Shown piece by piece: positions 1-64,000 of a stretch of DNA of 64,000 nt (position 1 is the stretch's first letter; every line of letters begins with the position of its first letter). The translations under genes were made by a program, and so were the position numbers. The stretch comes from Candidatus Bathyarchaeota archaeon (GTDB taxonomy: Archaea > Thermoproteota > Bathyarchaeia > TCS64). The DNA lies in assembly GCA_026014875.1 (NCBI GenBank), contig JAOZHO010000035.1, forward strand, positions 1 through 64,000, given 5' to 3'. The notes below the pieces were generated by a model. That model saw nothing but the letters and a program-made list of their open reading frames with translations, ran no database searches and was not told the origin of the DNA.

Positions 1-39
1 TAGGGTGAAGACCAAAAGGCTTATTCTGACTCTTTTCAT
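1..39 (-). CDS. 5' end of a gene leaving the window (left edge)
   Basis: Only the first 13 codons are inside the window, reading leftward from an ATG at 39-37 as MKRVRISLLVFTL. A GGAG Shine-Dalgarno lies at 52-49, nine bases before the ATG. The start, two arginines and a lysine followed by hydrophobic residues, looks like the beginning of a signal peptide or membrane anchor. Nothing can be said about function. It is divergent from nothing close by; about 260 bp separate it from the next gene. Confidence 0.5.
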   Translation of the reverse strand, partial: MKRVRISLLVFTL

Positions 40-164
40 GTTTGTTATCTCCTTTTTTTGCTCTCTCTAATTAGTTAAATCTCTAGGTCATTAACTGCGA
101 GGATATAAATTAACCGCGTCTTGAGCTGTCCGTGTTTTAAGCCCTTAGAAAGAAGGCCATAAAT

Positions 165-248
165 CGCGAAGATGCGGATTATACAGTAATGATGATCCAT
201 GCAATGGTTAACATGGTAATCAAGAAATTAGTCTGATAGACCTTCGCG
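165..248 (+). other. inverted repeat enclosing C- and D-box-like motifs
   Basis: CGCGAAG at 165-171 is complemented exactly by CTTCGCG at 242-248. The 70-base loop contains ATGATGA (189-195) and CTGA (233-236), 37 bases apart, which is the usual C-to-D spacing of an archaeal C/D-box sRNA. No clear internal D'/C' pair is seen, and the stem is not directly next to the C box. The element could instead be an untranslated structure or chance. Otherwise 40-298 holds only AT-rich promoter-like sequence and the short repeat at 259-280. Confidence 0.2.
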
Positions 249-258
249 CGCGACCTCT

Positions 259-280
259 GAGTTGACAAAGAACCCTGAAC
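259..280 (+). repeat. dispersed repeat, copy 1 (22 bp)
   Basis: The 22 bases beginning GAGTTGACAAAGAACCC recur at 25369-25390 with a single difference (T/C). Here the copy sits just beyond the 3' end of the small winged-helix-like gene at 299-592. At 25369 it lies downstream of that gene's paralog. The similarity continues more weakly into the following ~30 bases (an AATTC..AGTA pattern in both). Confidence 0.6.
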
Positions 281-298
281 TGCTTCTTGAACTCAATT

Positions 299-592
299 CT
301 ACAGTAAATTGTAGCCATTATCCCGTCGACGAGGAAGATGAAAGTAATCTCTCCCTTCCAGCCATAGTCTTCCTCGCTGTGTGATCGTCACTGAAATAAG
401 GCCCTCAGCACACGGAACATAGACGGTCACACGATCCAGGAAAGCCGCAGTCTTGACCTTCCTCGTGACCTCCCACAGCTCCTCCCCTGAGATCCCCATA
501 TCCTTCATCACCCGGCTTGCCAAAACCCATGACGTTCCGTGGTGATCAACGGGGAATAGAGCCAGATACTCAAAGAGTTTATTGATAAACAC
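299..592 (-). CDS. small winged-helix-like protein, paralog A
   Basis: A 97-residue protein of unknown function. It is roughly two-thirds identical, end to end, to the 95-residue protein at 24702-24989. Both share the blocks LFEYLA.FPVDHHG.SWVLAS, GIS.E.LWE, AFLD.VT and a C-terminal YNLL. The helix-rich start followed by a SVTI..RG..WL strand-turn-strand resembles a winged helix with its wing, so a DNA-binding role is possible. The start used is GTG at 592; the paralog starts two residues later at its own ATG. One Cys (VPC) and the His pair are conserved in both copies. No operon partner is adjacent. Confidence 0.55.
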   Translation of the reverse strand: MFINKLFEYLALFPVDHHGTSWVLASRVMKDMGISGEELWEVTRKVKTAAFLDRVTVYVPCAEGLISVTITQRGRLWLEGRDYFHLPRRRDNGYNLL

Positions 593-783
593 ATTGCTTG
601 AGAACGAGGGTATAGAGGCTCCGAGGGCGTATGTGCCTTAGAGATATGTGAAAGTGATTTGTAAGTTGAACTTAAACACTCTAATTCGCGCGCTGCTCAA
701 TCAGAATACATCCCCCTCCAAATCCAATAATCACCCACCAACAGCGAAAACACCGCCAAACACCATAAGCAACCCGAAAACAC

Positions 784-960
784 TCCCAACCCCACCCCCC
801 GAGCAAACCAGTAGCTATAAAGTACCAAACCACACCCAAATAAAACCACAAAACACCCCCAAACAACAAAAGGAACCCCCAAAACAAACAAAACACCCCC
901 CCACAAAACAAGGGGGTACATCAAGACAGACCGCCCAAGGATACATTCATAACCCCCCAG
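784..960 (+). repeat. A/C-only tract with conserved head, upstream of hflX
   Basis: The + strand is almost free of G and T for about 170 bases. The head of the tract (CCCACC, GAGCAA, CAGTAGCTA, AGTACCAAAC in that order) is matched in the same order at 25391-25440, where a similar A/C tract precedes the rhomboid gene. The tract stops about 15 bases before the hflX start. The 283-codon frame running through it is low-complexity Pro/Gln/Asn and is not a gene. The stretch 593-975 has no other recognisable feature. Confidence 0.5.
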
Positions 961-975
961 CCCCCCACAATCCCC

Positions 976-2142
976 GTGCAAACCCAAGTCGAAGGCAGAG
1001 CCATCCTCTGCATGCTCAAGACCAACGTCCACGACCACACCATCTTCCGCCTCAAACTCAACGAACTCCGAACACTAGTAGAAACCATGGACATCAAAGT
1101 CGTGGGAGACATAGTCCAGAGCCGCCACCGCCCCTTCGCCAAGTTCCTCATAGGAAGCGGCAAGGTCAAAGAGATCCAAAAGCAAGCAAGGAGGCACAAC
1201 GTCAACCTCATCGTCTTCTACAACATCCTCCGAAGCAGCCAGAAACTCAACCTCATCAGAGCCATCGGCGTCGACGTCGTAGACCGCTACGAGATCACCC
1301 TCGAGATCTTCGACCGGATGGCCTCGGACACCCTGAGCCAGCTCCAGATCGAGGCGGCGAGACTCCAAAAGCTCGCCCCCTACTTCAAGCTCGAGGCCAA
1401 CCTCAGATATCACAACGACAGACCCTTCTTCCGGAGCATGGGGGAGTACGCATTCCACAGCCAGATGAGGGAGCTGACCCGACGCCAGGCCTCCAATAAG
1501 AGGGAGATCCAGAAGCTCCTGAATGAGAAGCGCCAGAGGATCAGCCAGAGGAGGCGCCTAGGATTCCCCACGATCTGCGTTGCCGGCTACTACAACTCCG
1601 GGAAGACGAGCCTCTTCAACGCTCTGACGGGGGACGACAAGCTGGTGAGCGACAAGCCCTTCACGACTCTGAGCAGCAAGTACCAGCGCAGATTCGTGGA
1701 CTACGAGACAACCTTCCTCTTCATCGACACAATCGGCTTCGTCATCGACCTGGACCCCCGGCTCATCAAGAGCTTCGAGATCAACCTCGAGGACCTGAGG
1801 AGCGCCGACATGGTCATCTTCCTCATGGACGTGACGGACCCCCTCCTCACAATAAGGATCAAGCTCGCGGAAGGGATCCGCCTCCTCAGGGCGATGGATA
1901 TACCCCGGAAGAAGATCATCATCGTCTTCAACAAGATCGACCTCCAGCCCGACACAGCCGACAACCTGGGCGAGGAGCTCCAACTGGACCGGATGGGCTT
2001 CCCCTGGACCCTGGTCTCAGCCAAGGAGAGGACGAACCTCAACGATCTGCTCATGTTTCTCAAAGCGCAGCTCACTAGACTCGCCGAGCCTCCCGAGGTC
2101 ATCCAAACCGAGGAGGAGCTCAAGGCTGTCGAGCAGAGCTGA
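976..2142 (+). CDS. hflX: GTPase HflX
   Basis: A 388-residue HflX-family GTPase, a ribosome-associated protein known in other organisms to rescue or split stalled ribosomes. The N-terminal HflX domain (about 1-110, with LIGSGKVKEI) and a basic coiled linker (about 150-195) precede the G domain. The G domain shows G1 GYYNSGKTS, switch TTLSSK, G3 DTIGF, G4 NKID and G5 SAKE, so all nucleotide-binding motifs are intact. GTG at 976 is chosen because it directly precedes the conserved start. The 3' end overlaps the proposed start of nth. The unusual A/C tract lies immediately upstream. Confidence 0.93.
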   Translation: MQTQVEGRAILCMLKTNVHDHTIFRLKLNELRTLVETMDIKVVGDIVQSRHRPFAKFLIGSGKVKEIQKQARRHNVNLIVFYNILRSSQKLNLIRAIGVDVVDRYEITLEIFDRMASDTLSQLQIEAARLQKLAPYFKLEANLRYHNDRPFFRSMGEYAFHSQMRELTRRQASNKREIQKLLNEKRQRISQRRRLGFPTICVAGYYNSGKTSLFNALTGDDKLVSDKPFTTLSSKYQRRFVDYETTFLFIDTIGFVIDLDPRLIKSFEINLEDLRSADMVIFLMDVTDPLLTIRIKLAEGIRLLRAMDIPRKKIIIVFNKIDLQPDTADNLGEELQLDRMGFPWTLVSAKERTNLNDLLMFLKAQLTRLAEPPEVIQTEEELKAVEQS

Positions 2143-2791
2143 GGAGATCATCACACGACTCCTGAACCGCTATAAGCGGACACGGCACCCCCCATCAGAT
2201 GACCCGTTCAGATCCCTCGTGGGAACGATCTTAAGCCAGAACACCAACGGCAGGAACAGGTCCACGGCTAACAACCGCCTGGAAGAGATGATCGGAATAA
2301 CCCCCGAGAATCTCGCTAACGCTCCCCTCGAGGCCATTGCCGAAGCCATACGGCCTGCCGGGATGTACAATCAGCGGAGCCGGGTGCTCAAGAAGGTCTC
2401 TGAGGAGGTCCTGGAGCGTTTCAGCGGGACCCTAGACGGCGTGGTGAAGAAACCCTTTCCCGAGGCGAGGGAGGACCTCATGAGCCTCCCCGGCGTGGGC
2501 CCCAAGACCGCAGACGTCGTCCTCATGTTCGTCGTGGGTAGCAGGATCGTCCCAGTGGACAGACATATCTTCAGAATATCGGAGCGCCTGGGGATCGTTC
2601 CCGAGAAAGCTTCATACGACGATGTCAGGGGAGCCCTCGAAGAGGTCTCTCCCCCGGACAGACGGGAGGACATCCACGTGTTCCTGATACGATTCGGACG
2701 GGAGACATGCAAAGCTCGAAGCCCCCGATGCTACGACTGTTTCATCGAGGACCTCTGCTCTTACCCCGTTAAGAATGCGGGTCCGGGATAA
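2126..2791 (+). CDS. nth: endonuclease III (DNA glycosylase/AP lyase), apparent CTG start
   Basis: Removes oxidised pyrimidines and cleaves abasic sites. Seen directly: a helix-hairpin-helix LPGVGPKTADVV with the catalytic Lys, VPVDRHIFR with the catalytic Asp, and a C-X6-C-X2-C-X5-C [4Fe-4S] loop at the C-terminus. The first ATG/GTG/TTG in frame (GTG 2219) cuts into the conserved DPFRSLVGTILSQNT block. The frame runs upstream through AEEIITRLLNRYKR, which matches the family's N-terminal helix. CTG at 2126, with AGGAGGAG at 2111-2118 before it, is the best initiator and would overlap hflX by 17 nt. The product is then 221 residues, normal for the family. Function is secure; the start is inferred. 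Confidence 0.85.
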   Translation: MSSRAEEIITRLLNRYKRTRHPPSDDPFRSLVGTILSQNTNGRNRSTANNRLEEMIGITPENLANAPLEAIAEAIRPAGMYNQRSRVLKKVSEEVLERFSGTLDGVVKKPFPEAREDLMSLPGVGPKTADVVLMFVVGSRIVPVDRHIFRISERLGIVPEKASYDDVRGALEEVSPPDRREDIHVFLIRFGRETCKARSPRCYDCFIEDLCSYPVKNAGPG

Positions 2792-2962
2792 GTCAACTGA
2801 ACTCCTCACAACAAGGCAATACCCATCAATGCCCCCTCCCTATCCCCTATCCCTCATCTCCCTTGATGAAAAGGAGATAATGACCCAAAGGCTACCGATA
2901 AAAGGCTAAAACCACTAGAAATGGCATATAAACCGGTTTTTTCCATTTTTCGCTCTATACGA

Positions 2963-2979
2963 ATCATTTAAATTCCGGT
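2963..2979 (+). promoter_or_regulatory. probable promoter of the ribosomal operon
   Basis: The intergenic stretch 2792-3024 holds an AT-rich block with a TATA-like CATTTAAATT about 50-60 bases before the L3 start. A second AT-rich block (TATAAACCGG, 2926-2935) lies further upstream. No transcription-factor operator can be recognised. The assignment rests on position and base composition only. Confidence 0.4.
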
Positions 2980-3024
2980 CGCGTTGTTTCTTAACAGCTA
3001 GCTAAAAAAATGAGTTGACTATTT

Positions 3025-4029
3025 GTGCCCAGAGTACGATCGCCAAAACGTGGTTCCCGGGCATTCTCGCCAAGGAAAAGAGCCAAGAACATAAACGGCA
3101 GGGTGAGATTCTGGCCTGAGGCCGGAGGCGACCCCCATCTCCTGGGCTTCGCCGGCTACAAAGCCGGTATGACTCACGCATTCGTTATCGAGGACAGGAC
3201 TCATTCCCCGGATTTCGGGATGGAGATGAAGAATGCCGCGACCATCATCGATGTCCCTCCCATGACCATTGTGGGAATCAGGGGATACGAGAAGACCTAC
3301 GACGGCCTCAAGGCCATCACTGAGGCCTGGATGGAGGACCTTCCACTCGACGTCCTCAGGACTGTCAAGACCATCCGAGGGGGCGACCTCGATAAAACCC
3401 TCAAGGCCCTCGAAAAGTTCGCCGACAGAATCCATCAGATAAGAGTCATCGCTGCGACCCAGCCCCACCGAGCTGGAGTCACCAAGAAAAAGGCAGACCT
3501 CTTAGAGATACCCGTCGGAGGGGGCACCATCGAGGAGCAGCTCGAATACGCCAAAGGGCTCCTCGGGGAAACCATAGGAATAAATGACATCTTCAAGCTC
3601 GGCGAGACGATCGACGTCATCGGCGTCACCAAGGGCAAAGGATTCCAAGGTCCAGTCAAGCGCTGGGGCATCAGGATTCTCCAGAGGAAGTCCAGGAAGA
3701 CTAAGAGGGGAGTCGGCTCCATCGGTCCCTGGAAACCACGGCGGGTTATGCCCGGCGTCCCGAGGGCCGGCCAGATGGGCCTCCACAACAGGATGGAGCG
3801 CAACAAGCGCATCCTCCTCATGGGCTCAGACTTCGAGAGGGTGACTCCTGCCGGGGGATTCAAGAGTTACGGCAAGCTCCAAGGAGACTATGTCCTCCTC
3901 AAGGGGAGCATCATGGGCCCAGCTAAGAGGCTCATAACCCTGCGAAAGGCGTCACGGAAATCGAGGTATCCGTCGAAGCCGATCAAAGTCACTTATCTTA
4001 ATACAGAGTTCAGGAAGGGAGACGACTAA
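3025..4029 (+). CDS. rpl3: ribosomal protein L3 (uL3)
   Basis: First gene of the ribosomal operon. The 334-residue protein has the archaeal/eukaryotic L3 start (basic, with PKRGSRAFSPRKRA) and the GVTKGKGFQGPVKRWG segment that reaches the peptidyl-transferase centre. It starts with GTG at 3025. L3 is an early assembly protein of the 50S subunit. The next gene, L4, begins one base after its stop, so the two are surely cotranscribed. Confidence 0.97.
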   Translation: MPRVRSPKRGSRAFSPRKRAKNINGRVRFWPEAGGDPHLLGFAGYKAGMTHAFVIEDRTHSPDFGMEMKNAATIIDVPPMTIVGIRGYEKTYDGLKAITEAWMEDLPLDVLRTVKTIRGGDLDKTLKALEKFADRIHQIRVIAATQPHRAGVTKKKADLLEIPVGGGTIEEQLEYAKGLLGETIGINDIFKLGETIDVIGVTKGKGFQGPVKRWGIRILQRKSRKTKRGVGSIGPWKPRRVMPGVPRAGQMGLHNRMERNKRILLMGSDFERVTPAGGFKSYGKLQGDYVLLKGSIMGPAKRLITLRKASRKSRYPSKPIKVTYLNTEFRKGDD

Positions 4030-4030
4030 G

Positions 4031-4804
4031 ATGAGCATCCCAGTATTCAATCTCGAGAACGAGAAGAAGGGCGACGTGGGGCTCCCCAAAATTTTCGGGA
4101 CCCCCCTAAGACCCAGCGTAATCAAGAAAGCAGTCCTGTTCCAGCAGTCACACCGTTTCCAGCCTCAGGGTAGGGACCCCCGGGCGGGGAAGCGGACCAG
4201 CGCAGAGTCCTGGGGCACCGGCAGGGGGATGTCCCGTGTGCCGAGGCAGAAAGGGAGCAGCAGGGCCGCCTTCGGCGTAAGCATCGTCGGGGGCCATGCA
4301 GCCTTCCCGCCCAAATCGGAGAAGATCATCAGGAAAGAGATCAACAAGAAGGAGCGCCGACTCGCCATCAGGTCTGGGATAGCCGCGACCGCCAACAGGG
4401 AAGTCGTCGCCAACAGGGGCCACATGGTGGAGACAGTCAGCCAGCTCCCCCTTATAGTAGACGACGAGATGCAGAGCCTCACCAAGACGAGAGAGGTCAA
4501 GGAGCTCTTCATCAAGCTCGGAGTCTGGCCCGACGTCGAGAGGGCCGACCGGAAAAAGATCAGAGCAGGCAGAGGAAAGACCCGGGGCCGGAAAAAGAAG
4601 GAAGGCAAGGGTCCCCTCGTGGTCATCTCGGAAGACCTCGGCATTGTGAAGGCGGCCGGGAACCTGCCGGGAGTCGACATCGTGAACGTCGGTAACCTGA
4701 ACGCCGAGCTGCTTGCCCCCGGGGCACATCCAGGGCGGCTAGTGGTCTGGACGGAGTCCGCGTTCAATGCACTCGACGAGGTCTGGGGAGGCGGAAACGT
4801 ATGA
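4031..4804 (+). CDS. rpl4: ribosomal protein L4 (uL4/L4e)
   Basis: A 257-residue archaeal L4. The internal loop with GTGRGMSRVPR enters the exit tunnel, and the KKIRAGRGKTRGRKKK segment is the basic rRNA-binding extension typical of the L4e form. The C-terminal half has the conserved NLPGVDIVNVGNLNAELLAPG block. It overlaps the L23 start by four bases (ATGA-type junction), indicating translational coupling. Confidence 0.97.
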   Translation: MSIPVFNLENEKKGDVGLPKIFGTPLRPSVIKKAVLFQQSHRFQPQGRDPRAGKRTSAESWGTGRGMSRVPRQKGSSRAAFGVSIVGGHAAFPPKSEKIIRKEINKKERRLAIRSGIAATANREVVANRGHMVETVSQLPLIVDDEMQSLTKTREVKELFIKLGVWPDVERADRKKIRAGRGKTRGRKKKEGKGPLVVISEDLGIVKAAGNLPGVDIVNVGNLNAELLAPGAHPGRLVVWTESAFNALDEVWGGGNV

Positions 4805-5061
4805 ACCCCCAAGACGTCATCCTTTACCCCCTCATGACGGAGCGATCCGTCTACATGATCGAGAACGAGAACAAGCTCGTCTTCATCGTCAAGAGGGAAG
4901 CCACGAAGCTCGACATATCCAGGGCAGTTAAGACCCTCTACGGAGTCGAGGCCGAGTCGGTGAACACCCTAATCAGCAGGAAGAGCGTCAAGAAAGCCTT
5001 CGTGAAGCTCAAGGAGGCTCACGACGCATCCGACCTGGCCATCAAGCTGGGAATATTGTAG
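4801..5061 (+). CDS. rpl23: ribosomal protein L23 (uL23)
   Basis: An 86-residue L23, the protein at the tunnel exit that docks signal recognition particle and translocon. The family signature is visible in YPLMTERSVYMIENENKLVFIV and AVKTLYGVEAESVNTLI. It is the short archaeal form without the bacterial-type loop. Its start codon overlaps the end of L4. Confidence 0.96.
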   Translation: MNPQDVILYPLMTERSVYMIENENKLVFIVKREATKLDISRAVKTLYGVEAESVNTLISRKSVKKAFVKLKEAHDASDLAIKLGIL

Positions 5062-5070
5062 GTGTGAAAC

Positions 5071-5799
5071 ATGGGTAAGAAGATCAAGGTTCAGCGCCGC
5101 GGGCGGGGTACGCCAACATTCAAATCTAATCCTATGAGAAAGATAGCCCCCGCGAGATACCTCAACATGGGCGCAGGGACGGTCAGTGGAGTCGTCTCTG
5201 GCCTCCTCCACGAGCCGGGACGAGGCGCACCCCTCGTATACATCAAAATCGACCAGGAGAAAGGCTACTACGCAGCGGCGCCCGAGGGAGTCTACATAGA
5301 TCAAGTGATCTCCATAGGCTCTGAAGCTGCCGCGAAGGTTGGGAATGTCCTGCCTCTTGGCTCAATTCCTGAGAGCACCATGGTCTGTAACCTCGAGCTG
5401 AGGCCCGGGGATGGCGGGAAGATCGCCAAGAGCTCCGGGAGCTTCGCCACGGTGGTCGCTCATCGGGGGGACAAGACGACTGTGAAGCTTCCCTCGAAGA
5501 GGAATGTCGAGCTCTCCAACAACTGCAGGGCTACCATCGGCATCGTAGCGGGCGGAGGCCGCACCGAGAAGCCCTTCATGAAGGCAGGCGAAAAGTTCCA
5601 CCTCAAGCGGGCGAAGGGGCAGATCTACCCCGTCGCGCACGGAGTCAAGATGACCGCAGCCTCCCACCCCCACGGCGGGGGTCGCCATAGGAGGCCCGGT
5701 AAGTCCACCACCGTCTCCAGGCATGCGCCACCCGGGAAGAAGGTTGGCCTAATCGCCGCCCGGAACTCGGGGAAGAAGAAGAGGGAGAGAGGGTCGTAG
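5071..5799 (+). CDS. rpl2: ribosomal protein L2 (uL2)
   Basis: A 242-residue L2, part of the peptidyl-transferase neighbourhood and of the subunit bridge. The archaeal start KKIKVQRRGRGTPTFKS and the C-terminal HPHGGGRHRRPGKSTTVSRHAPPG with the conserved histidine are present. The gene is nine bases downstream of L23. It is followed by a short gap with its own TATA-like element before S19. Confidence 0.97.
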   Translation: MGKKIKVQRRGRGTPTFKSNPMRKIAPARYLNMGAGTVSGVVSGLLHEPGRGAPLVYIKIDQEKGYYAAAPEGVYIDQVISIGSEAAAKVGNVLPLGSIPESTMVCNLELRPGDGGKIAKSSGSFATVVAHRGDKTTVKLPSKRNVELSNNCRATIGIVAGGGRTEKPFMKAGEKFHLKRAKGQIYPVAHGVKMTAASHPHGGGRHRRPGKSTTVSRHAPPGKKVGLIAARNSGKKKRERGS

Positions 5800-5810
5800 C
5801 CCAAACCCCT

Positions 5811-5819
5811 TATATATCT
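5811..5819 (+). promoter_or_regulatory. internal TATA box before S19
   Basis: CTTATATAT lies about 25 bases upstream of the presumed transcription start and 31 bases before the S19 ATG (5842). A GGAG Shine-Dalgarno lies at 5830-5833. It is likely an internal promoter giving extra transcription of the distal operon. Confidence 0.45.
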
Positions 5820-5841
5820 GCGTTGAATTGGAGATGTCGAA

Positions 5842-6231
5842 ATGCCCAAAGAGTTTCTCTACAAGGGTCGGAATGAAGATGAGCTGAAGGCTCTATCCAT
5901 GGACGAGTTCATCGGACTCCTCCCATCTAGGATGCGGAGAAGCCTCCGCAGGGGCATCAGCGACCGTCAGAGAATTCTCATCGAGAAGGTCAGGGCCTGG
6001 ACCCCCGAGAAAAAGCCCGTTAGGACCCACTCGAGGGACATTGTGATCATACCCGAGATGGTGGGGAAGATCATACACGTCTTCAACGGCATCGAGTTCA
6101 TCGAGGTAAGGATCGACCTCAAGAAAGTGGGCCACTACCTGGGCGAATACGCCATAACTAACCGACCGGTAAGACATGGACGCCCCGGGATCGGTGCATC
6201 GAGGAGCTCTATGTACATCCCCCTCAAGTAG
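5842..6231 (+). CDS. rps19: ribosomal protein S19 (uS19)
   Basis: A 129-residue archaeal S19 of the 30S head. It has the EFLYKG start, an arginine-rich middle (RRSLRRGISDRQ) and the family's conserved VHNG-like region written here as VFNGIEFIEV, ending in HGRPGIGASRSSMYIPLK. ATG follows a good Shine-Dalgarno and a TATA box. It is followed by a 184-base spacer before L22. Confidence 0.96.
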   Translation: MPKEFLYKGRNEDELKALSMDEFIGLLPSRMRRSLRRGISDRQRILIEKVRAWTPEKKPVRTHSRDIVIIPEMVGKIIHVFNGIEFIEVRIDLKKVGHYLGEYAITNRPVRHGRPGIGASRSSMYIPLK

Positions 6232-6371
6232 CCCCTTCTTATACCCTTTTCATCATCCCTCGCAAACCCTTTGGCTCAAACCATTTTTTCATTCGTACAG
6301 CCAAAATATGCTTATTTAGTGCTTCTTTCATGGAAAAGACTCTGTTTCGAGCTTTTTATCCGTTCAAAAAG

Positions 6372-6382
6372 GTTTTTATAAG
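6372..6382 (+). promoter_or_regulatory. internal TATA box before L22
   Basis: GTTTTTATAAG in the 6232-6415 spacer lies about 35-40 bases before the ATG at 6416. The expected start of transcription is near 6402. This excludes the ATG at 6395 and favours 6416, which has GGTG six bases upstream. Confidence 0.45.
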
Positions 6383-6415
6383 AAACAATGTTTTATGCTG
6401 GCGTACGGTGCGCAT

Positions 6416-6877
6416 ATGCCATCGTGGAAATATTCGATTAAAGGGCTAGACCCAGACCGGACCGCGATAGCCAGCGGCAGGGACCTCAAGATATCCCCCA
6501 AAGCGGCGAGAGAGATCTGCCACCACATCAAGGGGATGAGGCTCGAAAAGGCCAAAGAGGTCCTTGAAGGGGTCATAGAGATCAAGACGCCTATACCCTA
6601 CAGGAGGCATAACAAGAAGGTCGCCCACCGGAAGGGAGCCCAGGGCTTCGATGCGGGGCGCTTCCCGCAGAAGGCGGCCGGGGTTATCCTGAAGCTCCTC
6701 GACAGCGTTGAGTCCAACGCGGAGTTCAAGGGGCTGTATACGGACCGTCTCAAGATCATTCACATCGCGGCCAACAGGGCACGCGTTGTACGTAATTATA
6801 TACCTAGGGCCTTCGGTAGGTCCTCGCCCCATTTCAACCACCTGACCCACATAGAGGTCGCCGTTGAGGAATTTTAA
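6416..6877 (+). CDS. rpl22: ribosomal protein L22 (uL22)
   Basis: A 153-residue archaeal L22, which lines the exit tunnel. The start MPSWKYSIKGLDPDRTA fits the family; an upstream in-frame ATG at 6395 would add seven unrelated residues and lies ahead of the likely transcription start. The H-rich loop KKVAHRKG and the C-terminal SPHFNHLTHIEVAVEE are present. The stop overlaps the S3 ATG. Confidence 0.95.
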   Translation: MPSWKYSIKGLDPDRTAIASGRDLKISPKAAREICHHIKGMRLEKAKEVLEGVIEIKTPIPYRRHNKKVAHRKGAQGFDAGRFPQKAAGVILKLLDSVESNAEFKGLYTDRLKIIHIAANRARVVRNYIPRAFGRSSPHFNHLTHIEVAVEEF

Positions 6878-8211
6878 TGTCAGCAGTCAAGAAAATCATA
6901 CAGGATAACATCCTGAAGGTCAAGGTGGACGAACTCCTAGCCGAGGAGTACGAGCAGGCCGGCTACGGAGGCATCACGCTCACAAAGACCCCCCTCGGGA
7001 CCCAGATCAATCTCTACGCCATGAGGCCGGGAAGAGTAATCGGGAAGAGGGGCAGCGCCATCAGGAAGGCGTCTGAACGACTAGAGTTAGAGCTCGGGCT
7101 TCCCAATCCCCAGATCACCGTGGTGGAGGTGGAAGTCCCTGAACTCGATCCTCGCATCATGGCCGCGAGGATAGCCAACGCCCTGGAGCGGGGTATCCAT
7201 TACCGGAGAGCCCTCTTCTGGTCTCTGAGGCGCACCATGGAGTCCGGGGCCTTAGGATGCGAGATCCTCCTCAAGGGAAAGCTGAGGAGCGACCGAGGGC
7301 GCTACGAGAAGGTCGTTGACGGATTCATCCCAAAGGCGGGGGAAGCCGCCCAAAGGTACGTCAGAAGAGCAGTCATCCACGTAAAGCAAAAGAAGGGAAC
7401 CTTCGGCGTCACGGTCGTCATCGTGCCTCCCGACGCAAAGTTCCCGGACAAAATTGACCTCTCGAACCTCCCTGTCATCGAGTACCCGGAGGACGAGATA
7501 GTTCTACCCGAGGGTGTAGAGCCCGATGTGGTCGAGGGAGAAGCAGTCGTAGGAGAAGAGCTTCCGGAGCCCGTTGAAGCCTTGGAGCCCACAGCAGCGT
7601 TGGAGCCCTCCGAAGAGGAGGCTGAAGCCACACCGGCGGAAGAGGCATCAGAGGGAGTCGAGCCCATGGAGTTGCCAGAGCCAGCAGAGGAAACTCCTGT
7701 TGAGGCATCGAAGCCTGAAGTAGAAATTCAAACCGAAGAAACCGAGGCCGAGGTGACCCCTGAAAAGGTGGTCGTGGACGCGCCCACGGTTGTCGAGAAG
7801 CCAGAGGCTATTGCTGAGTCAACTCCCGTTAAAGAGACTCCTGAGGTGGAGGCTCCAGCCGTGGAGGAAACGACGCCCGTCGAAGAGGTCCCCAAGGTCG
7901 AAGCGGTCGAGGCTCCAGTAGAGCCCGAGACCGCTGAGGCCGAGGAGATAGCTGCTCCCGAGGCTGATGTTATTGAGGCAGTCAAGGACGAAACCGCAGA
8001 GGCCGAAGAGCTAGAGAAACCCGAGGCTATTGTGGAGTCAACTCCCATCGTAGAGACTCCTGAGGTGGAGGCTCAAGCCGTGAAGGAGACGACGCCCGTC
8101 GAAGAGGTCCCCAAGGTCGAAGCGGTCGAGGCTCCAGTAGAGCCCGAGGCTGCGGAGCCCGAGGACGCCCCCGAATCCTCAGACGATTCGGAGGCCAAGA
8201 AGGAGGAGTGA
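6877..8211 (+). CDS. rps3: ribosomal protein S3 (uS3) with a ~220-residue acidic tail
   Basis: Residues 1 to about 215 are a complete archaeal S3: the KH domain with GRVIGKRGSAIRKA and the C-terminal domain ending near FPDKIDLSNLPVIEYP. S3 sits at the mRNA entry tunnel. The protein then continues for about 220 residues of Glu/Pro/Val/Ala-rich repeats, doubling the usual length of the family. The tail contains a near-exact DNA duplication (7804-7929 and 8023-8148). No fold is evident; it is probably disordered. Stop-to-start distance to L29 is three bases, so the tail is not a frameshift artefact running over a gap. Confidence 0.95.
   Translation: MSAVKKIIQDNILKVKVDELLAEEYEQAGYGGITLTKTPLGTQINLYAMRPGRVIGKRGSAIRKASERLELELGLPNPQITVVEVEVPELDPRIMAARIANALERGIHYRRALFWSLRRTMESGALGCEILLKGKLRSDRGRYEKVVDGFIPKAGEAAQRYVRRAVIHVKQKKGTFGVTVVIVPPDAKFPDKIDLSNLPVIEYPEDEIVLPEGVEPDVVEGEAVVGEELPEPVEALEPTAALEPSEEEAEATPAEEASEGVEPMELPEPAEETPVEASKPEVEIQTEETEAEVTPEKVVVDAPTVVEKPEAIAESTPVKETPEVEAPAVEETTPVEEVPKVEAVEAPVEPETAEAEEIAAPEADVIEAVKDETAEAEELEKPEAIVESTPIVETPEVEAQAVKETTPVEEVPKVEAVEAPVEPEAAEPEDAPESSDDSEAKKEE
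7804..7929 (+). repeat. internal duplication in rps3 tail, copy 1
   Basis: About 126 bases are repeated 219 bases downstream (8023-8148) with few substitutions. The last ~55 bases of the unit are identical. Both copies encode the same run of ETPEVEA and VEEVPKVEAVEAPVEPE words. Confidence 0.85.
8023..8148 (+). repeat. internal duplication in rps3 tail, copy 2
   Basis: Second copy of the unit at 7804-7929, in the same reading frame. The two copies are separated by about 93 bases of related acidic coding sequence. Confidence 0.85.
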
Positions 8212-8214
8212 GAC

Positions 8215-8421
8215 TTGCCAATCCTGCGGATGAGCCAGATACGGGAGATGTCCCGTGAGGATCAGGAGAGACGCCTCGAGGAGTTCAGGACCGAGCTCTC
8301 CAAGGTCAATACCATGATCAAAGCCGGGGGCTCCATCGATAACCCCGGGAGGGTGAAGGCTCTCAAGAGGACCATCGCCAGGGTGCTCACCGTTATGCGG
8401 GAGGAGGAACTCGCCTCATGA
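8215..8421 (+). CDS. rpmC: ribosomal protein L29 (uL29)
   Basis: A 68-residue L29 starting at TTG 8215, three bases after the S3 stop. It is a two-helix protein near the tunnel exit. The family pattern is LRMSQIREMSREDQERRLEE followed by the second helix with the NPGRVKALKRTIARVLTV signature. It overlaps the start of rnp1 by four bases. Confidence 0.93.
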   Translation: MPILRMSQIREMSREDQERRLEEFRTELSKVNTMIKAGGSIDNPGRVKALKRTIARVLTVMREEELAS

Positions 8422-8702
8422 GCCCCATATCTCCTAGGAACATATTGAGACACGAGCTCATAGGCCTCGAGGCAGGCGTCGTCAGAAGCAGGAACCCCTC
8501 CCACCGCGCAGTGGAGGGATTCATCGTCGACGAGAGCATGAAGACCCTGGTCATCGAGCAGGACGGCGAATCTAAGCGAATCCCCAAGAGGGACGCCACA
8601 TTCATTATCAAGCTCCCAAGCGGTTTGGTCGAGGTCGAGGGAGCGGCCCTGTACGGGAGGCCCCAGGATAGGGTCAAGAAAAAGATCAAGAGGAGATGGT
8701 AA
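8418..8702 (+). CDS. rnp1: RNase P protein component 1 (Rpp29/POP4)
   Basis: A 94-residue archaeal RNase P subunit, the counterpart of human Rpp29, which helps the RNase P RNA remove tRNA 5' leaders. It has the Sm-like barrel features of the family: ILRHELIGLEA, GFIVDESMKTLVI and a basic C-terminus (DRVKKKIKRRW). It lies in its usual place between L29 and S17, with overlaps at both ends. Confidence 0.94.
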   Translation: MSPISPRNILRHELIGLEAGVVRSRNPSHRAVEGFIVDESMKTLVIEQDGESKRIPKRDATFIIKLPSGLVEVEGAALYGRPQDRVKKKIKRRW

Positions 8703-9013
8703 GCACCATGATGTCATTCAAAGAGCCGGAGAACGAGTGCGACGATTCCGATTGCCCCTTCCATGGGACCCTCAGCGTGAGGGGCCGAGTCATAGAGGGA
8801 ACGGTCGTGAGCGACAGGATGGCAAAGACCGTTATCGTTAGCATCGAGTACACAAAATTTTACCCGAAATACGAGCGGTACGCCAGGCTCCACAACCGTA
8901 TCCCCGCTCATAATCCCCCATGCATCGATGCGAAGCGGGGAGAGAAGGTAAAGATCGCCGAATGCCGCCCCCTCAGCAAGACCAAGACGTTCGTAGTGGT
9001 GGAGAAGGAGTAG
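8696..9013 (+). CDS. rps17: ribosomal protein S17 (uS17)
   Basis: A 105-residue archaeal S17 that binds the 5' domain of 16S rRNA. The archaeal N-terminal segment with CDDSDCPFHGTLSVRG precedes the OB-fold core (GTVVSDRMAKTVIV, YERYARLHNRIPAHNPP). Two close in-frame ATGs exist at 8696 and at 8708. The first overlaps the rnp1 stop and is kept. Confidence 0.95.
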   Translation: MVSTMMSFKEPENECDDSDCPFHGTLSVRGRVIEGTVVSDRMAKTVIVSIEYTKFYPKYERYARLHNRIPAHNPPCIDAKRGEKVKIAECRPLSKTKTFVVVEKE

Positions 9014-9019
9014 GTTCAA

Positions 9020-9439
9020 ATGTCTAAGCGGATGAAGCGTAGGATCGGGATGCGGCGCCGTATCTCAACAGGCCTCGTAACCGGAAGCGTGCTCAACTGC
9101 GCTGACAACACCGGTGCCCGGAAGCTCAAGATGATCCAGGCCGTAGGCTACAAGGGAGTGAGGCGGAGGCTTCCCCCCGCAGGCGTGGGCGACCTAATCA
9201 TCGTATCCTGCAGGCAGGGGACCCCCGAGATGAGGAGGCAGCTCTTCAACGCCGTCGTGATACGGCAGAGGAAGCCCTACCCGAGGCGAGACGGGACATG
9301 GGTCCAGTTCTACGACAACGCCGCAATCATCCTCACCCCGGACGGCGAAATGAGGGGCTCCGACGTCAAGGGCCCCGTAGCCAAGGAGGCCGTGGAGCGC
9401 TGGCCCAGGCTCGGCACGATCGCCCGGATGGTGGTCTGA
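9020..9439 (+). CDS. rpl14: ribosomal protein L14 (uL14)
   Basis: A 139-residue L14, which forms an inter-subunit bridge. GSVLNCADNTGARKLKMIQAV is the family signature, and AVVIRQRKPYPRRDGTWVQFYDNAAIIL is the central barrel. It begins six bases after S17 and overlaps the L24 start (TGATG). Confidence 0.96.
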   Translation: MSKRMKRRIGMRRRISTGLVTGSVLNCADNTGARKLKMIQAVGYKGVRRRLPPAGVGDLIIVSCRQGTPEMRRQLFNAVVIRQRKPYPRRDGTWVQFYDNAAIILTPDGEMRGSDVKGPVAKEAVERWPRLGTIARMVV

Positions 9440-9825
9440 TGAAGGGCGGGATCACGAAGCCGGGGACGAACCGGAAGAGGCGGTTCAACGCCCCTCATCA
9501 TGTCAACAGAAAGTTCTTCTCGGCCCCATTGTCGCCGTCGCTCAAGACGGAGCACGGGACCCGGTCTATGCCCATCATCAAGGACGACACCGTCCAAGTG
9601 ACCAAGGGGGACCGTAGGCTCTCCGAGGGAAAAGTCCTAAGGGTGGACTCGAAGCGGGTCAAGGTATACATCGAGGGCGTCACCCGGAGCAGGATGGACG
9701 GCTCCACCGTCCAGATTCCGATCCGCCCGGAGAATGTCATGATCACAAAGTTGAACCTCGACGACAGCCGTAGGCGCGAGAAACTCGAACGCCGGGGCTA
9801 CGAGGCGAAGAAAGGAGGAGAATGA
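9439..9825 (+). CDS. rpl24: ribosomal protein L24 (uL24)
   Basis: A 128-residue archaeal L24. ATG 9439 overlaps the L14 stop; the frame is open further upstream inside L14 but that is only a shadow. The KOW motif region is visible as IIKDDTVQVTKGDRRLSEGKVLRVDSKR. The start with RFNAPHHVNRKFFSAPLS is typical of the archaeal/eukaryotic form. Confidence 0.95.
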   Translation: MKGGITKPGTNRKRRFNAPHHVNRKFFSAPLSPSLKTEHGTRSMPIIKDDTVQVTKGDRRLSEGKVLRVDSKRVKVYIEGVTRSRMDGSTVQIPIRPENVMITKLNLDDSRRREKLERRGYEAKKGGE

Positions 9826-9828
9826 TAA

Positions 9829-10557
9829 ATGGGCAAGAAAGGATCCACGAGGCACATGAAGCGACAGATGTCCCCAAAGTTTTGGCCCATTCACAGGAAG
9901 GAGGCTGTCTGGGCGGTGAGGCCGAGCCCGGGCCCCCATCCATCAAAGGTCTCGACGCCCCTCACCGTGGTCCTCAGGGACTTCCTGGGATTCGCTGAGA
10001 CGGCGAAGGAGGCCAATAGGATCATCAAGGAGGGCAAGGTCAAGGTCGATGGGAAGATCCGCAGGGACGCGCGATACTCCGTAGGGCTTATGGACGTGTT
10101 GGAGCTCCAGGAGGCGGACCAGCGCTACCGGGTTCTCCCTAAGCACGGGGGGAGGTTCATATTCCACCCCATCTCGAAGGCGGAGACGGATTACAAGCTC
10201 TGCAGGATCGTCGGGAAGACTACTGTGAGGGGTGGCAAGACCCAGCTCAACCTCCACGACGGCAGGAACGTCCTCCTCGAGGAGGGGAGCTACGACGTAG
10301 GGGATATCGTCAAGCTCGACGTCGTGGAGCAGGAGATAATCGATCACATCAGTTTCAAGCCCGGGGTCAGGGTCATCATCACAGGAGGACGGTCCCAGGG
10401 ACAGTACGGAATTCTCCTCGACCTCGGCAAGGAGCCGGGGAAGAAAAGGACAGCAATCATCAGGACCCCCGAGAACGACGACGTCAGGACCCTAGCGAGC
10501 TACGTCTTCGCGGTGGGCACCGAGACCCCACTTATTTCGCTGCCAGGCGTTGAATGA
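9829..10557 (+). CDS. rps4e: ribosomal protein S4e (eS4)
   Basis: A 242-residue S4e, found only in archaea and eukaryotes. The N-terminal KGSTRHMKRQMSPKFWPI block, an S4-like RNA-binding region (FAETAKEANRIIKEGKVKVDGKI) and a KOW motif (GVRVIITGGRSQGQYGILLDL) are present in order. Its stop overlaps the start of L5. Confidence 0.96.
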   Translation: MGKKGSTRHMKRQMSPKFWPIHRKEAVWAVRPSPGPHPSKVSTPLTVVLRDFLGFAETAKEANRIIKEGKVKVDGKIRRDARYSVGLMDVLELQEADQRYRVLPKHGGRFIFHPISKAETDYKLCRIVGKTTVRGGKTQLNLHDGRNVLLEEGSYDVGDIVKLDVVEQEIIDHISFKPGVRVIITGGRSQGQYGILLDLGKEPGKKRTAIIRTPENDDVRTLASYVFAVGTETPLISLPGVE

Positions 10558-11384
10558 CAATGACCGAGAATCCTCCCGAAAAGGACAATCAAGCCGCTCT
10601 CGACGAGAAGGCGGAGACGGCACCCAAGGTTGAAGCGGTCAAACCCTCACCTGAGTCGGTTGAACCTAAACCTGAGTCGGTTGAACCTAAACCCGAGTCA
10701 GAAGAAAAAGCGCCTCAAGAACCGACAGAGGCGGAGATTGTCGAGGTTGAAAAACCTGATGAGAGCGCTCCAGAGGAGCCCATTGCCGAGAGCACCGAGG
10801 CCGAGGAAATCGAGCCCGTTAAGAAAGCGCCATATGTTCCCCCGTCTAGGACCCGAACTCCTCGGATCAGGTCGATGCGGGACCTTGTGATCGGGAAGGT
10901 CGTGGTCAACATCACCGTCGGCGCTTCAGGGGAGCCCCTCGACAGAGCCATGACGATCTTGGAGAATTTGACGGATCAGAAGCCCATAATGAGGCGGGCT
11001 AAGCAGACCATCAGGACATGGGGGGTCCGGAAGGGAGAGCCCATCGCCTGTATGGTGACCTTGAGGAGAGAGAAGGCGGAGGCTATATTGAAGAAGACTT
11101 TCCCCGCCATCGGCAATCGGATCAACCCCCGGAGCTTCGACAGGCAAGGCAACTTCGCATTCGGCATCAGGGAGCATATCGACATCCCTGGTCAGAGGTA
11201 TGACCCGAATCTGGGTATAGTCGGGATGGATGTCATGGCAACCGTGGAGCGCCCGGGGTACAGGGTGACCCGGAAGAGGAGGGCGAAGAGCAGGATGAGC
11301 CAGTCTCACAGGGTCACGCGAGAGGAATCGATCGAGTTTATTAAGCGGAGCTTCGGTGTAGAGGTGGGATTCCCAGATGAGTAA
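10554..11384 (+). CDS. rpl5: ribosomal protein L5 (uL5) with a ~95-residue acidic N-terminal extension
   Basis: The core from about residue 100 ([19 protein letters not shown]) to the end is a normal archaeal L5, which contacts 5S rRNA and P-site tRNA. Ahead of it lie about 95 residues rich in Glu, Pro, Lys and Val that are not part of the family. The start [11 protein letters not shown] overlaps the S4e stop. The only in-frame ATG near the core is inside RSMRD, so the extension is very likely translated. It contains a 21-base tandem repeat and resembles the S3 tail in wording (KVEAV). Confidence 0.93.
10650..10691 (+). repeat. 21-bp tandem repeat in rpl5 extension
   Basis: Two exact adjacent copies of a 21-base unit (10650-10670 and 10671-10691), followed by a partial third. 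They encode the seven-residue word ESVEPKP repeated in frame. Confidence 0.9.
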
Positions 11385-11532
11385 AGTCAGAACTAGGAGC
11401 TACGGCAAGGGTAGCAGAAAATGCATCCGCTGCGGCACCTGCGACGGGCTCATCAGGAGGTACGGCCTCAACGTCTGCAGGCAGTGCTTCAGGGAGATCG
11501 CCGTGGACCTCGGCTTCAAAAAGTTTAGGTGA
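11377..11532 (+). CDS. rps14: ribosomal protein S14 (uS14), zinc type
   Basis: A 51-residue S14. The four zinc-binding cysteines are visible as CIRCGTC (C-X2-C) and CRQC near the C-terminus, and the ending DLGFKKFR is typical. The ATG at 11377 overlaps the L5 stop region, and its TGA overlaps the S8 ATG. The gene is short but unmistakable from sequence and position. Confidence 0.95.
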
Positions 11533-11921
11533 TGTTGATGGATCCACTTGTTAACGCACTCAACACGATACTCGCCCACGAGCATAGGCACAAGAAGGAG
11601 TGTGTCATAACCCCCGCATCGAATCTCGTCGGGAGGGTGCTCCGCATCTTCCAGACCAAGGGATACCTCGGGGAGATCGAGTTCATCGACGATGGCCGCC
11701 AGGGCAAGTTCCGCGTCCAGCTATTCGGCAGGATCAACGACTGCAAGGCGGTGAAGCCCCGGTTCTCCGTCAAGGCGAAGGGGTTGGAAAAATACGAGAA
11801 GAGATTCCTCCCGAGCAGGGACCTGGGAACCCTCCTAATCTCGACCCCCAACGGGGTTATAACCCACCAAGAGGCCAAGGAGCAGAACACAGGCGGAAGG
11901 GTCCTGGCCTACATCTATTAG
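11532..11921 (+). CDS. rps8: ribosomal protein S8 (uS8)
   Basis: A 129-residue S8, a primary binder of the central domain of 16S rRNA. It has the MDPLVNALNTI start, the middle GYLGEIEFIDDGRQGKFRV and the C-terminal STPNGVITHQEAKEQNTGGRVLAYIY signature. ATG at 11532 overlaps the S14 stop. An in-frame GTG one codon earlier is possible but less likely. Confidence 0.95.
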   Translation: MLMDPLVNALNTILAHEHRHKKECVITPASNLVGRVLRIFQTKGYLGEIEFIDDGRQGKFRVQLFGRINDCKAVKPRFSVKAKGLEKYEKRFLPSRDLGTLLISTPNGVITHQEAKEQNTGGRVLAYIY

Positions 11922-11929
11922 GTGATCGA

Positions 11930-12463
11930 ATGTCAACCACCATCGTGGAGAACAGCGTCGTAATCCCCGACGGGGTCGCCCTCAACCTAGAGGGCAGGAG
12001 CGTGACCGTCGAGGGGGAGAAGGGTCGAGTGGCAAGGGATTTCGGTCACACCAGGCTCGACCTAGAGCACGCGGGTTCATCTCTCAAAGTGTGGGCTGTG
12101 AATCCCAGGAAGAAGGAGGCTGCCCTCGTGAACACAATCACCGCCCACGTCAGGAACATGATTAAGGGCGTCACCGAGGGTTTCACGTACAAGCTAAAGA
12201 TCGTCTTCGTCCACTTCCCTATGACCGTGAGGGTCCAGGGTAAAGTGTTCGTGATCCAGAACTTCATCGGGGAGCGGCAGGACCGTTACGCCGACATCGC
12301 CGGAGACGCGAGAGTCACAGTCGAAGGCGAAGACGTCATAGTACAGGGCGTGGACATCGAGGAGGTCGCTCAGACCGCCGCGAACATCCAGCAGGCCTGC
12401 AAGATCAGGAAGAAGGACCTGAGGAAGTTCCTCGACGGCATCTACGTTTACAGCAAGGAATGA
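11930..12463 (+). CDS. rpl6: ribosomal protein L6 (uL6)
   Basis: A 177-residue L6 with the two repeated L6 folds. The conserved KIVFVHFPMTVRVQGKVFVIQNFIGERQ segment and the C-terminal QQACKIRKKDLRKFLDGIYVY are visible. ATG 11930 lies nine bases after S8. The longer open frame upstream is a shadow of S8. Its stop overlaps the L32e start. Confidence 0.95.
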   Translation: MSTTIVENSVVIPDGVALNLEGRSVTVEGEKGRVARDFGHTRLDLEHAGSSLKVWAVNPRKKEAALVNTITAHVRNMIKGVTEGFTYKLKIVFVHFPMTVRVQGKVFVIQNFIGERQDRYADIAGDARVTVEGEDVIVQGVDIEEVAQTAANIQQACKIRKKDLRKFLDGIYVYSKE

Positions 12464-12966
12464 TTGATATGAACGACGGCGAGAAGAGGCGGCTTATGCG
12501 GCTCAGGAAGCGGATGTCCCAGAAGAGGCCCCATTTCCGCCAGTTCGAGGAATGGAGACTCGTCAGGATCAAGGATCACTGGCGTAAGCCCAAGGGCATC
12601 GACAACAAGATGCGCCAGAAGAGGAGGGGCTGGCCGAGAACCGTCAATGCGGGGTACCGTTCCCCCAAGGCCGTGAGACACCTCCACCCCTCGGGCATGG
12701 AGGAGGTCGCAGTCTTCAACGTAGGAGACCTCACCATCGTGGACCCCGAGACCCAGGTTGCCAGGATCGGCGGAACCGTGGGCCGCAGGAAGAGAAGGTT
12801 CATTCTTAAGGAGGCCCGCGAATTGGGCATCAGAATCCTCAACCCGGGCAAAATAGACCTCGAAGAGGAGGCGGTCACCGAGGAAGTTGAGGCGGAACCC
12901 CTCGAAGAGGAAGAGGAGACGCAAGAGGTAGTAGAGGCCGACGACGAGGAGGCCGAGGAAGAATGA
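12460..12966 (+). CDS. rpl32e: ribosomal protein L32e (eL32) with acidic tail
   Basis: A 168-residue eL32, an archaeal/eukaryotic protein. The core (KRPHFRQFEEWRLVRI, WRKPKGIDNKMR, GYRSPKAVRHLHPSG) is followed from about residue 130 by a run of about 35 mostly Glu residues. Such tails occur sporadically in the family, but this is the third ribosomal protein in the cluster with one. It overlaps L19e by four bases. Confidence 0.94.
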   Translation: MIDMNDGEKRRLMRLRKRMSQKRPHFRQFEEWRLVRIKDHWRKPKGIDNKMRQKRRGWPRTVNAGYRSPKAVRHLHPSGMEEVAVFNVGDLTIVDPETQVARIGGTVGRRKRRFILKEARELGIRILNPGKIDLEEEAVTEEVEAEPLEEEEETQEVVEADDEEAEEE

Positions 12967-13421
12967 ATCTCAAGAATCAGAGGCGACTCGCAGCAGCCGT
13001 CCTCAACGTAGGAATGAACCGGATCTACATCGATCCCGAGGGCGTAGAGGAGGTCGACGCAGCCATTTCCCGCCAGGAGATCCGGAAACTCATCAAGGAT
13101 GGAGTCATCAAGGCGATGCCGTTGAAGACCACCAGCCGCGGGAGAGCACGGGTGAGGATGGCGCAGAAGAAGGCCAAGAGGCGCAGGGGCCCGGGCTCGA
13201 GGAAGGGGGCCAAATACTCTGTGGTCCCCCGGAAGACTCGGTGGATGGGCAGGATCCGATCCCAGAGGAGGCGGCTCAAGCGGCTCAGGGAGAGGAGGAC
13301 CATCACTGTCAGCACTTATAGAAGCCTCTACCGGAAAGCGAAGGGCGGAATCTTCAGGAGCGTCGCAGATATGGAGAGGTACATCACGGAGAACGACCTG
13401 AGGAGGCGTACCTTTGGCTAG
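12963..13421 (+). CDS. rpl19e: ribosomal protein L19e (eL19)
   Basis: A 152-residue eL19 that forms an inter-subunit bridge. It has NLKNQRRLAAAVLNVGMNRIYID at the start, the basic RRRGPGSRKGAKYSVVPRKTRW middle, and a long basic C-terminal helix. The 3' end overlaps the TTG start of L18 by eight bases. Confidence 0.95.
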   Translation: MNLKNQRRLAAAVLNVGMNRIYIDPEGVEEVDAAISRQEIRKLIKDGVIKAMPLKTTSRGRARVRMAQKKAKRRRGPGSRKGAKYSVVPRKTRWMGRIRSQRRRLKRLRERRTITVSTYRSLYRKAKGGIFRSVADMERYITENDLRRRTFG

Positions 13422-13998
13422 AGGTCCACGGTACAGGGTCGCCTACCGTAGAAGGCGGGAGGCCAAGACCAACTACCGGATCAGGCGTATCATGGCTCCG
13501 TCGGGGAGGACCCGATTCGTGGTACGAGCCAGCAACAAGCACATCATCGTTCAGCTGATCACTTCTAAGATTGTGGGAGACGTCGTTCACACCCAGGCGA
13601 ACTCTTCGGAGCTCCAAAAATATGGATGGCTGGGCGGAAATAAGAATACATCCGCAGCATATCTCCTTGGGCTCCTAGCAGGGAGGAAGGCACTGAGCCT
13701 CGGCATCGATGCAGCGATCCTCGACCTCGGCCTCGCCCCTCCGACGAAGGGCGCCAAGATCTTCGCGGCCGTGAAGGGGGCGCTCGATGCAGGCTTGGAG
13801 ATACCCTGCGACAGAGACATCATCCCAGAGCTCGGGAGGATAGAAGGCCAAAGCATCTCAAAATACGCAGCGTCCTTCGAGGATAAATCAGAATTCGAGA
13901 GAGTGTTCTCAGGGTACCTGAAAAGGGGCCTGAACCCCCAGGACCTTCCGGGACACTTCAAAACAGTCAAGGTTGGCATCATGGAGGCATCGGTATGA
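13414..13998 (+). CDS. rpl18: ribosomal protein L18 (uL18)
   Basis: A 194-residue archaeal L18, the 5S-rRNA binder. It starts at TTG 13414 (MARGPRYRVAYRRRREAKTNY) inside the end of L19e. The 5S-binding segment RTRFVVRASNKHIIVQLI and the AAYLLGLLAGRKAL helix are clear. TGA overlaps the S5 ATG. Confidence 0.95.
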   Translation: MARGPRYRVAYRRRREAKTNYRIRRIMAPSGRTRFVVRASNKHIIVQLITSKIVGDVVHTQANSSELQKYGWLGGNKNTSAAYLLGLLAGRKALSLGIDAAILDLGLAPPTKGAKIFAAVKGALDAGLEIPCDRDIIPELGRIEGQSISKYAASFEDKSEFERVFSGYLKRGLNPQDLPGHFKTVKVGIMEASV

Positions 13999-14642
13999 GC
14001 AACAGGAGAAGAAGACCCCGGGAGAACCCGCTGGACAGCTGGGTCCCCAAGACCCGCCTCGGGCGAATGGTCTTCGAGGGGCAGATTACGTCCATCTACG
14101 AGATATTCGAGGAAGGATACAGGATCAAAGAGGTGGAGATCGTAGATGTCCTCGTCCCTGAGCTCAGGGACGACGTCGTCGACATCAACCTCGTGCAGAA
14201 GCAGACCGACGCGGGGGAGCGCTCCCGTTTCAGGGCCGTTGTCGCGATGGGGAACGACGACGGGCTCATCGGAGTCGGGATCGGCAAGGCACCTCGGGTC
14301 AGGAACGCCATCGAGAAGGGCATCCGGGACGCCAAGATGAAGCTCTATCCCATCAGGCGGGGCTGCGGGAGCTGGGAGTGCGACTGCGGGGAGCCCCACT
14401 CGGTACCCTTCAAGGTCTCCGGGAAGAGCGGGAGCGTCACCATGACCCTTATCCCCGGCTCCAAGGGCCTCGGCCTCGTCGCCGGGGACATCGCAAAAAG
14501 GGTGCTCACCCTAGCCGGGGTGAAGGACTGCTGGTCGAAATCCATCGGCGCCACGCAGACCACTGTCTCGTTCTCGCTGGCCACATTCGAGGCCCTCAAG
14601 AACACCATGACGTTGATGACCCCCCAGGACTGGGCGATGTAG
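13995..14642 (+). CDS. rps5: ribosomal protein S5 (uS5)
   Basis: A 215-residue archaeal S5 involved in decoding accuracy. It has the double-stranded-RNA-binding fold (RFRAVVAMGNDDGLIGVGIGKA) and the C-terminal GLGLVAGDIAKRVLTLAGVKDCWSKS. The Cys-rich GCGSWECDCGEPHSVPF loop is typical of the archaeal form. L30 starts one base after the stop. Confidence 0.96.
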   Translation: MSNRRRRPRENPLDSWVPKTRLGRMVFEGQITSIYEIFEEGYRIKEVEIVDVLVPELRDDVVDINLVQKQTDAGERSRFRAVVAMGNDDGLIGVGIGKAPRVRNAIEKGIRDAKMKLYPIRRGCGSWECDCGEPHSVPFKVSGKSGSVTMTLIPGSKGLGLVAGDIAKRVLTLAGVKDCWSKSIGATQTTVSFSLATFEALKNTMTLMTPQDWAM

Positions 14643-14643
14643 A

Positions 14644-15117
14644 ATGGAACGGAAATGCATCCTAGTCATCCGCATCAGGGGAGGCGTCAACGCCACCATG
14701 AGGGTCGAGGACACCCTCAAGATGCTCAGACTCGACAGAAACATGGCCTCAACCCTCCTCGACGACAGGCCCGAGTACAAGGGAATGCTCCAGCACGCCA
14801 AGGACTATATCACGTGGGGAGAACCCACGGTCGAGACAGTCCGGGTCCTCCTCGAGAAGAGGGGAAAGCAGGTCGGCGACGACCCCATCAGCGAGGACAC
14901 CCTGAAATCTCTAGGCTACGATAGCCTCGACGCCCTGGCTTCGGCTCTCTGCTCTGGGAACGTCGAATTCCACAAGCTGGAGGGGATCAAGCCATTCTTC
15001 AGGCTCCGCCCCCCCAAGAAGGGCTTCAAGAGGACCGTGAAGCGCCCCTACAGGAACAGGGGGGAGCTCGGCCCCAGGGGCGAGGCGATCAACGAACTCG
15101 CCAAGCGTATGGCCTGA
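14644..15117 (+). CDS. rpl30: ribosomal protein L30 (uL30)
   Basis: A 157-residue archaeal L30, of the usual length for the L7/L30 type. The start ILVIRIRGGVNATMRVEDTLKMLRL is diagnostic, and the C-terminal part holds the basic GFKRTVKRPYRNRGELGPRG. It is the last gene before a 675-base break in the operon, where a non-ribosomal remnant sits. Confidence 0.95.
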   Translation: MERKCILVIRIRGGVNATMRVEDTLKMLRLDRNMASTLLDDRPEYKGMLQHAKDYITWGEPTVETVRVLLEKRGKQVGDDPISEDTLKSLGYDSLDALASALCSGNVEFHKLEGIKPFFRLRPPKKGFKRTVKRPYRNRGELGPRGEAINELAKRMA

Positions 15118-15312
15118 TAGAGCCGACGCTTCTCGAATCTTTTCTCATCTAGCCCCCCCTTCTACGACCCACCCTGTGGGACACGAGTATCCAGAGCCAG
15201 TCCACGAACTCCCGGAGATTTTTAATCTGGAGATAGACGTCTCCCGGGCCCCGGATTCTCGTGACTAAGGCCCTCCCCGCTCAGAATCGTCTCCTTCCAT
15301 CCTCCGAACTTC

Positions 15313-15595
15313 TCACCTGATAGTCGCATAATCCGAAAACGCGACAAGGTGGAAGTTGTCTACAACCATTTCCTCCCGGGCCCCCTCTGGAGAAGTCGTT
15401 TACAAACAGTGACTGGCCCCCGAGGAGAGACATTCCGAGGGTGCCGAGGATACGCTTCTCCCTTTTCCTGGTCATCAAATCGATGTTCGAGGATATGTAA
15501 GTCATAGCGCCGGCCTCCCCGATGATCCTCTCCCCCGCCTTGAGATCGACTACCAGCATCGCGTAAGACGGCTCATGTTTGATTGAATATTTCAA
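15313..15595 (-). pseudogene. broken AIM24/TIGR00266-family gene
   Basis: Reading leftward from 15595, the first ~65 codons match the start of the AIM24 family (KYSIKHEPSYAMLVVDLKAGE, GAMTYISSNIDL, LGGQSLFVNDF). The frame then breaks: family-like sequence continues in another frame as MVVDNFHLVAFSDYATIR and stops at 15313. Only about the N-terminal third of a ~220-residue protein is left. The remnant lies antisense in the L30-L15 interval, which in most archaea is a few bases long. The rest of 15118-15792 is noncoding, with a probable promoter for L15 near 15745-15760. Confidence 0.6.
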
Positions 15596-15792
15596 GTTTT
15601 ACGCCATTCTAAAGTTTGAGGGCTGAGGTTAAGGCGTTTATATATCGAAGAAATTATTTCGTTTAGTAAAAAACCCATTGGATGCCTCTGCTTTCTCATT
15701 ACTGCGAAGGTTGTTTTTTTGCTTGGATATGTCAATGTTTAAAGGAATGTTTTTATTGAATTCATGTTCCTTTGATACGAGCGGGTGAGAAA

Positions 15793-16233
15793 ATGCCCCA
15801 TAAACTGAAGAAATGGAGAAAACAACGAGGTTCCAGGTATTGCGGCTGGGGCCAGGTCGGCCAGCACCGGAAGGGCGGCATGCGGGGCGGCAAGGGCAAG
15901 GCCGGCGGAAGGAAGCACTTCTGGATTCGAACTGTGAAGTATGAGCCTGATCGATACAAGAGTATCGGATTCAAGCCACCCTCTTCGCTGAAGCCAAGGC
16001 CGGATGTCATCAACGTCGGAGAGCTCATGGATATCGCGGCCAACGTGCACGGCTTAGATACCGTCGCAGCAGGCTCTGAGGGCCTAACATTGGATCTCGA
16101 TTCCCTGGGTATCGATAAGCTCCTGGGCAGGGGGAGCATCGGCGTCCCCCTCAACATTAAAGTCTCGGAGTACAGCTCCCGGGCCCTCGAAAAGCTCGAG
16201 GCCGCCGGCGGCCAGATCATCGAGGCTGAGTGA
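15793..16233 (+). CDS. rpl15: ribosomal protein L15 (uL15)
   Basis: A 146-residue archaeal L15. ATG 15793 gives the canonical MPHKLKKWRKQRGSRYCGWGQVGQHRKGG start; an in-frame ATG 21 bases earlier adds unrelated residues. A TTTTTATT box near 15750 suggests that L15-secY have their own promoter after the interruption of the operon. SecY follows five bases later. Confidence 0.95.
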   Translation: MPHKLKKWRKQRGSRYCGWGQVGQHRKGGMRGGKGKAGGRKHFWIRTVKYEPDRYKSIGFKPPSSLKPRPDVINVGELMDIAANVHGLDTVAAGSEGLTLDLDSLGIDKLLGRGSIGVPLNIKVSEYSSRALEKLEAAGGQIIEAE

Positions 16234-16238
16234 TATAA

Positions 16239-17645
16239 TTGGGCGCCTTCCTCAATCTGTTCAAGCCCATCTCCCGGATTGTACCGGAGGTGAAGGCGCC
16301 TGAGAGGAAGGTTGGCTTCAACCAGAGGTTGCTCTGGACCATCATCTCCCTCATAGTCTACCTCGTCATGGCCGAGACCCCCCTGTACGGGATTCCCCTT
16401 CAGGAGGGTCAGGGAGGGCTTCAGTCTATGCGGATCATCTTCGCCTCCACCCGTGGGACCCTCCTCGAGCTGGGGATCGGACCCATCGTTACCGCAGGCC
16501 TCATCATCCAGCTCCTCGCGGGCTCCGACATCATCGAGTTCGACAACACCAATTCCGAGCACAGGGCGCTCTTCACCACGGCGAGCAAGGTGTTCTCGTT
16601 CCTTATGATCTTCCTCCAGGCGGGGCTCATGATCATGGGAGGCACATATGGGGCCATCGGTTTCTCGAATTCGCTTCTAGTGTTCGGCCAGCTCCTGGCC
16701 GCCGGGCTGTTCATCATGCTCCTCGACGAGTTGATCCAGAAGGGCTGGGGCATCGGGAGCGGTATCAGCCTCTTCATCGTCGCAGGGATCACCAAGACGA
16801 TCTGGTGGAGCTCATTCGCTCTCTACACGGTCGGGGACGGTAAAAGGTACGGGGCGATCCCCGCATTACTCGAGGGGATCTTCAGAGGGGAGCCCGTCTG
16901 GAACTGGCTTCACAGGACGGGGGGCTGGCCCGACATGCTGGGGCTCTTCACCACCATCGCGGTCTTCGCATTCGTCGTCTACATCGAAGGAATGAAGATT
17001 GAGCTCCCCATCAGCCACTCCATGTACAGGGGATTCAGAGGGAAGATGCCCATCAAGCTCCTCTACGTCTCCAACATCCCCGTCATCCTCGCCTACGCCG
17101 TCTTCGCCAATATTCAGCTGGTCGGTCAGCAGGTCTTCTTCAGGTTCAACCAGGACGGCGCGAACAAGGCGCTGAACCTCATCGGGACCTACAACGCCAC
17201 GACGGGTAGGCCCACCGGGGGGCTGGCGTACTACGTTTCGTCTCCCGGCGCCCTGGATGCTGTCATGGCTGACCCCGTACGCGCGTTGATCTACACCGTG
17301 ATAGTGGTGGGTGTCTGCGTTCTCTTCTCCATCACCTGGCTCGAGATAGGGGGCTTAGGGGCGGAGAACATGGCGGATCAGCTCATCGGGTCGGGGATGC
17401 AGATACCCGGGTTCAGGAGGAGCAGGAGGCCCCTGGTCAATCTCCTGAACAGGTACATCCCCACGATCACCATCATCAGCGGACTCATAGTGGGAACCCT
17501 CGCGGCCTTCTCCGAGTTCTTCGGCGTCTTCGGCTCCGGGATGGGGGCCCTCCTCTGCGTGAGCATCCTCTACCAGTACTACCAGACCATGGTCCAGGAG
17601 CAGGTCGAGGACCTATACCCCTTCCTGAGGGGTGCCTTCCGCTGA
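16239..17645 (+). CDS. secY: protein translocase subunit SecY (Sec61 alpha)
   Basis: A 468-residue, ten-segment membrane channel for protein export and insertion. It starts at TTG 16239. The family start (FKPISRIVPEVKAPERKVGFNQRLLW), the plug-region helix, the charged cytosolic loop with ELPISHSMYRGFRGKMPIKLLYVSNIPVIL, and the C-terminal YQTMVQEQVEDLYPFLRG are all present. It is tightly linked to L15, the usual archaeal arrangement. Adenylate kinase, often next, is absent here. Confidence 0.96.
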   Translation: MGAFLNLFKPISRIVPEVKAPERKVGFNQRLLWTIISLIVYLVMAETPLYGIPLQEGQGGLQSMRIIFASTRGTLLELGIGPIVTAGLIIQLLAGSDIIEFDNTNSEHRALFTTASKVFSFLMIFLQAGLMIMGGTYGAIGFSNSLLVFGQLLAAGLFIMLLDELIQKGWGIGSGISLFIVAGITKTIWWSSFALYTVGDGKRYGAIPALLEGIFRGEPVWNWLHRTGGWPDMLGLFTTIAVFAFVVYIEGMKIELPISHSMYRGFRGKMPIKLLYVSNIPVILAYAVFANIQLVGQQVFFRFNQDGANKALNLIGTYNATTGRPTGGLAYYVSSPGALDAVMADPVRALIYTVIVVGVCVLFSITWLEIGGLGAENMADQLIGSGMQIPGFRRSRRPLVNLLNRYIPTITIISGLIVGTLAAFSEFFGVFGSGMGALLCVSILYQYYQTMVQEQVEDLYPFLRGAFR

Positions 17646-17661
17646 CCCCTGAGGCCCCAGC

Positions 17662-18306
17662 ATGGCTGAGACTAAGAAGCTGTTCAACGACGACCCCTAC
17701 CAGACCTCATTCAAGGGAAAAGTGGTCAGGGTCGACGGAAACATCGTGGAGCTGGACCAGACAGCGTTCTACCCCGAGGGCGGAGGCCAGGTCGGGGACA
17801 CGGGCGTCATCGGCGGCGTGAGGGTCGTCGACACCCAGAAGGACAATGGAACCATCCGGCACATCCTCGAGGCTCCCCCTGTCTTCGGAGTGGGGGACGA
17901 GGTGGAAGGGGAGATCGACTGGGAGAGGCGGTATCTTATCATGAAGCTCCACTCCGCCGCCCACATAATGGAGCACTTCTTCTGGCAAAGCATCGGGATG
18001 ATAGACCGGGTGGGCTCCAGAGTCGACGAAAAGAAGGATAGAGCCGATTACGCCTACGAGGGGCGCCTACCAGCAGAGGGGCTTGCGAAGGCCCAGGAAG
18101 ACACCAACGCCTTCATCTCCGAGGGCCACGAGATAACGATCCGCCCCGACCCCGAGAGGCCGGAGATACGGATTTGGCGCTGCGGGCCGGTGGAGATGCC
18201 GTGCGGGGGAACCCACGTGAGGAACACCTCCGAGATCGGGACGGTGAAGCTGAAGAGAAAGAACCCGGGGAAGGGCGTCGAGAGGGTAGAGACCTCTCTA
18301 GTCTGA
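17662..18306 (+). CDS. alaX: AlaX, trans-editing alanyl-tRNA deacylase
   Basis: A 214-residue free-standing editing domain that hydrolyses Ser-tRNA(Ala) or Gly-tRNA(Ala). The zinc site is visible as HSAAHIM (H-X3-H) and CGGTH (C-X3-H). The N-terminal barrel has the typical AFYPEGGGQVGDTG. It lies 16 bases after secY and ahead of hisS, so the end of the ribosomal operon runs into a translation-fidelity group. Alternative: the editing half of an AlaRS; the short length rules that out. Confidence 0.93.
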   Translation: MAETKKLFNDDPYQTSFKGKVVRVDGNIVELDQTAFYPEGGGQVGDTGVIGGVRVVDTQKDNGTIRHILEAPPVFGVGDEVEGEIDWERRYLIMKLHSAAHIMEHFFWQSIGMIDRVGSRVDEKKDRADYAYEGRLPAEGLAKAQEDTNAFISEGHEITIRPDPERPEIRIWRCGPVEMPCGGTHVRNTSEIGTVKLKRKNPGKGVERVETSLV

Positions 18307-18514
18307 TGGCCTTAACCCGTTTTTCGGTCACAGAAACACTAATATTGGCGCTTCCCGGCTTCCTCTAAGCGTGGTGCAAAATGAGGGATAGTATTCACCC
18401 GGGGCGAGTGCCTTCATCGCCGATCTGACCAACGAAGTTAGTGCACCCAATAGTTCTGTAAATGTATCTGACTATGAGGGCTGTTCCTGTATGATTCAAG
18501 TTTTAAACGGAAGG

Positions 18515-18526
18515 CGCGTTGATTCA
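18515..18526 (+). repeat. 12-bp intergenic word CGCGTTGATTCA, copy 1
   Basis: Identical to 25357-25368 and one base different from 22665-22676. All three copies lie between genes. Here it lies between alaX and hisS. Confidence 0.5.
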
Positions 18527-18573
18527 ACGGAAGCCCCCATCCCTCGCAGGGCGCTTGAAAGAGGTGTGTATTA

Positions 18574-19860
18574 GTGTTTCAGCCAGCAAGAGGAACGAGA
18601 GATTTCCTCCCCCAGGAGATGCGCAAGAGGAACTGGGTCCAGGACAACATCAGGTCCGTGTTCGAGGCCTACGGATACGGGCCCCTGGGGACCCCAGTCT
18701 TCGAGAGCTGGGAGATGCTCAAGATCAAGAGCGGGGAGGACATCGTCAACCAGATCTACTACTTCAAGGACAAATCGGGGAGGGAGCTGGGCCTAAGATT
18801 CGAGTGGACCGCCTCCCTCGCCAGGGTCGTCGCATCCCACCGGGAGCTCCCCAAACCCTTCAAAAGGTACGCCATCGGCCCCGTCTGGAGGTACGAACGC
18901 CCCTCTGAGATGAGCCGCCGGGAGTTCTGGCAGATGGACGTCGACATCGTCGGGGTCTCCGATCCCATCGCGGACACCGAGGTGCTCGCGGTAGCTGTAG
19001 ACTGCCTCAAGAAGATCGGCTTCGAAGGATTCATGATAAGGCTCAACGACCGTAGGCTATTGGAGTCTTTAATCCGTGTAGCCGGGCTTCCGACGGATAG
19101 ATACACCAACATCTTCAGAGCCGTAGACAAGAGGAAGAAGATCGGGGATGAGGGGGTCATAGAGGAACTCGAAAAGATTGGCGCTCCGAAGGATGCCTCT
19201 ATGCGCCTTCTCGAACTAACGTCGACGAAAGGAGACCCTCGGGAGACACTGGAGAAGACGAGGGCACGCATCAGCGACGATGTTCAAGGGCAGCTTGCCT
19301 GTGACACCCTGAGCGCCATAGTGGATTACTCTGAAAGTTTCGGGATCGCGCCCTACCTCATCGTCGACCTAGGGCTCGCTAGGGGCCTCGACTACTACAC
19401 CGGCCCCATCTTCGAGGTCTACGCCGAGGGCTTCGAGGGCGCTGGTAGCATCGCCGGGGGCGGGAGGTACGACAGCCTCGTGGAGACATTCGGGGGCGAG
19501 CCCACTCCCATGACGGGGATCTCCATGGGGATCCTTAGGCTCGTCACCCTCCTCGAGAAGATGGAGGTGTTCCAGGGCAAGGACTTGGGGCCCAAGGTCT
19601 ATGTGGCCGTTGCTTCTGACACCGTCAGGTCTAGTGCCATCGCTATCGCTCAGGATCTCAGGAGGGCGGGAGTCCAGACCGAGATGGAGCTGCTGAACAG
19701 GGGGCTGAGGAAGCAGCTCGACAACGCCAACCGGAAGGGGTTCAGGAAGGTCGTCATCGTGGGGGAGAGGGAGCTCAACGAGGGCTGCGTCTCCATTAGA
19801 GATATGGGGACGTCGGAGCAGAGGATGGTCAAGATCGAGGATCTTGTTGAGGCGCTCTAG
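18574..19860 (+). CDS. hisS: histidyl-tRNA synthetase
   Basis: A 428-residue class II HisRS. Motif 1 lies around YGPLGTPVFESWEML. Motif 2 has RFEWTASLAR and RYAIGPVWRYERP. The two histidine-specific signatures are GLARGLDYYTGPIFEVY and AGSIAGGGRYDSLV, and the C-terminal anticodon-binding domain starts near GPKVYVAV. It starts with GTG at 18574 after GAGGTG. Its 3' end overlaps the convergent endA gene by 32 bases. Confidence 0.96.
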   Translation: MFQPARGTRDFLPQEMRKRNWVQDNIRSVFEAYGYGPLGTPVFESWEMLKIKSGEDIVNQIYYFKDKSGRELGLRFEWTASLARVVASHRELPKPFKRYAIGPVWRYERPSEMSRREFWQMDVDIVGVSDPIADTEVLAVAVDCLKKIGFEGFMIRLNDRRLLESLIRVAGLPTDRYTNIFRAVDKRKKIGDEGVIEELEKIGAPKDASMRLLELTSTKGDPRETLEKTRARISDDVQGQLACDTLSAIVDYSESFGIAPYLIVDLGLARGLDYYTGPIFEVYAEGFEGAGSIAGGGRYDSLVETFGGEPTPMTGISMGILRLVTLLEKMEVFQGKDLGPKVYVAVASDTVRSSAIAIAQDLRRAGVQTEMELLNRGLRKQLDNANRKGFRKVVIVGERELNEGCVSIRDMGTSEQRMVKIEDLVEAL

Positions 19861-20398
19861 TTTCTTTTTTCTCGAAATCCATGTTGGATAGGGTGTAGTA
19901 GACGATCTCCCCTCGCCTGTCGACCACCGCGAGGCGGAGGATCTTACCTGATCCAGTGGCTTCATCCAGCACCTTTCCTAGGCGCTCCACAGGCACTTTC
20001 GACCCCTCCCAGACCGTGTAGATCATGTATCTGGGCACCTTTTTCCCGTATGACCCCCTCTCATAGACGAGGAAATCTAAACTCGGACCCTTACCCCCTT
20101 TAACGACGAATCCCCGGGTCCTCAGATCCCTGTACACGATATACCTGGTCCAGATGTCCGGGTCGTCCTCCGAGAACTTTTGGAGCAGCTCCCGGAAGAC
20201 CAGCCTTTCCTTGGTCTGTTCTTCGATGATGGAGACTTTCTGGCGCTCCACGAGGTATAGCGCCTCGAATGGTTGGAGGGAGAGGACTCGACTGTCCCTC
20301 ATCAGGGAGCCGTACCCGTCCTGGTATAGGCTATTCGCCTCGTTCCACGCTGGGACGACGATCCCGGTGGCTGTGTAGACGGCGCTGATGGGCTCCAT
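19829..20398 (-). CDS. endA: tRNA-intron endonuclease EndA-family subunit, catalytic His missing
   Basis: About 190 residues with the EndA C-terminal nuclease domain. YIVYRDLRTRGFVVKGGKG matches the family's YxDLRxRGxxVKxG block, LDFLVYERG supplies the first catalytic residue (Tyr), and SGKILRLAVVDRRGEIVYY is the C-terminal core with a nearby Lys. Where active enzymes have the catalytic His (usually HSxY or HSPF), this protein reads KKVPRYMIY and has no His. It may therefore be the structural subunit of an alpha2-beta2 enzyme, with the catalytic partner elsewhere. ATG 20398 is preferred; GTG 20407 is possible. It is convergent with hisS. Confidence 0.82.
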   Translation of the reverse strand: MEPISAVYTATGIVVPAWNEANSLYQDGYGSLMRDSRVLSLQPFEALYLVERQKVSIIEEQTKERLVFRELLQKFSEDDPDIWTRYIVYRDLRTRGFVVKGGKGPSLDFLVYERGSYGKKVPRYMIYTVWEGSKVPVERLGKVLDEATGSGKILRLAVVDRRGEIVYYTLSNMDFEKKETRAPQQDPRS

Positions 20399-20488
20399 CG
20401 CATTCACTTGATACCTCGGATTGGATAAGTGTCTCCCTCGCCGATGGGTGCAGAATCCTTTTCTTGGGGGAGCTCCTCACTCTTCCTT

Positions 20489-20550
20489 GGCGGGCGATGA
20501 TGACTATGCCCCTCTGATTCGTGATGAGGATCTTGAGTAAAGAGCCCGCC
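20489..20550 (+). ncRNA. candidate C/D-box sRNA
   Basis: A perfect 7-bp terminal stem, GGCGGGC (20489-20495) with GCCCGCC (20544-20550), encloses an ordered set of boxes. These are C box ATGATGA (20497-20503), a 10-base guide, D' box CTGA (20514-20517), a three-base spacer, C' box GTGATGA (20521-20527) and a 12-base guide. AAGA (20540-20543) then stands exactly where the D box should be. Archaeal C/D sRNAs direct 2'-O-methylation. The D box keeps only its GA. An open frame on the other strand has no start or family match. It lies between endA and lysS. Confidence 0.5.
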
Positions 20551-20711
20551 TTATCTCTGGAGAGATCCGGGCACACGTTTTCGCTAAAGCTTGGATTTGT
20601 TATGAACTAGTGTCAATCGTCACAGGCCAACGATTGTCGCTGCCTCATGGTATGCCTCTTTACTTTTCGGTTATCTACTGTTGAGAGGAATGGAAATCCG
20701 CTCAAGGACCC

Positions 20712-22325
20712 CTATGCGTCTATGGCTCTCTTCAACTCGGCGATTACTGTTTCCTTACCCATCGTCGCCGTGAAAGGCCCGAACCTAGGCCCCCTCGTCT
20801 TCCCGAGAAGGATGCCATACAGCAACTGGAAGAAGCTTCCGGGGCGCATCCCCTCCTCCCTGGCGACATCGAAAACAGAGCTCTGGTAAGCCTCCTCGTC
20901 CGTTGCCTGGCCCAGCGCCGCGACAAGTGAGCTTATCGCTTTTTTCTCCTCTGCAGTGAGGGAAACCTGGTGGAGCTCCGGTTCTCCAAAGTCCTCGATC
21001 CAGTTCAGGGCATATTGGATCCTCCTCTCGAGCCCCGCATCGCCGTCTTTAAGGTTGCCATAGTCCTCGAGCTTGTCCCTGATGAACTTCGCCTCGACGC
21101 CTTTCGGGGCTACTTTCGCGAGGTTGAGCAACAGATTGTAGGGTATGTGCACACCGGGCTCCTCCGGGGGATTCAGCATCCAGACGTACTCGTAAAGGCC
21201 CCTGAGCTTAGCATTCTCCATAGGGTCCTTCACCTTCCTCTTCCCGAACCAGACCTCCTCGAGGTCGTCGAGCTCGTCCATGTGGGGCGGTATCTCCTCG
21301 ACGGAGCCGCTCTTGGTCCCCACGAACCTCTTCAGGATCAAGAGGTTCAGGGATTGTGGTGAGCCGTATCTGTGCCAAACCTGCGGGGTGAAGACGTTGC
21401 CCGCGGATTTGGAGATCTTTTTGCCGCCCCGGTCGAGGAACATCTCGTACTGGACGTGCATGGGGGGTTCCCAGCCGAAGATGTCCCTGCAGATCCGGTC
21501 GTTCGCCCTCACAGAGTCGGCGATGTCCTTTCCGTAGGCCTCGAATCTGATGTCTAGGGCGTGCCATCGGGCGGCGAACTCTACCTTCCAGCTGAGCTTT
21601 CCCCGGCCCGCGGTGACGTCTACTTCTCCTTCGTGGTCGCAGCCTTCGAGCCACCTTCCCTTGACCTCCATGCCTTTGCAGCGGTAGAGGAGCTTTTGTT
21701 CCTCCGGGACGTAGCGGTAGGCGTTGGTGGTGTAGATGCGGTTGCAGCTCTCGCAGACCGCGAAGTAGGGGAGGGTGTCCGTGTACTTCTCCTGGCCCAG
21801 CTCCTCCTGGATGATGGTGCCTATCTTGCCGTGGTTCTCCATGATTGCGACGATCTCGTCGTTGAGAACCCCCTCCTCGTAGACCTTGGTCCCCGACATG
21901 AACGTGTAATCCACGCCGCTGACCTCCACCGCCTCGAGGAGCAACGAGGTGATGTGAGCGCCGAAGCTGTCATGGCAGCCCCCGAGGACATCCGGTATCG
22001 AGGAGACCGGGAACCCGAGCCAGTCCTCCAACTCGTCGGGGAGCCCTACGGGAACCTTCCTCAGACCGTCTTTGTCGTCTGAGAAGGCTATGAACTCGGC
22101 GTCGTACCCCTGGATCCGCACCCCCTGGGCCACGGCGTGGTTCCTGAGGACGTCGGCGAGGCTCCCTATGTGGGGTATACCGGAGGCGCCGAGGCCGCTC
22201 TCCGTCCTGATGCAGTCCAGGCTCCTACCGAGCTTCTTCTCCCGTTCGATCAGCTCCGCTGCGGCTTTATCGTACCAGGTCCCCCTGCCTATGATCTCGG
22301 GTCTCTCGCCTTGTTTGGTGCTCAT
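20712..22325 (-). CDS. lysS: lysyl-tRNA synthetase, class I
   Basis: A 537-residue class I LysRS, the form common in archaea and unrelated to the class II enzyme. The HIGH-type motif is GASGIPHIGSL and the KMSKS-type motif is KKISKSAGN. The insertion carries Cys pairs (CESC, and another Cys pair further on) likely to bind zinc. The ATG at 22325 is preceded by GGAG ten bases upstream; the frame is open to 22346. It is transcribed away from the nucleotidyltransferase pair. Confidence 0.96.
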   Translation of the reverse strand: MSTKQGERPEIIGRGTWYDKAAAELIEREKKLGRSLDCIRTESGLGASGIPHIGSLADVLRNHAVAQGVRIQGYDAEFIAFSDDKDGLRKVPVGLPDELEDWLGFPVSSIPDVLGGCHDSFGAHITSLLLEAVEVSGVDYTFMSGTKVYEEGVLNDEIVAIMENHGKIGTIIQEELGQEKYTDTLPYFAVCESCNRIYTTNAYRYVPEEQKLLYRCKGMEVKGRWLEGCDHEGEVDVTAGRGKLSWKVEFAARWHALDIRFEAYGKDIADSVRANDRICRDIFGWEPPMHVQYEMFLDRGGKKISKSAGNVFTPQVWHRYGSPQSLNLLILKRFVGTKSGSVEEIPPHMDELDDLEEVWFGKRKVKDPMENAKLRGLYEYVWMLNPPEEPGVHIPYNLLLNLAKVAPKGVEAKFIRDKLEDYGNLKDGDAGLERRIQYALNWIEDFGEPELHQVSLTAEEKKAISSLVAALGQATDEEAYQSSVFDVAREEGMRPGSFFQLLYGILLGKTRGPRFGPFTATMGKETVIAELKRAIDA

Positions 22326-22404
22326 GGTCCTGTCTCCGGAGTCCATCCAAGGGATGTGTGAAGCCCTGTAAATATCTTGTTGTCTCCCGAATTGTGAGAG
22401 GATT

Positions 22405-22500
22405 CTGGCGAAAAAAGGATTCTAACCTTCGGAAGCCTGAGCATCATGATCGAGTCCGTCAGATACCAGCCTGTACGTCCTCAGACGGCGTACAATCCGG
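22405..22500 (-). other. possible tRNA remnant
   Basis: On the minus strand a T-arm-like hairpin (GAAGG-TTAGAAT-CCTTT) follows a D-loop-like AGGCTGGTA and a CGGACT..TTCCG anticodon-arm-like segment. The T-loop has A where C56 is required, and no matching 5' acceptor strand is found. At best it is a decayed tRNA. The rest of 22326-22723 is AT-rich and empty apart from the hairpin at 22664-22701. Confidence 0.2.
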
Positions 22501-22663
22501 CAGGAACTCGAATGCTAACATAAAAGAGGGGTTAATATTCGTATTGAACCAAGAATATTAACCTCGTAAGCCTGATTTAATTTTCAGTAAAGTTATAGAC
22601 AGACCGATTATTTGACAAATGATATATTTGTAAATTATAAACCCATTAGTTAACTGTTTAAAC

Positions 22664-22701
22664 GCGCGCTGATTCACCGGTGGGCGCATCACCGCTCGCG
22701 C
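22664..22701 (-). terminator. hairpin after the nucleotidyltransferase gene
   Basis: CGGTG (22678-22682) pairs with CACCG (22690-22694), and the flanking GCGCG (22664-22668) pairs with CGCGC (22697-22701). The structure lies about 20 bases beyond the stop of the leftward-reading nucleotidyltransferase gene and may end its transcript. The 12-base dispersed word (22665-22676) is part of its left arm. Confidence 0.35.
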
Positions 22702-22723
22702 TATTGGACTACTCTAAATACAT

Positions 22724-23572
22724 TTAGGGTTGTCCTTCTTGTTTTGCTGGGTTTTTTAATCTGTAAAGCTTGTGTCTTCCACTTTTCCTGGACTCGATGA
22801 GACCTTCTTTTTCAAGCTCCTTGAGCTTTGCTCTTGTCCATGACTCTGAGTAGCTTGTCTTCTCTTTTACGATCCGCTGTAGGTCTGTAAACCTCATCTC
22901 GCTGTCCTTCATGAAGGCCTCGAATGCCTTTCTGAGGACGTGATAGTCTGCATGTTCCTTGACCTTGCTGAGTTTGATGTTGATGCCGTATCTCACATAT
23001 AGGTCCGATAGCTTGTCCAGTAAGAAATTTGTCCATCTCTCTGAGGATTCTTGGCTGAGGCACTCTACTTCCACTATTTCCCAGTTAATCCCCGTCTCGA
23101 TAAGGGTTCTGATATCTTCGAGGTCCGCTTCCCTCTCGGTAATGCCTTTGAACAATACGATGTCCTCGGGGGACATTAGGTAGATATGTAGTTTTCCAAA
23201 GTCCCTGTAATGGTTAGCCCTTGCGACTACTGTTTCCTTGACCTCTAAAGCGTTGCATACGACTTTGTTGAATAAGTCGAGTTGTATCCCCGAGTCAGCT
23301 ACCATGATCACTGATGCCCCGATGTTCTGGTACTCGCCATCAGGTTTCTCCGCGAGTTTTATCCCGGCTTTTTTCGCTGCGCTGATGAACTTGCTCAGGG
23401 ATTTGGAGTCTAGGACCACTATGTCGATGTCTTTAGTGGCCGGCTTCATGCCGTAGAACATCATGGCTCCGCCTCCTATGAGGTATATATCTACTTCATC
23501 CTCTAGGTGTTCGGCAATAGTACTGAGAGTGCCGGTCAATATGGGTTCACCGTACGTCTTTCTCTTACTCAT
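22724..23572 (-). CDS. nucleotidyltransferase (DUF6036/AbiEii-like), putative toxin
   Basis: A 282-residue protein with a pol-beta-type nucleotidyltransferase start: YLIGGGAMMFYGMKPATKDIDIVV, giving GG and the D-I-D metal-binding pair. A helical middle follows. The C-terminal ~70 residues look like a winged helix (RFTDLQRIVKEKT, RAKLKELEKEGLIESRKSGRHKLYRL). It overlaps the upstream regulator gene by eight bases, with the regulator first. That order and coupling are typical of AbiE-like type IV toxin-antitoxin pairs, in which a nucleotidyltransferase arrests growth and the winged-helix partner neutralises and represses. Toxicity is inference. Base composition is lower in GC than the neighbouring lysS. 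Confidence 0.7.
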   Translation of the reverse strand: MSKRKTYGEPILTGTLSTIAEHLEDEVDIYLIGGGAMMFYGMKPATKDIDIVVLDSKSLSKFISAAKKAGIKLAEKPDGEYQNIGASVIMVADSGIQLDLFNKVVCNALEVKETVVARANHYRDFGKLHIYLMSPEDIVLFKGITEREADLEDIRTLIETGINWEIVEVECLSQESSERWTNFLLDKLSDLYVRYGINIKLSKVKEHADYHVLRKAFEAFMKDSEMRFTDLQRIVKEKTSYSESWTRAKLKELEKEGLIESRKSGRHKLYRLKNPAKQEGQP

Positions 23573-24476
23573 TGCTGTAATCCCCGTACTTTTCCGTGAA
23601 CTCTCTCCAATTGAGCAGATAGTCCGGCTTCTCCTTGCCTTTGGATTGCATGTATCTCTGGATCGAGTCTGTTATCTCTAATGCTTTGAGTCTGTACGCC
23701 TTCTTGTTGATGTACTCGGTGTCCAAGTTATTCTCGTATAGTCTCCAGATGATGAGTAGTGGGAGGGTGTTTTCCTTTCCTTCGGATAGTATATGGTTGA
23801 GTAGGTGGTCTTCAAGTCTTAGCTTGTACCTTACACTGCTGTATAGGTTTCTTAATGTGAAGAACAGTGCGCCATAGTCCTGGAACGCTGATATTCCTGT
23901 TCGTTGTAGATTCAGTGTTTCCTTTGTCTCGAAGAGATATTCGTTTCTGCAGCCCCATTTAACCAAAGCGTCCACTGAGTGTTCTTTTGCTTTTCTCTGG
24001 TGGATGTAGCTCTGGTAGGCCTCTATGAACTTCGTGATGTATTCGTGTCTGGGGCTGATGGTGAAAGTTTCATTTTTTTGGATGATCCCCATTCCCTTTG
24101 CTTTGTTCATGAAACCCCATAGGGTGCGGTAGGAGACGCCTGATGCTTCAAGCAATTCATCTGTCGTGCGTAGGTTCTGGCATGTGATGGTGGCTAGTAT
24201 GGGGGTTCCTTTGTTTGCGAGGATGTCTAGGTTGATGTGCGGCCTGTCTAGAATAAGGGATCGTAATATGGATGCGTGTGGTGTATCCGCGATAAGAGGT
24301 TTTTTCTCTTTGCCGTTTCTCTGCTGGGTGATGAGTCCTTTTTTCCGCATTTTTCTTAGGAGGGTGGAGGTGTAGCTTATTGGCGTGGATGTAGTTTCGG
24401 ATAGCTTTGATACTGTCTCTGGGTTGTTGAGCGCTAATTCCCTGAATATCTGTATTTCCTTCTTTGTTATCTCCAT
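23565..24476 (-). CDS. winged-helix regulator, putative antitoxin partner
   Basis: A 303-residue protein. Residues about 1-60 form a MarR-like winged helix (KEIQIFRELALNNPETVSKLSE, SYTSTLLRKMRKKGLITQQ). A second helix-turn-helix lies near 100-140 (RTTDELLEASGVSYRTLWGFMNKAKGMGIIQ). The C-terminal half is helical and unassigned. It is the first gene of a two-gene operon with the nucleotidyltransferase. A TATA-rich stretch (GCGATATATATAATAC, about 24513-24528) lies just upstream, and binding there would give autoregulation. AbiEi-like antitoxins have this general build, but the match is by pattern, not by clear identity. Confidence 0.62.
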   Translation of the reverse strand: MEITKKEIQIFRELALNNPETVSKLSETTSTPISYTSTLLRKMRKKGLITQQRNGKEKKPLIADTPHASILRSLILDRPHINLDILANKGTPILATITCQNLRTTDELLEASGVSYRTLWGFMNKAKGMGIIQKNETFTISPRHEYITKFIEAYQSYIHQRKAKEHSVDALVKWGCRNEYLFETKETLNLQRTGISAFQDYGALFFTLRNLYSSVRYKLRLEDHLLNHILSEGKENTLPLLIIWRLYENNLDTEYINKKAYRLKALEITDSIQRYMQSKGKEKPDYLLNWREFTEKYGDYSNE

Positions 24477-24701
24477 TTTCCCCTAGCCCCGCGTTTTGTA
24501 TACTTTTTTTAAAGCGATATATATAATACTTTAGTTTTTTTATACACGTTGTGGAGTGCGTTTCTTGGAGCACTCGGTTTTGTTCTACAGCGTCTTCTAG
24601 ATTCGCTATGATCACTGCTGCGAGTATTCCGGAAGGGGGTAAGTTTTCGAGTTCTCCTAGGGATCGTCTTTGACCCATGTAATGCGTGCGCTCGAGATAC
24701 G

Positions 24702-24989
24702 ATGAAGGAGCTATTCGAGTATCTGGCTCAATTCCCCGTTGATCATCACGGAATCTCATGGGTCCTAGCGAGCCATGTTGTGAATGATACGGGAATCTCG
24801 AGAGAGGCATTATGGGAGATATCGAGAAGGGTTAAACTCGAGGCTTTCCTGGATTGTGTGACAACCAATGTTCCGTGTACTGAAGGCTTTCTCTCTGTGA
24901 CCATCAGCCCGCGAGGAGGATTATGGCTGAAAGGAGAGGACTATTTGCACCTTTCCCCAAGACGAGAGAAGATCTACAATCTACTCTGA
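24702..24989 (+). CDS. small winged-helix-like protein, paralog B
   Basis: A 95-residue protein of unknown function, the close paralog of 299-592. It shares the PVDHHG.SWVLAS, GIS.E.LWE, AFLD.VT..VPC.EG and YNLL blocks. It starts with ATG at 24702. The segment SVTISPRGGLWLKG is wing-like. It lies between the toxin-antitoxin-like pair and another unknown small gene. The repeat that follows copy A's gene also follows this neighbourhood (25369). Conservation between two copies in one genome suggests that both are real genes. Confidence 0.55.
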   Translation: MKELFEYLAQFPVDHHGISWVLASHVVNDTGISREALWEISRRVKLEAFLDCVTTNVPCTEGFLSVTISPRGGLWLKGEDYLHLSPRREKIYNLL

Positions 24990-25045
24990 CTCCTAGCGCG
25001 TATGTGTGGGGTATAATTTTATCCCCTCCCAAGGGATATATATCC

Positions 25046-25336
25046 ATGGCAGGAGCCAATGCCCATCAGAATGTATCAGATCAGGTTTACGAGGTTCTTC
25101 TCAATAAGACCAAGACTGAGCTCCTCGTCCAGCGCAGCGATTACTACCTCAACAAGTTAAAGGGCAAAAAGTACCTCCTCATCGAGAACGACGAGAAACC
25201 AGAAAAACCCAAAGCAAGGTTCCTCATCCAATCCATCAACGAGGAAACAGGCTCCATCCGTGAGGACATATATGGCCAGACCGTCAACGGGATTTACCTG
25301 AGGATAGAACTCAAGCTCAGGCAGAAGACAAGATAA
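25046..25336 (+). CDS. hypothetical protein, 96 residues
   Basis: Not recognised. ATG 25046 follows a TATA-like GGGATATATATCC by only a few bases, and the frame is also open upstream inside copy B's 3' end. The product is charged, with VSDQVYEVLLNKTKTELLVQRSDYYLNKLKGKKYLLIEN, likely alpha then beta. It ends in a beta-rich stretch (GIYLRIELKLRQKTR). It has no Cys, no membrane segment and no signal peptide. It may form a unit with the preceding winged-helix-like gene. Confidence 0.5.
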   Translation: MAGANAHQNVSDQVYEVLLNKTKTELLVQRSDYYLNKLKGKKYLLIENDEKPEKPKARFLIQSINEETGSIREDIYGQTVNGIYLRIELKLRQKTR

Positions 25337-25356
25337 TTAAGTCATATCCTTGAGCT

Positions 25357-25368
25357 CGCGTTGATTCA
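25357..25368 (+). repeat. 12-bp intergenic word CGCGTTGATTCA, copy 3
   Basis: Exact match to 18515-18526. It directly abuts the 22-bp repeat at 25369. Confidence 0.5.
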
Positions 25369-25560
25369 GAGTTGACAAAGAACCCCGAACCCCACCGTTC
25401 AAGCAATTCAGTAGCTATTCAGTAGCTAAACAGTACCAAACACAACACAAAAACAACCAGAAAAACCCTCAAAACAACGAAACAACCCCCAAAAAACACC
25501 CCAAACAACCCCCCAACAAAGAAAAAAAATAAACACCCCCCGCCCCCACACAAACTCGAC
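25369..25560 (+). repeat. dispersed repeat (copy 2) and A/C-only tract upstream of the rhomboid gene
   Basis: 25369-25390 matches 259-280 in 21 of 22 bases. It continues into CCCACC, AGCAATTC, CAGTAGCTA and AGTACCAAAC, which match the head of the hflX tract at 784-830 in order. CAGTAGCT itself occurs twice here. From about 25430 the + strand is nearly only A and C. The tract ends about 40 bases before the rhomboid start. It may be a mobile or recombining noncoding element, or a leader. Confidence 0.55.
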
Positions 25561-25600
25561 GCATCCCTTAAACCAAAGTCAAGCCACATAGGAACAAGCA

Positions 25601-26275
25601 ATGGCCAAGGGAAAAGAGAGGAAGCCGAGGCCCATCATCACCTACGCCCTCATCGCCGCCATGGCTCTCATCCACCTCTACCTCACCCTCATACCCCCGG
25701 AGGAGACCCTCCTATTCTACCAGACATACTCCCTCTTCCCCGCGCGGCTCTTCGACGGTATCTACATCGACACCCTCCTCACCCACGTCTTCCTCCACGG
25801 AAACTGGGTCCACCTCATCGTCAACTGCGCCTCCCTCCTAGGCGCCGGAGTCATCGTGGAGACCGACCTCGGCCACCTCAAGTTCCTCGGAGCCTTCATA
25901 ACATCCGGAACGATAGCCGGGCTATCCCACAGCCTGCTCAACCCCCCCTCCACAGTCCCCATCATAGGAGCCTCAGGAGCCATCTTCGGCGTCATCGCCG
26001 TCCTCTTCCTCCTCATGCCCTTCAAAATAACCTACGCCCTCATCATACCCCTCCCCTCCGTGGCGGTAGGCCTCATACTGAGCATCATCGAGCTCTACTC
26101 CCTATACACCCCCACAGACCTCACCATCGCCCACGACGCCCACATCGCCGGCTTCGCCTTCGGCTGCATATACGCCTTCACAGTGGACAAGAAACGAGCC
26201 CTGAAGGGACTAGTCGTGGCCCTCATCGTCCTGGCCGTGATGTACTACATCGGCGTAGCCTACGGCGTCATCTGA
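25601..26275 (+). CDS. rhomboid-family intramembrane serine protease
   Basis: A 224-residue integral membrane protein with about six transmembrane segments. The rhomboid signatures are HVFLHGNWVHLIVNCASLL, the catalytic serine in GASGAIFGV, and the catalytic histidine in AHDAHIAGFAFG. It cleaves membrane-anchored substrates within the bilayer; its target here is unknown. It starts with ATG 25601 after the A/C tract. The 3' end overlaps the convergent HAD gene by eight bases. Confidence 0.9.
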   Translation: MAKGKERKPRPIITYALIAAMALIHLYLTLIPPEETLLFYQTYSLFPARLFDGIYIDTLLTHVFLHGNWVHLIVNCASLLGAGVIVETDLGHLKFLGAFITSGTIAGLSHSLLNPPSTVPIIGASGAIFGVIAVLFLLMPFKITYALIIPLPSVAVGLILSIIELYSLYTPTDLTIAHDAHIAGFAFGCIYAFTVDKKRALKGLVVALIVLAVMYYIGVAYGVI

Positions 26276-26735
26276 ACTCGTTCAGCTTCTCGACGACCAC
26301 GGGAAGCTCCCAAAGGCCCCCGATGATCTCAAAGACACCGAGTCCCTCGATAACCTTCTCCGCCACAAACTCGAAATCTGATGTCGCCACTCCCATGGCG
26401 ATCCCCCGGCTCCTGATCCAGTCGAGAGTTTCGACGCAGCCAGGCATCAGGCTACAATGTTCGATTCCCTTGAGCTCGCACTCCTCGACCGCTGCGTAGA
26501 CGCTCTTCTGGATGTCCATCACCGTCTCATCGTCCATGGTGCGAACATTCTCGTCTCTCACGAGGTTCATCAGGTTGAATAGATTCCTTTCTCCGAGCTC
26601 CTCAATCAGCTCAGGAGGGCAGCCGCACTCCAGGTATGCCCCTTTAGCCTGATGGTACGCGTGCTTCCAATTTACGAACCCTCCTAGATTGGCGAGGGTC
26701 CCATCCATATCGAATACAATGCCTTTAACCTTCAA
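26268..26735 (-). CDS. HAD-family hydrolase, truncated at the C-terminus
   Basis: A 155-residue protein with HAD motif I FDMDGTLA (nucleophile Asp) and a motif II-like VATSD. It then ends as GLWELPVVVEKLNEFR. Motif III (Lys) and motif IV (GD..D), which follow in the ~220-residue members, are missing. The truncation point is the convergent junction with the rhomboid gene. It may be non-functional, or a minimal HAD variant. It is not clearly linked to the neighbouring S27ae operon. Confidence 0.7.
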   Translation of the reverse strand: MKVKGIVFDMDGTLANLGGFVNWKHAYHQAKGAYLECGCPPELIEELGERNLFNLMNLVRDENVRTMDDETVMDIQKSVYAAVEECELKGIEHCSLMPGCVETLDWIRSRGIAMGVATSDFEFVAEKVIEGLGVFEIIGGLWELPVVVEKLNEFR

Positions 26736-26808
26736 TGAGGACCCCCGAGGCGTGGATGGCCCACACTAGTGGGTTGCATGATATAAACGGGCTTACGGGT
26801 GAAGCCCC

Positions 26809-26973
26809 TTACTTTTCCTGCGTCTTGAAGATGGTGAATCCACAGTGGCCGCATGCCATCCTGTTGCCATGGTCCGCCATGAAGTATCCCTTGCCGCACC
26901 TGCTGCAGAAGGGTCTCTTCCTCTCGATTTTCCCGTCCTTGATCTCGTACATCTCGTGGGTGTTCTTAGGCAT
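26809..26973 (-). CDS. rps27ae: ribosomal protein S27ae (eS31)
   Basis: A 54-residue zinc protein of the 30S subunit, equivalent to the ribosomal part of eukaryotic ubiquitin-S27a. The four cysteines are visible as CSRC and CGHC. The start MPKNTHEMYEIKDGKIERKR is typical. Its ATG overlaps the end of S24e, its usual archaeal partner. Confidence 0.94.
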   Translation of the reverse strand: MPKNTHEMYEIKDGKIERKRPFCSRCGKGYFMADHGNRMACGHCGFTIFKTQEK

Positions 26974-27319
26974 CCTGCTTCTCAGACTCCTGTTCTTCGG
27001 CCTCAGGCTTCTCAGCCTCTTGCTCCTCAGCCTCGATTACTTTCTCGGGCTTTTGGTTTCTCTGGATAATGTAATCGGGCTCAACTACGAGAGCTTTCGC
27101 CGGATCGTTGTAGACATGGGCCAAGCCTATCGTGGTGTGGGTCCCTGTCTTTGTCTCGATGCTCCTGACCCAGACGTTATCGAGCTCTACCTTCAGCAAA
27201 ACCGCCAGGTCTCTCCGGACCTGGGCTCTGCTAGGCGTCGACTGCTCCTTGATCTCGAATGTGATCTCCCTCCTACCCAGGAGGGGGTTGTCCTTCGTGG
27301 ACGTTAAATCGGTTTTCAG
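26966..27319 (-). CDS. rps24e: ribosomal protein S24e (eS24) with acidic tail, apparent CTG start
   Basis: About 117 residues. The core includes TKDNPLLGRREITFEI, STPSRAQVRRDLAVLLKVELDNVWVRSI and the THTTIGLAHVYND block. The last ~25 residues are Glu/Ala/Lys-rich and outside the family core. No ATG, GTG or TTG occurs in frame before codon ~41, which would remove a third of the protein. CTG at 27319 lies nine bases after GGAGG (27333-27329). An ATT two codons earlier is the alternative. The start region overlaps the stop of the CoA-kinase gene, so translation is probably coupled. Confidence 0.9.
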   Translation of the reverse strand: MKTDLTSTKDNPLLGRREITFEIKEQSTPSRAQVRRDLAVLLKVELDNVWVRSIETKTGTHTTIGLAHVYNDPAKALVVEPDYIIQRNQKPEKVIEAEEQEAEKPEAEEQESEKQDA

Positions 27320-27320
27320 C

Positions 27321-27851
27321 TCAATGTTCCTCCATGCGGGATAAGAAGTCCTCCGCCCACCCCTTCATCTTCTCCGTCACCTCGACGACGACCATCCCCT
27401 CCCGGGGTTGCCCATACACGATCAGTGATCCGATGGGGGTCAACGAGATGAGAGGCAGTACCAGGAGATCCTCCTCACCTTCAACGATTACAGATGCCCT
27501 GCTTTTAAGGATTACCGCTTCCTCTAGGGCATTCCATGCGCCGGGTTCAACTGTACCAGCTTGATTAAAGACAGCGATTCTCCGTCGTTCCCCCAAGTCC
27601 ACGGGGGGAACCTCGGACCGCATAACCCTGTTGTCAACGACGACGAGATCAGGTTCGAGCCCAGCGTCGAGAACGTTCTTGCTAGTGAAGTCACCCACCA
27701 CTGCAAAGTATGGCGGTTTTTTTTGTGTCAAAACCCTTCTCAGGAGGTTCACCGTCTCGCTTGGGGGTCCAGTAAGGAGTTTCCCGAGGGGCTTCTTCAG
27801 CTCGGCTCTCATGGAATCTGGGAGATTGAGGGTTTTCATCTCGAGGCTCAC
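27321..27851 (-). CDS. GTP-dependent dephospho-CoA kinase (DUF359)
   Basis: A 176-residue archaeal enzyme catalysing the last step of coenzyme A synthesis with GTP. The family signatures are FAVVGDFTSKNVL, PDLVVVDNRVMR, the acidic VEGEEDLLVLPLI, and SLIVYGQPREGMVVVEV. It lies between spt4 and rps24e, its conserved archaeal position, with 13 bases to spt4. Confidence 0.92.
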   Translation of the reverse strand: MSLEMKTLNLPDSMRAELKKPLGKLLTGPPSETVNLLRRVLTQKKPPYFAVVGDFTSKNVLDAGLEPDLVVVDNRVMRSEVPPVDLGERRRIAVFNQAGTVEPGAWNALEEAVILKSRASVIVEGEEDLLVLPLISLTPIGSLIVYGQPREGMVVVEVTEKMKGWAEDFLSRMEEH

Positions 27852-27864
27852 CGACCTTCCGGTA

Positions 27865-28047
27865 CTACCTGATTTTAAGGGCGTAACGGCCAGCCTCTTT
27901 TATACCCATCTTCTGGGCTAGCTGGGAGCCTTCCGGATCCACCACAACCAAGAGGCCAGAATAGTCGTCGCTGAGGTCGGTGCCCTTGCAGATGGGGCAC
28001 GACGGGTCCTCGGTTATGATCTTGCAGACCTTGCATGCACGGCTCAA
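27865..28047 (-). CDS. spt4: transcription elongation factor Spt4 (RpoE2)
   Basis: A 60-residue zinc protein that pairs with Spt5 and RNA polymerase. The zinc site is ACKVCKII and CPICKG. The core DLSDDYSGLLVVVDPEGSQLAQKMGI is diagnostic. The start is a TTG at 28047 that overlaps the rpo7 stop, giving MSRACKVC. A longer frame exists but lies inside rpo7. Confidence 0.93.
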   Translation of the reverse strand: MSRACKVCKIITEDPSCPICKGTDLSDDYSGLLVVVDPEGSQLAQKMGIKEAGRYALKIR

Positions 28048-28622
28048 GACTCTACTACCTCTTTCTGCTGGGGCTGGGAATCTTTGCTCTCCTTCTCGAT
28101 CCACTCCAGCTTTCCGAGGAATGGCTGGCGAGCAGTCACCCCGATCTTCCCGGAGCTCCTGCCCCGGGGAAACGAGACCGCTACGATCCTTACCCTGAAC
28201 AAGTCACCACGCTGGATTGTACGGCCGCTCTCCCTCCCGAGGAGGACCCCCTGCTTTTCGTCGTATGAGATAAAGTCGTCCATGAGCTGGGAGACGTGGA
28301 GGAGCGCGTCGACTGGGCCGATCCTCAGAAACGTCCCAAAGTCCGCCACCTCGACAACCTCGCCCTCCATCACTTCCTGGAGCTCGGGGAAGAACGTCAG
28401 GATCGAGAATGTCACCGGGTGATGGGTCCCCCCGTCTCCCGGGATAATCCTCCCAACGGGGTTCACCGTTAGATTGACGACACTGATCACGTAGCCCAGT
28501 TCCTCATCCACGAGGCCCTCGTACTTTTCCCTCAACTCCTCATAGGCCGCGTCCTCGAGGGGCTGCCCGAACCTTGTGGGGTCTATGCGGATGGTGTCAT
28601 TCATGGTGATCTTGTTGAACAT
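28044..28622 (-). CDS. rpo7: RNA polymerase subunit Rpo7 (RpoE')
   Basis: A 192-residue stalk subunit of archaeal RNA polymerase. The N-terminal tip domain (NDTIRIDPTRFGQPLEDAAYEEL) and the S1/OB domain (GEVVEVADFGTFLRIGPVDALLHVSQLMDDFI) are clear. It is first of the rpo7-spt4-CoA kinase-S24e-S27ae operon. The last ~15 residues are charged (ESKDSQPQQKE). Confidence 0.95.
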   Translation of the reverse strand: MFNKITMNDTIRIDPTRFGQPLEDAAYEELREKYEGLVDEELGYVISVVNLTVNPVGRIIPGDGGTHHPVTFSILTFFPELQEVMEGEVVEVADFGTFLRIGPVDALLHVSQLMDDFISYDEKQGVLLGRESGRTIQRGDLFRVRIVAVSFPRGRSSGKIGVTARQPFLGKLEWIEKESKDSQPQQKEVVES

Positions 28623-28680
28623 GAGCAGATTCGCCTCTCTAAACCTTGATCCTCGGATAAAAGTGTTTGCGAAACTTGAA

Positions 28681-29403
28681 TTAGATCTCTATGAGGGTCT
28701 CGAAGCTGTATTTGCTTATGCAGTCCTTCAGGTACTCGTTCCATTCGTCCCCCACGGTTACCAGCACGTAGATCCCTGCGATGTCAGCCCGCTGGTTAAC
28801 CACCATGTCCACCAGTGCTTTCACGGTCTCCCCCGTCCTGACCACATCATCGATGATCAGAATGCTGTCCCTCTTCCTGATGGAGTGCTTGGGAATATAC
28901 AGGCTCTGCCTGATCGCCGAGCCCTTGGGGATATAAGTCTCCTCGATGAAGTCGTTTATCCCCACCTCCTTGGTGCCCTTGGCGATGAGGAGGTTCACCT
29001 CGAGGAGATTCGCGACGAGGGTGGAAACAGGGATACCATCGACGGCAGCGGTGAGGACTTTGGTGACCCTCCGCCCGGCGAACTTTTCGAGGGCGTAGTT
29101 GGACATGATCTTGAGCCAGGTGATCTCGGTGACGAGGGGTGTGTTGTCGAAGTAGCCGTCCTCGTCGAAGTTGATTCTCTTCTTGAGCTCTTCCCGGATG
29201 TCGGTGATCTCCATGAGCTTGTCATAGAGGCCTTGGGCCCTGCTATAGCTGGGGAGGACGTGGCCGCGCATGTATCTGCTCAGGATCGGTGGGCTGAGGC
29301 CTAGGAGATCGGAGAGCTCCTGGTATGTGTGGGTTTCAGCAGCAACTTTGAGTAGATCCGTGATCATCATCCGGTATTTGAGCTCTCTCACCCTTGTCTC
29401 CAA
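28681..29403 (-). CDS. gfcR: GfcR-like regulator (HTH plus phosphoribosyltransferase fold)
   Basis: A 240-residue protein. Residues about 20-50 are a Cro/XRE-like HTH (TYQELSDLLGLSPPILSRYMRG). Residues about 90-240 are a type I PRTase fold with the PRPP loop IDDVVRTGETV (ILIIDDVVRTGETV). This build matches GfcR, an archaeal regulator of sugar metabolism genes (as in haloarchaea), where the PRTase domain senses a metabolite. Symbol assignment is by domain build, not by regulon evidence. A 58-base gap separates it from rpo7. Confidence 0.82.
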   Translation of the reverse strand: METRVRELKYRMMITDLLKVAAETHTYQELSDLLGLSPPILSRYMRGHVLPSYSRAQGLYDKLMEITDIREELKKRINFDEDGYFDNTPLVTEITWLKIMSNYALEKFAGRRVTKVLTAAVDGIPVSTLVANLLEVNLLIAKGTKEVGINDFIEETYIPKGSAIRQSLYIPKHSIRKRDSILIIDDVVRTGETVKALVDMVVNQRADIAGIYVLVTVGDEWNEYLKDCISKYSFETLIEI

Positions 29404-29436
29404 TTCGTCATCTCCGCATTGCCGGCCTATAACGAG

Positions 29437-29527
29437 CGGGCCTGAGGGGAGTTGAACCCCTGACCACCGGATCTCTTCGACCGAAGTCTTAAAAGTCCGA
29501 TGCTCTGCCTTGCTGAGCTACAGGCCC
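29437..29527 (-). tRNA. tRNA-Lys(UUU), one intron
   Basis: The 7-bp acceptor (GGGCCTG with CAGGCCC), D arm (GCTC/GAGC), T arm and loop CTTTTAA with anticodon TTT are all present. A 17-base intron sits after position 37 (29473-29489). The junction is a textbook bulge-helix-bulge: CTTT pairs with GAAG, the 3-base bulges are TA^A and AG^A, and the inner helix is GAC-TTCG-GTC. CCA is not encoded. Confidence 0.95.
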
Positions 29528-29776
29528 ATAGGCCGCACGTCGTTTACCCTTTCTCGTTAACATCGTATTTATCGTTTTTGGAATTTGTAATGTTTGGTTA
29601 ATATTTCTCCTTTAATTTACTCTTGAAGGGCGATTCTTGTCACATTTCGAGTCAACAAAGTTCTCATAACTAAAACAGGAATCTGCTGGAAAATTAACGT
29701 CGTTTCTGAAAAAGCTTAAATCAGCGGATGATTTTATCGAGTGTGCTTTGCGGTTGGACTAATCAGGCGGCCGTGG

Positions 29777-29793
29777 ACGCTTCGGCGGCGGAT
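29777..29793 (+). other. non-canonical tRNA intron at position 10/11
   Basis: 17 bases within tRNA-Gly. The central helix CCGT/GCGG, bulges GG^A and AT^T, and inner hairpin CGC-TTCG-GCG give bulge-helix-bulge geometry. The outer helix is weak (two pairs), as in relaxed junctions. Confidence 0.7.
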
Positions 29794-29821
29794 TCCAGCC
29801 TGGTATGACTTCAGCCCCCCA

Positions 29822-29837
29822 TGGTATCCTCGGGGAG
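29822..29837 (+). other. canonical tRNA intron at position 37/38
   Basis: 16 bases within tRNA-Gly. The anticodon stem is the outer helix, the central helix is CCCC/GGGG, and the bulges are CA^T and AG^A. The inner helix is short. Confidence 0.72.
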
Positions 29838-29937
29838 AGCTGAAAACCCGGGTTCGAATCCCGGCGGCCGCACCATTTTTGATAACTCACACGTGGTTTT
29901 CCATTATATCCACTACTAGAACTGAACCTACAAATGC

Positions 29938-30341
29938 TATGGTATGCGTTGCTGTCGCCTCGATGATAGTGGGGTTCTGGGTGGCCTCAGCCGTTTATCG
30001 ACGGGTGTAAAGAGAAAGAGCATTGCATCGATGATGGTTGTCGGATTCTTACTGGGAAGCCTATTCCGGGTGATCGTGGTGTCTGTCTTTAACTATCTGG
30101 TTTTTGCTGTATATCACACCGTATTGCGTGGATTTCATTGCCCCCCTTCTGACATCCATCGGATTACCGACCGAGACGACCCTGAATGTCGTCACCTGGA
30201 GCCTCCTGTTCACTGCCGTGTATAACGTGATCCCCTCAGCTATCTCGGTGTTTCCAGCCTACCTCCTGACGAAAGCGTCTCTCGAAAGGGTACCAGGCAT
30301 CATCGGCGGTGTATGGATTCGCGAGTTTCTCGTCGGCTGAG
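29938..30341 (+). pseudogene. frameshifted membrane-protein gene between tRNAs
   Basis: Three frames hold consecutive pieces of one hydrophobic protein: VCVAVASMIVGFWVASAVYRR, then SMMVVGFLLGSLFRVIVVSVFNYLVF, then YCVDFIAPLLTSIGLPTE with NVVTWSLLFTAVYNVIPSAISVFPAYLL. The helices resemble a small transporter component (an ECF S-component-like pattern), but identification is not firm. At least two frame breaks make it non-functional. It fills most of the 29876-30416 gap. Confidence 0.55.
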
Positions 30342-30416
30342 CTTCACAGTAACTTTGAGCATATTCCAGATGAACTGTTTAAGTCAATTGCGAGGAAGCA
30401 GGCTGCGGGCACAAAG

Positions 30417-30503
30417 TGGCGCCGGGAGAGGGATTCGAACCCTCGCGACCTTGCGGTCACAGACTTAGCAGGCCTGCTCCTTACCAGGCTAGGAAACCCC
30501 GGC
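30417..30503 (-). tRNA. tRNA-Ser(GCU)
   Basis: An 84-base type II tRNA plus encoded CCA. It has acceptor GCCGGGG, anticodon stem CAGGC/GTCTG with loop CTGCTAA, a long variable arm (GACC-GCAA-GGTC) and T arm GAGGG-TTCGAAT-CCCTC. The anticodon is GCT. No intron. Confidence 0.95.
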
Positions 30504-30760
30504 TTCATCACACACCCTAAATTCGAGTGCCTAGTCTATTAGCAATCAGCCTAACGGTTTTAAGGCTTTCCCAGAGATCCAGGCGGATTCATGCCTCCAG
30601 AAGTTAAGAATTTTTCCACGAGACCTGCCTTTCTGTTCGGTCGATGTAAAGTATGATTTAGTCATTAGGGCAATAATATATAATTAAATTATCGTAGATT
30701 TCGAATCTATAAATTTAATATAATATAAAATATCTTACAGACCTAATCCAAGGTGACCCA

Positions 30761-30910
30761 TTGTTGGAACTTAAAAAAGAGATCAAACAACTGCTCGAAG
30801 TTGAAGAAGTGATCAGGATATTACGGCAAAAAAAAGAGAACGAATTGAGAAAACAACTTTTAAAGAGCGAGTTTAAGACGAATCGATGCAAAGTTGACTC
30901 AAAGTTCTAG
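30761..30910 (+). CDS. hypothetical small coiled-coil protein (49 residues)
   Basis: TTG 30761 (or TTG 30764) follows AGGTGA by about five bases and an AT-rich promoter-like block at 30710-30730. The product is almost a single charged helix (LELKKEIKQLLEVEEVIRIL, then RQKKENELRKQLLKSEFK). There are no homologues that I recognise. It is downstream of tRNA-Ser on the opposite strand. Existence rests on promoter, Shine-Dalgarno and helix periodicity. Confidence 0.4.
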   Translation: MLELKKEIKQLLEVEEVIRILRQKKENELRKQLLKSEFKTNRCKVDSKF

Positions 30911-31005
30911 TCTCTTAAATGCGACTTTCATTGGCTGATTATTATTTCGACTAGCGAGAAATGTTCAGTAATAATCGTTATAACAAAATCTCCGTATGAT
31001 GATTC

Positions 31006-31060
31006 GAAGCGCGGGTTGAATTTCCTTTGACCTAATAGCCCCTTCGGTGATTCGCGCTTC
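31006..31060. repeat. 8-bp perfect inverted repeat
   Basis: GAAGCGCG (31006-31013) and CGCGCTTC (31053-31060) enclose 39 bases. It lies inside the 485-base intergenic stretch 30911-31395, which otherwise shows only an AT-rich promoter region near 31310-31390 ahead of the M20 peptidase. Confidence 0.4.
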
Positions 31061-31395
31061 ACCCATTCTAATTGAACCTGATGCGCGTCAATGATTTGTG
31101 GAATTATTGATCAATCGTGGGCAAAATCAAGTAAACGGCCTCAGGATCAATGCCTTGATAGGCGCTATCAAATGCTGATGCTCTCTATTCTTCGAGTTCC
31201 TATCTGTGACCTATCAAACGAACGAAAAGAATTATAACCTTCAAACAAAAGTAATATTGCCTCCGCATAAAGATGGGCCCCTCGCGGGATTATCTTTTCC
31301 TCCCTTGCGGGGGCATATTCAATATAATATTCCAGCGCGTTTCATTAAACTTAAATTGGATTGAATCTGAATCCGAGACTAAAGAGGAGTAAGTA

Positions 31396-32682
31396 ATGGT
31401 TCGCAAAGCTGTTTTTGATAATGTAATTTCACAAGCCGAGAAGACTGAAAGCGAGGTTGCCGACCTCTGCTCGGGGTTAATCCAATACAATTCTGCGCAT
31501 CCCGAGGGAAGGACCGATGAATGTGTCGAGTATATCAAGGAATACTTGGACAAACATGGGATCCCTAACGAGGTCCACAGCCGAAATCCTTTGAAACCCA
31601 ACATCGTGGCGAAGGTCAAAGGATCTCCGGATAGGACCATCCTTTGGGTCGGCCACCTCGATGTCGTCCCCGAGGGTAAACACGAGTCCTGGACCCATCC
31701 CCCTTACAGCGGAAAGATCACCTCCGACGGCAAGATCTACGGGAGAGGCTCCAGCGATATGAAAGGAGCTTGTGCAGCCGCGATGGTTTCTGCAAGGATC
31801 CTCTCGCAGCTGGAGGAGCCCCTCGATAACAGTGTCGAGTTCTGGTTCACCGCGGACGAGGAGATCGGCGGAGGGGATGGCGCCCGATGGCTCTCCGAGT
31901 CGAAGACTTTCAAAGGCGAGGTTTGTGTTATCGGGGATGGTAACGGAGGAGGCAAAGACAATCCCAGCATCGATCTAGGGTGTAAAGGGGGAGCCGCCAC
32001 CACCCTCATCGCGAAGGGGCAGACAGCCCACGGCAGCACCCCCCATCTTGGGGAGAACGCTATCAGCAAGCTCATTAAGGCCATCCCGTGGGTCGAGAAG
32101 ATCGGGGACTATCGCCTGGAGCTTCCCCCGGAACTAGAAGGACCCGTCAAGAGCTCGATAAGTTTCTATCTTGAAAACCATGACATCGAGACCGAGGAGC
32201 AGAGGGAGGCGACGCGACGCCTGTTCAACTATCCGACGGTGACGTGCAACATCATCAACGGCGGTGTCAAGAGGAACGTGGTCCCCGACTACGCCGAGGC
32301 CGAGTTCGACATCCGGCTTACCCCGGGGAGTAAACCCCTACTGGTGAAAGAGAGAATCGAGGAGCTAGTCAAGGAATCTGGGATCCCCGGGATAGAGGTC
32401 GAAGTAGGGGCGCGGGACACCGCCGGCTATCACGAGTCCCCTGACTCCGAGTTCGCTCACCGGTTCGCGGAGACCATCGAGAAAGTCACAGGGAAAAGCC
32501 CCGTCTTCAAGATCCTCACCGGGGGCACGGACGCTATCGCCATCAAGAACTATACAGGAATACCCTGTCTCGGATATGGGACGAGCCTCACAGGCATGGC
32601 CCATCAGCCCGATGAGCATGTCACGGTTGAGAACCTGGTGCTCGGCGTCAAGATCTACGCGGGATTCCCCATCCTGTACTGA
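31396..32682 (+). CDS. M20-family metallopeptidase (ArgE/DapE/CPG2-like)
   Basis: A 428-residue zinc peptidase/deacylase. Metal-binding motifs are VGHLDVVP and GRGSSDMKGACAAA. The general base is in TADEEIGG, and a lid/dimerisation domain (about 200-320, with GQTAHGSTPHLG) separates the two catalytic halves. The C-terminal GTSLTGMAHQPDEHVTVENL carries the last His ligand. The exact substrate (N-acyl amino acid, dipeptide) cannot be fixed. It fits a peptide-degrading lifestyle along with iorAB. Confidence 0.88.
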   Translation: MVRKAVFDNVISQAEKTESEVADLCSGLIQYNSAHPEGRTDECVEYIKEYLDKHGIPNEVHSRNPLKPNIVAKVKGSPDRTILWVGHLDVVPEGKHESWTHPPYSGKITSDGKIYGRGSSDMKGACAAAMVSARILSQLEEPLDNSVEFWFTADEEIGGGDGARWLSESKTFKGEVCVIGDGNGGGKDNPSIDLGCKGGAATTLIAKGQTAHGSTPHLGENAISKLIKAIPWVEKIGDYRLELPPELEGPVKSSISFYLENHDIETEEQREATRRLFNYPTVTCNIINGGVKRNVVPDYAEAEFDIRLTPGSKPLLVKERIEELVKESGIPGIEVEVGARDTAGYHESPDSEFAHRFAETIEKVTGKSPVFKILTGGTDAIAIKNYTGIPCLGYGTSLTGMAHQPDEHVTVENLVLGVKIYAGFPILY

Positions 32683-32742
32683 CCATTTCTCCACCCTTTT
32701 TTTCCGATTGTATCAAATATCCTTTAGTGCTACCGTTTTTCC

Positions 32743-33122
32743 AGAGTCCGGTGACCTCAGTTTTAGGAACGGAAAGGTGATCACCCTCGATCCTATGAAT
32801 AGCACAGCCGAGGCCTTGGCTATCAAAGGCGGGCGGATTATCGCGACGGGTACAAACGAGGAGATATCCCGATACATAGGAGAACGTACGGAAGTCAAAG
32901 ATCTGGAGGGCTGGGCTATTGACCCCTAGTCTCATCTCGCCCCACGATCACTTCATCCAGTATGGTTTCCTCCGAGATGAGGGGGTCCATCGAAGCTGGC
33001 AAGTACGCCGACCTGGTGATATCTAGGACAGAAACCCCCTAAAGGTCAGCGTCGAAGGGCTGAGAGAGATTATAGTCGAGACAACCCTGCTGGCATGGAG
33101 AGTAGTCTACTCCAAGACTTGA
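32743..33122 (+). pseudogene. amidohydrolase gene reduced to its two ends
   Basis: The left part encodes the N-terminal strands of a YtcJ-type amidohydrolase (FRNGKVITLDPMNSTAEALA, then IKGGRIIATGTNEEI). About 100 bases later come the typical C-terminal phrases GSIEAGKYADLVI and, in another frame, SVEGLREIIVETTLLAWRVVYSKT. The ~450-residue barrel between them is gone. It is non-functional. Confidence 0.7.
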
Positions 33123-33139
33123 GTCTCCTCAAAGATCCT

Positions 33140-33613
33140 CTAGGGAAGTATCAATGTTTTCACGAATTCGTTCCCAGCGGAGCTCTCGAATTTAATGTCT
33201 AGGACGCTCCCTGAGTTGAAGAAGCCGAATTGCCCACCTACCCATATAGTGATGCTTCTCATCTCTCCGCTCTCCAGATCCGTCTCTTCTGCAAAATCGG
33301 TGGTGAGGGTCGCCACGATCTCAGAGGGGCTCTCTGCGGAATACTCAGAAACCTCCATGCTGTTAACGAGGACCTTCTCCAGGATCAGGGTCGAGTTCCC
33401 CGGGTTGGCGATATTAACGGAGACTTGCCAGTTCAAGTGTGCGTCGCGAGACGTGGTGAGGTTCACGAACTCGAGGTATTCAACCGAGAGGGGTGCCTCC
33501 TGCACCCTCCCCAGCATACTCTGGGTCACGTAGAACGCGACGATAATGGCGATGACTACGAGGGCTATGTGGATAACATTTGAGAAGCCCTTCCTCGGGC
33601 TTGACCTTCTCAG
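33140..33613 (-). CDS. pilin-like secreted/membrane protein, apparent CTG start
   Basis: With CTG at 33613 the 157-residue product starts RRSSPRKGFSNVIHIALVVIAIIVAF. That is an archaeal class III signal peptide (KG-FSNVI cleavage by the pilin peptidase) with one hydrophobic segment, followed by a beta-rich domain with NPGNSTLILEKVLV. GGAGG lies seven bases upstream. The next possible start (GTG 33529) deletes the hydrophobic segment. No ATG/GTG/TTG occurs between the upstream stop and this CTG. A surface or pilus role is inferred from the signal only. Confidence 0.6.
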   Translation of the reverse strand: MRRSSPRKGFSNVIHIALVVIAIIVAFYVTQSMLGRVQEAPLSVEYLEFVNLTTSRDAHLNWQVSVNIANPGNSTLILEKVLVNSMEVSEYSAESPSEIVATLTTDFAEETDLESGEMRSITIWVGGQFGFFNSGSVLDIKFESSAGNEFVKTLILP

Positions 33614-33789
33614 CTCTCTCCCTCCTTCTGGCCGTTTGGTAGCTTCGTTGCTGACTTTAAGGGTGTTATGAATGACTGTGCTATACCTGTAATCCTGTTA
33701 ACAGAAATGGATTATCCAATTTACGCGAAATGTACTATTCTATGCCCGAAGGCCTTTTCTTGAGCGGCCCAGACCACTAGGAAATAGAA

Positions 33790-35682
33790 ATGTCTGTTCA
33801 TCCCGTAGTAATCGATGAGCCAGGTAAGAAGGTCCTACTCATGGGGAACGAGGCCATCGCAAGGGGCGCAGTCGAAGCCGGCGCCGCAGTGGCCACAGCA
33901 TACCCGGGTACCCCCTCCTCAGAGATCGGCAACACCCTGAGCAGGGTATCCGATGCAGCTGGGCTTTACTTCGAGTGGTCCGTCAACGAGAAGATAGCTT
34001 TCGAAGTGGCATATGGGGCCTCACTGTGCGGCCAGAGGAGCCTGGTCGCGATGAAGCATGTGGGGCTCAACGTCGCCCTCGACGTTCTTAATCCTGTTAG
34101 CCTCCGGGGTGTGAACGGGGGGCTCGTCTTCGTCTCCACCGACGATCCCTCGCAGCATAGCAGTCGGACGGAGCAGGATAATCGTTGGCTGGCGAAGCAG
34201 AATTGCATCCCAGTTCTGGAGCCCTCGAGCCCCCAGGAGGCGAAGGATTTCACGCGCTACGCGTTCGAGCTCTCAGAGAGGGTGAAGCTCCCCGTAATGA
34301 TCAGGACAGTTACGCGGCTCAGCCATATGAGGAGCGATGTCGACCTGGGCCCCATCGAGAGGCTGGGGAGGACGCCGGAGTTCGACTGGGAGGGCTTCAG
34401 TTATAGGGTGGCGGGGTTCGAGAAGCTCTTCAGGCGCCACGGGGAGCGCCACGAGAAGCTCGATAGGGTCCAAGCGGAGTTCGAGGGAGCCGATTTCAAC
34501 CAGCTCAAGCTCGACGGGAGCGAGAAAGTGGGGATAATCGGCGTAGGCTTCGCATTCACATACGTCCTGGATGCCATCAGGAAGTTGGGGGTTGAGTCCG
34601 AGGTTGCTTATATGAAGCTCGCGACGCCCCATCCTTTACCCACGGAAAAGATTGCGAGGATGCTAGATGGCGTGGAGATCTTGCTGGTTGTGGAGGAGGT
34701 CGACCCCTTCGTCGAGATGCACGTCAAATCCCTCGCTAAGACGATAGCCTCTAGTGCGACGATCCTTGGGCGGGAGACGGGGGATCTCCCGAGGGAGGGA
34801 GAGCTGAGCCCCTCGATCCTTGATAGCGCCCTCGGAGGCCTCCTGGGGATCTCTGTGGATAGAGTCGATCGATCCGGTGTGGAGGAGAAAGTCGGGGAGC
34901 TTCTCTTTGACCGGATGCTGACCCTCTGCTCCGGCTGCCCCCACAGGGCCTCGATCCACGCCCTCAAGAAGGCGGTGAGGAATGTGAAGGGCGACCTCAT
35001 GAGCGTCGTGGTGAACGGGGACATAGGCTGCTATGGCCTCGCCCACGCGCCCCCCATGAGCTTCGAGGACACCTACTTCTGCATGGGGGCGAGCATCGGG
35101 GTCTCCCAGGGTATGGAGAGGGTCGGAGTCGACACCATCGCCTGGATCGGAGACGGCACATTCTTCCACTCGGGGATACCCTCCCTCTTAAACGCCGTCT
35201 ACAACGGTTTACCCCTAAAGATCGTCGTGGCAGACAACGGGACCGTGGCCATGACCGGCTTCCAGCCCACCCCTCAGAGCGGGAAGACGGCGACCGGTAA
35301 GCCGGCTAAGAAGGTGATGATCGAGGACATCGCCAGGACCCTTGGCGTTGATAGCGTCGAGGTGGTGGATCCCTACGATTTGGAGGCCGTTCAATGTGCG
35401 TTCGAGAGGATGCTGGAGGCCGAGGGGGTCGCCATGGTGATCTCGAGGAGGGCGTGCTCCATGGAGGCTGTGAGGGCGATGAGGCCAGATAAGCCCGTGC
35501 CCTACGTCGTGGACGCTGAGTTGTGCACGGGTTGCAGAATTTGCCTGAGCCAGTTTGGCTGCCCCGCCCTCGCCTGGAACGAGGAGTCGGGGAAGGCCTG
35601 GGTGGACTCGGCCATCTGCACGGGCTGCGGCGTCTGCGCTCAGGTGTGTCCCTTCGGTGCCATCCGCTTGGAGGGCTCCTGA
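33790..35682 (+). CDS. iorA: indolepyruvate:ferredoxin oxidoreductase, alpha subunit
   Basis: A 630-residue subunit that, with IorB, oxidatively decarboxylates aryl pyruvates made by transamination of aromatic amino acids, reducing ferredoxin and forming acyl-CoA. It has the pyrimidine domain near the start (AVEAGAAVATAYPGTPSSEIG). The TPP-binding domain lies around 370-520 (CSGCPHRAS, GDIGCYGL, WIGDGTFFHSGIPSLLNAVYN), and two C-terminal [4Fe-4S] motifs follow (CTGCRICLSQFGCPA, CTGCGVCAQVCP). Start ATG 33790. Its stop overlaps iorB. Confidence 0.95.
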   Translation: MSVHPVVIDEPGKKVLLMGNEAIARGAVEAGAAVATAYPGTPSSEIGNTLSRVSDAAGLYFEWSVNEKIAFEVAYGASLCGQRSLVAMKHVGLNVALDVLNPVSLRGVNGGLVFVSTDDPSQHSSRTEQDNRWLAKQNCIPVLEPSSPQEAKDFTRYAFELSERVKLPVMIRTVTRLSHMRSDVDLGPIERLGRTPEFDWEGFSYRVAGFEKLFRRHGERHEKLDRVQAEFEGADFNQLKLDGSEKVGIIGVGFAFTYVLDAIRKLGVESEVAYMKLATPHPLPTEKIARMLDGVEILLVVEEVDPFVEMHVKSLAKTIASSATILGRETGDLPREGELSPSILDSALGGLLGISVDRVDRSGVEEKVGELLFDRMLTLCSGCPHRASIHALKKAVRNVKGDLMSVVVNGDIGCYGLAHAPPMSFEDTYFCMGASIGVSQGMERVGVDTIAWIGDGTFFHSGIPSLLNAVYNGLPLKIVVADNGTVAMTGFQPTPQSGKTATGKPAKKVMIEDIARTLGVDSVEVVDPYDLEAVQCAFERMLEAEGVAMVISRRACSMEAVRAMRPDKPVPYVVDAELCTGCRICLSQFGCPALAWNEESGKAWVDSAICTGCGVCAQVCPFGAIRLEGS

Positions 35683-36287
35683 TGGGCGTCTTCAGACTGG
35701 TGATAGCGGGCGTCGGAGGCCAGGGCACTCTCTTGGCGTCCAGGCTTATCGCCCAGTCCTCTATCGACGCTGGGCTCCCCGTAAAGATAGGGGAGACCTA
35801 CGGGATGGCCCAGAGAGGGGGGCCCGTGATGGGTCACATACTGATCGGGGAGGGGGCCGAGAGTCCTCAGATCCGGCCCGGGGAGGCTGACGCCCTCATA
35901 GGATTCGAGCTCGGAGAAGCGGTGAGGCGAGGGGTAACTTACCTGAAGGAGGGTGGCCTCGCGCTGGTGAACACCCGGAAGTTCCCTCCTCTCGAGGTCA
36001 TATCGGGGATGATGGAGTATCCCTCGGAGGATTCACTGTTATCCCTCCTTGGGGAGGTTACATCTGACATCGTGAAGTTCGATGCCACAGCCATCGCCGA
36101 GGAGGCGGGCGATGCCATTGCCACGAACATGGTGATGCTGGGGGCGATCGTAGAGAGCGGAAAACTTCCCTTCTGCGAGGATGTTGTGACCGCCGTTCTG
36201 CGGAGGAGTGTCAGGGCAACGTATCTAGAGACCAACTTGAAGGCTTTCACGATGGGCAAGACCGCCTACGGGGATTCTTCGAAGTAG
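35682..36287 (+). CDS. iorB: indolepyruvate:ferredoxin oxidoreductase, beta subunit
   Basis: A 201-residue gamma-type subunit that pairs with IorA. The start RLVIAGVGGQGTLLASRLIAQ and KIGETYGMAQRGGPVMGHI are diagnostic of the pyruvate/ketoisovalerate oxidoreductase catalytic domain. ATG 35682 overlaps the iorA TGA, so synthesis is coupled. The frame is open further upstream within iorA but is a shadow there. Confidence 0.94.
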   Translation: MGVFRLVIAGVGGQGTLLASRLIAQSSIDAGLPVKIGETYGMAQRGGPVMGHILIGEGAESPQIRPGEADALIGFELGEAVRRGVTYLKEGGLALVNTRKFPPLEVISGMMEYPSEDSLLSLLGEVTSDIVKFDATAIAEEAGDAIATNMVMLGAIVESGKLPFCEDVVTAVLRRSVRATYLETNLKAFTMGKTAYGDSSK

Positions 36288-36393
36288 AGACGGGGAAATA
36301 TTTCCCGGCTCGCCGGCTTGTATCTAAATTATCTCAGAATACCCTTTTAGATATAGTTTGACGAGTAAGCCAGTGCACGCCAGTGTGTTGGTG

Positions 36394-36510
36394 CTATATC
36401 ACGGAGAGGGTGAGGTTGTTGATGAGGTTGAGGAAGACCTTGGTGAGGAAGCTCATCGTGAGATAGACTGAGCCGGCCGAGAGGAGGTATCCGAGGACTC
36501 TACGCTTCAT
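36394..36510 (-). CDS. small membrane protein, 38 residues
   Basis: ATG 36510 follows AAGGTGA by seven bases, with a CTTATATC TATA-like box about 50 bases upstream. The product is MKRRVLGYLLSAGSVYL followed by TMSFLTKVFLNLINNLTLSVI, a single basic-headed hydrophobic segment. Convergent with iorB. No known family. The rest of 36288-36774 is noncoding. Confidence 0.5.
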   Translation of the reverse strand: MKRRVLGYLLSAGSVYLTMSFLTKVFLNLINNLTLSVI

Positions 36511-36774
36511 GAAGTTTCACCTTTTCCTGTACTGTTACTGAGCATCGTTTCGATATAAGGCTTCTCTGACGAAAAAAGCCATATTTAACCCCCTTTTGGG
36601 AATTTTAGTCGATTTTTCCCAATTTTCGCACTATCTTCCAGATGAGGGAACGACATAGGTTATTGATCTAGGGAACTTTATGGCGATCCATGAACCGATT
36701 AATTTCAGGACTGAATCTACTCTCGCTGAGATGTTTTGAGCTTTTGTGATCGTTGACTTAAAGTTATTACGGAG

Positions 36775-38247
36775 TTGGACATTGTTCCTACCATGTCAAT
36801 CGGGATTAGGGGCAAATGGGTTATTGGGTACGACGGCGAGGAGCATCGGCTTATCCGGGACGGAGTCGTCGTAACAGAGGGTAAACGGATAAAGTACGTG
36901 GGGAAGGGCTCTTCGGTCGAAGCGGACAGGTGGATCGACTGCTCTCACCACGTGGTAATCCCCGGGCTAATCTGCACCCATACTCACGCCTCGAGTGCAC
37001 CCAAAGACAAGAGCTTCATCGACGACACAGGGGCACGGCATTTCTATATGAGTTCCCTCGGAGAGAACCTCTCGGCCCTAGGTAAAAGCATCAGGCCTGA
37101 GGACTTTCACGTCTTCTCGAGGTACAGCATCGCTGAGCTCCTCAGGAGCGGGTGTACCACGATGCTGGAGATGGGTATGGTGGGGAGCCTCGGAGCCGAG
37201 GAGGCAGTCCGGACCATCGGGGAGATGGGCATCAGGGCTCTGGAGGGGCCGTCCATCTCGGACGGGGTCTGGGAGAGAACCCAGGGAGCCAACATCCAGA
37301 CCAGGTGGCTGGAGCTTGAGGAGGGGCTGAAGAAGCTCGACGAGGCAGAGAAGTTCATAAAAAAATACGAGGGAGCATTGGATGGCAGGCTGATCCCCGC
37401 ACTCTACCCCGATAAAGTGGACACCAACAGCGAGGAACTCCAGAGGGCCGTAAGGGCGAAGGCGGACGAGCTCAATGTCCCCGTCTCCATCCACGCCGCC
37501 CAGTGGGTCGTCGAGTTCCAGAACATGCTTAGGATGTACCGCAGGACCCCCATCGAGTTCCTCCACGACACCGGGCTCTTAGGACCCGATCTAGTGATTG
37601 GCCACGGATGGGCGACGGCGGGCCACCCCCTCCTAGCCTACCCCCCCGTGGGCGGGGGCGACATCGAGCTCCTCGCAAAGTCTGGGGCCACCGTCAGCCA
37701 CGACCCCCTGGTCTTCGTGAAGCGGGGGAATAAGATGCACTCCCATTCAAAGTATCTGGCCGCGGGCGTCAACGTGAGCATCGGGTGCGACACGAGCCCC
37801 CAGGACATGCTGAACGAGATGAGGATGGCCAGCTATGTGAGCAAACTTGCGGACTGGGATTGCTTCAGCGGGAGCAGCCGAGAGGTCTTCAATAGCGCCA
37901 CCCTAGGCGGTGCAAGAGGGATAGGAAGGCCAGATCTGGGGCGACTGGAGGCTGGGGCTTTGGCGGATATCGCGGTCGTAGACATGCAAAACATCAACAA
38001 CGTCCCCTGCAGAGACCCTGTGAAGAACCTCGTGAACTCTGCATCCCGCGGCGATGTGATGCACGTCATCGTCAACGGGGAAATCGTGGTCGAGGACGGC
38101 ATTCTCCTCACCGTCGACGAGAGAAAGCTTGTGGAGGAGGTTCAGAGGACCACCGAGATGGTGTGGAGCCGCATACCCGAAAACCACTACCTGGGTTTGA
38201 CCAGCGACGAGGTCTCGCCCCAGAGCTTCCGTCCCTGGGACCCTTGA
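36775..38247 (+). CDS. amidohydrolase (ATZ/TRZ, cytosine deaminase-like)
   Basis: A 490-residue metal-dependent hydrolase of the amidohydrolase superfamily. Metal ligands are ICTHTHAS (HxH), VSIHAAQ, VIGHGW and the Asp in GCDTSPQD. Composite-domain strands frame the barrel (GDGVVV-type start; ADIAVVDMQNINNVP and IVNGEIVVEDG at the end). These enzymes deaminate or dechlorinate ring amines or hydrolyse amides; the substrate is not evident. The start is TTG 36775; an ATG seven codons in (36793) is possible. Confidence 0.85.
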   Translation: MDIVPTMSIGIRGKWVIGYDGEEHRLIRDGVVVTEGKRIKYVGKGSSVEADRWIDCSHHVVIPGLICTHTHASSAPKDKSFIDDTGARHFYMSSLGENLSALGKSIRPEDFHVFSRYSIAELLRSGCTTMLEMGMVGSLGAEEAVRTIGEMGIRALEGPSISDGVWERTQGANIQTRWLELEEGLKKLDEAEKFIKKYEGALDGRLIPALYPDKVDTNSEELQRAVRAKADELNVPVSIHAAQWVVEFQNMLRMYRRTPIEFLHDTGLLGPDLVIGHGWATAGHPLLAYPPVGGGDIELLAKSGATVSHDPLVFVKRGNKMHSHSKYLAAGVNVSIGCDTSPQDMLNEMRMASYVSKLADWDCFSGSSREVFNSATLGGARGIGRPDLGRLEAGALADIAVVDMQNINNVPCRDPVKNLVNSASRGDVMHVIVNGEIVVEDGILLTVDERKLVEEVQRTTEMVWSRIPENHYLGLTSDEVSPQSFRPWDP

Positions 38248-38265
38248 GGGGATGCCTGAATCCTA

Positions 38266-39009
38266 TTAGAATTTGACGAGCCTCTTCAGGTTCTCGGTGG
38301 TGACCCGCCCCACCTCCTCCTTGGAGACCCCCTTCAGCTCCGCAATCCTCTCGGCCACACTAATGACCCCTGCAGGGTCCCCTGAGTCGGTCTCTGTCAG
38401 GAGCCATTCGAGGGGTGTCTGGCGGACCGCCTCTAAGAAATGTTCCTCCCCCTGCTCGATGGTCCTCTTACCGATGGAGAGATAGACCCCCATCTCGACG
38501 CATCGCCTGGCATAATCGGGCCCCTTGGAGAAGCCGTGGATAGCGGCGCCGATCTCGAGGATTCCGGTCTCCTCGAGGATGTCCAGTACCTCCTCCGTTG
38601 GCGTCCTGTCGTGAACCAGCACGGGGAGCCTCCGTTCGATGGCGAGGGCTATCTGTTCGCGCATTGATCTCCTCTGGATGTCGGGGTCGATATACTCTTC
38701 CGTGAACTCCCACTCGGTGGTCCTTCTCCCGACGTAGTCGAGGCCGATCTCGCTGATCGCGACCACCTCAGGGTCCAGGGACAGCTCCCTTAATGTCTCT
38801 ATTGCTCCGGGGCTGAAGGTGTCAGCTCTCCAGGGATGTATCCCCACGCACCCTTTAACCGAACCGTGTTGATTCGCTACGCTTACTGCTTCAATCGAGG
38901 ATTCCACGTCTATTCCAGCAGCGAGGATGAGCATCAATCCGGCCTCCTCCGCTTTCAATACGGATTCCTTGTTGGGGCCTCGAAGATGGCAGTGACTCTC
39001 AGAATACAT
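38266..39009 (-). CDS. TatD-related metal-dependent hydrolase
   Basis: A 247-residue TatD-like protein. Metal ligands are visible in ESHCHL (HxH), AISEIGLDY (Glu), LVHDRT (His), AIHGFS (His) and TETDSGDP (Asp). Members are DNases or related hydrolases. Archaeal versions of this shorter kind are of unknown substrate. Convergent with the amidohydrolase, 18 bases apart. Confidence 0.82.
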   Translation of the reverse strand: MYSESHCHLRGPNKESVLKAEEAGLMLILAAGIDVESSIEAVSVANQHGSVKGCVGIHPWRADTFSPGAIETLRELSLDPEVVAISEIGLDYVGRRTTEWEFTEEYIDPDIQRRSMREQIALAIERRLPVLVHDRTPTEEVLDILEETGILEIGAAIHGFSKGPDYARRCVEMGVYLSIGKRTIEQGEEHFLEAVRQTPLEWLLTETDSGDPAGVISVAERIAELKGVSKEEVGRVTTENLKRLVKF

Positions 39010-39069
39010 TTTCAGATAAGGGTCTCACATGGATGGAGAAAATACTTCCGACTCAGGAGCCTGAGCCCT

Positions 39070-39504
39070 TTACTCCTTCTTCCTTCTCTCCCACACGGCT
39101 CTACTCTCGACGCTTTTCACTCGTTCAGCGAGGGACTCGAGCCTCCCGAGATCGAAAGGAACCCACCGGGTCTCGATTGCCGAATTATACAGTTCCCTTG
39201 CGTTGCAGATCGTGACGCGGCACTCTCTCGTTTCGTTCTCCTTGGGTCCGCACTTGAGGCAATCCATGGCTCGGGCTAGCCGGACCAAGGCGATCCGGTT
39301 CCACGGGTTCTCGAGATCGTACTCCTCGGCGTTCTCGTAGTTGATCTCCCTCTCTCTTCCAGTGTCGGAGTAGACGATGAGTTCCTCGCCCTCCAAGGTT
39401 CGGCGAATGGGGTAGAAGAATCGCCTGAAGACTCTGAGGCGTATCCTCTTTCCTTCTAGGACGACGGGGAGACCTGCATCCATGCTGTTGGGACACCTAC
39501 ACAT
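39070..39504 (-). CDS. hypothetical protein, 144 residues
   Basis: Not recognised. The protein starts beta-rich (PVVLEGKRIRLRVFRRFFYP, LEGEELIVYSD) and ends with a charged helix (LESLAERVKSVESRAVWERRKKE). It has a few Cys (CRC near the start, CLKC in the middle) that might bind a metal. ATG 39504 or the in-frame ATG at 39480 (MDAGLPVVL) may be the start. It lies upstream of the TatD-like gene on the same strand, 60 bases away, and may be cotranscribed. Confidence 0.5.
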   Translation of the reverse strand: MCRCPNSMDAGLPVVLEGKRIRLRVFRRFFYPIRRTLEGEELIVYSDTGREREINYENAEEYDLENPWNRIALVRLARAMDCLKCGPKENETRECRVTICNARELYNSAIETRWVPFDLGRLESLAERVKSVESRAVWERRKKE

Positions 39505-39681
39505 CTCAGGCGCGCCTAATCTAAAAGATTAAAGCCTCATTCGGGCGTACAGTGGATTTTATTATGGAACTCTCTCTGCTTGAGGGTGAATTGGAATCCA
39601 GCTATCACGAACAGAATTCCTAGACACCTGATTCTGAGCATTTATATCTTGGGACGCATAGAGTGAGGGTGGCGAGCTGAT

Positions 39682-39813
39682 TTGGAGCCCGGAAACCCCC
39701 TTAGAATTCTGTTCATTATAGGCACCAACATCTTCGGGGTATACGCTCTATACAAAATTGTCCAAGAAGTTTATTTTTACCTCAAGAACCAGACTTCTGA
39801 CAAAGAGTTTTAA
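39682..39813 (+). CDS. small membrane protein, 43 residues
   Basis: TTG 39682 gives MEPGNPLRILFIIGTNIFGV followed by YALYKIVQEVYFYLKNQTSDKEF, one membrane segment with a polar tail. A TTTATATCTT box lies about 40 bases upstream and a G-rich GAGGGTGGCGAG just before the start. It may belong with the decayed CARDB gene that follows. No family known. Confidence 0.42.
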   Translation: MEPGNPLRILFIIGTNIFGVYALYKIVQEVYFYLKNQTSDKEF

Positions 39814-39879
39814 AGAAACGGTTCGCGCTAGGCCATCTGCAGGGTTTTTCTCGGTGATGGCCCCTAGCGGATTGATCCA

Positions 39880-40486
39880 TTGACGCCCGAGAATTCGGAT
39901 CTACCCATCCTTGAGGCCCTGAAAAAAGCAAGAGATATCGAGGAGCAACTCTCAAAGAGATATAGCCACTTAGACCAGCTGAGTTTGTGGTCTCAGATCT
40001 AGTCGTTTCATCCGATGTGGCTGGAGAGGTCAGTGTAAGTGTTAAGGTTACAAACATCGGCGAGACGGAGGGGAGCTAACATTGTTGAGTTCAAGTTTGA
40101 TGGGGAGACGGCTTTAACGGAGAGTATGGATCTAGCTGGAGGAGAATCCGCTATGGTGTCCTTGGGGGAGACTTGGAGCGCAGGTTCCTACCAGGTTAGT
40201 GTGGAGGATCTCATGAAACGGTCATAGTTTCTGAGGAACCTCTTCCTCCGTTCCGGATGCGCCCTGGATACGCGGCGGGTATATTGATCGTAATCGTCTC
40301 AGCGGTTGCGATAATATACGTGATATGGAATGGGAAAGTCCCCTCCATTTACTCCCCAAGTATTCAGTTCCATTCCCGAGGTAGGGTTAATGACTAGGGG
40401 AAAAAGGGAAGACCAAAAAGTTCGTCCAGTATTACAGCGAGGACTATGTGGATAAAGCGAAGAAACGGAGGAAGAAAGATGTTTGA
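39880..40486 (+). pseudogene. decayed CARDB-domain membrane-anchored protein
   Basis: Pieces in three frames line up as one protein. They are a charged helix (LEALKKARDIEEQLSKRYSHL), a CARDB-like strand set (FVVSDLVVSSDVAGEVSVSV, KVTNIGETEG, then FKFDGETALTESMDLAGGES), a transmembrane helix (YAAGILIVIVSAVAIIYVIW) and a basic tail ending KAKKRRKKDV. At least three frame breaks occur in 600 bases. CARDB domains are cell-surface adhesion-type modules in archaea. Confidence 0.6.
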
Positions 40487-40500
40487 GCGTGCGTGATGTT

Positions 40501-40747
40501 TCAATCTTCTCTCTTGAATCGTCTGATGATTCCCTGTTTCACGAGTTCTCTCATTATATTATAGATCATATTGTAAGCCTTCCCATAATTTATCACGACT
40601 GAACGCTGAGTTGAATCCGGATCTCCCAGCCATTCCTCCAGTATTTTCTTGGTATCGGGTCTGCGCCCACACCAGTAGCGCATATTTCTTCTCGTCCAGG
40701 ATCTCGTAGCTAATTTTCGCCTGGGTCTTGTCGAATATTCTACCCAT
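40501..40747 (-). pseudogene. small winged-helix-like gene with a frameshift
   Basis: An N-terminal piece (MGRIFDKTQAKISYEILDEK) and a C-terminal piece (VVINYGKAYNMIYNIMRELV, then KQGIIRRFKRED) lie in different frames that meet near 40660-40680. The second piece looks like the end of a winged helix. One base change would join them. Whether it is decay, a sequencing error or two separate frames cannot be told here. Confidence 0.4.
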
Positions 40748-40911
40748 GATAAACCTCAAATACGAACTAATAGATCTCCCTGAGACGCGCGCGTACGTTC
40801 CAATTGCTCTCTACATACAAAATCTTTATACCAATATTCAACACTTTCTGATGAATGAAACATGCGTATAAGAGAAATATTTTACTTAATTTTCAAAGGG
40901 ATAGATTTTAA

Positions 40912-41859
40912 ATGAAAATATTAGTAATTAGCTCAAATTCAATTTTTTTAGATTGGGTACATAAATTTAATCATAAATCAATTCAGTATGACATAAATTG
41001 GCCTTTAATAAAAAAGGGATTATTCATTTTAACCTTAAAACCACGAATTAAAATCCTATCTTATTTCTATGATGCCATTTTCTGTGATTGGTTTGGAAGC
41101 TTGTCAAAAATAACTATGGATGCAAGTTCCAAACCGGTCTTTATTAGATTACATAGACAGGAAGCGCATACATATAAAAAGTTCAAATCAATAAATTATA
41201 AGAAAATAAAAGCAATAGTAACCGTATCTAATTATTATAAATCAATTGTAGAGGAAAAAACCAATAATAAAGTTAAGATAGTTACGATTCAAAATGGTTT
41301 AAATTTAAATGATTTCCCCTTCAATCCAAAAATTAATCGGCCCATGAAAATATGTACTCTAAGCTATCTAACCTATAGGAAGAGAATTTTTGACTTGATA
41401 GTGAATAATCCAAACCTTAAAATTGATATAGGAGGAGATGGGGAAGAAAAATATAGTTTACAAAATATAATAAAAAGATTTAATTCCAAAGCAAAAATCT
41501 ATGGAAGAGTGGAATTGCCAAAATTCTATCATGATCACGATATTTTTATATCAAATAGCAGTGATGAAAGTTTTGGAGTGTCAACGATTGAAGCAATGAG
41601 TTGTGGATTGATACCTCTCTGCTTCTCTTGGGGGGGAATTGAGGAAATACTCCCAGAATGGCATACCTACGAGACCTATGAGGAACTAAACCAAAAATTA
41701 GACGTAATAAGCAATATGACAGAAGAAGAAATAACCGAAATAAAATTGCAAATGAGGCAAATCGTTGAATCGAAATTTACAATCGAACTACAAGCAGAAA
41801 AATTCCAGGATTTGTTCAATGGTGTTATGATAGATGGCCCATGCTCCCATATTGGATAA
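40912..41859 (+). CDS. glycosyltransferase, GT4-like (AT-rich island)
   Basis: A 315-residue GT-B glycosyltransferase. The C-terminal sugar-nucleotide domain shows KICTLSYLTYRKR, DIGGDGEE, the acidic pair in SSDESFGVSTIEAMSCGLIP and a helix at the end. The N-terminal acceptor domain is shorter than usual. Codons are strikingly AT-rich (Lys AAA, Ile ATA/ATT) compared with genes on both sides, a sign of recent acquisition. It probably adds a sugar to a surface polysaccharide or glycoprotein. It overlaps the next gene by 26 bases. Confidence 0.82.
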   Translation: MKILVISSNSIFLDWVHKFNHKSIQYDINWPLIKKGLFILTLKPRIKILSYFYDAIFCDWFGSLSKITMDASSKPVFIRLHRQEAHTYKKFKSINYKKIKAIVTVSNYYKSIVEEKTNNKVKIVTIQNGLNLNDFPFNPKINRPMKICTLSYLTYRKRIFDLIVNNPNLKIDIGGDGEEKYSLQNIIKRFNSKAKIYGRVELPKFYHDHDIFISNSSDESFGVSTIEAMSCGLIPLCFSWGGIEEILPEWHTYETYEELNQKLDVISNMTEEEITEIKLQMRQIVESKFTIELQAEKFQDLFNGVMIDGPCSHIG

Positions 41860-42424
41860 TTTCATTCTCAAGCTTCTCCAAGGAAATCTTGATAATTTAG
41901 ATATCATTGATATCGCTTCTGGTAATGGTTTATGGGGATTTTACATAAGAACAAGGGCGAATGGTTTACCAAACATAATTGGATTAGATATATGGCCTCC
42001 ATATATAAAACGTATATATCGTCTAAACATCTACAATAGCATGATCTGTGCCGACGTTAGGAGAATGCCATTTAAAGAAAATAGCTTTGATATCGTGCTT
42101 GCATGTGAAGTCCTAGAACATATACCCAAGAGTGAGGGAAAAAATGTTCTATATGAATTGGAAAGGTTAGCTCGCAGAATGATTATAGTAACCACGCCTC
42201 TTGGATTTATTTATCAGGGCGAAATTGATGGAAATATATATGAGAGGCATATCTCAGCTTGGACGGCAGAAGAATTTGAGGAGAGAGGCTACTCAGTAAG
42301 TATAATAGATGCACGTCCACTCCCCAGAACATTGAAATTTATTGACAATATAAGACGTTTTATCCTGAGATTAAATTCTCCTACACTAAAAGAAATTATT
42401 GCAACTAAGAAATATGAAGATTAA
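41834..42424 (+). CDS. class I SAM-dependent methyltransferase (AT-rich island)
   Basis: A 196-residue methyltransferase. Motif I is IIDIASGNGLWGF, the acidic loop GLDIW follows, CADVRRMPF is motif II-like, and DIVLACEVLEHIP is the post-motif. It is most like UbiE/Methyltransf_11 enzymes found in glycan clusters, so it probably modifies a sugar or lipid carrier. It is coupled to the glycosyltransferase by overlap and has the same AT-rich codon use. Confidence 0.8.
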   Translation: MAHAPILDNFILKLLQGNLDNLDIIDIASGNGLWGFYIRTRANGLPNIIGLDIWPPYIKRIYRLNIYNSMICADVRRMPFKENSFDIVLACEVLEHIPKSEGKNVLYELERLARRMIIVTTPLGFIYQGEIDGNIYERHISAWTAEEFEERGYSVSIIDARPLPRTLKFIDNIRRFILRLNSPTLKEIIATKKYED

Positions 42425-42457
42425 TATATTTCCTTACGAGCGCATGCAATGTCTGGA

Positions 42458-43285
42458 TTAACTTAATACCTCCAAATATATGCTATATAGTTTTTCAACT
42501 ACTCTTTCCGGAAGATTTTTCTCTGGAAGCCCATTAACAATTTCTCCATTCCATTTTATGACTTTTAATCCGCATGCAAGTGACTCTAAACCAGTCTTAC
42601 TTAAAGCCTCTAGAATTTTTCCCTTACTTCTCTTCACATCTATATAATATTCATATTGTGACAGGACATCATTAAATTTAGTATATTTAATAGGGCTCTC
42701 TAAACCTCCACCGAATGTAAGAATTAAATCATTTTCTTCTGCATATTTTATAGCCAAATCATCGGCCATATATGGTATACTAAATGCTGTACCGGGATTA
42801 AACGTTCCTCCAGGGTGAAAGAAATCAGTATCAACCGCCCGTGGAATATGCACAGTTCCACTTGGAGCACCCGCTAATAGATCTTCTGTGGAAACAAAGA
42901 TTTTATCTGCTTTACTCCAATATTTGAATTTTGTATCCCAGATTCCCCTTATGTCTACACCCCGATAATGTAACAATATTTTCTTATGAGGATAGATTAA
43001 TTTAAGATATGGAACTATCTTATCAAATGCATGAACATGAATTATATCATAATTCCTTGCCATTAATAATGCCTTTAATGTAAATAACTTAGCTCCAAGA
43101 TTTGAAGTTTCTCCAAATAATGTGTGATTCCAATGATCAGGCTTTTTTCGAGTTATGACCCAGCTATGCGTTTTATAGGTTTTATCCATGAACTTTGAAA
43201 TAGTGCTTCCGGAGCCGGTTGTATTCCATATGTGCAAAATCCTAATTTGCTCGGGCGCACTTGGATGAACTAATTCCTCCGTCAT
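42458..43285 (-). CDS. glycosyltransferase, GT4-like (AT-rich island)
   Basis: A 275-residue protein. The start IRILHIWNTTGSGSTISKF, IIHVHAFDKIVPYLKLIYP, LLHYRGVDIRG, VSTEDLL and PRAVDTDFF follow the order of a GT4 N-terminal domain. The C-terminal domain (ILTFGGG, KGKILEALSKTGLESLACGLKVIKWNG) is reduced and lacks the usual E-x7-E acidic motif. It is convergent with the methyltransferase and two bases downstream of the GT2 gene on the same strand. Confidence 0.72.
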   Translation of the reverse strand: MTEELVHPSAPEQIRILHIWNTTGSGSTISKFMDKTYKTHSWVITRKKPDHWNHTLFGETSNLGAKLFTLKALLMARNYDIIHVHAFDKIVPYLKLIYPHKKILLHYRGVDIRGIWDTKFKYWSKADKIFVSTEDLLAGAPSGTVHIPRAVDTDFFHPGGTFNPGTAFSIPYMADDLAIKYAEENDLILTFGGGLESPIKYTKFNDVLSQYEYYIDVKRSKGKILEALSKTGLESLACGLKVIKWNGEIVNGLPEKNLPERVVEKLYSIYLEVLS

Positions 43286-43287
43286 AT

Positions 43288-44118
43288 CTATTTGTCCCCG
43301 ACGATATATCCTATAATGACGAAGGGCCTAACCCGGAATACCGAGTGTGCCAAGGTACGAAATATGCTTACACCTAATTTCTTTCTAGCTTTTCCCTGTT
43401 TGATCTGTTTTCGTATTATCTTCCGCATCGTTAGAGATGGGCGATATTCCAATGCAACGACATTTTCACTGCTTAACGTTTTGAGGCCATGCTTTCTGAT
43501 TTCCCTGTCTAAAGCTGTGTCCCATGAGGCCCGAGTCAGGTTGAACCCGTCAATTTCCCTTAAAAGGCTTCGGTTGATCAATCTTGCGGCTCCTCTAGGA
43601 TCCTTTCCCATCGGTGTAATCCGATAGTTGAGATCTCTAAGCCACATAAGAAAATCTAGCCACCATTTACCCGTTCTAGTCTTTACACTACTACTGATGG
43701 AAACCGTTTCATTATCCAAATAACCAACCATTTGTATGAGCCAGTTCGGTAGTAAAATTATATCAGCATCAAGCTTTCCGATTATTTCTCCCTCAGTCTC
43801 TTTCACCCCTAACTCAAAAGCCTCAGTGACAGGATCAAGTGCTTCTCCACGAAATTTTTTAGTGATAACTTTAACACCCCGTTCCAAACAGATATCCCGG
43901 GTATGATCGTCACAACGATCAGCAACGACTATATGCTCAACTTCAAATCCCTCGGGAATCTGGAGGCGTCTTACACTATCTATACAAGATCCGATAACCT
44001 GCTCCTCGTTATGTGCCGGTGTTATAATTGAGATTTTTACTTTCTTTGATTTGGCGGGGGGCTCAATAAATGAATCTTGAACAGCCTGTATTCTATAACC
44101 TTCAGTGGAAACTTTCAT
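43288..44118 (-). CDS. glycosyltransferase family 2
   Basis: A 276-residue GT-A enzyme. It has SIITPAHNEEQVIGSCIDSV, HIVVADRCDDHT, the DXD-like KLDADIILLPN and a C-terminal segment with basic helices and a hydrophobic end (FRVRPFVIIGYIVG). It is intermediate in GC between the island and the chromosome. It is the first gene of the leftward pair and is likely part of the same surface-glycan set. Confidence 0.82.
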   Translation of the reverse strand: MKVSTEGYRIQAVQDSFIEPPAKSKKVKISIITPAHNEEQVIGSCIDSVRRLQIPEGFEVEHIVVADRCDDHTRDICLERGVKVITKKFRGEALDPVTEAFELGVKETEGEIIGKLDADIILLPNWLIQMVGYLDNETVSISSSVKTRTGKWWLDFLMWLRDLNYRITPMGKDPRGAARLINRSLLREIDGFNLTRASWDTALDREIRKHGLKTLSSENVVALEYRPSLTMRKIIRKQIKQGKARKKLGVSIFRTLAHSVFRVRPFVIIGYIVGDK

Positions 44119-44540
44119 TTAATGATTTTCTTTTCTCCTATACCCATAAAAATTTGTGAGTAGATGAAATTACAGACACATACTTGCACTTTCCATGCAA
44201 GATGTATATTCCGGCTCGTGCGCGCGACAAAGCTTGAGAATCCTAAGAAGGGGTTTAGGCGTACAGCTGCTGATACTTATCCTATCTCTGCACGGGTGAC
44301 TTTTTCAATGTTGAGGGCTATCGATTTGATTCTTAAAGGCGCACGCCCCCCTTTTAATCAGCTATCAAATTCGTTAGCCGTCGTTATTGGTAAAAGTTAA
44401 ATCGGTGATTCACTCAATTAAATGGTGCGTGAGGGGGTCATGGGCATTGCGGCGGAGAAATGCATTCTCTGGTCACAAATTCAGCCCGCGTCGTAATCGC
44501 ATAAAACAACGCACTCACGGAAATTTTAAGCGGTGATGTG

Positions 44541-44550
44541 CCCCCCCCCC
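44541..44550 (+). repeat. poly-C run (10 C)
   Basis: A homopolymer of ten C sits 51 bases before the HpcH/HpaI aldolase ATG. The 482-base interval 44119-44600 around it contains no gene that I can support, only short AT-rich stretches. Confidence 0.6.
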
Positions 44551-44600
44551 GTGCGCGCGAAGGTATTATCAAGCGTGTACGTAATAATTAACGATTTTAA

Positions 44601-45353
44601 ATGAGGAATGAGTTGAAGAGACGGCTCCTGAAAGGAGACCAGGTATACGGGACTTGGATAACCCTCGAGAGCCCTATCGCGTCCGAGCTGATGTCGAGCC
44701 TTGGATTCGATTATTTCGTAATCGATACCGAGCACGCACCCTTGGACATCTATCAGGCTCAGACCCTGATGCAGGCGATGAGGGGTGACTCGAAGACCAC
44801 GCCTATCGTTCGGGTCTGGTGGAACGACTTAGTCGCCATCAAGAGAGCACTTGACATAGGCGCCCACGGCGTCTTGGTCCCCTGGGTGAACAACAAGGAG
44901 GAGGCCGAGTTGGCGGTGAAGGCTACACGGTATGCCCCGGATGGCCTGAGGGGGTGTGGGCCGAGGCGGGCTGCGCTTTTTGACCCGGACTATCTCAAGA
45001 CAGCCGACGAGGAGATCCTTGTGATCTGCCAGATCGAGACAAAGAAGGCTGTAGAGAACATCGAGGACATCGTCTCGGTGGAGGGAATGGACGTGAGCTA
45101 CATAGGTCCCGCTGACCTCTCGGCCTCCTACGGTCATCTGGGCAACATGTCCCATCCCGATGTGCAGAAAGCCATCGATCGGGTCTTTGACGCCACCGAG
45201 GCGGCTGGGAAGGCCACGGGGGTTCATCAGGCTTCGGGGGCGACCATCAAGGATCGGATGAAGAAGGGATACAACCTCATCACCATCGGGAACGATCTGA
45301 TCTACCTGAAGCAGGGCGTCCTGAACCAGAGAAAGGAACTGGGCTTAGACTAA
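44601..45353 (+). CDS. HpcH/HpaI-family aldolase
   Basis: A 250-residue class II pyruvate aldolase. The family pattern is YGTWITLESPIASELMSSLGFDYFVIDTEHAPLD, RVWWNDLVAIKRALDIGAHGVLVPWVN, RGCGPRRA and the metal ligands in QIETKKAVENIEDI and YIGPADLS. It cleaves 4-hydroxy-2-oxoacids to pyruvate and an aldehyde. The route is not evident, since the adjacent genes are unrelated. Confidence 0.9.
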   Translation: MRNELKRRLLKGDQVYGTWITLESPIASELMSSLGFDYFVIDTEHAPLDIYQAQTLMQAMRGDSKTTPIVRVWWNDLVAIKRALDIGAHGVLVPWVNNKEEAELAVKATRYAPDGLRGCGPRRAALFDPDYLKTADEEILVICQIETKKAVENIEDIVSVEGMDVSYIGPADLSASYGHLGNMSHPDVQKAIDRVFDATEAAGKATGVHQASGATIKDRMKKGYNLITIGNDLIYLKQGVLNQRKELGLD

Positions 45354-45369
45354 GCCCAACCCGATTTTC

Positions 45370-46545
45370 TCACTCGTACTCGACGGTGGCCGGTGGCTTA
45401 GGCGTGATATCGTAATATACGCCGACCACCTCCGAGCATTTCTCTAAAATCTCATCCGCGGCGGCTTTCAAGGTCTCATGGGGGACCTTGGCGATCTCAG
45501 CTGTAAGGAAGTTCCGGGTCTCCACCGCCCTCATGGCCACCCTGTATTTTCCTCCCTCCTTGCCCGCAACATGATAAAGCACCCTGGAGATCCCCGGCTC
45601 CATACTCTGGATGGCTGCCCTCGCTGTTTCCAGCTCTCCGTATCTCAGGGCTTCTCCCTTGACTTTGAACGTGGCGATGCGTCCGTATGTGCGGTTCCCA
45701 TCCACCATGCCGGTCCCCCTCTCCTTAAGATACGCCACCCGTACCTCCGACTCCTCGATTCCAAAAACTTCTGACACCGCAGATCTGAGCCCCTCGGGTG
45801 CACTCTTCTCCTCAGCGGACAGCACCGCGGCGAAGTACTGGGCGGGATCATGCTTCTCGAAGTGAGCCTCGACTGCGTCGTTCGCGAGTTTCTCCTGCTG
45901 GAGCTTCTCCTCTGTTATCTCTCCCACGACTCTCAACGAGAGCCCGGGACCTGGGAAGGGCTGCCTCTCGGAAGCGGCCTGGGGCGCCCCCAAGAATCTG
46001 GCCACCTCCCTCACCTGGTACTTGTAGAGGCTCTTGATGGGCTCCACGACACTGAATCCGAACCGCTCGACGGGGTCGATGCCTATCTGTTCCAGGATGT
46101 TGTGCTGGGTCTTGATGCCCCCGGTGGTCTCGTCGATGTCAGCCTTGATGGTTCCCTGGACCATGAACCTGCATCCCTCGTCTCTCGCTGCGTCCCCCAG
46201 TGTCTGGTAGAACGTCTCCCTGAAGGCCTTCCTCTTCTCCTCCGCGTCCGAGAGGCCTTCCAAGGCCTTCATGAATCGCTCCCTCTCCCGCAGTATCCTG
46301 ACAGGAAGATTCAACGGAGGCGAGGAGAGCATCTCTTTGACCCTCTCGGGCTCGCCGAGGCGCATGAAGTTGTCGTCGATGAAGGCACAGGCGAGGTTGT
46401 CTCCTATAGCCCTGTGGGTGATGACCGCGGATACTGTGCTGTCCACACCGCCGGAGACCGCGATGAGCGCCTTCTCATCACCGAGGACTTCCTTGACCGC
46501 TTTCACCCGCTCTTCCACGAACTTTTTTACATCGAGATCTGACAT
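45370..46545 (-). CDS. guaA: GMP synthase, ATP-pyrophosphatase subunit
   Basis: A 391-residue GuaA-type subunit (archaeal two-subunit form: no glutamine amidotransferase domain is fused). It has the PP-loop ALIAVSGGVDSTV, the KTQHNI and RQPFPGPGLSLRVVG signatures, and a C-terminal dimerisation domain ending ITPKPPATVEYE. It makes GMP from XMP. It is longer than many archaeal subunits. ATG 46545 fits the family (MSDLDVKKFVEERV); the frame is open 20 codons further. Confidence 0.92.
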   Translation of the reverse strand: MSDLDVKKFVEERVKAVKEVLGDEKALIAVSGGVDSTVSAVITHRAIGDNLACAFIDDNFMRLGEPERVKEMLSSPPLNLPVRILRERERFMKALEGLSDAEEKRKAFRETFYQTLGDAARDEGCRFMVQGTIKADIDETTGGIKTQHNILEQIGIDPVERFGFSVVEPIKSLYKYQVREVARFLGAPQAASERQPFPGPGLSLRVVGEITEEKLQQEKLANDAVEAHFEKHDPAQYFAAVLSAEEKSAPEGLRSAVSEVFGIEESEVRVAYLKERGTGMVDGNRTYGRIATFKVKGEALRYGELETARAAIQSMEPGISRVLYHVAGKEGGKYRVAMRAVETRNFLTAEIAKVPHETLKAAADEILEKCSEVVGVYYDITPKPPATVEYE

Positions 46546-46629
46546 GACAGAGCCTATGAATCCGTTTTTCAATAAAAGTTTGCGTACTCTCCCAAGGCGT
46601 CTCACCCACGCGATACGCGGAACCGCCCT

Positions 46630-47016
46630 CTAGATGGAAAACCCCCCCGAGAGAGTTTCCTGAATTTCGATGGTGTAACCCTCCGGGTCTTTTAACATAA
46701 AGACCTTGATCTTAAGCCTCTCCGACTCCTTGGGATGCTCCTCGATGTCCAAGCCATTCTCAATGAGCCTGTGATGCCATGCATCAGCGTCACGTACATT
46801 GATGCAGAGGATCACCGGCTTCACGTCGCTGGCCCGATGGTAGCCGTGCTCCCCGTCAACGAGTCCCACATAGGCCCCGTCTCTGATCTTGAGTATCTTC
46901 GACCAGCCCTGATCCACTTCCATCTCGAAGCCCATGATGTTCTCGTAGAACTCCATGGCGGTGGGTAGGTCTCGATAGTATAGCCAGGTGATCACTCCTT
47001 TCACGTCATCGCTCAT
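46630..47016 (-). CDS. VOC-superfamily protein (glyoxalase-like)
   Basis: A 128-residue protein with two beta-alpha-beta-beta-beta modules. They begin VITWLYYRDLPTAMEFYENIMGFEM and VILCINVRDADAWHHRLIENG, ending FMLKDPEGYTIEIQET. Members are glyoxalases, dioxygenases or binding proteins; the substrate is unknown. It is 85 bases upstream of guaA on the same strand. Confidence 0.8.
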   Translation of the reverse strand: MSDDVKGVITWLYYRDLPTAMEFYENIMGFEMEVDQGWSKILKIRDGAYVGLVDGEHGYHRASDVKPVILCINVRDADAWHHRLIENGLDIEEHPKESERLKIKVFMLKDPEGYTIEIQETLSGGFSI

Positions 47017-47094
47017 GCCAAGCCTCCTCGACTCGGATGTTGTGTTGTTTGATGGATGGCTTCTACTTAAAGCAATGACGCTACCCTGATTATC

Positions 47095-47250
47095 CTAGCT
47101 TTCCCTCTCGAAGAGCAGGTAGTGATTCACCATGGTGGGGGTTCCCTGAGCCTGATACGTGTGGAGGCTCCATCCCTCCCTCTGATGCGCCTCGATGACC
47201 TCTCCTATATTCTTATGGTGGCCCACCTGAACGCATGTCCATTTCTTCAG
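47095..47250 (-). CDS. DUF4177-like small protein, apparent CTG start
   Basis: 51 residues. With CTG at 47250 the protein reads (M)KKWTCVQVGHHKNIGEVIE, then HQREGWSLHTYQ and a final VNHYLLFERES. This is the compact DUF4177 pattern, in which KKW starts the first strand and GW and a terminal FxRE are conserved. GAGGTGA (47263-47257) stands six bases before the CTG, and an in-frame stop lies within the Shine-Dalgarno. No ATG/GTG/TTG is available before codon 9. Function of the family is unknown. Confidence 0.6.
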   Translation of the reverse strand: MKKWTCVQVGHHKNIGEVIEAHQREGWSLHTYQAQGTPTMVNHYLLFERES

Positions 47251-47449
47251 ACCGTTTCACCTCTATCTCTAGTATGCACAAATGACGTTATATTTCAATC
47301 TCAAGTGATTTACTGATCTCCAGCATCGTTCAGTAAAATCAACCTCATTTTTCATCTACTTATCAAAGTTTGGCGAAGAGTCGGGGCAGGATAAAGGTTT
47401 ATGAACCCCTGCTCAACGTCAATACCCTATACGCCGAGGAGAAACTAAT

Positions 47450-48259
47450 ATGGCAGAGACGATCGCGGTCATCGGCGCCGGCGTGATAGGCGGAGCAGTC
47501 GCCAGATGCCTCATCAAGAGCCCCGATCCCTACCGGGTGATAGCCACCCGAAGGAGAATCGAGAGGCTGGGAGAGCTCGAAAAATTGGGAGTCGAGGTCA
47601 TCCGAGACAACGTCGAGGCGGCAAAACAGGCGGATATTGTATTCATCTGCGTCAAGCCCGGGGATGTGGCCGGTGTCTTGAAGGAGATAGCCCCGGAGAT
47701 CGATGGGAAACTCGTGATCTCCACAGCCGCAATCATATCCCTCGAATTCTACGACAAAGCTGTTCCCGGGGCCAAGTTTGTCCGGACCATGCCCAACGTC
47801 GCCGCGTTCGTGGGCGAGTCGTTCACCGCCTACAGCTGCAATGGGAGGATAACTGATGACGATAAAGCGGTGACTAAGCGCCTCCTGGACACCATGGGTC
47901 AGCATGAGGAGGTCGAGGAGAAGTATATGGACGCAATCACGGGCCTCAGCGGAAGCGGCCCCGCATACGTCGCCATCGTCATCGAGGCCCTCATGTACGC
48001 CGGCCTCAAGGTCGGGCTCCCGAGGGAGCTGAGCCTCCACTCCTCCGCCCAGGCGGTCCTGGGGGCGGCCAAGCTCATCCTGGAGGGAGAGATGAACGCA
48101 TCCCAGATCAAGGACGCCGTCACGACCCCCGGGGGAACCACGATCGAGGGCATCTACCAGCTCGAGGACGGGAAGCTCCGCACGGCTCTCATGAATGCCG
48201 TCGTCGCCGCCACGGAGAAGTGCACCAGCATCCGTTACAACTGGAACAACGGACAGTAA
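47450..48259 (+). CDS. proC: pyrroline-5-carboxylate reductase
   Basis: A 269-residue enzyme making proline with NAD(P)H. It has the Rossmann start TIAVIGAGVIGGAVARCLI, the conserved FVRTMPNVAAFVGES, and the C-terminal ITGLSGSGPAYVAIVIEAL and TTPGGTTIEGI signatures. All are intact. It stands alone, with a 200-base upstream region. Confidence 0.95.
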   Translation: MAETIAVIGAGVIGGAVARCLIKSPDPYRVIATRRRIERLGELEKLGVEVIRDNVEAAKQADIVFICVKPGDVAGVLKEIAPEIDGKLVISTAAIISLEFYDKAVPGAKFVRTMPNVAAFVGESFTAYSCNGRITDDDKAVTKRLLDTMGQHEEVEEKYMDAITGLSGSGPAYVAIVIEALMYAGLKVGLPRELSLHSSAQAVLGAAKLILEGEMNASQIKDAVTTPGGTTIEGIYQLEDGKLRTALMNAVVAATEKCTSIRYNWNNGQ

Positions 48260-48320
48260 CCCTTCCTCCCGGGGAAAAACTAAATCCCTTTTCCCCCCAA
48301 CACATCCCCGTGAACCCAGA

Positions 48321-48534
48321 TTGGATTATGATACTGTTATCAAGGGCAGGAGGATCGTCGACGGCTCAGGGAATCCTCGGTACAAGGGCGACATATTCGG
48401 ATCCACACCAGCTACCGGAAGGAGCCGAGCAGGTCATGGTGAGCGGTGAAATCACCGTGCAATCGTCGGAGCCCCTGGGAACCCTCGCTGGGAGAACCCT
48501 GAGGAAAAACATTAGATTTAGCGTAGGCGGGTGA
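48321..48534 (+). pseudogene. D-aminoacylase-type amidohydrolase reduced to its two ends
   Basis: The left part reads DYDTVIKGRRIVDGSGNPRYKGDI, the N-terminus of N-acyl-D-amino-acid deacylases. About 60 bases later, in another frame, the typical C-terminus follows (EQVMVSGEITVQSSEPLGTLAGRTLRKN). The ~450-residue catalytic barrel is missing. It is non-functional, and it is the second such case in the window (compare 32743-33122). Confidence 0.72.
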
Positions 48535-48539
48535 GTCAT

Positions 48540-49574
48540 TCAGTAATCCTCGATCTTCAGACCCAGTTCATCAGCAAATTTCACGATTTTGTTCCATGTC
48601 TCCTCTGGGATAGGGATCCCTTCGGCGAGGCGGGCATCTTTCGTCTCCCACTCCGGCTCCCCTGGAATCATGATCCTCTTTCCCGGCTCGGTCTTCCCCT
48701 CTTTGACGCGGCTGATGACGTCGTCCACCCCTTCCCTGAATGTCTCCAACCCCACGAAGGCGCTCGGGTCCACGGCGATCATGAAGATCCCATTGGTGGA
48801 AGGCGGGATTTGATCCGGATCCATTCCTCTTCTCGAGCCTGTTAAAACGGCTCCCAGCATCTCAGAGACAAGTTGGAGCGCGTAGCCCTTGTACTCGCCG
48901 AAGGGAAGCAGCCATCCCCCGTCCTTGAAGGCGAAGGGATCGTCGGTCGGTTTCCCGTGTTTGTCCCGTGTCCAGTGGAGGGGGATCTTGGCATGTTTAG
49001 CCATTGCCACCGAGATCTTCCCGGCGGCAACGACCGAGGTGGCGTAATCAGTGAGGAACGGCTTGGCGTCTCCGGTGGGGATCCCCACGCTTATAGGATT
49101 CGTCCCGAATGTTCTGCCCTCTCCACCGTGAACAGCCACCTGTGGGTTTCCTACGTTCGCGAAGAATAGGGCGATCACCCCCTGCTTCGCCGCCCAGTTT
49201 GTGTAGTATCCGATCCTCCCGATGTGGTTGCAGTTGAAGGCTCCCACGGCGCTCACCATGTGCTCCTTGGCCTTGGCCACGGCCACCTCGGTAAGCTTCT
49301 TCGCCGTGATCTGGCCGGGGGCATACTTTCCATCGATGTAGGCGGTCGTAGGGGTCTCGTGAACGATGACAGGTTCGGCATCCACCTTTATGTGGCCCCC
49401 CTTGATCCTCTCGGAGTATATGACGAAGTAAGAGACCCCGTGAGAGTCGTGGCCAGTTAGGCTGCCCTCCACGAGGGTCTCGGCGAGGAACTCCGCTTTT
49501 TCGTTAGCGAGTCCCTGGGCTTTGAAAATGTCTTTCCCTAGTTTCAGGAGCCTTTCAGCGGGAACAACGATCAT
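48540..49574 (-). CDS. malate/L-lactate-type dehydrogenase (Ldh2/MdhII-like)
   Basis: A 344-residue NAD(P)-dependent 2-hydroxyacid dehydrogenase of the Ldh2 family, unrelated to classical LDH/MDH. Signatures: the catalytic-region TGHDSHGVSYFVIY, GAFNCNHIGRIGYYTNWAAKQG, FFANVGNPQVAVHGGEGRTFGTNPISVGIP and PFGEYKGYALQLVSEML. The direction and substrate (malate, lactate, ureidoglycolate, imino acids) are not fixed by sequence. Confidence 0.88.
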   Translation of the reverse strand: MIVVPAERLLKLGKDIFKAQGLANEKAEFLAETLVEGSLTGHDSHGVSYFVIYSERIKGGHIKVDAEPVIVHETPTTAYIDGKYAPGQITAKKLTEVAVAKAKEHMVSAVGAFNCNHIGRIGYYTNWAAKQGVIALFFANVGNPQVAVHGGEGRTFGTNPISVGIPTGDAKPFLTDYATSVVAAGKISVAMAKHAKIPLHWTRDKHGKPTDDPFAFKDGGWLLPFGEYKGYALQLVSEMLGAVLTGSRRGMDPDQIPPSTNGIFMIAVDPSAFVGLETFREGVDDVISRVKEGKTEPGKRIMIPGEPEWETKDARLAEGIPIPEETWNKIVKFADELGLKIEDY

Positions 49575-49627
49575 GAAAAGAGAGAAACTGTGAAGAAATA
49601 TAAAGGTGTGAGGGGTCGGCCGCGAGG

Positions 49628-50665
49628 CTATACTTCAGGCACTGCGGCGGTTATTCCCTCGAGGAAGGCCTCGATGTCCTCCCTCTCGATCCCGTAGTGG
49701 GTGCACAGCCTGAGCGTCGTGCCGCTTCCCCTGCACTTCCACCCGAGCTTACCGCAAGCCTCGCCCCAGTCGTCGCCGTTCCATCCGAGTCCCCCTATGT
49801 CGATGTAGACCATGTTAGTCTTCACCGGGTAGAGGATCTCAATCCCGTTGATCTTGCGGAGCCCTTCCTCGAGGAGCTTGGCGTTTGCGTGGTCGTCTGC
49901 GAGCCTGTCCACCATCTTGGTGAGGGCGATGATCCCTGGGGCGGCGATGATGCCCGCCTGGCGCATACCTCCCCCCAGCATCTTCCTGTACTTCCTCGCT
50001 CTCAGGATAAAGTCCTCGCTCCCCATGACCATGGAGCCTATGGGGGCTGCCAGACCTTTGGAGAGGCATAGTTGGACCGAGTCGGCGTACTGGGATATCT
50101 CTTTCACGTCGACCCCGAGGGCGACGGCGGCGTTGAAGACCCTCGCCCCGTCGAGGTGAACGTTGAGTCCGTGTTCCTTGGCGACGTTCCAGTCGGCCTT
50201 CATCTGATCAACGGTGAGGGGTATCCCTCCGGACGTGTTGTGGGTGTTCTCTATGCAGAGCAGGGCCGTGGTGGGGCGGTGGATGTTTTCTATCCTGATG
50301 GCGCCCCTGATATCATCGGGCTTCAGCCAGCCATTCTCGCCTTTCAACGTGCGGGCCATGAGGCTCCCTAGGACCGCTAAGCCTCCCACCTCGTTGAGGT
50401 AGATGTGGCTCCGCTCCTCCAGGATGATCTCGTCCCCCCGGTTCGTGTGGGCGAGGATCGCTGCGGCGTTCCCCTGGGTTCCACTCGTGACGAAGAGGGC
50501 CGCTTCCTTCCCCAGAATCTCCGCTGCGATGGTCTCGAGCTCGTTGACCGTGGGGTCGTCCCCGTAGACATCGTCGCCTAGAACTGCCTTGTACGAGGCC
50601 TCTCTCATCTCCGGGCTCGGCCATGTGACCGTGTCGCTCCTAAAATCGAGGTTCTTCTCAACCAT
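49628..50665 (-). CDS. ltaE: L-threonine aldolase, low-specificity (LtaE-like)
   Basis: A 345-residue PLP fold-type I enzyme cleaving threonine to glycine and acetaldehyde. It has FRSDTVTWPSPEMREA and DDVYGDDPTVNELE at the start, HIYLNEVGG, and HLDGARVFNAAVALG. The PLP lysine stands in LCLSKGLAAPIGSMVMG. Complete. It lies 53 bases upstream of the Ldh2-like gene on the same strand. Confidence 0.92.
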   Translation of the reverse strand: MVEKNLDFRSDTVTWPSPEMREASYKAVLGDDVYGDDPTVNELETIAAEILGKEAALFVTSGTQGNAAAILAHTNRGDEIILEERSHIYLNEVGGLAVLGSLMARTLKGENGWLKPDDIRGAIRIENIHRPTTALLCIENTHNTSGGIPLTVDQMKADWNVAKEHGLNVHLDGARVFNAAVALGVDVKEISQYADSVQLCLSKGLAAPIGSMVMGSEDFILRARKYRKMLGGGMRQAGIIAAPGIIALTKMVDRLADDHANAKLLEEGLRKINGIEILYPVKTNMVYIDIGGLGWNGDDWGEACGKLGWKCRGSGTTLRLCTHYGIEREDIEAFLEGITAAVPEV

Positions 50666-50712
50666 GATGAATCCGCCTTCCCTAGAATGAGCGCGAGGGT
50701 TATTTAAGACGT

Positions 50713-51363
50713 TTAGGCCCGGGGTGAAGCGTTCCTATACGACTTCATGATGTGCTCTCCCGCGCCCTCGAAAACGGGGCTACCATGCCCCGGTAACATG
50801 ATATCCACGTCGATCTCGGTGAGTTTCCGGAGAGACTCGACGGTCGCCTCGAGGCTGCCGGACTCTCCGTCGTATCGTCCGTAGTAGCCATCGGGGAAGA
50901 CGGTGTCCCCCGAGAAGAGTATCCTCTCTTCCTCGTTGTAGAGGCACATCCCCCCCTCCGTGTGTCCCGGGGTCCAGAGCACCTTAAGGGGCCAAAGCTC
51001 GGTCTCGATGAGGTCTCCTTGCTCCACTTTGACGAGGTTGGGTCCGAAGCGGGACGCGATGTGCTTGGTGTCAAGGGTATGGACGAATATCCTTGGATTC
51101 GCCTTCTCGAGGATAATGAACGCCCCCATGGCGTGGTCGTGGTGGGCATGGGTCAAAACGACGCCTTTCACATTCTCGGGGGCGACGTTGAGCTCCTCCA
51201 GCTGGGGCCAGACGCTGTTCGTGGAATTTCCTATGCCGGTGTCCACGATGACGGCGTTCTCCCTGCCGATGACGTAGATGTTGCTGCAGAGGCCGTCGCC
51301 CACTATGAGACTTACGGATGAGAGCTTCTCAGTGTATTCGCCGAGATCGTAGATCCGGGGCAT
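50713..51363 (-). CDS. metallo-beta-lactamase-fold hydrolase
   Basis: A 216-residue MBL-fold protein. The metal motif is VLTHAHHDHAMGA (HxHxDH), followed by WTPGHTEGGMCLY (His), FSGDTVF (Asp) and LPGHGSP (His). It is glyoxalase II-like in size, but the substrate cannot be told. Same strand as, and just upstream of, ltaE. Confidence 0.85.
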   Translation of the reverse strand: MPRIYDLGEYTEKLSSVSLIVGDGLCSNIYVIGRENAVIVDTGIGNSTNSVWPQLEELNVAPENVKGVVLTHAHHDHAMGAFIILEKANPRIFVHTLDTKHIASRFGPNLVKVEQGDLIETELWPLKVLWTPGHTEGGMCLYNEEERILFSGDTVFPDGYYGRYDGESGSLEATVESLRKLTEIDVDIMLPGHGSPVFEGAGEHIMKSYRNASPRA

Positions 51364-51489
51364 CGCCAGTCGAGAACACGAATCCCTCGACCATTTATAT
51401 CTTTATTTAAAAAAGCCTGATCGGAGGTTAGGTGACCCTTCTCAATGTTTCAGATTGAGCACTAGGCGTGCGTGAGAGGACTGTTTTCT

Positions 51490-51756
51490 TTACAGTCCTG
51501 TCATTCCTAGGATTTCGGGTTGAGCCAGCACCGCTGCGACGAATATTAGGGCAACCACCGTTATGGCTAAGCCGATGATGGTCCAGATACTTTTTCCCCC
51601 AAGTACTATGGGGATTGGTCCGAGGAAGATCACTCCCGAGGCCTTGAAAACTGTCTCCGCTTTTTCCAACTTTGACCTTAGACTCAGTAAAAGGAGTATG
51701 GTTCCGAGTCCGGACATGGTCAGGCCAAGCCCGAGGGCTTGCGGGGAGACGCTCAT
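51490..51756 (-). CDS. DUF131-family membrane protein
   Basis: 88 residues with three hydrophobic segments: ALGLGLTMSGLGTILLLLSL, a short GVIFLGPIPIVLGG turn, and IWTIIGLAITVVALIFVAAV. The GPIPIV core is the mark of this archaeal family (TIGR00304). Function unknown. Confidence 0.75.
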   Translation of the reverse strand: MSVSPQALGLGLTMSGLGTILLLLSLRSKLEKAETVFKASGVIFLGPIPIVLGGKSIWTIIGLAITVVALIFVAAVLAQPEILGMTGL

Positions 51757-51806
51757 ATCGATACCCCCGTCCTGAATGGGAAGTGGGTTTTAAACCTTTC
51801 TCCGTC

Positions 51807-52448
51807 TTAAAGGGACCATAGGGCGGCCTTGTCCATGTATTCGTTGACCTCCCACTCCCTCACTGAGACTTTATCGACGTCAATAGCGTAGATTGAGTGG
51901 AGACGCGCGTTCCGTATCTCCTCGAGGGTGACCGGGGGACTGGTGTAATACAGGTCACAGAGCTTCTTGATGGCCGCAATCTCCTCGTCTGTCCTGAATC
52001 TCGGGGGCTTGGTGAGGGCGGGGGGTATCTGCATGATGTAATATGGGGGCGTGCCCAGAATGAACTTATTCGCGAAGCTGCTGTACCGGGTGATCTTGCT
52101 GGCGACACGGGCCTTCAGGTAGGTGTTTGGGTCGAGAGCGTTCTCGGGGGAGACGAAACCGGTCTCCACCTCCACCAGTGCCGTCCCGAACCCTTTGGTC
52201 CCGAATACGTCGCAGGAGACCTTGTCGATCATGTGCTCCAACTCGACATGGAATCCGTTCTGGATCAGGTGCTTGGCGCAGATCAACTCCATCACGGAGT
52301 GGTTTATTTTTACTTGATTCGCTCGCTGGAGCCCGAAGAGCTGATCCCTGAGGGTACGGAGCTGATCGTACTCGTCATCCTCCACTTCAGGCCTAATCTT
52401 CATCATGACCTCCTCTAGATCGGCCCTGAAATGGCTCAGCTCAAGCAC
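51807..52448 (-). CDS. conserved protein with restriction-endonuclease-like pattern
   Basis: About 213 residues from GTG 52448; ATG 52406 is another possible start, and longer versions run into the upstream HAD gene. It has an N-terminal helical segment, then INHSVMELICAKHLIQNGFHVELEHMI, CDVFG, ALVEVETGF and KARVASKITRYSSFANKFILGTP. The D...E-x-E layout, followed by a helix and a strand, resembles the PD-(D/E)XK fold, but the usual Lys after the E-x position is absent. Possible nuclease or a relic of one; function unproven. Confidence 0.5.
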   Translation of the reverse strand: MLELSHFRADLEEVMMKIRPEVEDDEYDQLRTLRDQLFGLQRANQVKINHSVMELICAKHLIQNGFHVELEHMIDKVSCDVFGTKGFGTALVEVETGFVSPENALDPNTYLKARVASKITRYSSFANKFILGTPPYYIMQIPPALTKPPRFRTDEEIAAIKKLCDLYYTSPPVTLEEIRNARLHSIYAIDVDKVSVREWEVNEYMDKAALWSL

Positions 52449-52503
52449 CCCTTGAAGGCATGTTACTCCTTTGACAGAGGCCCGATATTTAACATCTAAG
52501 GTG

Positions 52504-53193
52504 TCAAGCCTCCTGCATCTTCTCCAGGAACTGAGGCAGATCGCAGAAGCGGGATATCGCGTGGCCCGACCAATAACCTTGATCGGGCGTCCTGATCCAG
52601 ACGGGGGTGATGCCTGAATCTGAGGCCCCCTCCATGTCGGCTTCCACGCTGTCCCCCACGTGGACGGTCTCACCCGGCGGAACGCCCACCTTATCCATGA
52701 CGTACTTGAATATGGCGGGGTTGGGCTTTCGGATCCCGAGGTCCCGGGAGCAGATTATTATTTCGAATAGGTGGTCCAAGTCCGTCTCCTCCAGCATCTC
52801 CCTCGGTTGATCGCTCATGGTATTGGATATCAGGGCCAACTTGTATCTCTCGGCGAGTTTCTTGAGGGTCTCCTCCGTGCGGGGGTAGAACGTGGAAATA
52901 TAGTGCTTCTTGAAGGTGTCGTGTATCATCTTGAGGGCATCATCGTCTGCGGGGATGCCCACCCTTCTGAGGACTGCTCCGTAGATCTCCTCGTTGGTCT
53001 TCTCCAGACCCTTAGCGCGGTGCCTCTGGAGCTCCTGCAGCGACGCTCCGATGGCCTTTTTCAACCTCCTCGGCTCGATGTTATAGCCCAGGCTAGCCAG
53101 GAGGATCCTTACCGCCCTGTGATATTCCGCCCAGTCTATTCCCCCGTAGGCTAGTGTCCCGCCGAAATCCAGGAAGACCGCTTTTACCTTCAT
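52504..53193 (-). CDS. HAD-superfamily hydrolase
   Basis: 229 residues with all four HAD motifs: FLDFGGTLAYGG (motif I, the second Asp replaced by Gly as FGGT), LISNTM (II), RKPNPAIF (III) and HVGDSVEADMEGA (IV). Where most phosphatases have DxD, this has DFG, as in dehalogenase-like members. The substrate is unknown. It lies upstream of the nuclease-like gene on the same strand. Confidence 0.82.
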   Translation of the reverse strand: MKVKAVFLDFGGTLAYGGIDWAEYHRAVRILLASLGYNIEPRRLKKAIGASLQELQRHRAKGLEKTNEEIYGAVLRRVGIPADDDALKMIHDTFKKHYISTFYPRTEETLKKLAERYKLALISNTMSDQPREMLEETDLDHLFEIIICSRDLGIRKPNPAIFKYVMDKVGVPPGETVHVGDSVEADMEGASDSGITPVWIRTPDQGYWSGHAISRFCDLPQFLEKMQEA

Positions 53194-53332
53194 CGCCTAG
53201 ACATACCCCCGCACGTTTATTTCATGTTTCATAATAGGTACGAGTTGTCGATGATGTTCTGAGATCAGCCTAGTATGAGGAGTGCACCTGGAAGAACACC
53301 GTGAAATCTCTTTAATCTATGCGCGTTTATTC

Positions 53333-53764
53333 ATGGCTATGGTAGTGAAGGGCGTCTACTGCCTTTGCATCGAGGTCACGGACGCCCTATGCCTGCAGAT
53401 AGGCGCCCTGGGCCTGCTGGAATTCATGAAGGGCCGTTATATCTACGTCGGGTCCGCCCTCAATGGGCTGAACTCCCGGGTCCTGCGTCACATGAACACA
53501 AGTAAGGGTGTCTACAACGCCATTCACTGGCACATCGACTATCTGCTGAGAGAAGAGAGCGCGAACGTGGAGGCTGTATATGTTAGGCTCAGCGATGAGA
53601 AGATTGAGTGCGAGATAGCCGGGGAGGTCTCGCATTACGGCTCGGGTGTCAAGGGGTTCGGATGCAGTGACTGCAGGTGCAACAGTCATCTATTCAGTGT
53701 GAAAAGTTCGGACTTTCTGTCCGATCTTACGATGGAGAAATGGGAACCGCAGAGACTCCTCTAA
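53333..53764 (+). CDS. DUF123 (GIY-YIG-like) protein
   Basis: 143 residues from ATG 53333. The block GVYCLCIEV, GRYIYVGSALNGLNSRVLRHM, HWHIDYLL and GVKGFGCSDCRCNSHLF matches DUF123, a family related to GIY-YIG nucleases and often found with endonuclease III-type genes. A TTTAATC box about 25 bases upstream suggests a leaderless mRNA. The longer frame back to 53282 lies before that start point. Confidence 0.8.
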   Translation: MAMVVKGVYCLCIEVTDALCLQIGALGLLEFMKGRYIYVGSALNGLNSRVLRHMNTSKGVYNAIHWHIDYLLREESANVEAVYVRLSDEKIECEIAGEVSHYGSGVKGFGCSDCRCNSHLFSVKSSDFLSDLTMEKWEPQRLL

Positions 53765-53785
53765 CATGATGTCATTTGATGGAAT

Positions 53786-54274
53786 CTATTCGTCGGGGTC
53801 CCAGCGATAGAGGTAGATGGTGTGACTCCTGTAGCCTTCCCGGAACTTGAGGTTCCTCTCCTGGCTCCACCCGGGAATTGAGAAGTCGTGGGTCACAATC
53901 CGCGCCCCAGCTTCAAGCTCCTGTTCGAGCTTGGGCCTGACTTTCTCGTTAGCCCCTGTCGTCAGGTACATCGTGACGACGTCCGCCTGGCTCAAATCCA
54001 AGTCGAAAATGTTTCCGTGGACGATCTTGACGCGCTCCTCCAGTCCGAGGGCTTTCGCCTTCTTCCTTGCTTCCGAGACAAGCCGCCTGTTGAGGTCCAC
54101 CCCGACACTGTTTGCCCCAAACTCCTCAGCTGCCATTATAACGACCCTGCCATCCCCGCACCCTAGATCGTACAGAGTCTCTCCGGGTTTGAGGTCGCTG
54201 TATTCGAGCATCTTCCTCACCACCTCGATGGGCGAGGCGACAAACGGTGCGATAGAATCTCTACCGGTGTACAA
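53786..54274 (-). CDS. class I SAM-dependent methyltransferase
   Basis: A 162-residue methyltransferase with TLYDLGCGDGRVVIMAAEEFG (motif I), SVGVDLN, VKIVHGNIF and DVVTMYLTTGANEKV. The Tyr-rich loop and IVTHDFSIPGW are like those in DOT1/protein-lysine-type methyltransferases of archaea. The frame is open to 54415, only two bases from the divergent tag gene. A TTG at 54274, with a TTTTTTATTT box upstream, is more likely the start. Confidence 0.75.
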   Translation of the reverse strand: MYTGRDSIAPFVASPIEVVRKMLEYSDLKPGETLYDLGCGDGRVVIMAAEEFGANSVGVDLNRRLVSEARKKAKALGLEERVKIVHGNIFDLDLSQADVVTMYLTTGANEKVRPKLEQELEAGARIVTHDFSIPGWSQERNLKFREGYRSHTIYLYRWDPDE

Positions 54275-54417
54275 TGGATCCTCTTCTTGTACGTTCTTTG
54301 TAAAAGCTGAAGAGCGTGAAATAAAAAAGGTGTGGAGCGGTTTCTCATATCTCGCGGATAATATTTCTCTAGTCTGATTGGCTAATCGTTTTATCCTCCA
54401 ACATTGAATATTCAAAC

Positions 54418-54987
54418 ATGGCGCCGGAGAAGGTCAGGTGCTGGGATACCACGGACCCCCTATATATCGCGTATCACGACAAGGAGTGGGGGGTCCCCGT
54501 CCACGACGATCGGAAGCTGTTCGAGTTTCTTCTCTTGGAGGGCTTCCAAGCGGGGGTGAGCTGGGCCCTCATCCTACGGAAGCGGGAGAATTTCAGGGAA
54601 GCCTTCGACGGATTCGATCCCGTGAAGATCTCGGAGTACACCGAGGAAGACTTTGAGCGTTTGATGAATGACGAAGGGATATTGCGAAACAGGTTGAAGA
54701 TCAGATCCGCTGTCACGAACGCTAAGACATTTCTAGAGATCCAAGCGGAGTACGGCACTTTTAGCAAGTACATCTGGGGCTTCGTGGGAGGAACGACGAT
54801 CAAGAACGCGTTCAAATCCTTCTCGGAGATGCCTGCCCGGACTGAGACCTCGGAGGCGATGAGCAAGGACCTCAAGAAAAGAGGTTTCAAGTTCGTGGGC
54901 CCAGTCATTTGCTACTCATTCATGCAGGCGGTGGGAATGGTGAACGACCATTTAGTCCATTGCTTCAGATACGAAGAGATATCCTAA
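54418..54987 (+). CDS. tag: DNA-3-methyladenine glycosylase I
   Basis: A 189-residue Tag enzyme that excises 3-methyladenine. The zinc-binding Cys/His pair at the start (RCWDTTDPLYIAYHDKEWG) and at the end (DHLVHCFRYEE) are present. The catalytic-pocket segment LLEGFQAGVSWALILRKRENFREAFDGFD is conserved. Divergent from the methyltransferase. An AT-rich box (CGTTTTATCC) lies about 30 bases upstream. Confidence 0.94.
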   Translation: MAPEKVRCWDTTDPLYIAYHDKEWGVPVHDDRKLFEFLLLEGFQAGVSWALILRKRENFREAFDGFDPVKISEYTEEDFERLMNDEGILRNRLKIRSAVTNAKTFLEIQAEYGTFSKYIWGFVGGTTIKNAFKSFSEMPARTETSEAMSKDLKKRGFKFVGPVICYSFMQAVGMVNDHLVHCFRYEEIS

Positions 54988-55035
54988 CTGATCATGCGCA
55001 GAAAACAGCTTTATAACAAAACACAAGAGTGACCA

Positions 55036-56067
55036 ATGAAAGCCATGAGCGTATTTTCAACAGGAGACATTGAGGCGGAGCCCGGGACCAAGGCCAAAGG
55101 ATTCCTGCCTTCAGAGGGGCTCAGCATGCCCGACGGGACGGCCAACTACTGGCACATCCCCGTGATAATCGTGAACGGAGCAGAGAGCGGACCCGTATTC
55201 GAGGTGGACGGCTGCATGCACGGGGACGAGCAGGAGGGAGCCTACACCGTACTCGAACTCGCGAAAAGGCTCAACCCCAAAACGCTGAAGGGAACCTTCG
55301 TAGGAATCCCCGTACTGAACGTGCCCGGCTTCCTCACCCACGGCGGCGTCAGGGGAAGCCCCACGGACCAGATGTACGTCGACATGAACAGACAGTTCCC
55401 GGGCGACCCCGACTCGATGTCCCACACCCGCAGGGCCATCCACACCTTCTGGAACGAGATCATCCTCAAATGCGACTACACTGTCAACCTCCACGGCTGC
55501 CCGAACGGACAGATCCCCCGGGTGGTCTACAACGAGGAGATGCCCGGATCCCTGGAGATGGCGGAGGCCATCGCCTGCACCCCGGAGTGGATCATGGCCA
55601 GCAAATCCGAGCACACCAGGCTCAGGGAGGACACCATAAACAGGGCTTGCACGGAGAAGGGCATCCCCAACGTTTTCATAGAGTCCGGTTCGGCTGACAG
55701 GAGCCACAGCGCGATCATGGCGGATGTCGATGTCGTCGTTGAAGGTATCATGAACTGCATGAGAAGATACGGGATGCTGGATGGCGAGGTGCGCGTGCCC
55801 AAGAACAGGAGGTCTACGCCATACTACACCCATGTGCGGGGGAAGGGCGCCGGCATCATCTACCCGGAGCCATGCCTTAAGATCAACAACATGGTTGAGG
55901 AGGGCGAACTGCTCTGCAGAATAGTGGATTTCCTCGGGAACGAGATCGACCAAGTGAAAGCCCCACATGACGGCATCGTCATTATGGAGGCTAACCATAT
56001 CTCGGTGGGGCCAGAGTCGAGCATCTGCATCATCGGATATCCTCCGGAGATCAAGAGAACGGGATAG
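55036..56067 (+). CDS. succinylglutamate desuccinylase/aspartoacylase-family protein
   Basis: A 343-residue zinc carboxypeptidase-fold hydrolase. Zinc ligands are CMHGDEQEG (H..E) and TVNLHGCPNG (His). DMNRQFPG is the substrate-side Arg/Asn pair and VFIESGSADRS provides the catalytic Glu region. The last ~90 residues form a barrel domain with KAPHDGIVIMEANHISVG. It deacylates N-acyl amino acids or related amides. It is followed 75 bases later by an AbgB-like peptidase, a possible functional pair. Confidence 0.85.
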   Translation: MKAMSVFSTGDIEAEPGTKAKGFLPSEGLSMPDGTANYWHIPVIIVNGAESGPVFEVDGCMHGDEQEGAYTVLELAKRLNPKTLKGTFVGIPVLNVPGFLTHGGVRGSPTDQMYVDMNRQFPGDPDSMSHTRRAIHTFWNEIILKCDYTVNLHGCPNGQIPRVVYNEEMPGSLEMAEAIACTPEWIMASKSEHTRLREDTINRACTEKGIPNVFIESGSADRSHSAIMADVDVVVEGIMNCMRRYGMLDGEVRVPKNRRSTPYYTHVRGKGAGIIYPEPCLKINNMVEEGELLCRIVDFLGNEIDQVKAPHDGIVIMEANHISVGPESSICIIGYPPEIKRTG

Positions 56068-56142
56068 ACGCATGCGCTCACGAGCCTACTGTTTCTCCTT
56101 TCCTGTTCTCTGAAAAACATCTTATAGTCAATTGAAAAAGTA

Positions 56143-57774
56143 TTGACAGAGGTTTTAGTTTTGGTCTCAATATCAAAGGAGAAGAAATCAGCTTTCGAAT
56201 TCGTGGACGAGAACAAGCAGTGGCTCTCAGACTTCCACAAGGAGATCTGGGAATACGCGGAGCCCGCGTTCAGGGAGTACAAGTCCGCCAAAGCATACGT
56301 GAAGCTCCTAAGGGAGGAGGGCTTCGAGGTCGAAGAGGGGAGCGGAGAGATGCCCACGGCATTCTGCGCCGTATGGGGAGAAGGTAAACCCGTCATCGGG
56401 AGTTTCGTCGAATACGATGCGGTCCCTGGAACCTCCCAAGCGGCCGTCCCTTACCAGAAGCCCCGGGATGAGGGGCTCCACCCCTGGGCCGCCGGCCACA
56501 CCGACCCCCACTCCAGCCTCGGCACGGCTGCGCTCTTCGGTTTCCTTGCCGCCAAGAGGGCCATGGAGGCGCACGGTCTCAAGGGCACACTGAAGCTCTT
56601 CGGGGAGCCCGCCGAGAAGGTCTGCGGCTCAAAGCCCGTCCATGCTGCGAAGGGCTACTTCGACAACTTCGATGCATCCATACCCTATCATCCCAGCGGG
56701 ACCAACGGGGTCAAGTACGAGATAACCGGCGGATCTTACTGGAACACCCTCTACACGTTCGAGACCCTCCACCCCGAGAACTGGTTCAGGCCCAAGGACG
56801 TCCCCTTCAAGATCCTGGGCCACGCAGGGGGGAGGATCCCCGCGGCCCTGGACGCAGTCTGCCTAATGTACACGGCGACCAAGTACGTGGAGGACTCGAT
56901 GCTCCCATACACCGCCTACTGGACCCTCAACGAGTACATCATGGTGGGGGGGCAGGCAACATCGGACAATCTCCCGCCGAGGATAGCCCAGATCCAGTAC
57001 GCCCACCGGGCCCCTCTCCTGGAGATGCAGCAGCAGATCTCCAACGTCCTGGACAACACTGCGAAAGGGGTGGCTCAGATAACGGGGACGAGGGTGACCA
57101 AGAGGATCATCGCGAGGACCCGATGCGGCCTCGCCAACAAGACGCTCTCGGAGATACTCCACAAGAATCTTGAGATCGTGGGGCCCCCCGTTTTCTCCGA
57201 GGAGGCCCGGGAGTTCGCAAGGAAGATCCAGGAGAATCTCGGGTTCGAGCCGATGGACGAGCCTCTCACTAGGGGTTGCCAGGAGATCGCCCCCATCGAG
57301 TCCTCCGACGATGACATCCGCTTCAACTTCCCGAACTGGGTTACCACCCAGGGCTCAGACGACTACGTCGACTACCAGTGGACGGCCCCCTCGACGAGGC
57401 TATACACCGCCAACGCCATACTGAGGAACCCTGACCCCAACAAGCCGCTCCCGCCCTGGGTCAGATGGGCGATGAACGGATACTCTCATTGCATTGAACC
57501 CGGCATCCTGACGGCCGCGAAGACTATGGGCATCACAATCGTCGACCTGTTGATCAACCCTTCGGGTCTGGCTAAGGCGAAGGAAGAGTTCATTGAGCGT
57601 ACCGGCGGAGGCATCGGCGGGTCCAAATGGGTTCCTCCGATACTCCCTGAGGACTTTTATCCGCCCATAGACCTACCCTGGCCTGAATATGTCACAACCC
57701 AGAGGGGATTCGAGTGGTCCTTGACAAAACCCGGCCCTGATAAGGAGTACAAGGTTCTCCACGAGGGGCTTTAA
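56143..57774 (+). CDS. M20-family amidohydrolase, AbgB-like
   Basis: A 543-residue protein like the p-aminobenzoyl-glutamate hydrolase B subunit. It has the helix FEFVDENKQWLSDFHKEIWEYAEPAFREYKSA, GSFVEYDAVPGTSQ, the metal-site segments GHTDPHSSLGTAALFG and LFGEPAEKVCGSKPVHAAKGY, and a dimerisation insert. The C-terminal WVTTQGSDDYVDYQW replaces the usual His region. TTG 56143 or a TTG six codons later may be the start. It hydrolyses an acyl-amino acid amide; the substrate is not known. Confidence 0.83.
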   Translation: MTEVLVLVSISKEKKSAFEFVDENKQWLSDFHKEIWEYAEPAFREYKSAKAYVKLLREEGFEVEEGSGEMPTAFCAVWGEGKPVIGSFVEYDAVPGTSQAAVPYQKPRDEGLHPWAAGHTDPHSSLGTAALFGFLAAKRAMEAHGLKGTLKLFGEPAEKVCGSKPVHAAKGYFDNFDASIPYHPSGTNGVKYEITGGSYWNTLYTFETLHPENWFRPKDVPFKILGHAGGRIPAALDAVCLMYTATKYVEDSMLPYTAYWTLNEYIMVGGQATSDNLPPRIAQIQYAHRAPLLEMQQQISNVLDNTAKGVAQITGTRVTKRIIARTRCGLANKTLSEILHKNLEIVGPPVFSEEAREFARKIQENLGFEPMDEPLTRGCQEIAPIESSDDDIRFNFPNWVTTQGSDDYVDYQWTAPSTRLYTANAILRNPDPNKPLPPWVRWAMNGYSHCIEPGILTAAKTMGITIVDLLINPSGLAKAKEEFIERTGGGIGGSKWVPPILPEDFYPPIDLPWPEYVTTQRGFEWSLTKPGPDKEYKVLHEGL

Positions 57775-57838
57775 TCCCCTTTTTCTCTGAATCGTTTTAA
57801 ACCAAGAGGACGCCCCTGTTCATGGGCGTTTATTAACA

Positions 57839-58976
57839 TTGGACATCGATTCGATTAGAGCGGATTTCCCGGGTCTCCGAGAATGGACATACCTGGACAA
57901 CGCCTTCATCTGCCTGTACCCGAGGCAGGTACGGGAGGGCTACGACGAATTTCTGGATCAATGGATGAACTTCAGCCCGAAGGGGGCCAAGACGATTCTC
58001 GGAGAGTGGCTCGATAAAGCAAACCATGTCCGGGGAATGATAGCAGACTTTGTGGGAGCGGCAGCGAACGAGATCGCCCTCACCACCTGCACCGGCTCCG
58101 GGCTAAACATCGTGATCAATGGGACAAAATGGGAGAAGGGGGACAACGTGGTCTTCCCCGAGTATGAGCACAACCCCATGGACACGACGATGCTGCGGAG
58201 ATATGGCGTGGAGTCTAGGCCCGTGAAGGTGGAGAAGGGGCGGGTAGAGCTCTCTGACTTGGAGAAAGCCGTTGACGACCGCACGAAGATAGTACAAGTA
58301 AGCCAGGTCTCCTATGTGAACGGATTCAGGTTCGACCTCAAAGAGGTCTCGGACATCGCCCACGATCACGGAGCGAAGGTCCTGGTGGACTCTACCCAGG
58401 CTCTGGGCGCCCTCGCGACCGACGTGAAGGAGGAAAAGGTGGACTTACGTCTCTGCGGCCCCTTACAAGTACCTGATGGGGCCTGCAGGCCTTGCGTTCC
58501 TCTACGTCAGCTCGGAGCATCTCGATGATCTGGAGCCTGACCGCATAGGCTGGAAGAACCAGCTATGGGAGGGAGACCACGCCGAGGAACCGCGGGATGG
58601 CTTCAACGCCGCCGAGAAGTTTGAGTATGGCACAATCCACTTCCAAGGGGCCTATGGCCTCGAAAAGTCCCTGGAGTACATCAACAACATCGGGATCGAC
58701 AAAATCGAGAAGAGAATCTTGAGTCTCACAGATCACCTCTGGTCCAGGCTCTCAGAGCTGGGGAGGGAGATGTACACTCCCCCCGGGAACAGAGCTCCCA
58801 TCGTGAGCTTCTACCAGAACGATTCCGTCGAAGTCGCCTCTAAGCTGATGCTAGAGAAGGTGAAGGTGACGGGAAGGGAGGCCCACGGTGGCCACATCAG
58901 GGTCTCATCCCACTTCTACAACACCCGCGAGGATATCGATCTGTTCATCGATAAGCTATCCGAGTATCCCGCCTAG
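57839..58976 (+). pseudogene. class V aminotransferase (cysteine desulfurase-like) with one frameshift
   Basis: Two frames make one ~380-residue protein. The first (57839 to about 58446) has the SufS-like start and TCTGSGLNIVINGTKW. It also has the PLP ring-stacking region and HDHGAKVLVDSTQALGALATDV. The second frame resumes as VSAAPYKYLMGPAGLAFLYV, with the PLP-binding Lys, and runs to 58976. A single extra A at 58447 (in GGACTTACGTC) accounts for the break; without it the reading is VDFVSAAPYKY. It may be a true mutation or a sequencing error. If intact, it would release sulfur or deaminate a small amino acid. Confidence 0.75.
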
Positions 58977-58984
58977 GCCGCCAG

Positions 58985-59821
58985 TCACCGGTACTGGAGG
59001 TCTCGTTCCCTCTCCTCTTTCCCGTATCCTTCGATCTTTGTCCCATCGGCTTTCTTCATCCCCATCATCCTCGCCATCTTTCCGTAGCTCTCCGAGAGTT
59101 TGTACTCGGGCTCCATCGAGAAACCCGTGGGATATGATCCGGTTCCCGCCTGCTCAAGCCCGTAAGCCAGTCGTTCAAGCTGCTCCTTGGGCACAGAGAA
59201 GATAATCTCATAGTCCTGGGTACCCGCCCGTCCCCTATCTCCGCGACAGGGGACCGCCACTTGGCACTCGTTTTTCAGTATCGCGGGCACGATGGCGTAC
59301 ACACACGCCGAGTGGCCGCCGAGGACCGTGGTGATGTCTCTCCCATCCTCGTAAGCTATGCCGAGCAGCAGGCGAAGCAGTTGGGCCGAGTTGCAGTAGA
59401 TAACCGCTACATCGGGCTCGAAACTCGCAGTCCGGATGGGAGCGGAGACCATTCCTAGATATCGCCCCGGCTCGAGGCGGGGGAGCTCTCGGGCCCAGTT
59501 AGCTCCAGCCTCAAGGGAGGCCACGCCTCCGGGATACCTGTTGCGGCCCTCGAAGAAGAAATCAGGGGGTTCAGCGAGACCGAAGCCGATGACAGGCTCG
59601 GGGCACCACATATCCTCGAATAGCTGGACTATGGTTTCCCCGTATTTTCTCGTGAGGGCGAGGGCTTGGCAGGTAGCCATGCATTTACCGTAATCCTCGA
59701 TGGGCCGTTTCGCCCCGGAGGGAATATCGTCAAGGGATTCCAGCATCTTGACGGCGATGATGCGGCTGACCGGCTGGATCTGCTCCTCTATCCTCTTACC
59801 GTACTCGTTGTAGATGGACAT
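58985..59821 (-). CDS. DUF169-family protein
   Basis: A 278-residue member of DUF169, often seen in anaerobic archaea and bacteria. It has the blocks RIIAVKMLESLDDIP, YGKCMATCQALALTRKYGETI, CPEPVIGFGLAEPPDFF, RLLLGIAYEDGRDITTVLGGHSACVYAI and VPCRGDRGRAGTQDYEIIFSVP. It has Cys residues that may bind a cofactor, but no role is established. Convergent with the aminotransferase, eight bases apart. Confidence 0.8.
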   Translation of the reverse strand: MSIYNEYGKRIEEQIQPVSRIIAVKMLESLDDIPSGAKRPIEDYGKCMATCQALALTRKYGETIVQLFEDMWCPEPVIGFGLAEPPDFFFEGRNRYPGGVASLEAGANWARELPRLEPGRYLGMVSAPIRTASFEPDVAVIYCNSAQLLRLLLGIAYEDGRDITTVLGGHSACVYAIVPAILKNECQVAVPCRGDRGRAGTQDYEIIFSVPKEQLERLAYGLEQAGTGSYPTGFSMEPEYKLSESYGKMARMMGMKKADGTKIEGYGKEERERDLQYR

Positions 59822-59881
59822 TGCTTCAAACGATCATCTTCGATCCTTGTTAAAGTAACATTCGCTGGACCCGATATTGGC

Positions 59882-60373
59882 CTACCTCACTGCGTTAACG
59901 GGTGTGGGATTCAACACCGTGATGAGACCCTGTGGGACAAGCTCTAGGAGGAAGCCCCGCCTCCCACCGTTAATGACGATCCGTGGGAGGTCTATGATCG
60001 TCTCCTCGATGTAAACGGGCAGTTTCCTCTTCGTCCCGAAGGGGGATATCCCTCCTACCTGGTACCCCGTCAACCTCTCGGCGTCCTTGGGGCTGGACGG
60101 CTTCACCGTTTTCACCCCCATCTGCCTTGCGAGGGCTTTGGTTGAGACTTGGCGATCCCCGTGCATCAGGATAATGAGAGGTTTCCCCTCCCCTGTCTCC
60201 ATGATCAGGGTCTTGACGACAATATGCTCGTCGACCCCGACTTCCATGGCTGCAGCCCTTGTCACGGCATCCTTACGATATCCGTAGAAATGAAAGGTGA
60301 ATTCTACCCCCTGTTTTCTGAGAGCGACCACGGCTTGTGTGAGTGGAGCCTTATCATCAGTCATTTTCAGCAT
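59882..60373 (-). CDS. ybaK: YbaK/ProX-type aminoacyl-tRNA deacylase
   Basis: A 163-residue YbaK-domain protein, similar to Cys-tRNA(Pro) deacylase. It has the start APLTQAVVALRKQGVEFTFH, the catalytic Lys in VVKTLIMET, RQVSTKALARQMGVK, the GYQVGGISPFGTKRKLPVYIEE signature, and GRRGFLLELVPQGLITVL. It clears mischarged tRNAs. Together with alaX this is the second free editing enzyme in the window. Confidence 0.9.
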   Translation of the reverse strand: MLKMTDDKAPLTQAVVALRKQGVEFTFHFYGYRKDAVTRAAAMEVGVDEHIVVKTLIMETGEGKPLIILMHGDRQVSTKALARQMGVKTVKPSSPKDAERLTGYQVGGISPFGTKRKLPVYIEETIIDLPRIVINGGRRGFLLELVPQGLITVLNPTPVNAVR

Positions 60374-60407
60374 TGATCACCAGTAAAATCCATCTTTTGT
60401 CTCAATA

Positions 60408-61070
60408 TTATAGGACATAATCCACATACCAGAAGCACTCGCCATGCATCACGTTGTTCTCGCTGAATCCTTCCACGTGTCTCCCGAAGATCTCGACCAG
60501 GTCCTCCACTGAGAAGTAGTTCTTCACGATGGTGAAGACTCCCCCATCCTTGAGGGACCGAATCTTGTACGTGTTGGGATCTCCTTCCTTTCCTACCGGC
60601 TCGCCGCCGATCCCCTGGATGTATGCGTTGTCCGCGATGAAGACCCTTGAACCTCTCTCTAACACCCTGTGGAACTCGTCGATGAATCTGTCGATGAGAT
60701 CATGGGGTATGTGGGAGAACCAGGAGAAGGCGAGCCCCCCGTTGAAGGAGTCGTCCTCGAATGAGAGGTTGTACGCGTCCTCTCTCTTGAAGGTTACATG
60801 GCATCCGTATTTCTTCTCCCTGGCGATATCCAGTACCTCATCGCCGAGATCCGTAGCCATGATACTCTTTGCCGATTCGGATAGGATCCGCGTCCACCAT
60901 CCTGTGCCGCAGGCCACCTCCAGCACGTCTCTCCCTCGTAGGGAGTCCCGGATGGCGGTGGAGAGCAAGTCCTGTTCTCTCTGGCGGTCAGGGTCCTCCC
61001 AATCATAGATCTCCTCATACTCTCCAGCCCGCTTACTATAGTACTCGACGAGCTTGTCGTCCGAAGTCAA
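60408..61070 (-). CDS. class I SAM-dependent methyltransferase
   Basis: 220 residues: EYYSKRAGEYEEIYDWEDPDRQ at the start, DVLEVACGTGWWTRIL (motif I), MATDLGDEVLDIAREK, FKREDAYNLSFEDDSFNGGLAFSWFSHIPHD and VFIADNAYIQG. It is a UbiE-like small-molecule methyltransferase. Its target is unknown. Same strand as the GT2 gene upstream. Confidence 0.85.
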   Translation of the reverse strand: MTSDDKLVEYYSKRAGEYEEIYDWEDPDRQREQDLLSTAIRDSLRGRDVLEVACGTGWWTRILSESAKSIMATDLGDEVLDIAREKKYGCHVTFKREDAYNLSFEDDSFNGGLAFSWFSHIPHDLIDRFIDEFHRVLERGSRVFIADNAYIQGIGGEPVGKEGDPNTYKIRSLKDGGVFTIVKNYFSVEDLVEIFGRHVEGFSENNVMHGECFWYVDYVL

Positions 61071-61103
61071 TCATCTACACCTGAACGGGTGAAACGAAAC
61101 ACA

Positions 61104-61883
61104 CTAGGATACACGATTACCCCTAGAATACGCTTTCCAGTCAGCGATGTGCGGCCGCGAGTTGTGGGCGTGTATGAATAACCCGAACGCCGTCATCGCA
61201 TACTTGAGTATCTGAGTCGCATCGAGCTTGCTGTCCCCGTTCTCCCTGTCCCTGAAGACGATGGGGGCCTCCCCGATCCGGAATCCCCGTCTCGCGGCCT
61301 CGGAGAGCATCTCGAGCTGTATGTCATAGCCAGAGGCCTTGAGATCCGGGGCAATGGCCCGTTTCAGGTCCACACCGTAGCATCGGAACCCCGATGTGCA
61401 GTCCCTCGCCGGGATTTTCCCGAATACTCGAGCAACTATGTTGGCCACCCGTGAAATTATGTGCCTGGAGGCGTTCCAGCCTCGGATCTCCCCGCCCTCT
61501 ATGTATCTACTCCCTATGATTACTGACTCGCTATCGCACATTCCCACGAGCAGGGGGATTGCCTGAGGGTCGTGGGAGAGGTCCCCGTCCATCGTCACGA
61601 TGTAATCCGGGGGTGGATGAAGCTCCAATGCTCTCATGATGCCCGTCCTGATCGCAGTTCCCAGCCCGAGCTTTTTCTTCCTGTTAATTAGTTGGACATC
61701 GTCGTCCCACCAGCTAGTTGCTCCTACTATCTCTAGGGTGCCATCGGTGCTCCCGTCGTCGACGATGATAGCTCTTACGTTGATGTTCTCTAGTTCACTG
61801 AGCTCTGCAATCAGCTCTCCAATCGTATCCAATTCATTTAGGGTCGGTATGACGACACAGACGTTCGGCCCAGCCCCATTCAC
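61104..61883 (-). CDS. polyprenol-phosphate mannosyltransferase-like GT2 (DPM1-like)
   Basis: A 259-residue GT-A enzyme. It has VCVVIPTLNELDTIGELI, AIIVDDGSTDGTLEIV, the metal-binding VTMDGDLSHDP, IIGSRYIEGGEIRGW and DCTSGFRCYG. It is like dolichol-phosphate mannose synthases, which charge the lipid carrier for N-glycosylation. Soluble or membrane-associated, since no transmembrane helices follow the catalytic domain. Confidence 0.85.
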   Translation of the reverse strand: MNGAGPNVCVVIPTLNELDTIGELIAELSELENINVRAIIVDDGSTDGTLEIVGATSWWDDDVQLINRKKKLGLGTAIRTGIMRALELHPPPDYIVTMDGDLSHDPQAIPLLVGMCDSESVIIGSRYIEGGEIRGWNASRHIISRVANIVARVFGKIPARDCTSGFRCYGVDLKRAIAPDLKASGYDIQLEMLSEAARRGFRIGEAPIVFRDRENGDSKLDATQILKYAMTAFGLFIHAHNSRPHIADWKAYSRGNRVS

Positions 61884-62118
61884 GGAGTTCCCAACTTTCA
61901 GGCTTTGAATACTTGAAGGTCAACCACTGCGAGAACCCCCCTGATTTTAGATTACTTTCAAAGATTTTTAAATGATAATTGCGCCACTTCATCATCAACT
62001 GGTGACATAAAGTTAATACCGATCTCGGCTATCGAGTAGAAACCTTGTCTCCCGTGGGTTGATGAATTCCTTAATTTGAAGTACTCCCGTTGATACACTT
62101 GAGACGTTGGGTAACAGA

Positions 62119-62835
62119 ATGAGTGAGAAGACAATTGGCATCCTCGGGGGTATGGGCCCCGAGGCCACGGCAGATCTTTTCTACCGGATAGTGAAGGCCA
62201 CACAGGTAGAGAGAGACCAGGATCACCCCAGAACCATCGTCTACAGCAACTCCAAGGTCCCGGATAGAACCCCGGCGATCGCGGGGGGAGGGGAGAGCCC
62301 CCTGCCCGAGATGCTCATGGCGGCGAGGAGCCTGGAGGGAGCGGGGGCCGACTTCCTCATCATCCCCTGCAACACTGCCCACCACTTCATCGAGGAGCTG
62401 AGAAGCGAGCTCGGGATCCCCGTGCTCCACATGATCAAGATGACCGCAAGGCTCGCAGCCAGGGAGTATCCGGATGCGAGGCGGGTGGGGCTCATCGCGA
62501 CGGACGGCACCTTGAGGAGCGGGATCTACGAGAGGTTCTTCGGGGAGGCCGGGATGGAGGTTCTGGTCCCGACCGCTGATCTTCAGTGCCGCGCGATGGA
62601 CGCCATCTACGAACATATCAAGAAGGGGGATTTGGACACCGGGAAGAAGATATCTCTGGATGTGGCCCGGGACCTCGTGGGGCGTGGCGCGGACCTGGTC
62701 ATCTGTGGCTGCACTGAGATCTCCCTGGTCCTCAAGGATGGCGACATAGCGGTACCCGTGGTGGATCCCCTGCAGGTCCTCGCCGAGGTTGCGGTCAGGG
62801 TCGGCCGCGGGGAGCTGGAGCCAGAGGACGTTTAA
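62119..62835 (+). CDS. aspartate/glutamate racemase family
   Basis: A 238-residue cofactor-independent racemase. The first catalytic Cys stands in LIIPCNTAHHFIEEL, the second in VICGCTEISLVL. It starts MSEKTIGILGGMGPEATADLFYRIV at ATG 62119. Likely supplies D-aspartate or D-glutamate, or racemises them in catabolism. The end overlaps the DUF2079 gene by four bases. Confidence 0.9.
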   Translation: MSEKTIGILGGMGPEATADLFYRIVKATQVERDQDHPRTIVYSNSKVPDRTPAIAGGGESPLPEMLMAARSLEGAGADFLIIPCNTAHHFIEELRSELGIPVLHMIKMTARLAAREYPDARRVGLIATDGTLRSGIYERFFGEAGMEVLVPTADLQCRAMDAIYEHIKKGDLDTGKKISLDVARDLVGRGADLVICGCTEISLVLKDGDIAVPVVDPLQVLAEVAVRVGRGELEPEDV

Positions 62836-64000
62836 GGGGTCTCGCTTCCGTTATCCGGCAACGGTTCTAGGAGGATGTGCCCCAGCTGGACCTCGTAGTC
62901 CTGGGAGGGGTTGATCCCCCTTAACTCGACGACTGCTTCCTCCCATTCGACTCTGAACTCGAGCTCGACCCTGGACCATCCCTCCGAGAGCCCCTCGTGG
63001 TCGAGGTCATAGGGCCTCACATCAATATGGGCTAGCCCGTACCTCCCGTGTTCCTGGGTGGCGTCCAGGGTCAGGAGGGGTCCGGAGGCGTCCCGCGTCA
63101 GGGGAACGGCTTTCAAGTAGAATGTGGCGCGGTATCTTCCCCTGGGCAGTGTATGGTATGGGCCGTACCAGGACGGCTCATCGGCGGTGGAGTTGCAGAT
63201 CATTATGCCCCCCTGGATCACCGTGGCTTCCCCTGCTTGGAGGTCTCTGTAGTTGAATGTGGTGGAGGATGCGTGGTATCCCTCGGGGTTCACGGCCCGG
63301 ATCAGCTCGACCCTGTCTAGGATGATATCGCATGCGCCGACGGTGTAGACTCTGAACTCCACCATCTCCCGGGGCCTGTCCAGGGCGAGCCTGATCCCCA
63401 CGGATCTCCATCCCTCGCTGTGGAACTCGTATCCATATAGGTCCCTCTTAGCGATGACGCTCTCCCCCCTGTCGCTGGTGACCTCGAATGTCCCCAGGTA
63501 CCCCTCCCCGTGGTTCTCGACTTTGAGGTGGAGTACTGCGTCGTAGGCCGGCTCGAGGAGGTAGGTGTAGGGGCCGTATAGGCAGTATCCCCGTTCCGAG
63601 CCTTTCCTGGAGCGTATCGCGAGGCCGCTGTCAGCCCCGGGTTCGTGCACGATGTCCCCGGAGCCGATGTGGAGGTCCTCGTGGGCGTGGAAGACTTTCC
63701 GGACTGGGTGCGCCACCGTCTCCATGTTGGCCTCCCCTCGTTTGAAGAGGATCATCATGTCGTTGAAGGCGGTGACGCCGAACTCTGGGCTTCTGGAGAG
63801 GGCCCTGTGGGCATGGAGGGTCCAGGTGTCCCCTGACTTTAGGTCTAGGAGGGCATAGTCGACACCCTCGATCAGGGTCGTGACATAGGTCTCGAGGAGT
63901 CTGTTCTGCCTCTCGGAGTAAGTCGTGATGGGTAAGACGTACGCGTTTATCCTGTCTGAGACGTGGGGGAAGATGTGGTTCTGGGTCAGTATGTGGGCGT
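62832..64000 (-). CDS. DUF2079-type membrane protein, C-terminal part (cut by right edge)
   Basis: The frame is open from 62832 to the window end, about 390 codons without a stop. The part nearest the edge (AHILTQNHIFPHVSDRINAYVLP, VDYALLDLKSGDTW) matches the end of DUF2079 membrane proteins, which have a GT-C-like membrane half. A roughly 300-residue beta-rich C-terminal extension follows, with repeated sandwich-like stretches (YLLEPAYDAVLHLKVENHG, YHTLPRGRYRATFYLKAVPL) that look like carbohydrate-binding modules. The N-terminal membrane half lies outside the window. Confidence 0.7.
   Translation of the reverse strand, partial: AHILTQNHIFPHVSDRINAYVLPITTYSERQNRLLETYVTTLIEGVDYALLDLKSGDTWTLHAHRALSRSPEFGVTAFNDMMILFKRGEANMETVAHPVRKVFHAHEDLHIGSGDIVHEPGADSGLAIRSRKGSERGYCLYGPYTYLLEPAYDAVLHLKVENHGEGYLGTFEVTSDRGESVIAKRDLYGYEFHSEGWRSVGIRLALDRPREMVEFRVYTVGACDIILDRVELIRAVNPEGYHASSTTFNYRDLQAGEATVIQGGIMICNSTADEPSWYGPYHTLPRGRYRATFYLKAVPLTRDASGPLLTLDATQEHGRYGLAHIDVRPYDLDHEGLSEGWSRVELEFRVEWEEAVVELRGINPSQDYEVQLGHILLEPLPDNGSETP

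Follow-up and report, generated by a model that had tools for sequence, protein, structure and literature searches.

How can a tRNA mature when a bulge-helix-bulge (BHB) intron lies near its 5' end, so that one strand is claimed by both the splicing motif and the acceptor stem? This question is raised by a tRNA-Gly(CCC) gene in the window, the whole stretch of 64,000 nucleotides of a Candidatus Bathyarchaeota contig that was analysed here. The gene almost certainly has two introns, one of them at position 10/11, and very likely represents a functional tRNA-Gly(CCC) from which they are spliced by proteins. A short copy of the 5' acceptor strand lies upstream of it, and we consider below whether this copy may serve as a stand-in during splicing.

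The tRNA-Gly(CCC) gene and its introns

The gene was missed by both ARAGORN and the Rfam tRNA model when the 64-kb window was scanned. The Rfam tRNA model matched only tRNA-Lys(UUU) and tRNA-Ser(GCU) in the window, and the Rfam search gave a sub-threshold tmRNA match over the same 109 bases as the tRNA-Gly(CCC) gene. No ARAGORN match was obtained with the unspliced gene. Once intron 1 was removed, ARAGORN recognised a tRNA-Gly(CCC) interrupted by a single intron of 16 nt, and after removal of both introns it called a plain tRNA-Gly(CCC). The doubly excised product consists of 73 nt, the length given in the original prediction, plus the encoded CCA. The intron borders proposed there coincide with those in Table 1, and the first intron is independently confirmed by intron-less orthologues. 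Neither the endonuclease beta-like gene of the window nor the upstream strand copy formed part of that prediction. A split or permuted tRNA was ruled out, as all exons lie in order within 109 bases. The existence of another intact tRNA-Gly(CCC) gene, which would have counted against this copy, was also considered; none was found in the genome (51 contigs totalling 2.5 Mb, 96% complete), where the other tRNA-Gly genes detected are tRNA-Gly(UCC) and tRNA-Gly(GCC).

Table 1. Features of the tRNA-Gly(CCC) locus and related genes in the window
Feature	Position	Strand	Basis
tRNA splicing endonuclease beta-like subunit, without catalytic His	19829..20407	-	PF01974, 55.4 bits; PDB endonucleases; sequence
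GfcR-like regulator of the PRPP-binding/phosphoribosyltransferase type, marking synteny of the two tRNA genes	28681..29403	-
tRNA-Lys(UUU), neighbour, intron at the canonical position	29437..29527	-	ARAGORN, Rfam
TATA-like box CTTAAA at -52	29715..29720	+	motif match only
Second AT-rich stretch TTTTAT	29732-29737	+	motif match only
Leader GCGGTTG repeating the 5' acceptor strand, putative stand-in	29750..29756	+	co-occurrence with the intron
tRNA-Gly(CCC) gene, encoded CCA, two introns	29767..29875	+	sequence, orthologues, ARAGORN on spliced forms
Exon 1, tRNA nt 1-10, GCGGCCGTGG	29767..29776	+	position 9 is the sole variable site among intron-bearing orthologues
10/11 BHB central helix, 5' half (C5C6G7U8), overlapping the acceptor strand	29771..29774	+
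Intron 1 at 10/11, 17 nt, ACGCTTCGGCGGCGGAT (A-CGC-UUCG-GCG-GCGG-AU)	29777..29793	+	absent from intron-less orthologues; BHB shared by 10 genomes
10/11 BHB central helix, 3' half (intronic GCGG)	29788..29791	+
Exon 2, tRNA nt 11-37	29794..29821	+	sequence and ARAGORN
Intron 2 at 37/38, 16 nt, TGGTATCCTCGGGGAG	29822..29837	+	recognised by ARAGORN after removal of intron 1
Exon 3, tRNA nt 38-73	29838..29872	+	sequence and ARAGORN
3' acceptor strand, nt 66-72, CGGCCGC, with which the leader copy may pair	29865..29871	+
Encoded CCA	29873-29875	+

The 3-base bulges and the 4-bp central helix that had been predicted are present at both junctions. At 37/38, C32-C35 pairs with GGGG, and the bulges are CA^U and AG^A; an orthologous intron occurs in most relatives. 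At 10/11, C5C6G7U8 pairs with the intronic GCGG, and the bulges are GG^A and AU^U. This predicted motif has the features of an archaeal BHB intron, namely a 4-bp helix and two 3-nt bulges with cuts expected after the second bulge base, and its excision yields a standard tRNA that agrees with the intron-less orthologues. It also conforms to the strict hBHBh' form, in which the flanking helices have at least two Watson-Crick pairs (PMC7714728): the inner helix is CGC/GCG, and G3-C13 and G4-C12 are added on the outer side.

The anticodon loop (CCCCCAA, 29815-29821) has C at position 33 instead of the near-universal U33. C33 is found in the tRNA-Gly(CCC) of most relatives, with U33 in G010, and U33 is retained in the Gly(GCC) and Gly(UCC) paralogues.

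Conservation of the 10/11 intron and the splicing endonuclease

The GfcR-like gene adjoins the tRNA-Gly gene in most close relatives, and its matches come almost exclusively from Candidatus Bathyarchaeota, with one distant match in a bacterium-titled record. At this syntenic place, eight orthologues lack the insertion exactly at the junction and read GTGG^TCCAGCC uninterrupted (GCGGCCGTGGTCCAGCC). These orthologues fix the unusual position at 10/11, and comparison with them proves at the sequence level that the insertion is a true intron.

The 10/11 intron was present in 9 of the 61 genomes searched (this genome counted), eight of them from the same family and one from a sister family. A strict pattern applied to 257 genomes of the class recovered it in ten, i.e., the same nine and G033 from another family; in a 300-genome sample of the phylum, the only match was this genome. 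Because the strict pattern requires near-exact exons, diverged cases would be missed in these counts. The class scan gave an eleventh strict match (G005:C72, L148), which was not a tRNA, and an earlier loose class-wide pattern was replaced by the strict one, as its matches were mostly chance. A scan with a D-loop pattern recovered other D-arm introns, not the 10/11 intron. The only close contrast lies within one genus, where G006 has the intron and G012 lacks it. The phylogeny of the adjacent GfcR gene did not separate one gain with several losses from repeated gains.

In all ten intron-bearing genes, nucleotides 5-8 (CCGU) pair with an intronic GCGG, an inner hairpin is formed, and the two 3-nt bulges have the consensus RG^R and AN^U. 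The central helix and 3-nt bulges are identical across the eight distinct intron sequences. The sequences of the inner hairpin differ between genomes (CGC/GCG here, CAC/GUG in G001, CGU/ACG in G027, and UCGCG/CGCGA in G033, whose 5-bp stem is wholly different); thus, pairing is kept while the sequence changes. The compensatory changes comprise GC to AU at one pair, and AU, CG, and UA at another. In a pair count over nine order-level sequences, 95.5% of cells pair in the proposed structure, versus 23-55% when the partners are slid.

Other tRNA genes of these genomes deserve mention. In the tRNA-Gly(CCC) of G033 (L138:1501-1627), the 10/11 intron is accompanied by an anticodon-stem insertion of approximately 30 nt at about 29/30, with none at 37/38. 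In one genus (L006, L007, L008, and L013), the GfcR-adjacent tRNA-Gly is of the UCC type with a different acceptor stem, not CCC. Members of other Bathyarchaeia families (L046, L048, L049, and L149-L151) have a long intron in the D-loop of tRNA-Gly at about 15/16, with UCC where the anticodon was read; this is a second type of D-arm intron in Bathyarchaeia tRNA-Gly. In the present genome, two near-identical genes with a CAU anticodon and a 28-nt intron lie approximately 1.8 kb apart (L091, contig C28:96327-98190), and ARAGORN identified a tRNA-Trp(CCA) interrupted by an intron of 56 nt (L095, contig C34, ~58403-58535), which is not among the Rfam hits of the genome. There are also many stray tRNA 3' ends (T-arm and acceptor) with no 5' half (L081, L088, L091, L105, and L104 on C1, C38, C28, C33, and C27). 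Several of them share similar upstream sequence, and repeated copies of the 3' half of an intron-containing CAU tRNA are among them. They are possibly integration scars.

The genome carries two PF01974 genes. One product, encoded in the window, is the beta-like subunit listed in Table 1. The other is the catalytic subunit (contig C1, locus L001), which is closest to chain 3p1z_B of A. pernix EndA (E 1.2e-42) and retains the HAPY motif. Its lysine aligns with K44 in the Crenarchaea-specific loop of A. pernix (GKPLGIPKPK vs GQPLDVEKPR); this loop lysine is needed for the broad specificity of the endonuclease (PMC6379350). One subunit is catalytic, with Tyr, His, and Lys, and the other structural, and an (alpha-beta)2 assembly is predicted from their sequences. 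Judged in this way, the genome encodes both subunits of a Crenarchaea-type endonuclease, including the lysine tied to non-canonical introns. Heteromeric endonucleases of this type accompany tRNA introns located at a variety of sites (PMC12397907, PMC4090602).

The acceptor strand and its copy in the leader

Nucleotides 5-7 are part of the 5' acceptor strand; therefore, formation of the 10/11 BHB precludes that of the acceptor stem and vice versa. Upstream of the gene, at a distance of 17-24 nt, all ten intron-bearing genes have a 7-mer that pairs at 6-7 of its 7 positions with the 3' acceptor strand, with pairing energies of -9.8 to -15.4 kcal/mol. No such copy was found in the 10 intron-less orthologues (at most 5 pairs, none below -6.6 kcal/mol) or in 15 tRNA-Gly paralogues from the intron-bearing genomes (at most 5 pairs), which mostly share the same acceptor stem; since the intron-bearing genomes are related, this association amounts to few independent events, namely one within-genus contrast, one sister family, and one other family. 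None of the matches to the converse pattern that were checked outside the intron-bearing genes was a tRNA-Gly gene. The copy reads GCGGCCG in five genes, GCGGTTG in two, and GCGGCTG, GCGGCAG, and GCGGTCG once each, with a mismatch in G003. GCGG and the seventh G are invariant, while identity is approximately 34% just upstream and 48% just downstream. In G012, which has no 10/11 intron, the copy is degenerate.

The leader copy was noticed and examined after the fact. In this genome, its pairing with the 3' strand includes two G-U pairs, and 5 of the 45 other tRNA leaders of the genome also reach 7/7 when G-U pairs are counted; taken alone, the pairing here is not exceptional, and its single-genome significance is weak. 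We make no claim of a special role for the last bases of the leader in pairing with the D-loop; the pairs exist, but intron-less leaders look similar by eye.

In constrained folding of the ten genes, treated as single molecules at 37 °C without modifications or proteins, the BHB state of a transcript starting at +1 lies 4.1-15.6 kcal/mol above the cloverleaf, and inclusion of the leader copy changes this range to -6.1 to +4.7 kcal/mol. For this genome, the predicted cloverleaf is still 4.4 kcal/mol better with the leader included.

The upstream motifs bear on whether the copy is transcribed. All ten intron-bearing genes have a TATA-like motif between -51 and -63, and in the intron-less genes it is mostly found at -32 to -40; the intron-less G012, from the same genus as G006, keeps it at -57. 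The far position of these motifs suggests that the copy is probably transcribed within a longer leader. The AT-rich stretch at -35 here would place the transcription start downstream of the copy.

These features can be assembled into a possible order of events. The transcript would carry the two BHB introns, and the broad-specificity (alpha-beta)2 endonuclease of the Crenarchaea type would cut each 3-nt bulge behind its second base, followed by joining of the exons by a tRNA ligase; the cutting and ligation steps are assumed from the family. It is very likely that both introns are spliced by this endonuclease mechanism in a functional gene. As the 10/11 BHB pairs nucleotides 5-8, flanked by nucleotides 3-4 with 12-13, the acceptor stem could not form at the same time, and the stand-in strand in the leader would pair with nucleotides 66-72 until intron 1 leaves. 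The real 5' strand would then displace it, the cloverleaf would form, and RNase P would remove the leader. For this part of the scheme, we infer the transcription of the leader copy, its pairing, and the order of the steps. We somewhat favor a stand-in strand encoded in the leader, on the basis of sequence comparison and folding models. The chances are likewise slightly in favor of the fuller proposal, in which this decoy pairs with the 3' strand and frees the 5' strand, intron and decoy are gained or lost together, and splicing triggers the strand exchange.

Alternative readings and known systems

The most serious alternative, which we regard as possible but clearly less probable than a stand-in, is that the introns are ordinary and the upstream GCGGYYG is a non-functional scar, e.g., a tRNA 5' fragment left by a lost mobile element that brought the intron. 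Such a process has a parallel in Caldiarchaeum, where integration of a mobile element has been invoked for the gain of a 24/25 intron and for a fragment of a tRNA 5' part lying upstream of a tRNA gene (PMC3293823). The many stray 3' fragments in the present genome would fit it, and an intron and a scar would pass on jointly by inheritance. However, GCGG and the seventh G are held constant across genera while the surrounding bases are not, and of the five distinct changes seen in the copy, four replace C by U and preserve pairing with the 3' strand. The copy has moreover decayed in G012, which is intron-less yet has a far TATA-like box. A mobile-element origin would explain the duplicated 5' end and would be compatible with later use of the copy. 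A stand-in would also be unnecessary if the 10/11 BHB formed and were cut co-transcriptionally, before the 3' acceptor strand exists. The BHB lies within the first ~30 nt of the gene, and its central helix appears in the predicted nascent 5' fold of 5 of the 10 genomes with the leader included. We nevertheless consider this explanation unlikely, because without the leader the helix appears in only 2 of the 10 nascent pieces, and the leader copy is left unexplained.

Two further readings are highly improbable. The failure of standard finders to detect the gene could suggest a pseudogene, or an insertion that is a disabling mutation, but this is the sole Gly(CCC) gene found in the genome, its mature parts are conserved, and the same insertion with compensatory changes recurs in 10 genomes. 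There is equally little to recommend the view that the tRNA truly begins at the upstream copy, for which the complementarity of the copy to the 3' strand could be cited, and that an additional 7/8 intron fills the space between the two copies. The downstream GCGGCCGTRG never varies and is unbroken, just as it is in the intron-less orthologues, whereas the upstream copy varies and is mismatched in G003.

Non-canonical BHB tRNA introns have been described in Crenarchaeota, Thaumarchaeota, Nanoarchaeota, and Caldiarchaeum (PMC4090602, PMC8450103, PMC3293823), and both multiple introns and D-arm introns are already known. The introns described here resemble them in being short, in the 4-bp helix with two 3-nt bulges, in the presence of several per gene, and in the heteromeric endonuclease of the genome; they differ in the Bathyarchaeia host and in the linked leader copy of the acceptor strand. 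A review lists positions 3/4, 20/21, 22/23, 25/26, 29/30, 30/31, 45/46, 53/54, 56/57, 59/60, 'etc.'; because the list is open-ended, we claim only that 10/11 is unlisted there. The tRNA-Thr(GGU) of Caldiarchaeum, with its 24/25 intron, shares a D-arm intron and duplicated tRNA 5' sequence upstream (PMC3293823). However, the duplicate there is a 5' half-sized fragment located ~1.9 kb off across an integrated element, whereas the copy described here is a 7-nt strand at a near-fixed distance of 17-24 nt and is conserved across genera. S. tokodaii tRNA-Glu and A. pernix tRNA-Thr likewise have D-arm BHB introns, which crenarchaeal EndA cuts in vitro, but these are other tRNAs and positions, and we saw no mention of a leader strand for them (PMC4307357). 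Our search of the open-access literature found nothing on tRNA introns in Bathyarchaeia or on a leader stand-in strand. The kind of intron is thus known, and what is new is a 10/11 BHB that uses the 5' acceptor strand and is accompanied by a copy of that strand in the leader.

The present gene extends doubly interrupted tRNAs to Bathyarchaeia and shows, within a single genus, genomes with and without the intron. If the stand-in is real, it would represent a new RNA-refolding device, would help to explain how introns settle outside the anticodon arm, and would tie intron gain to changes in the promoter and the leader.
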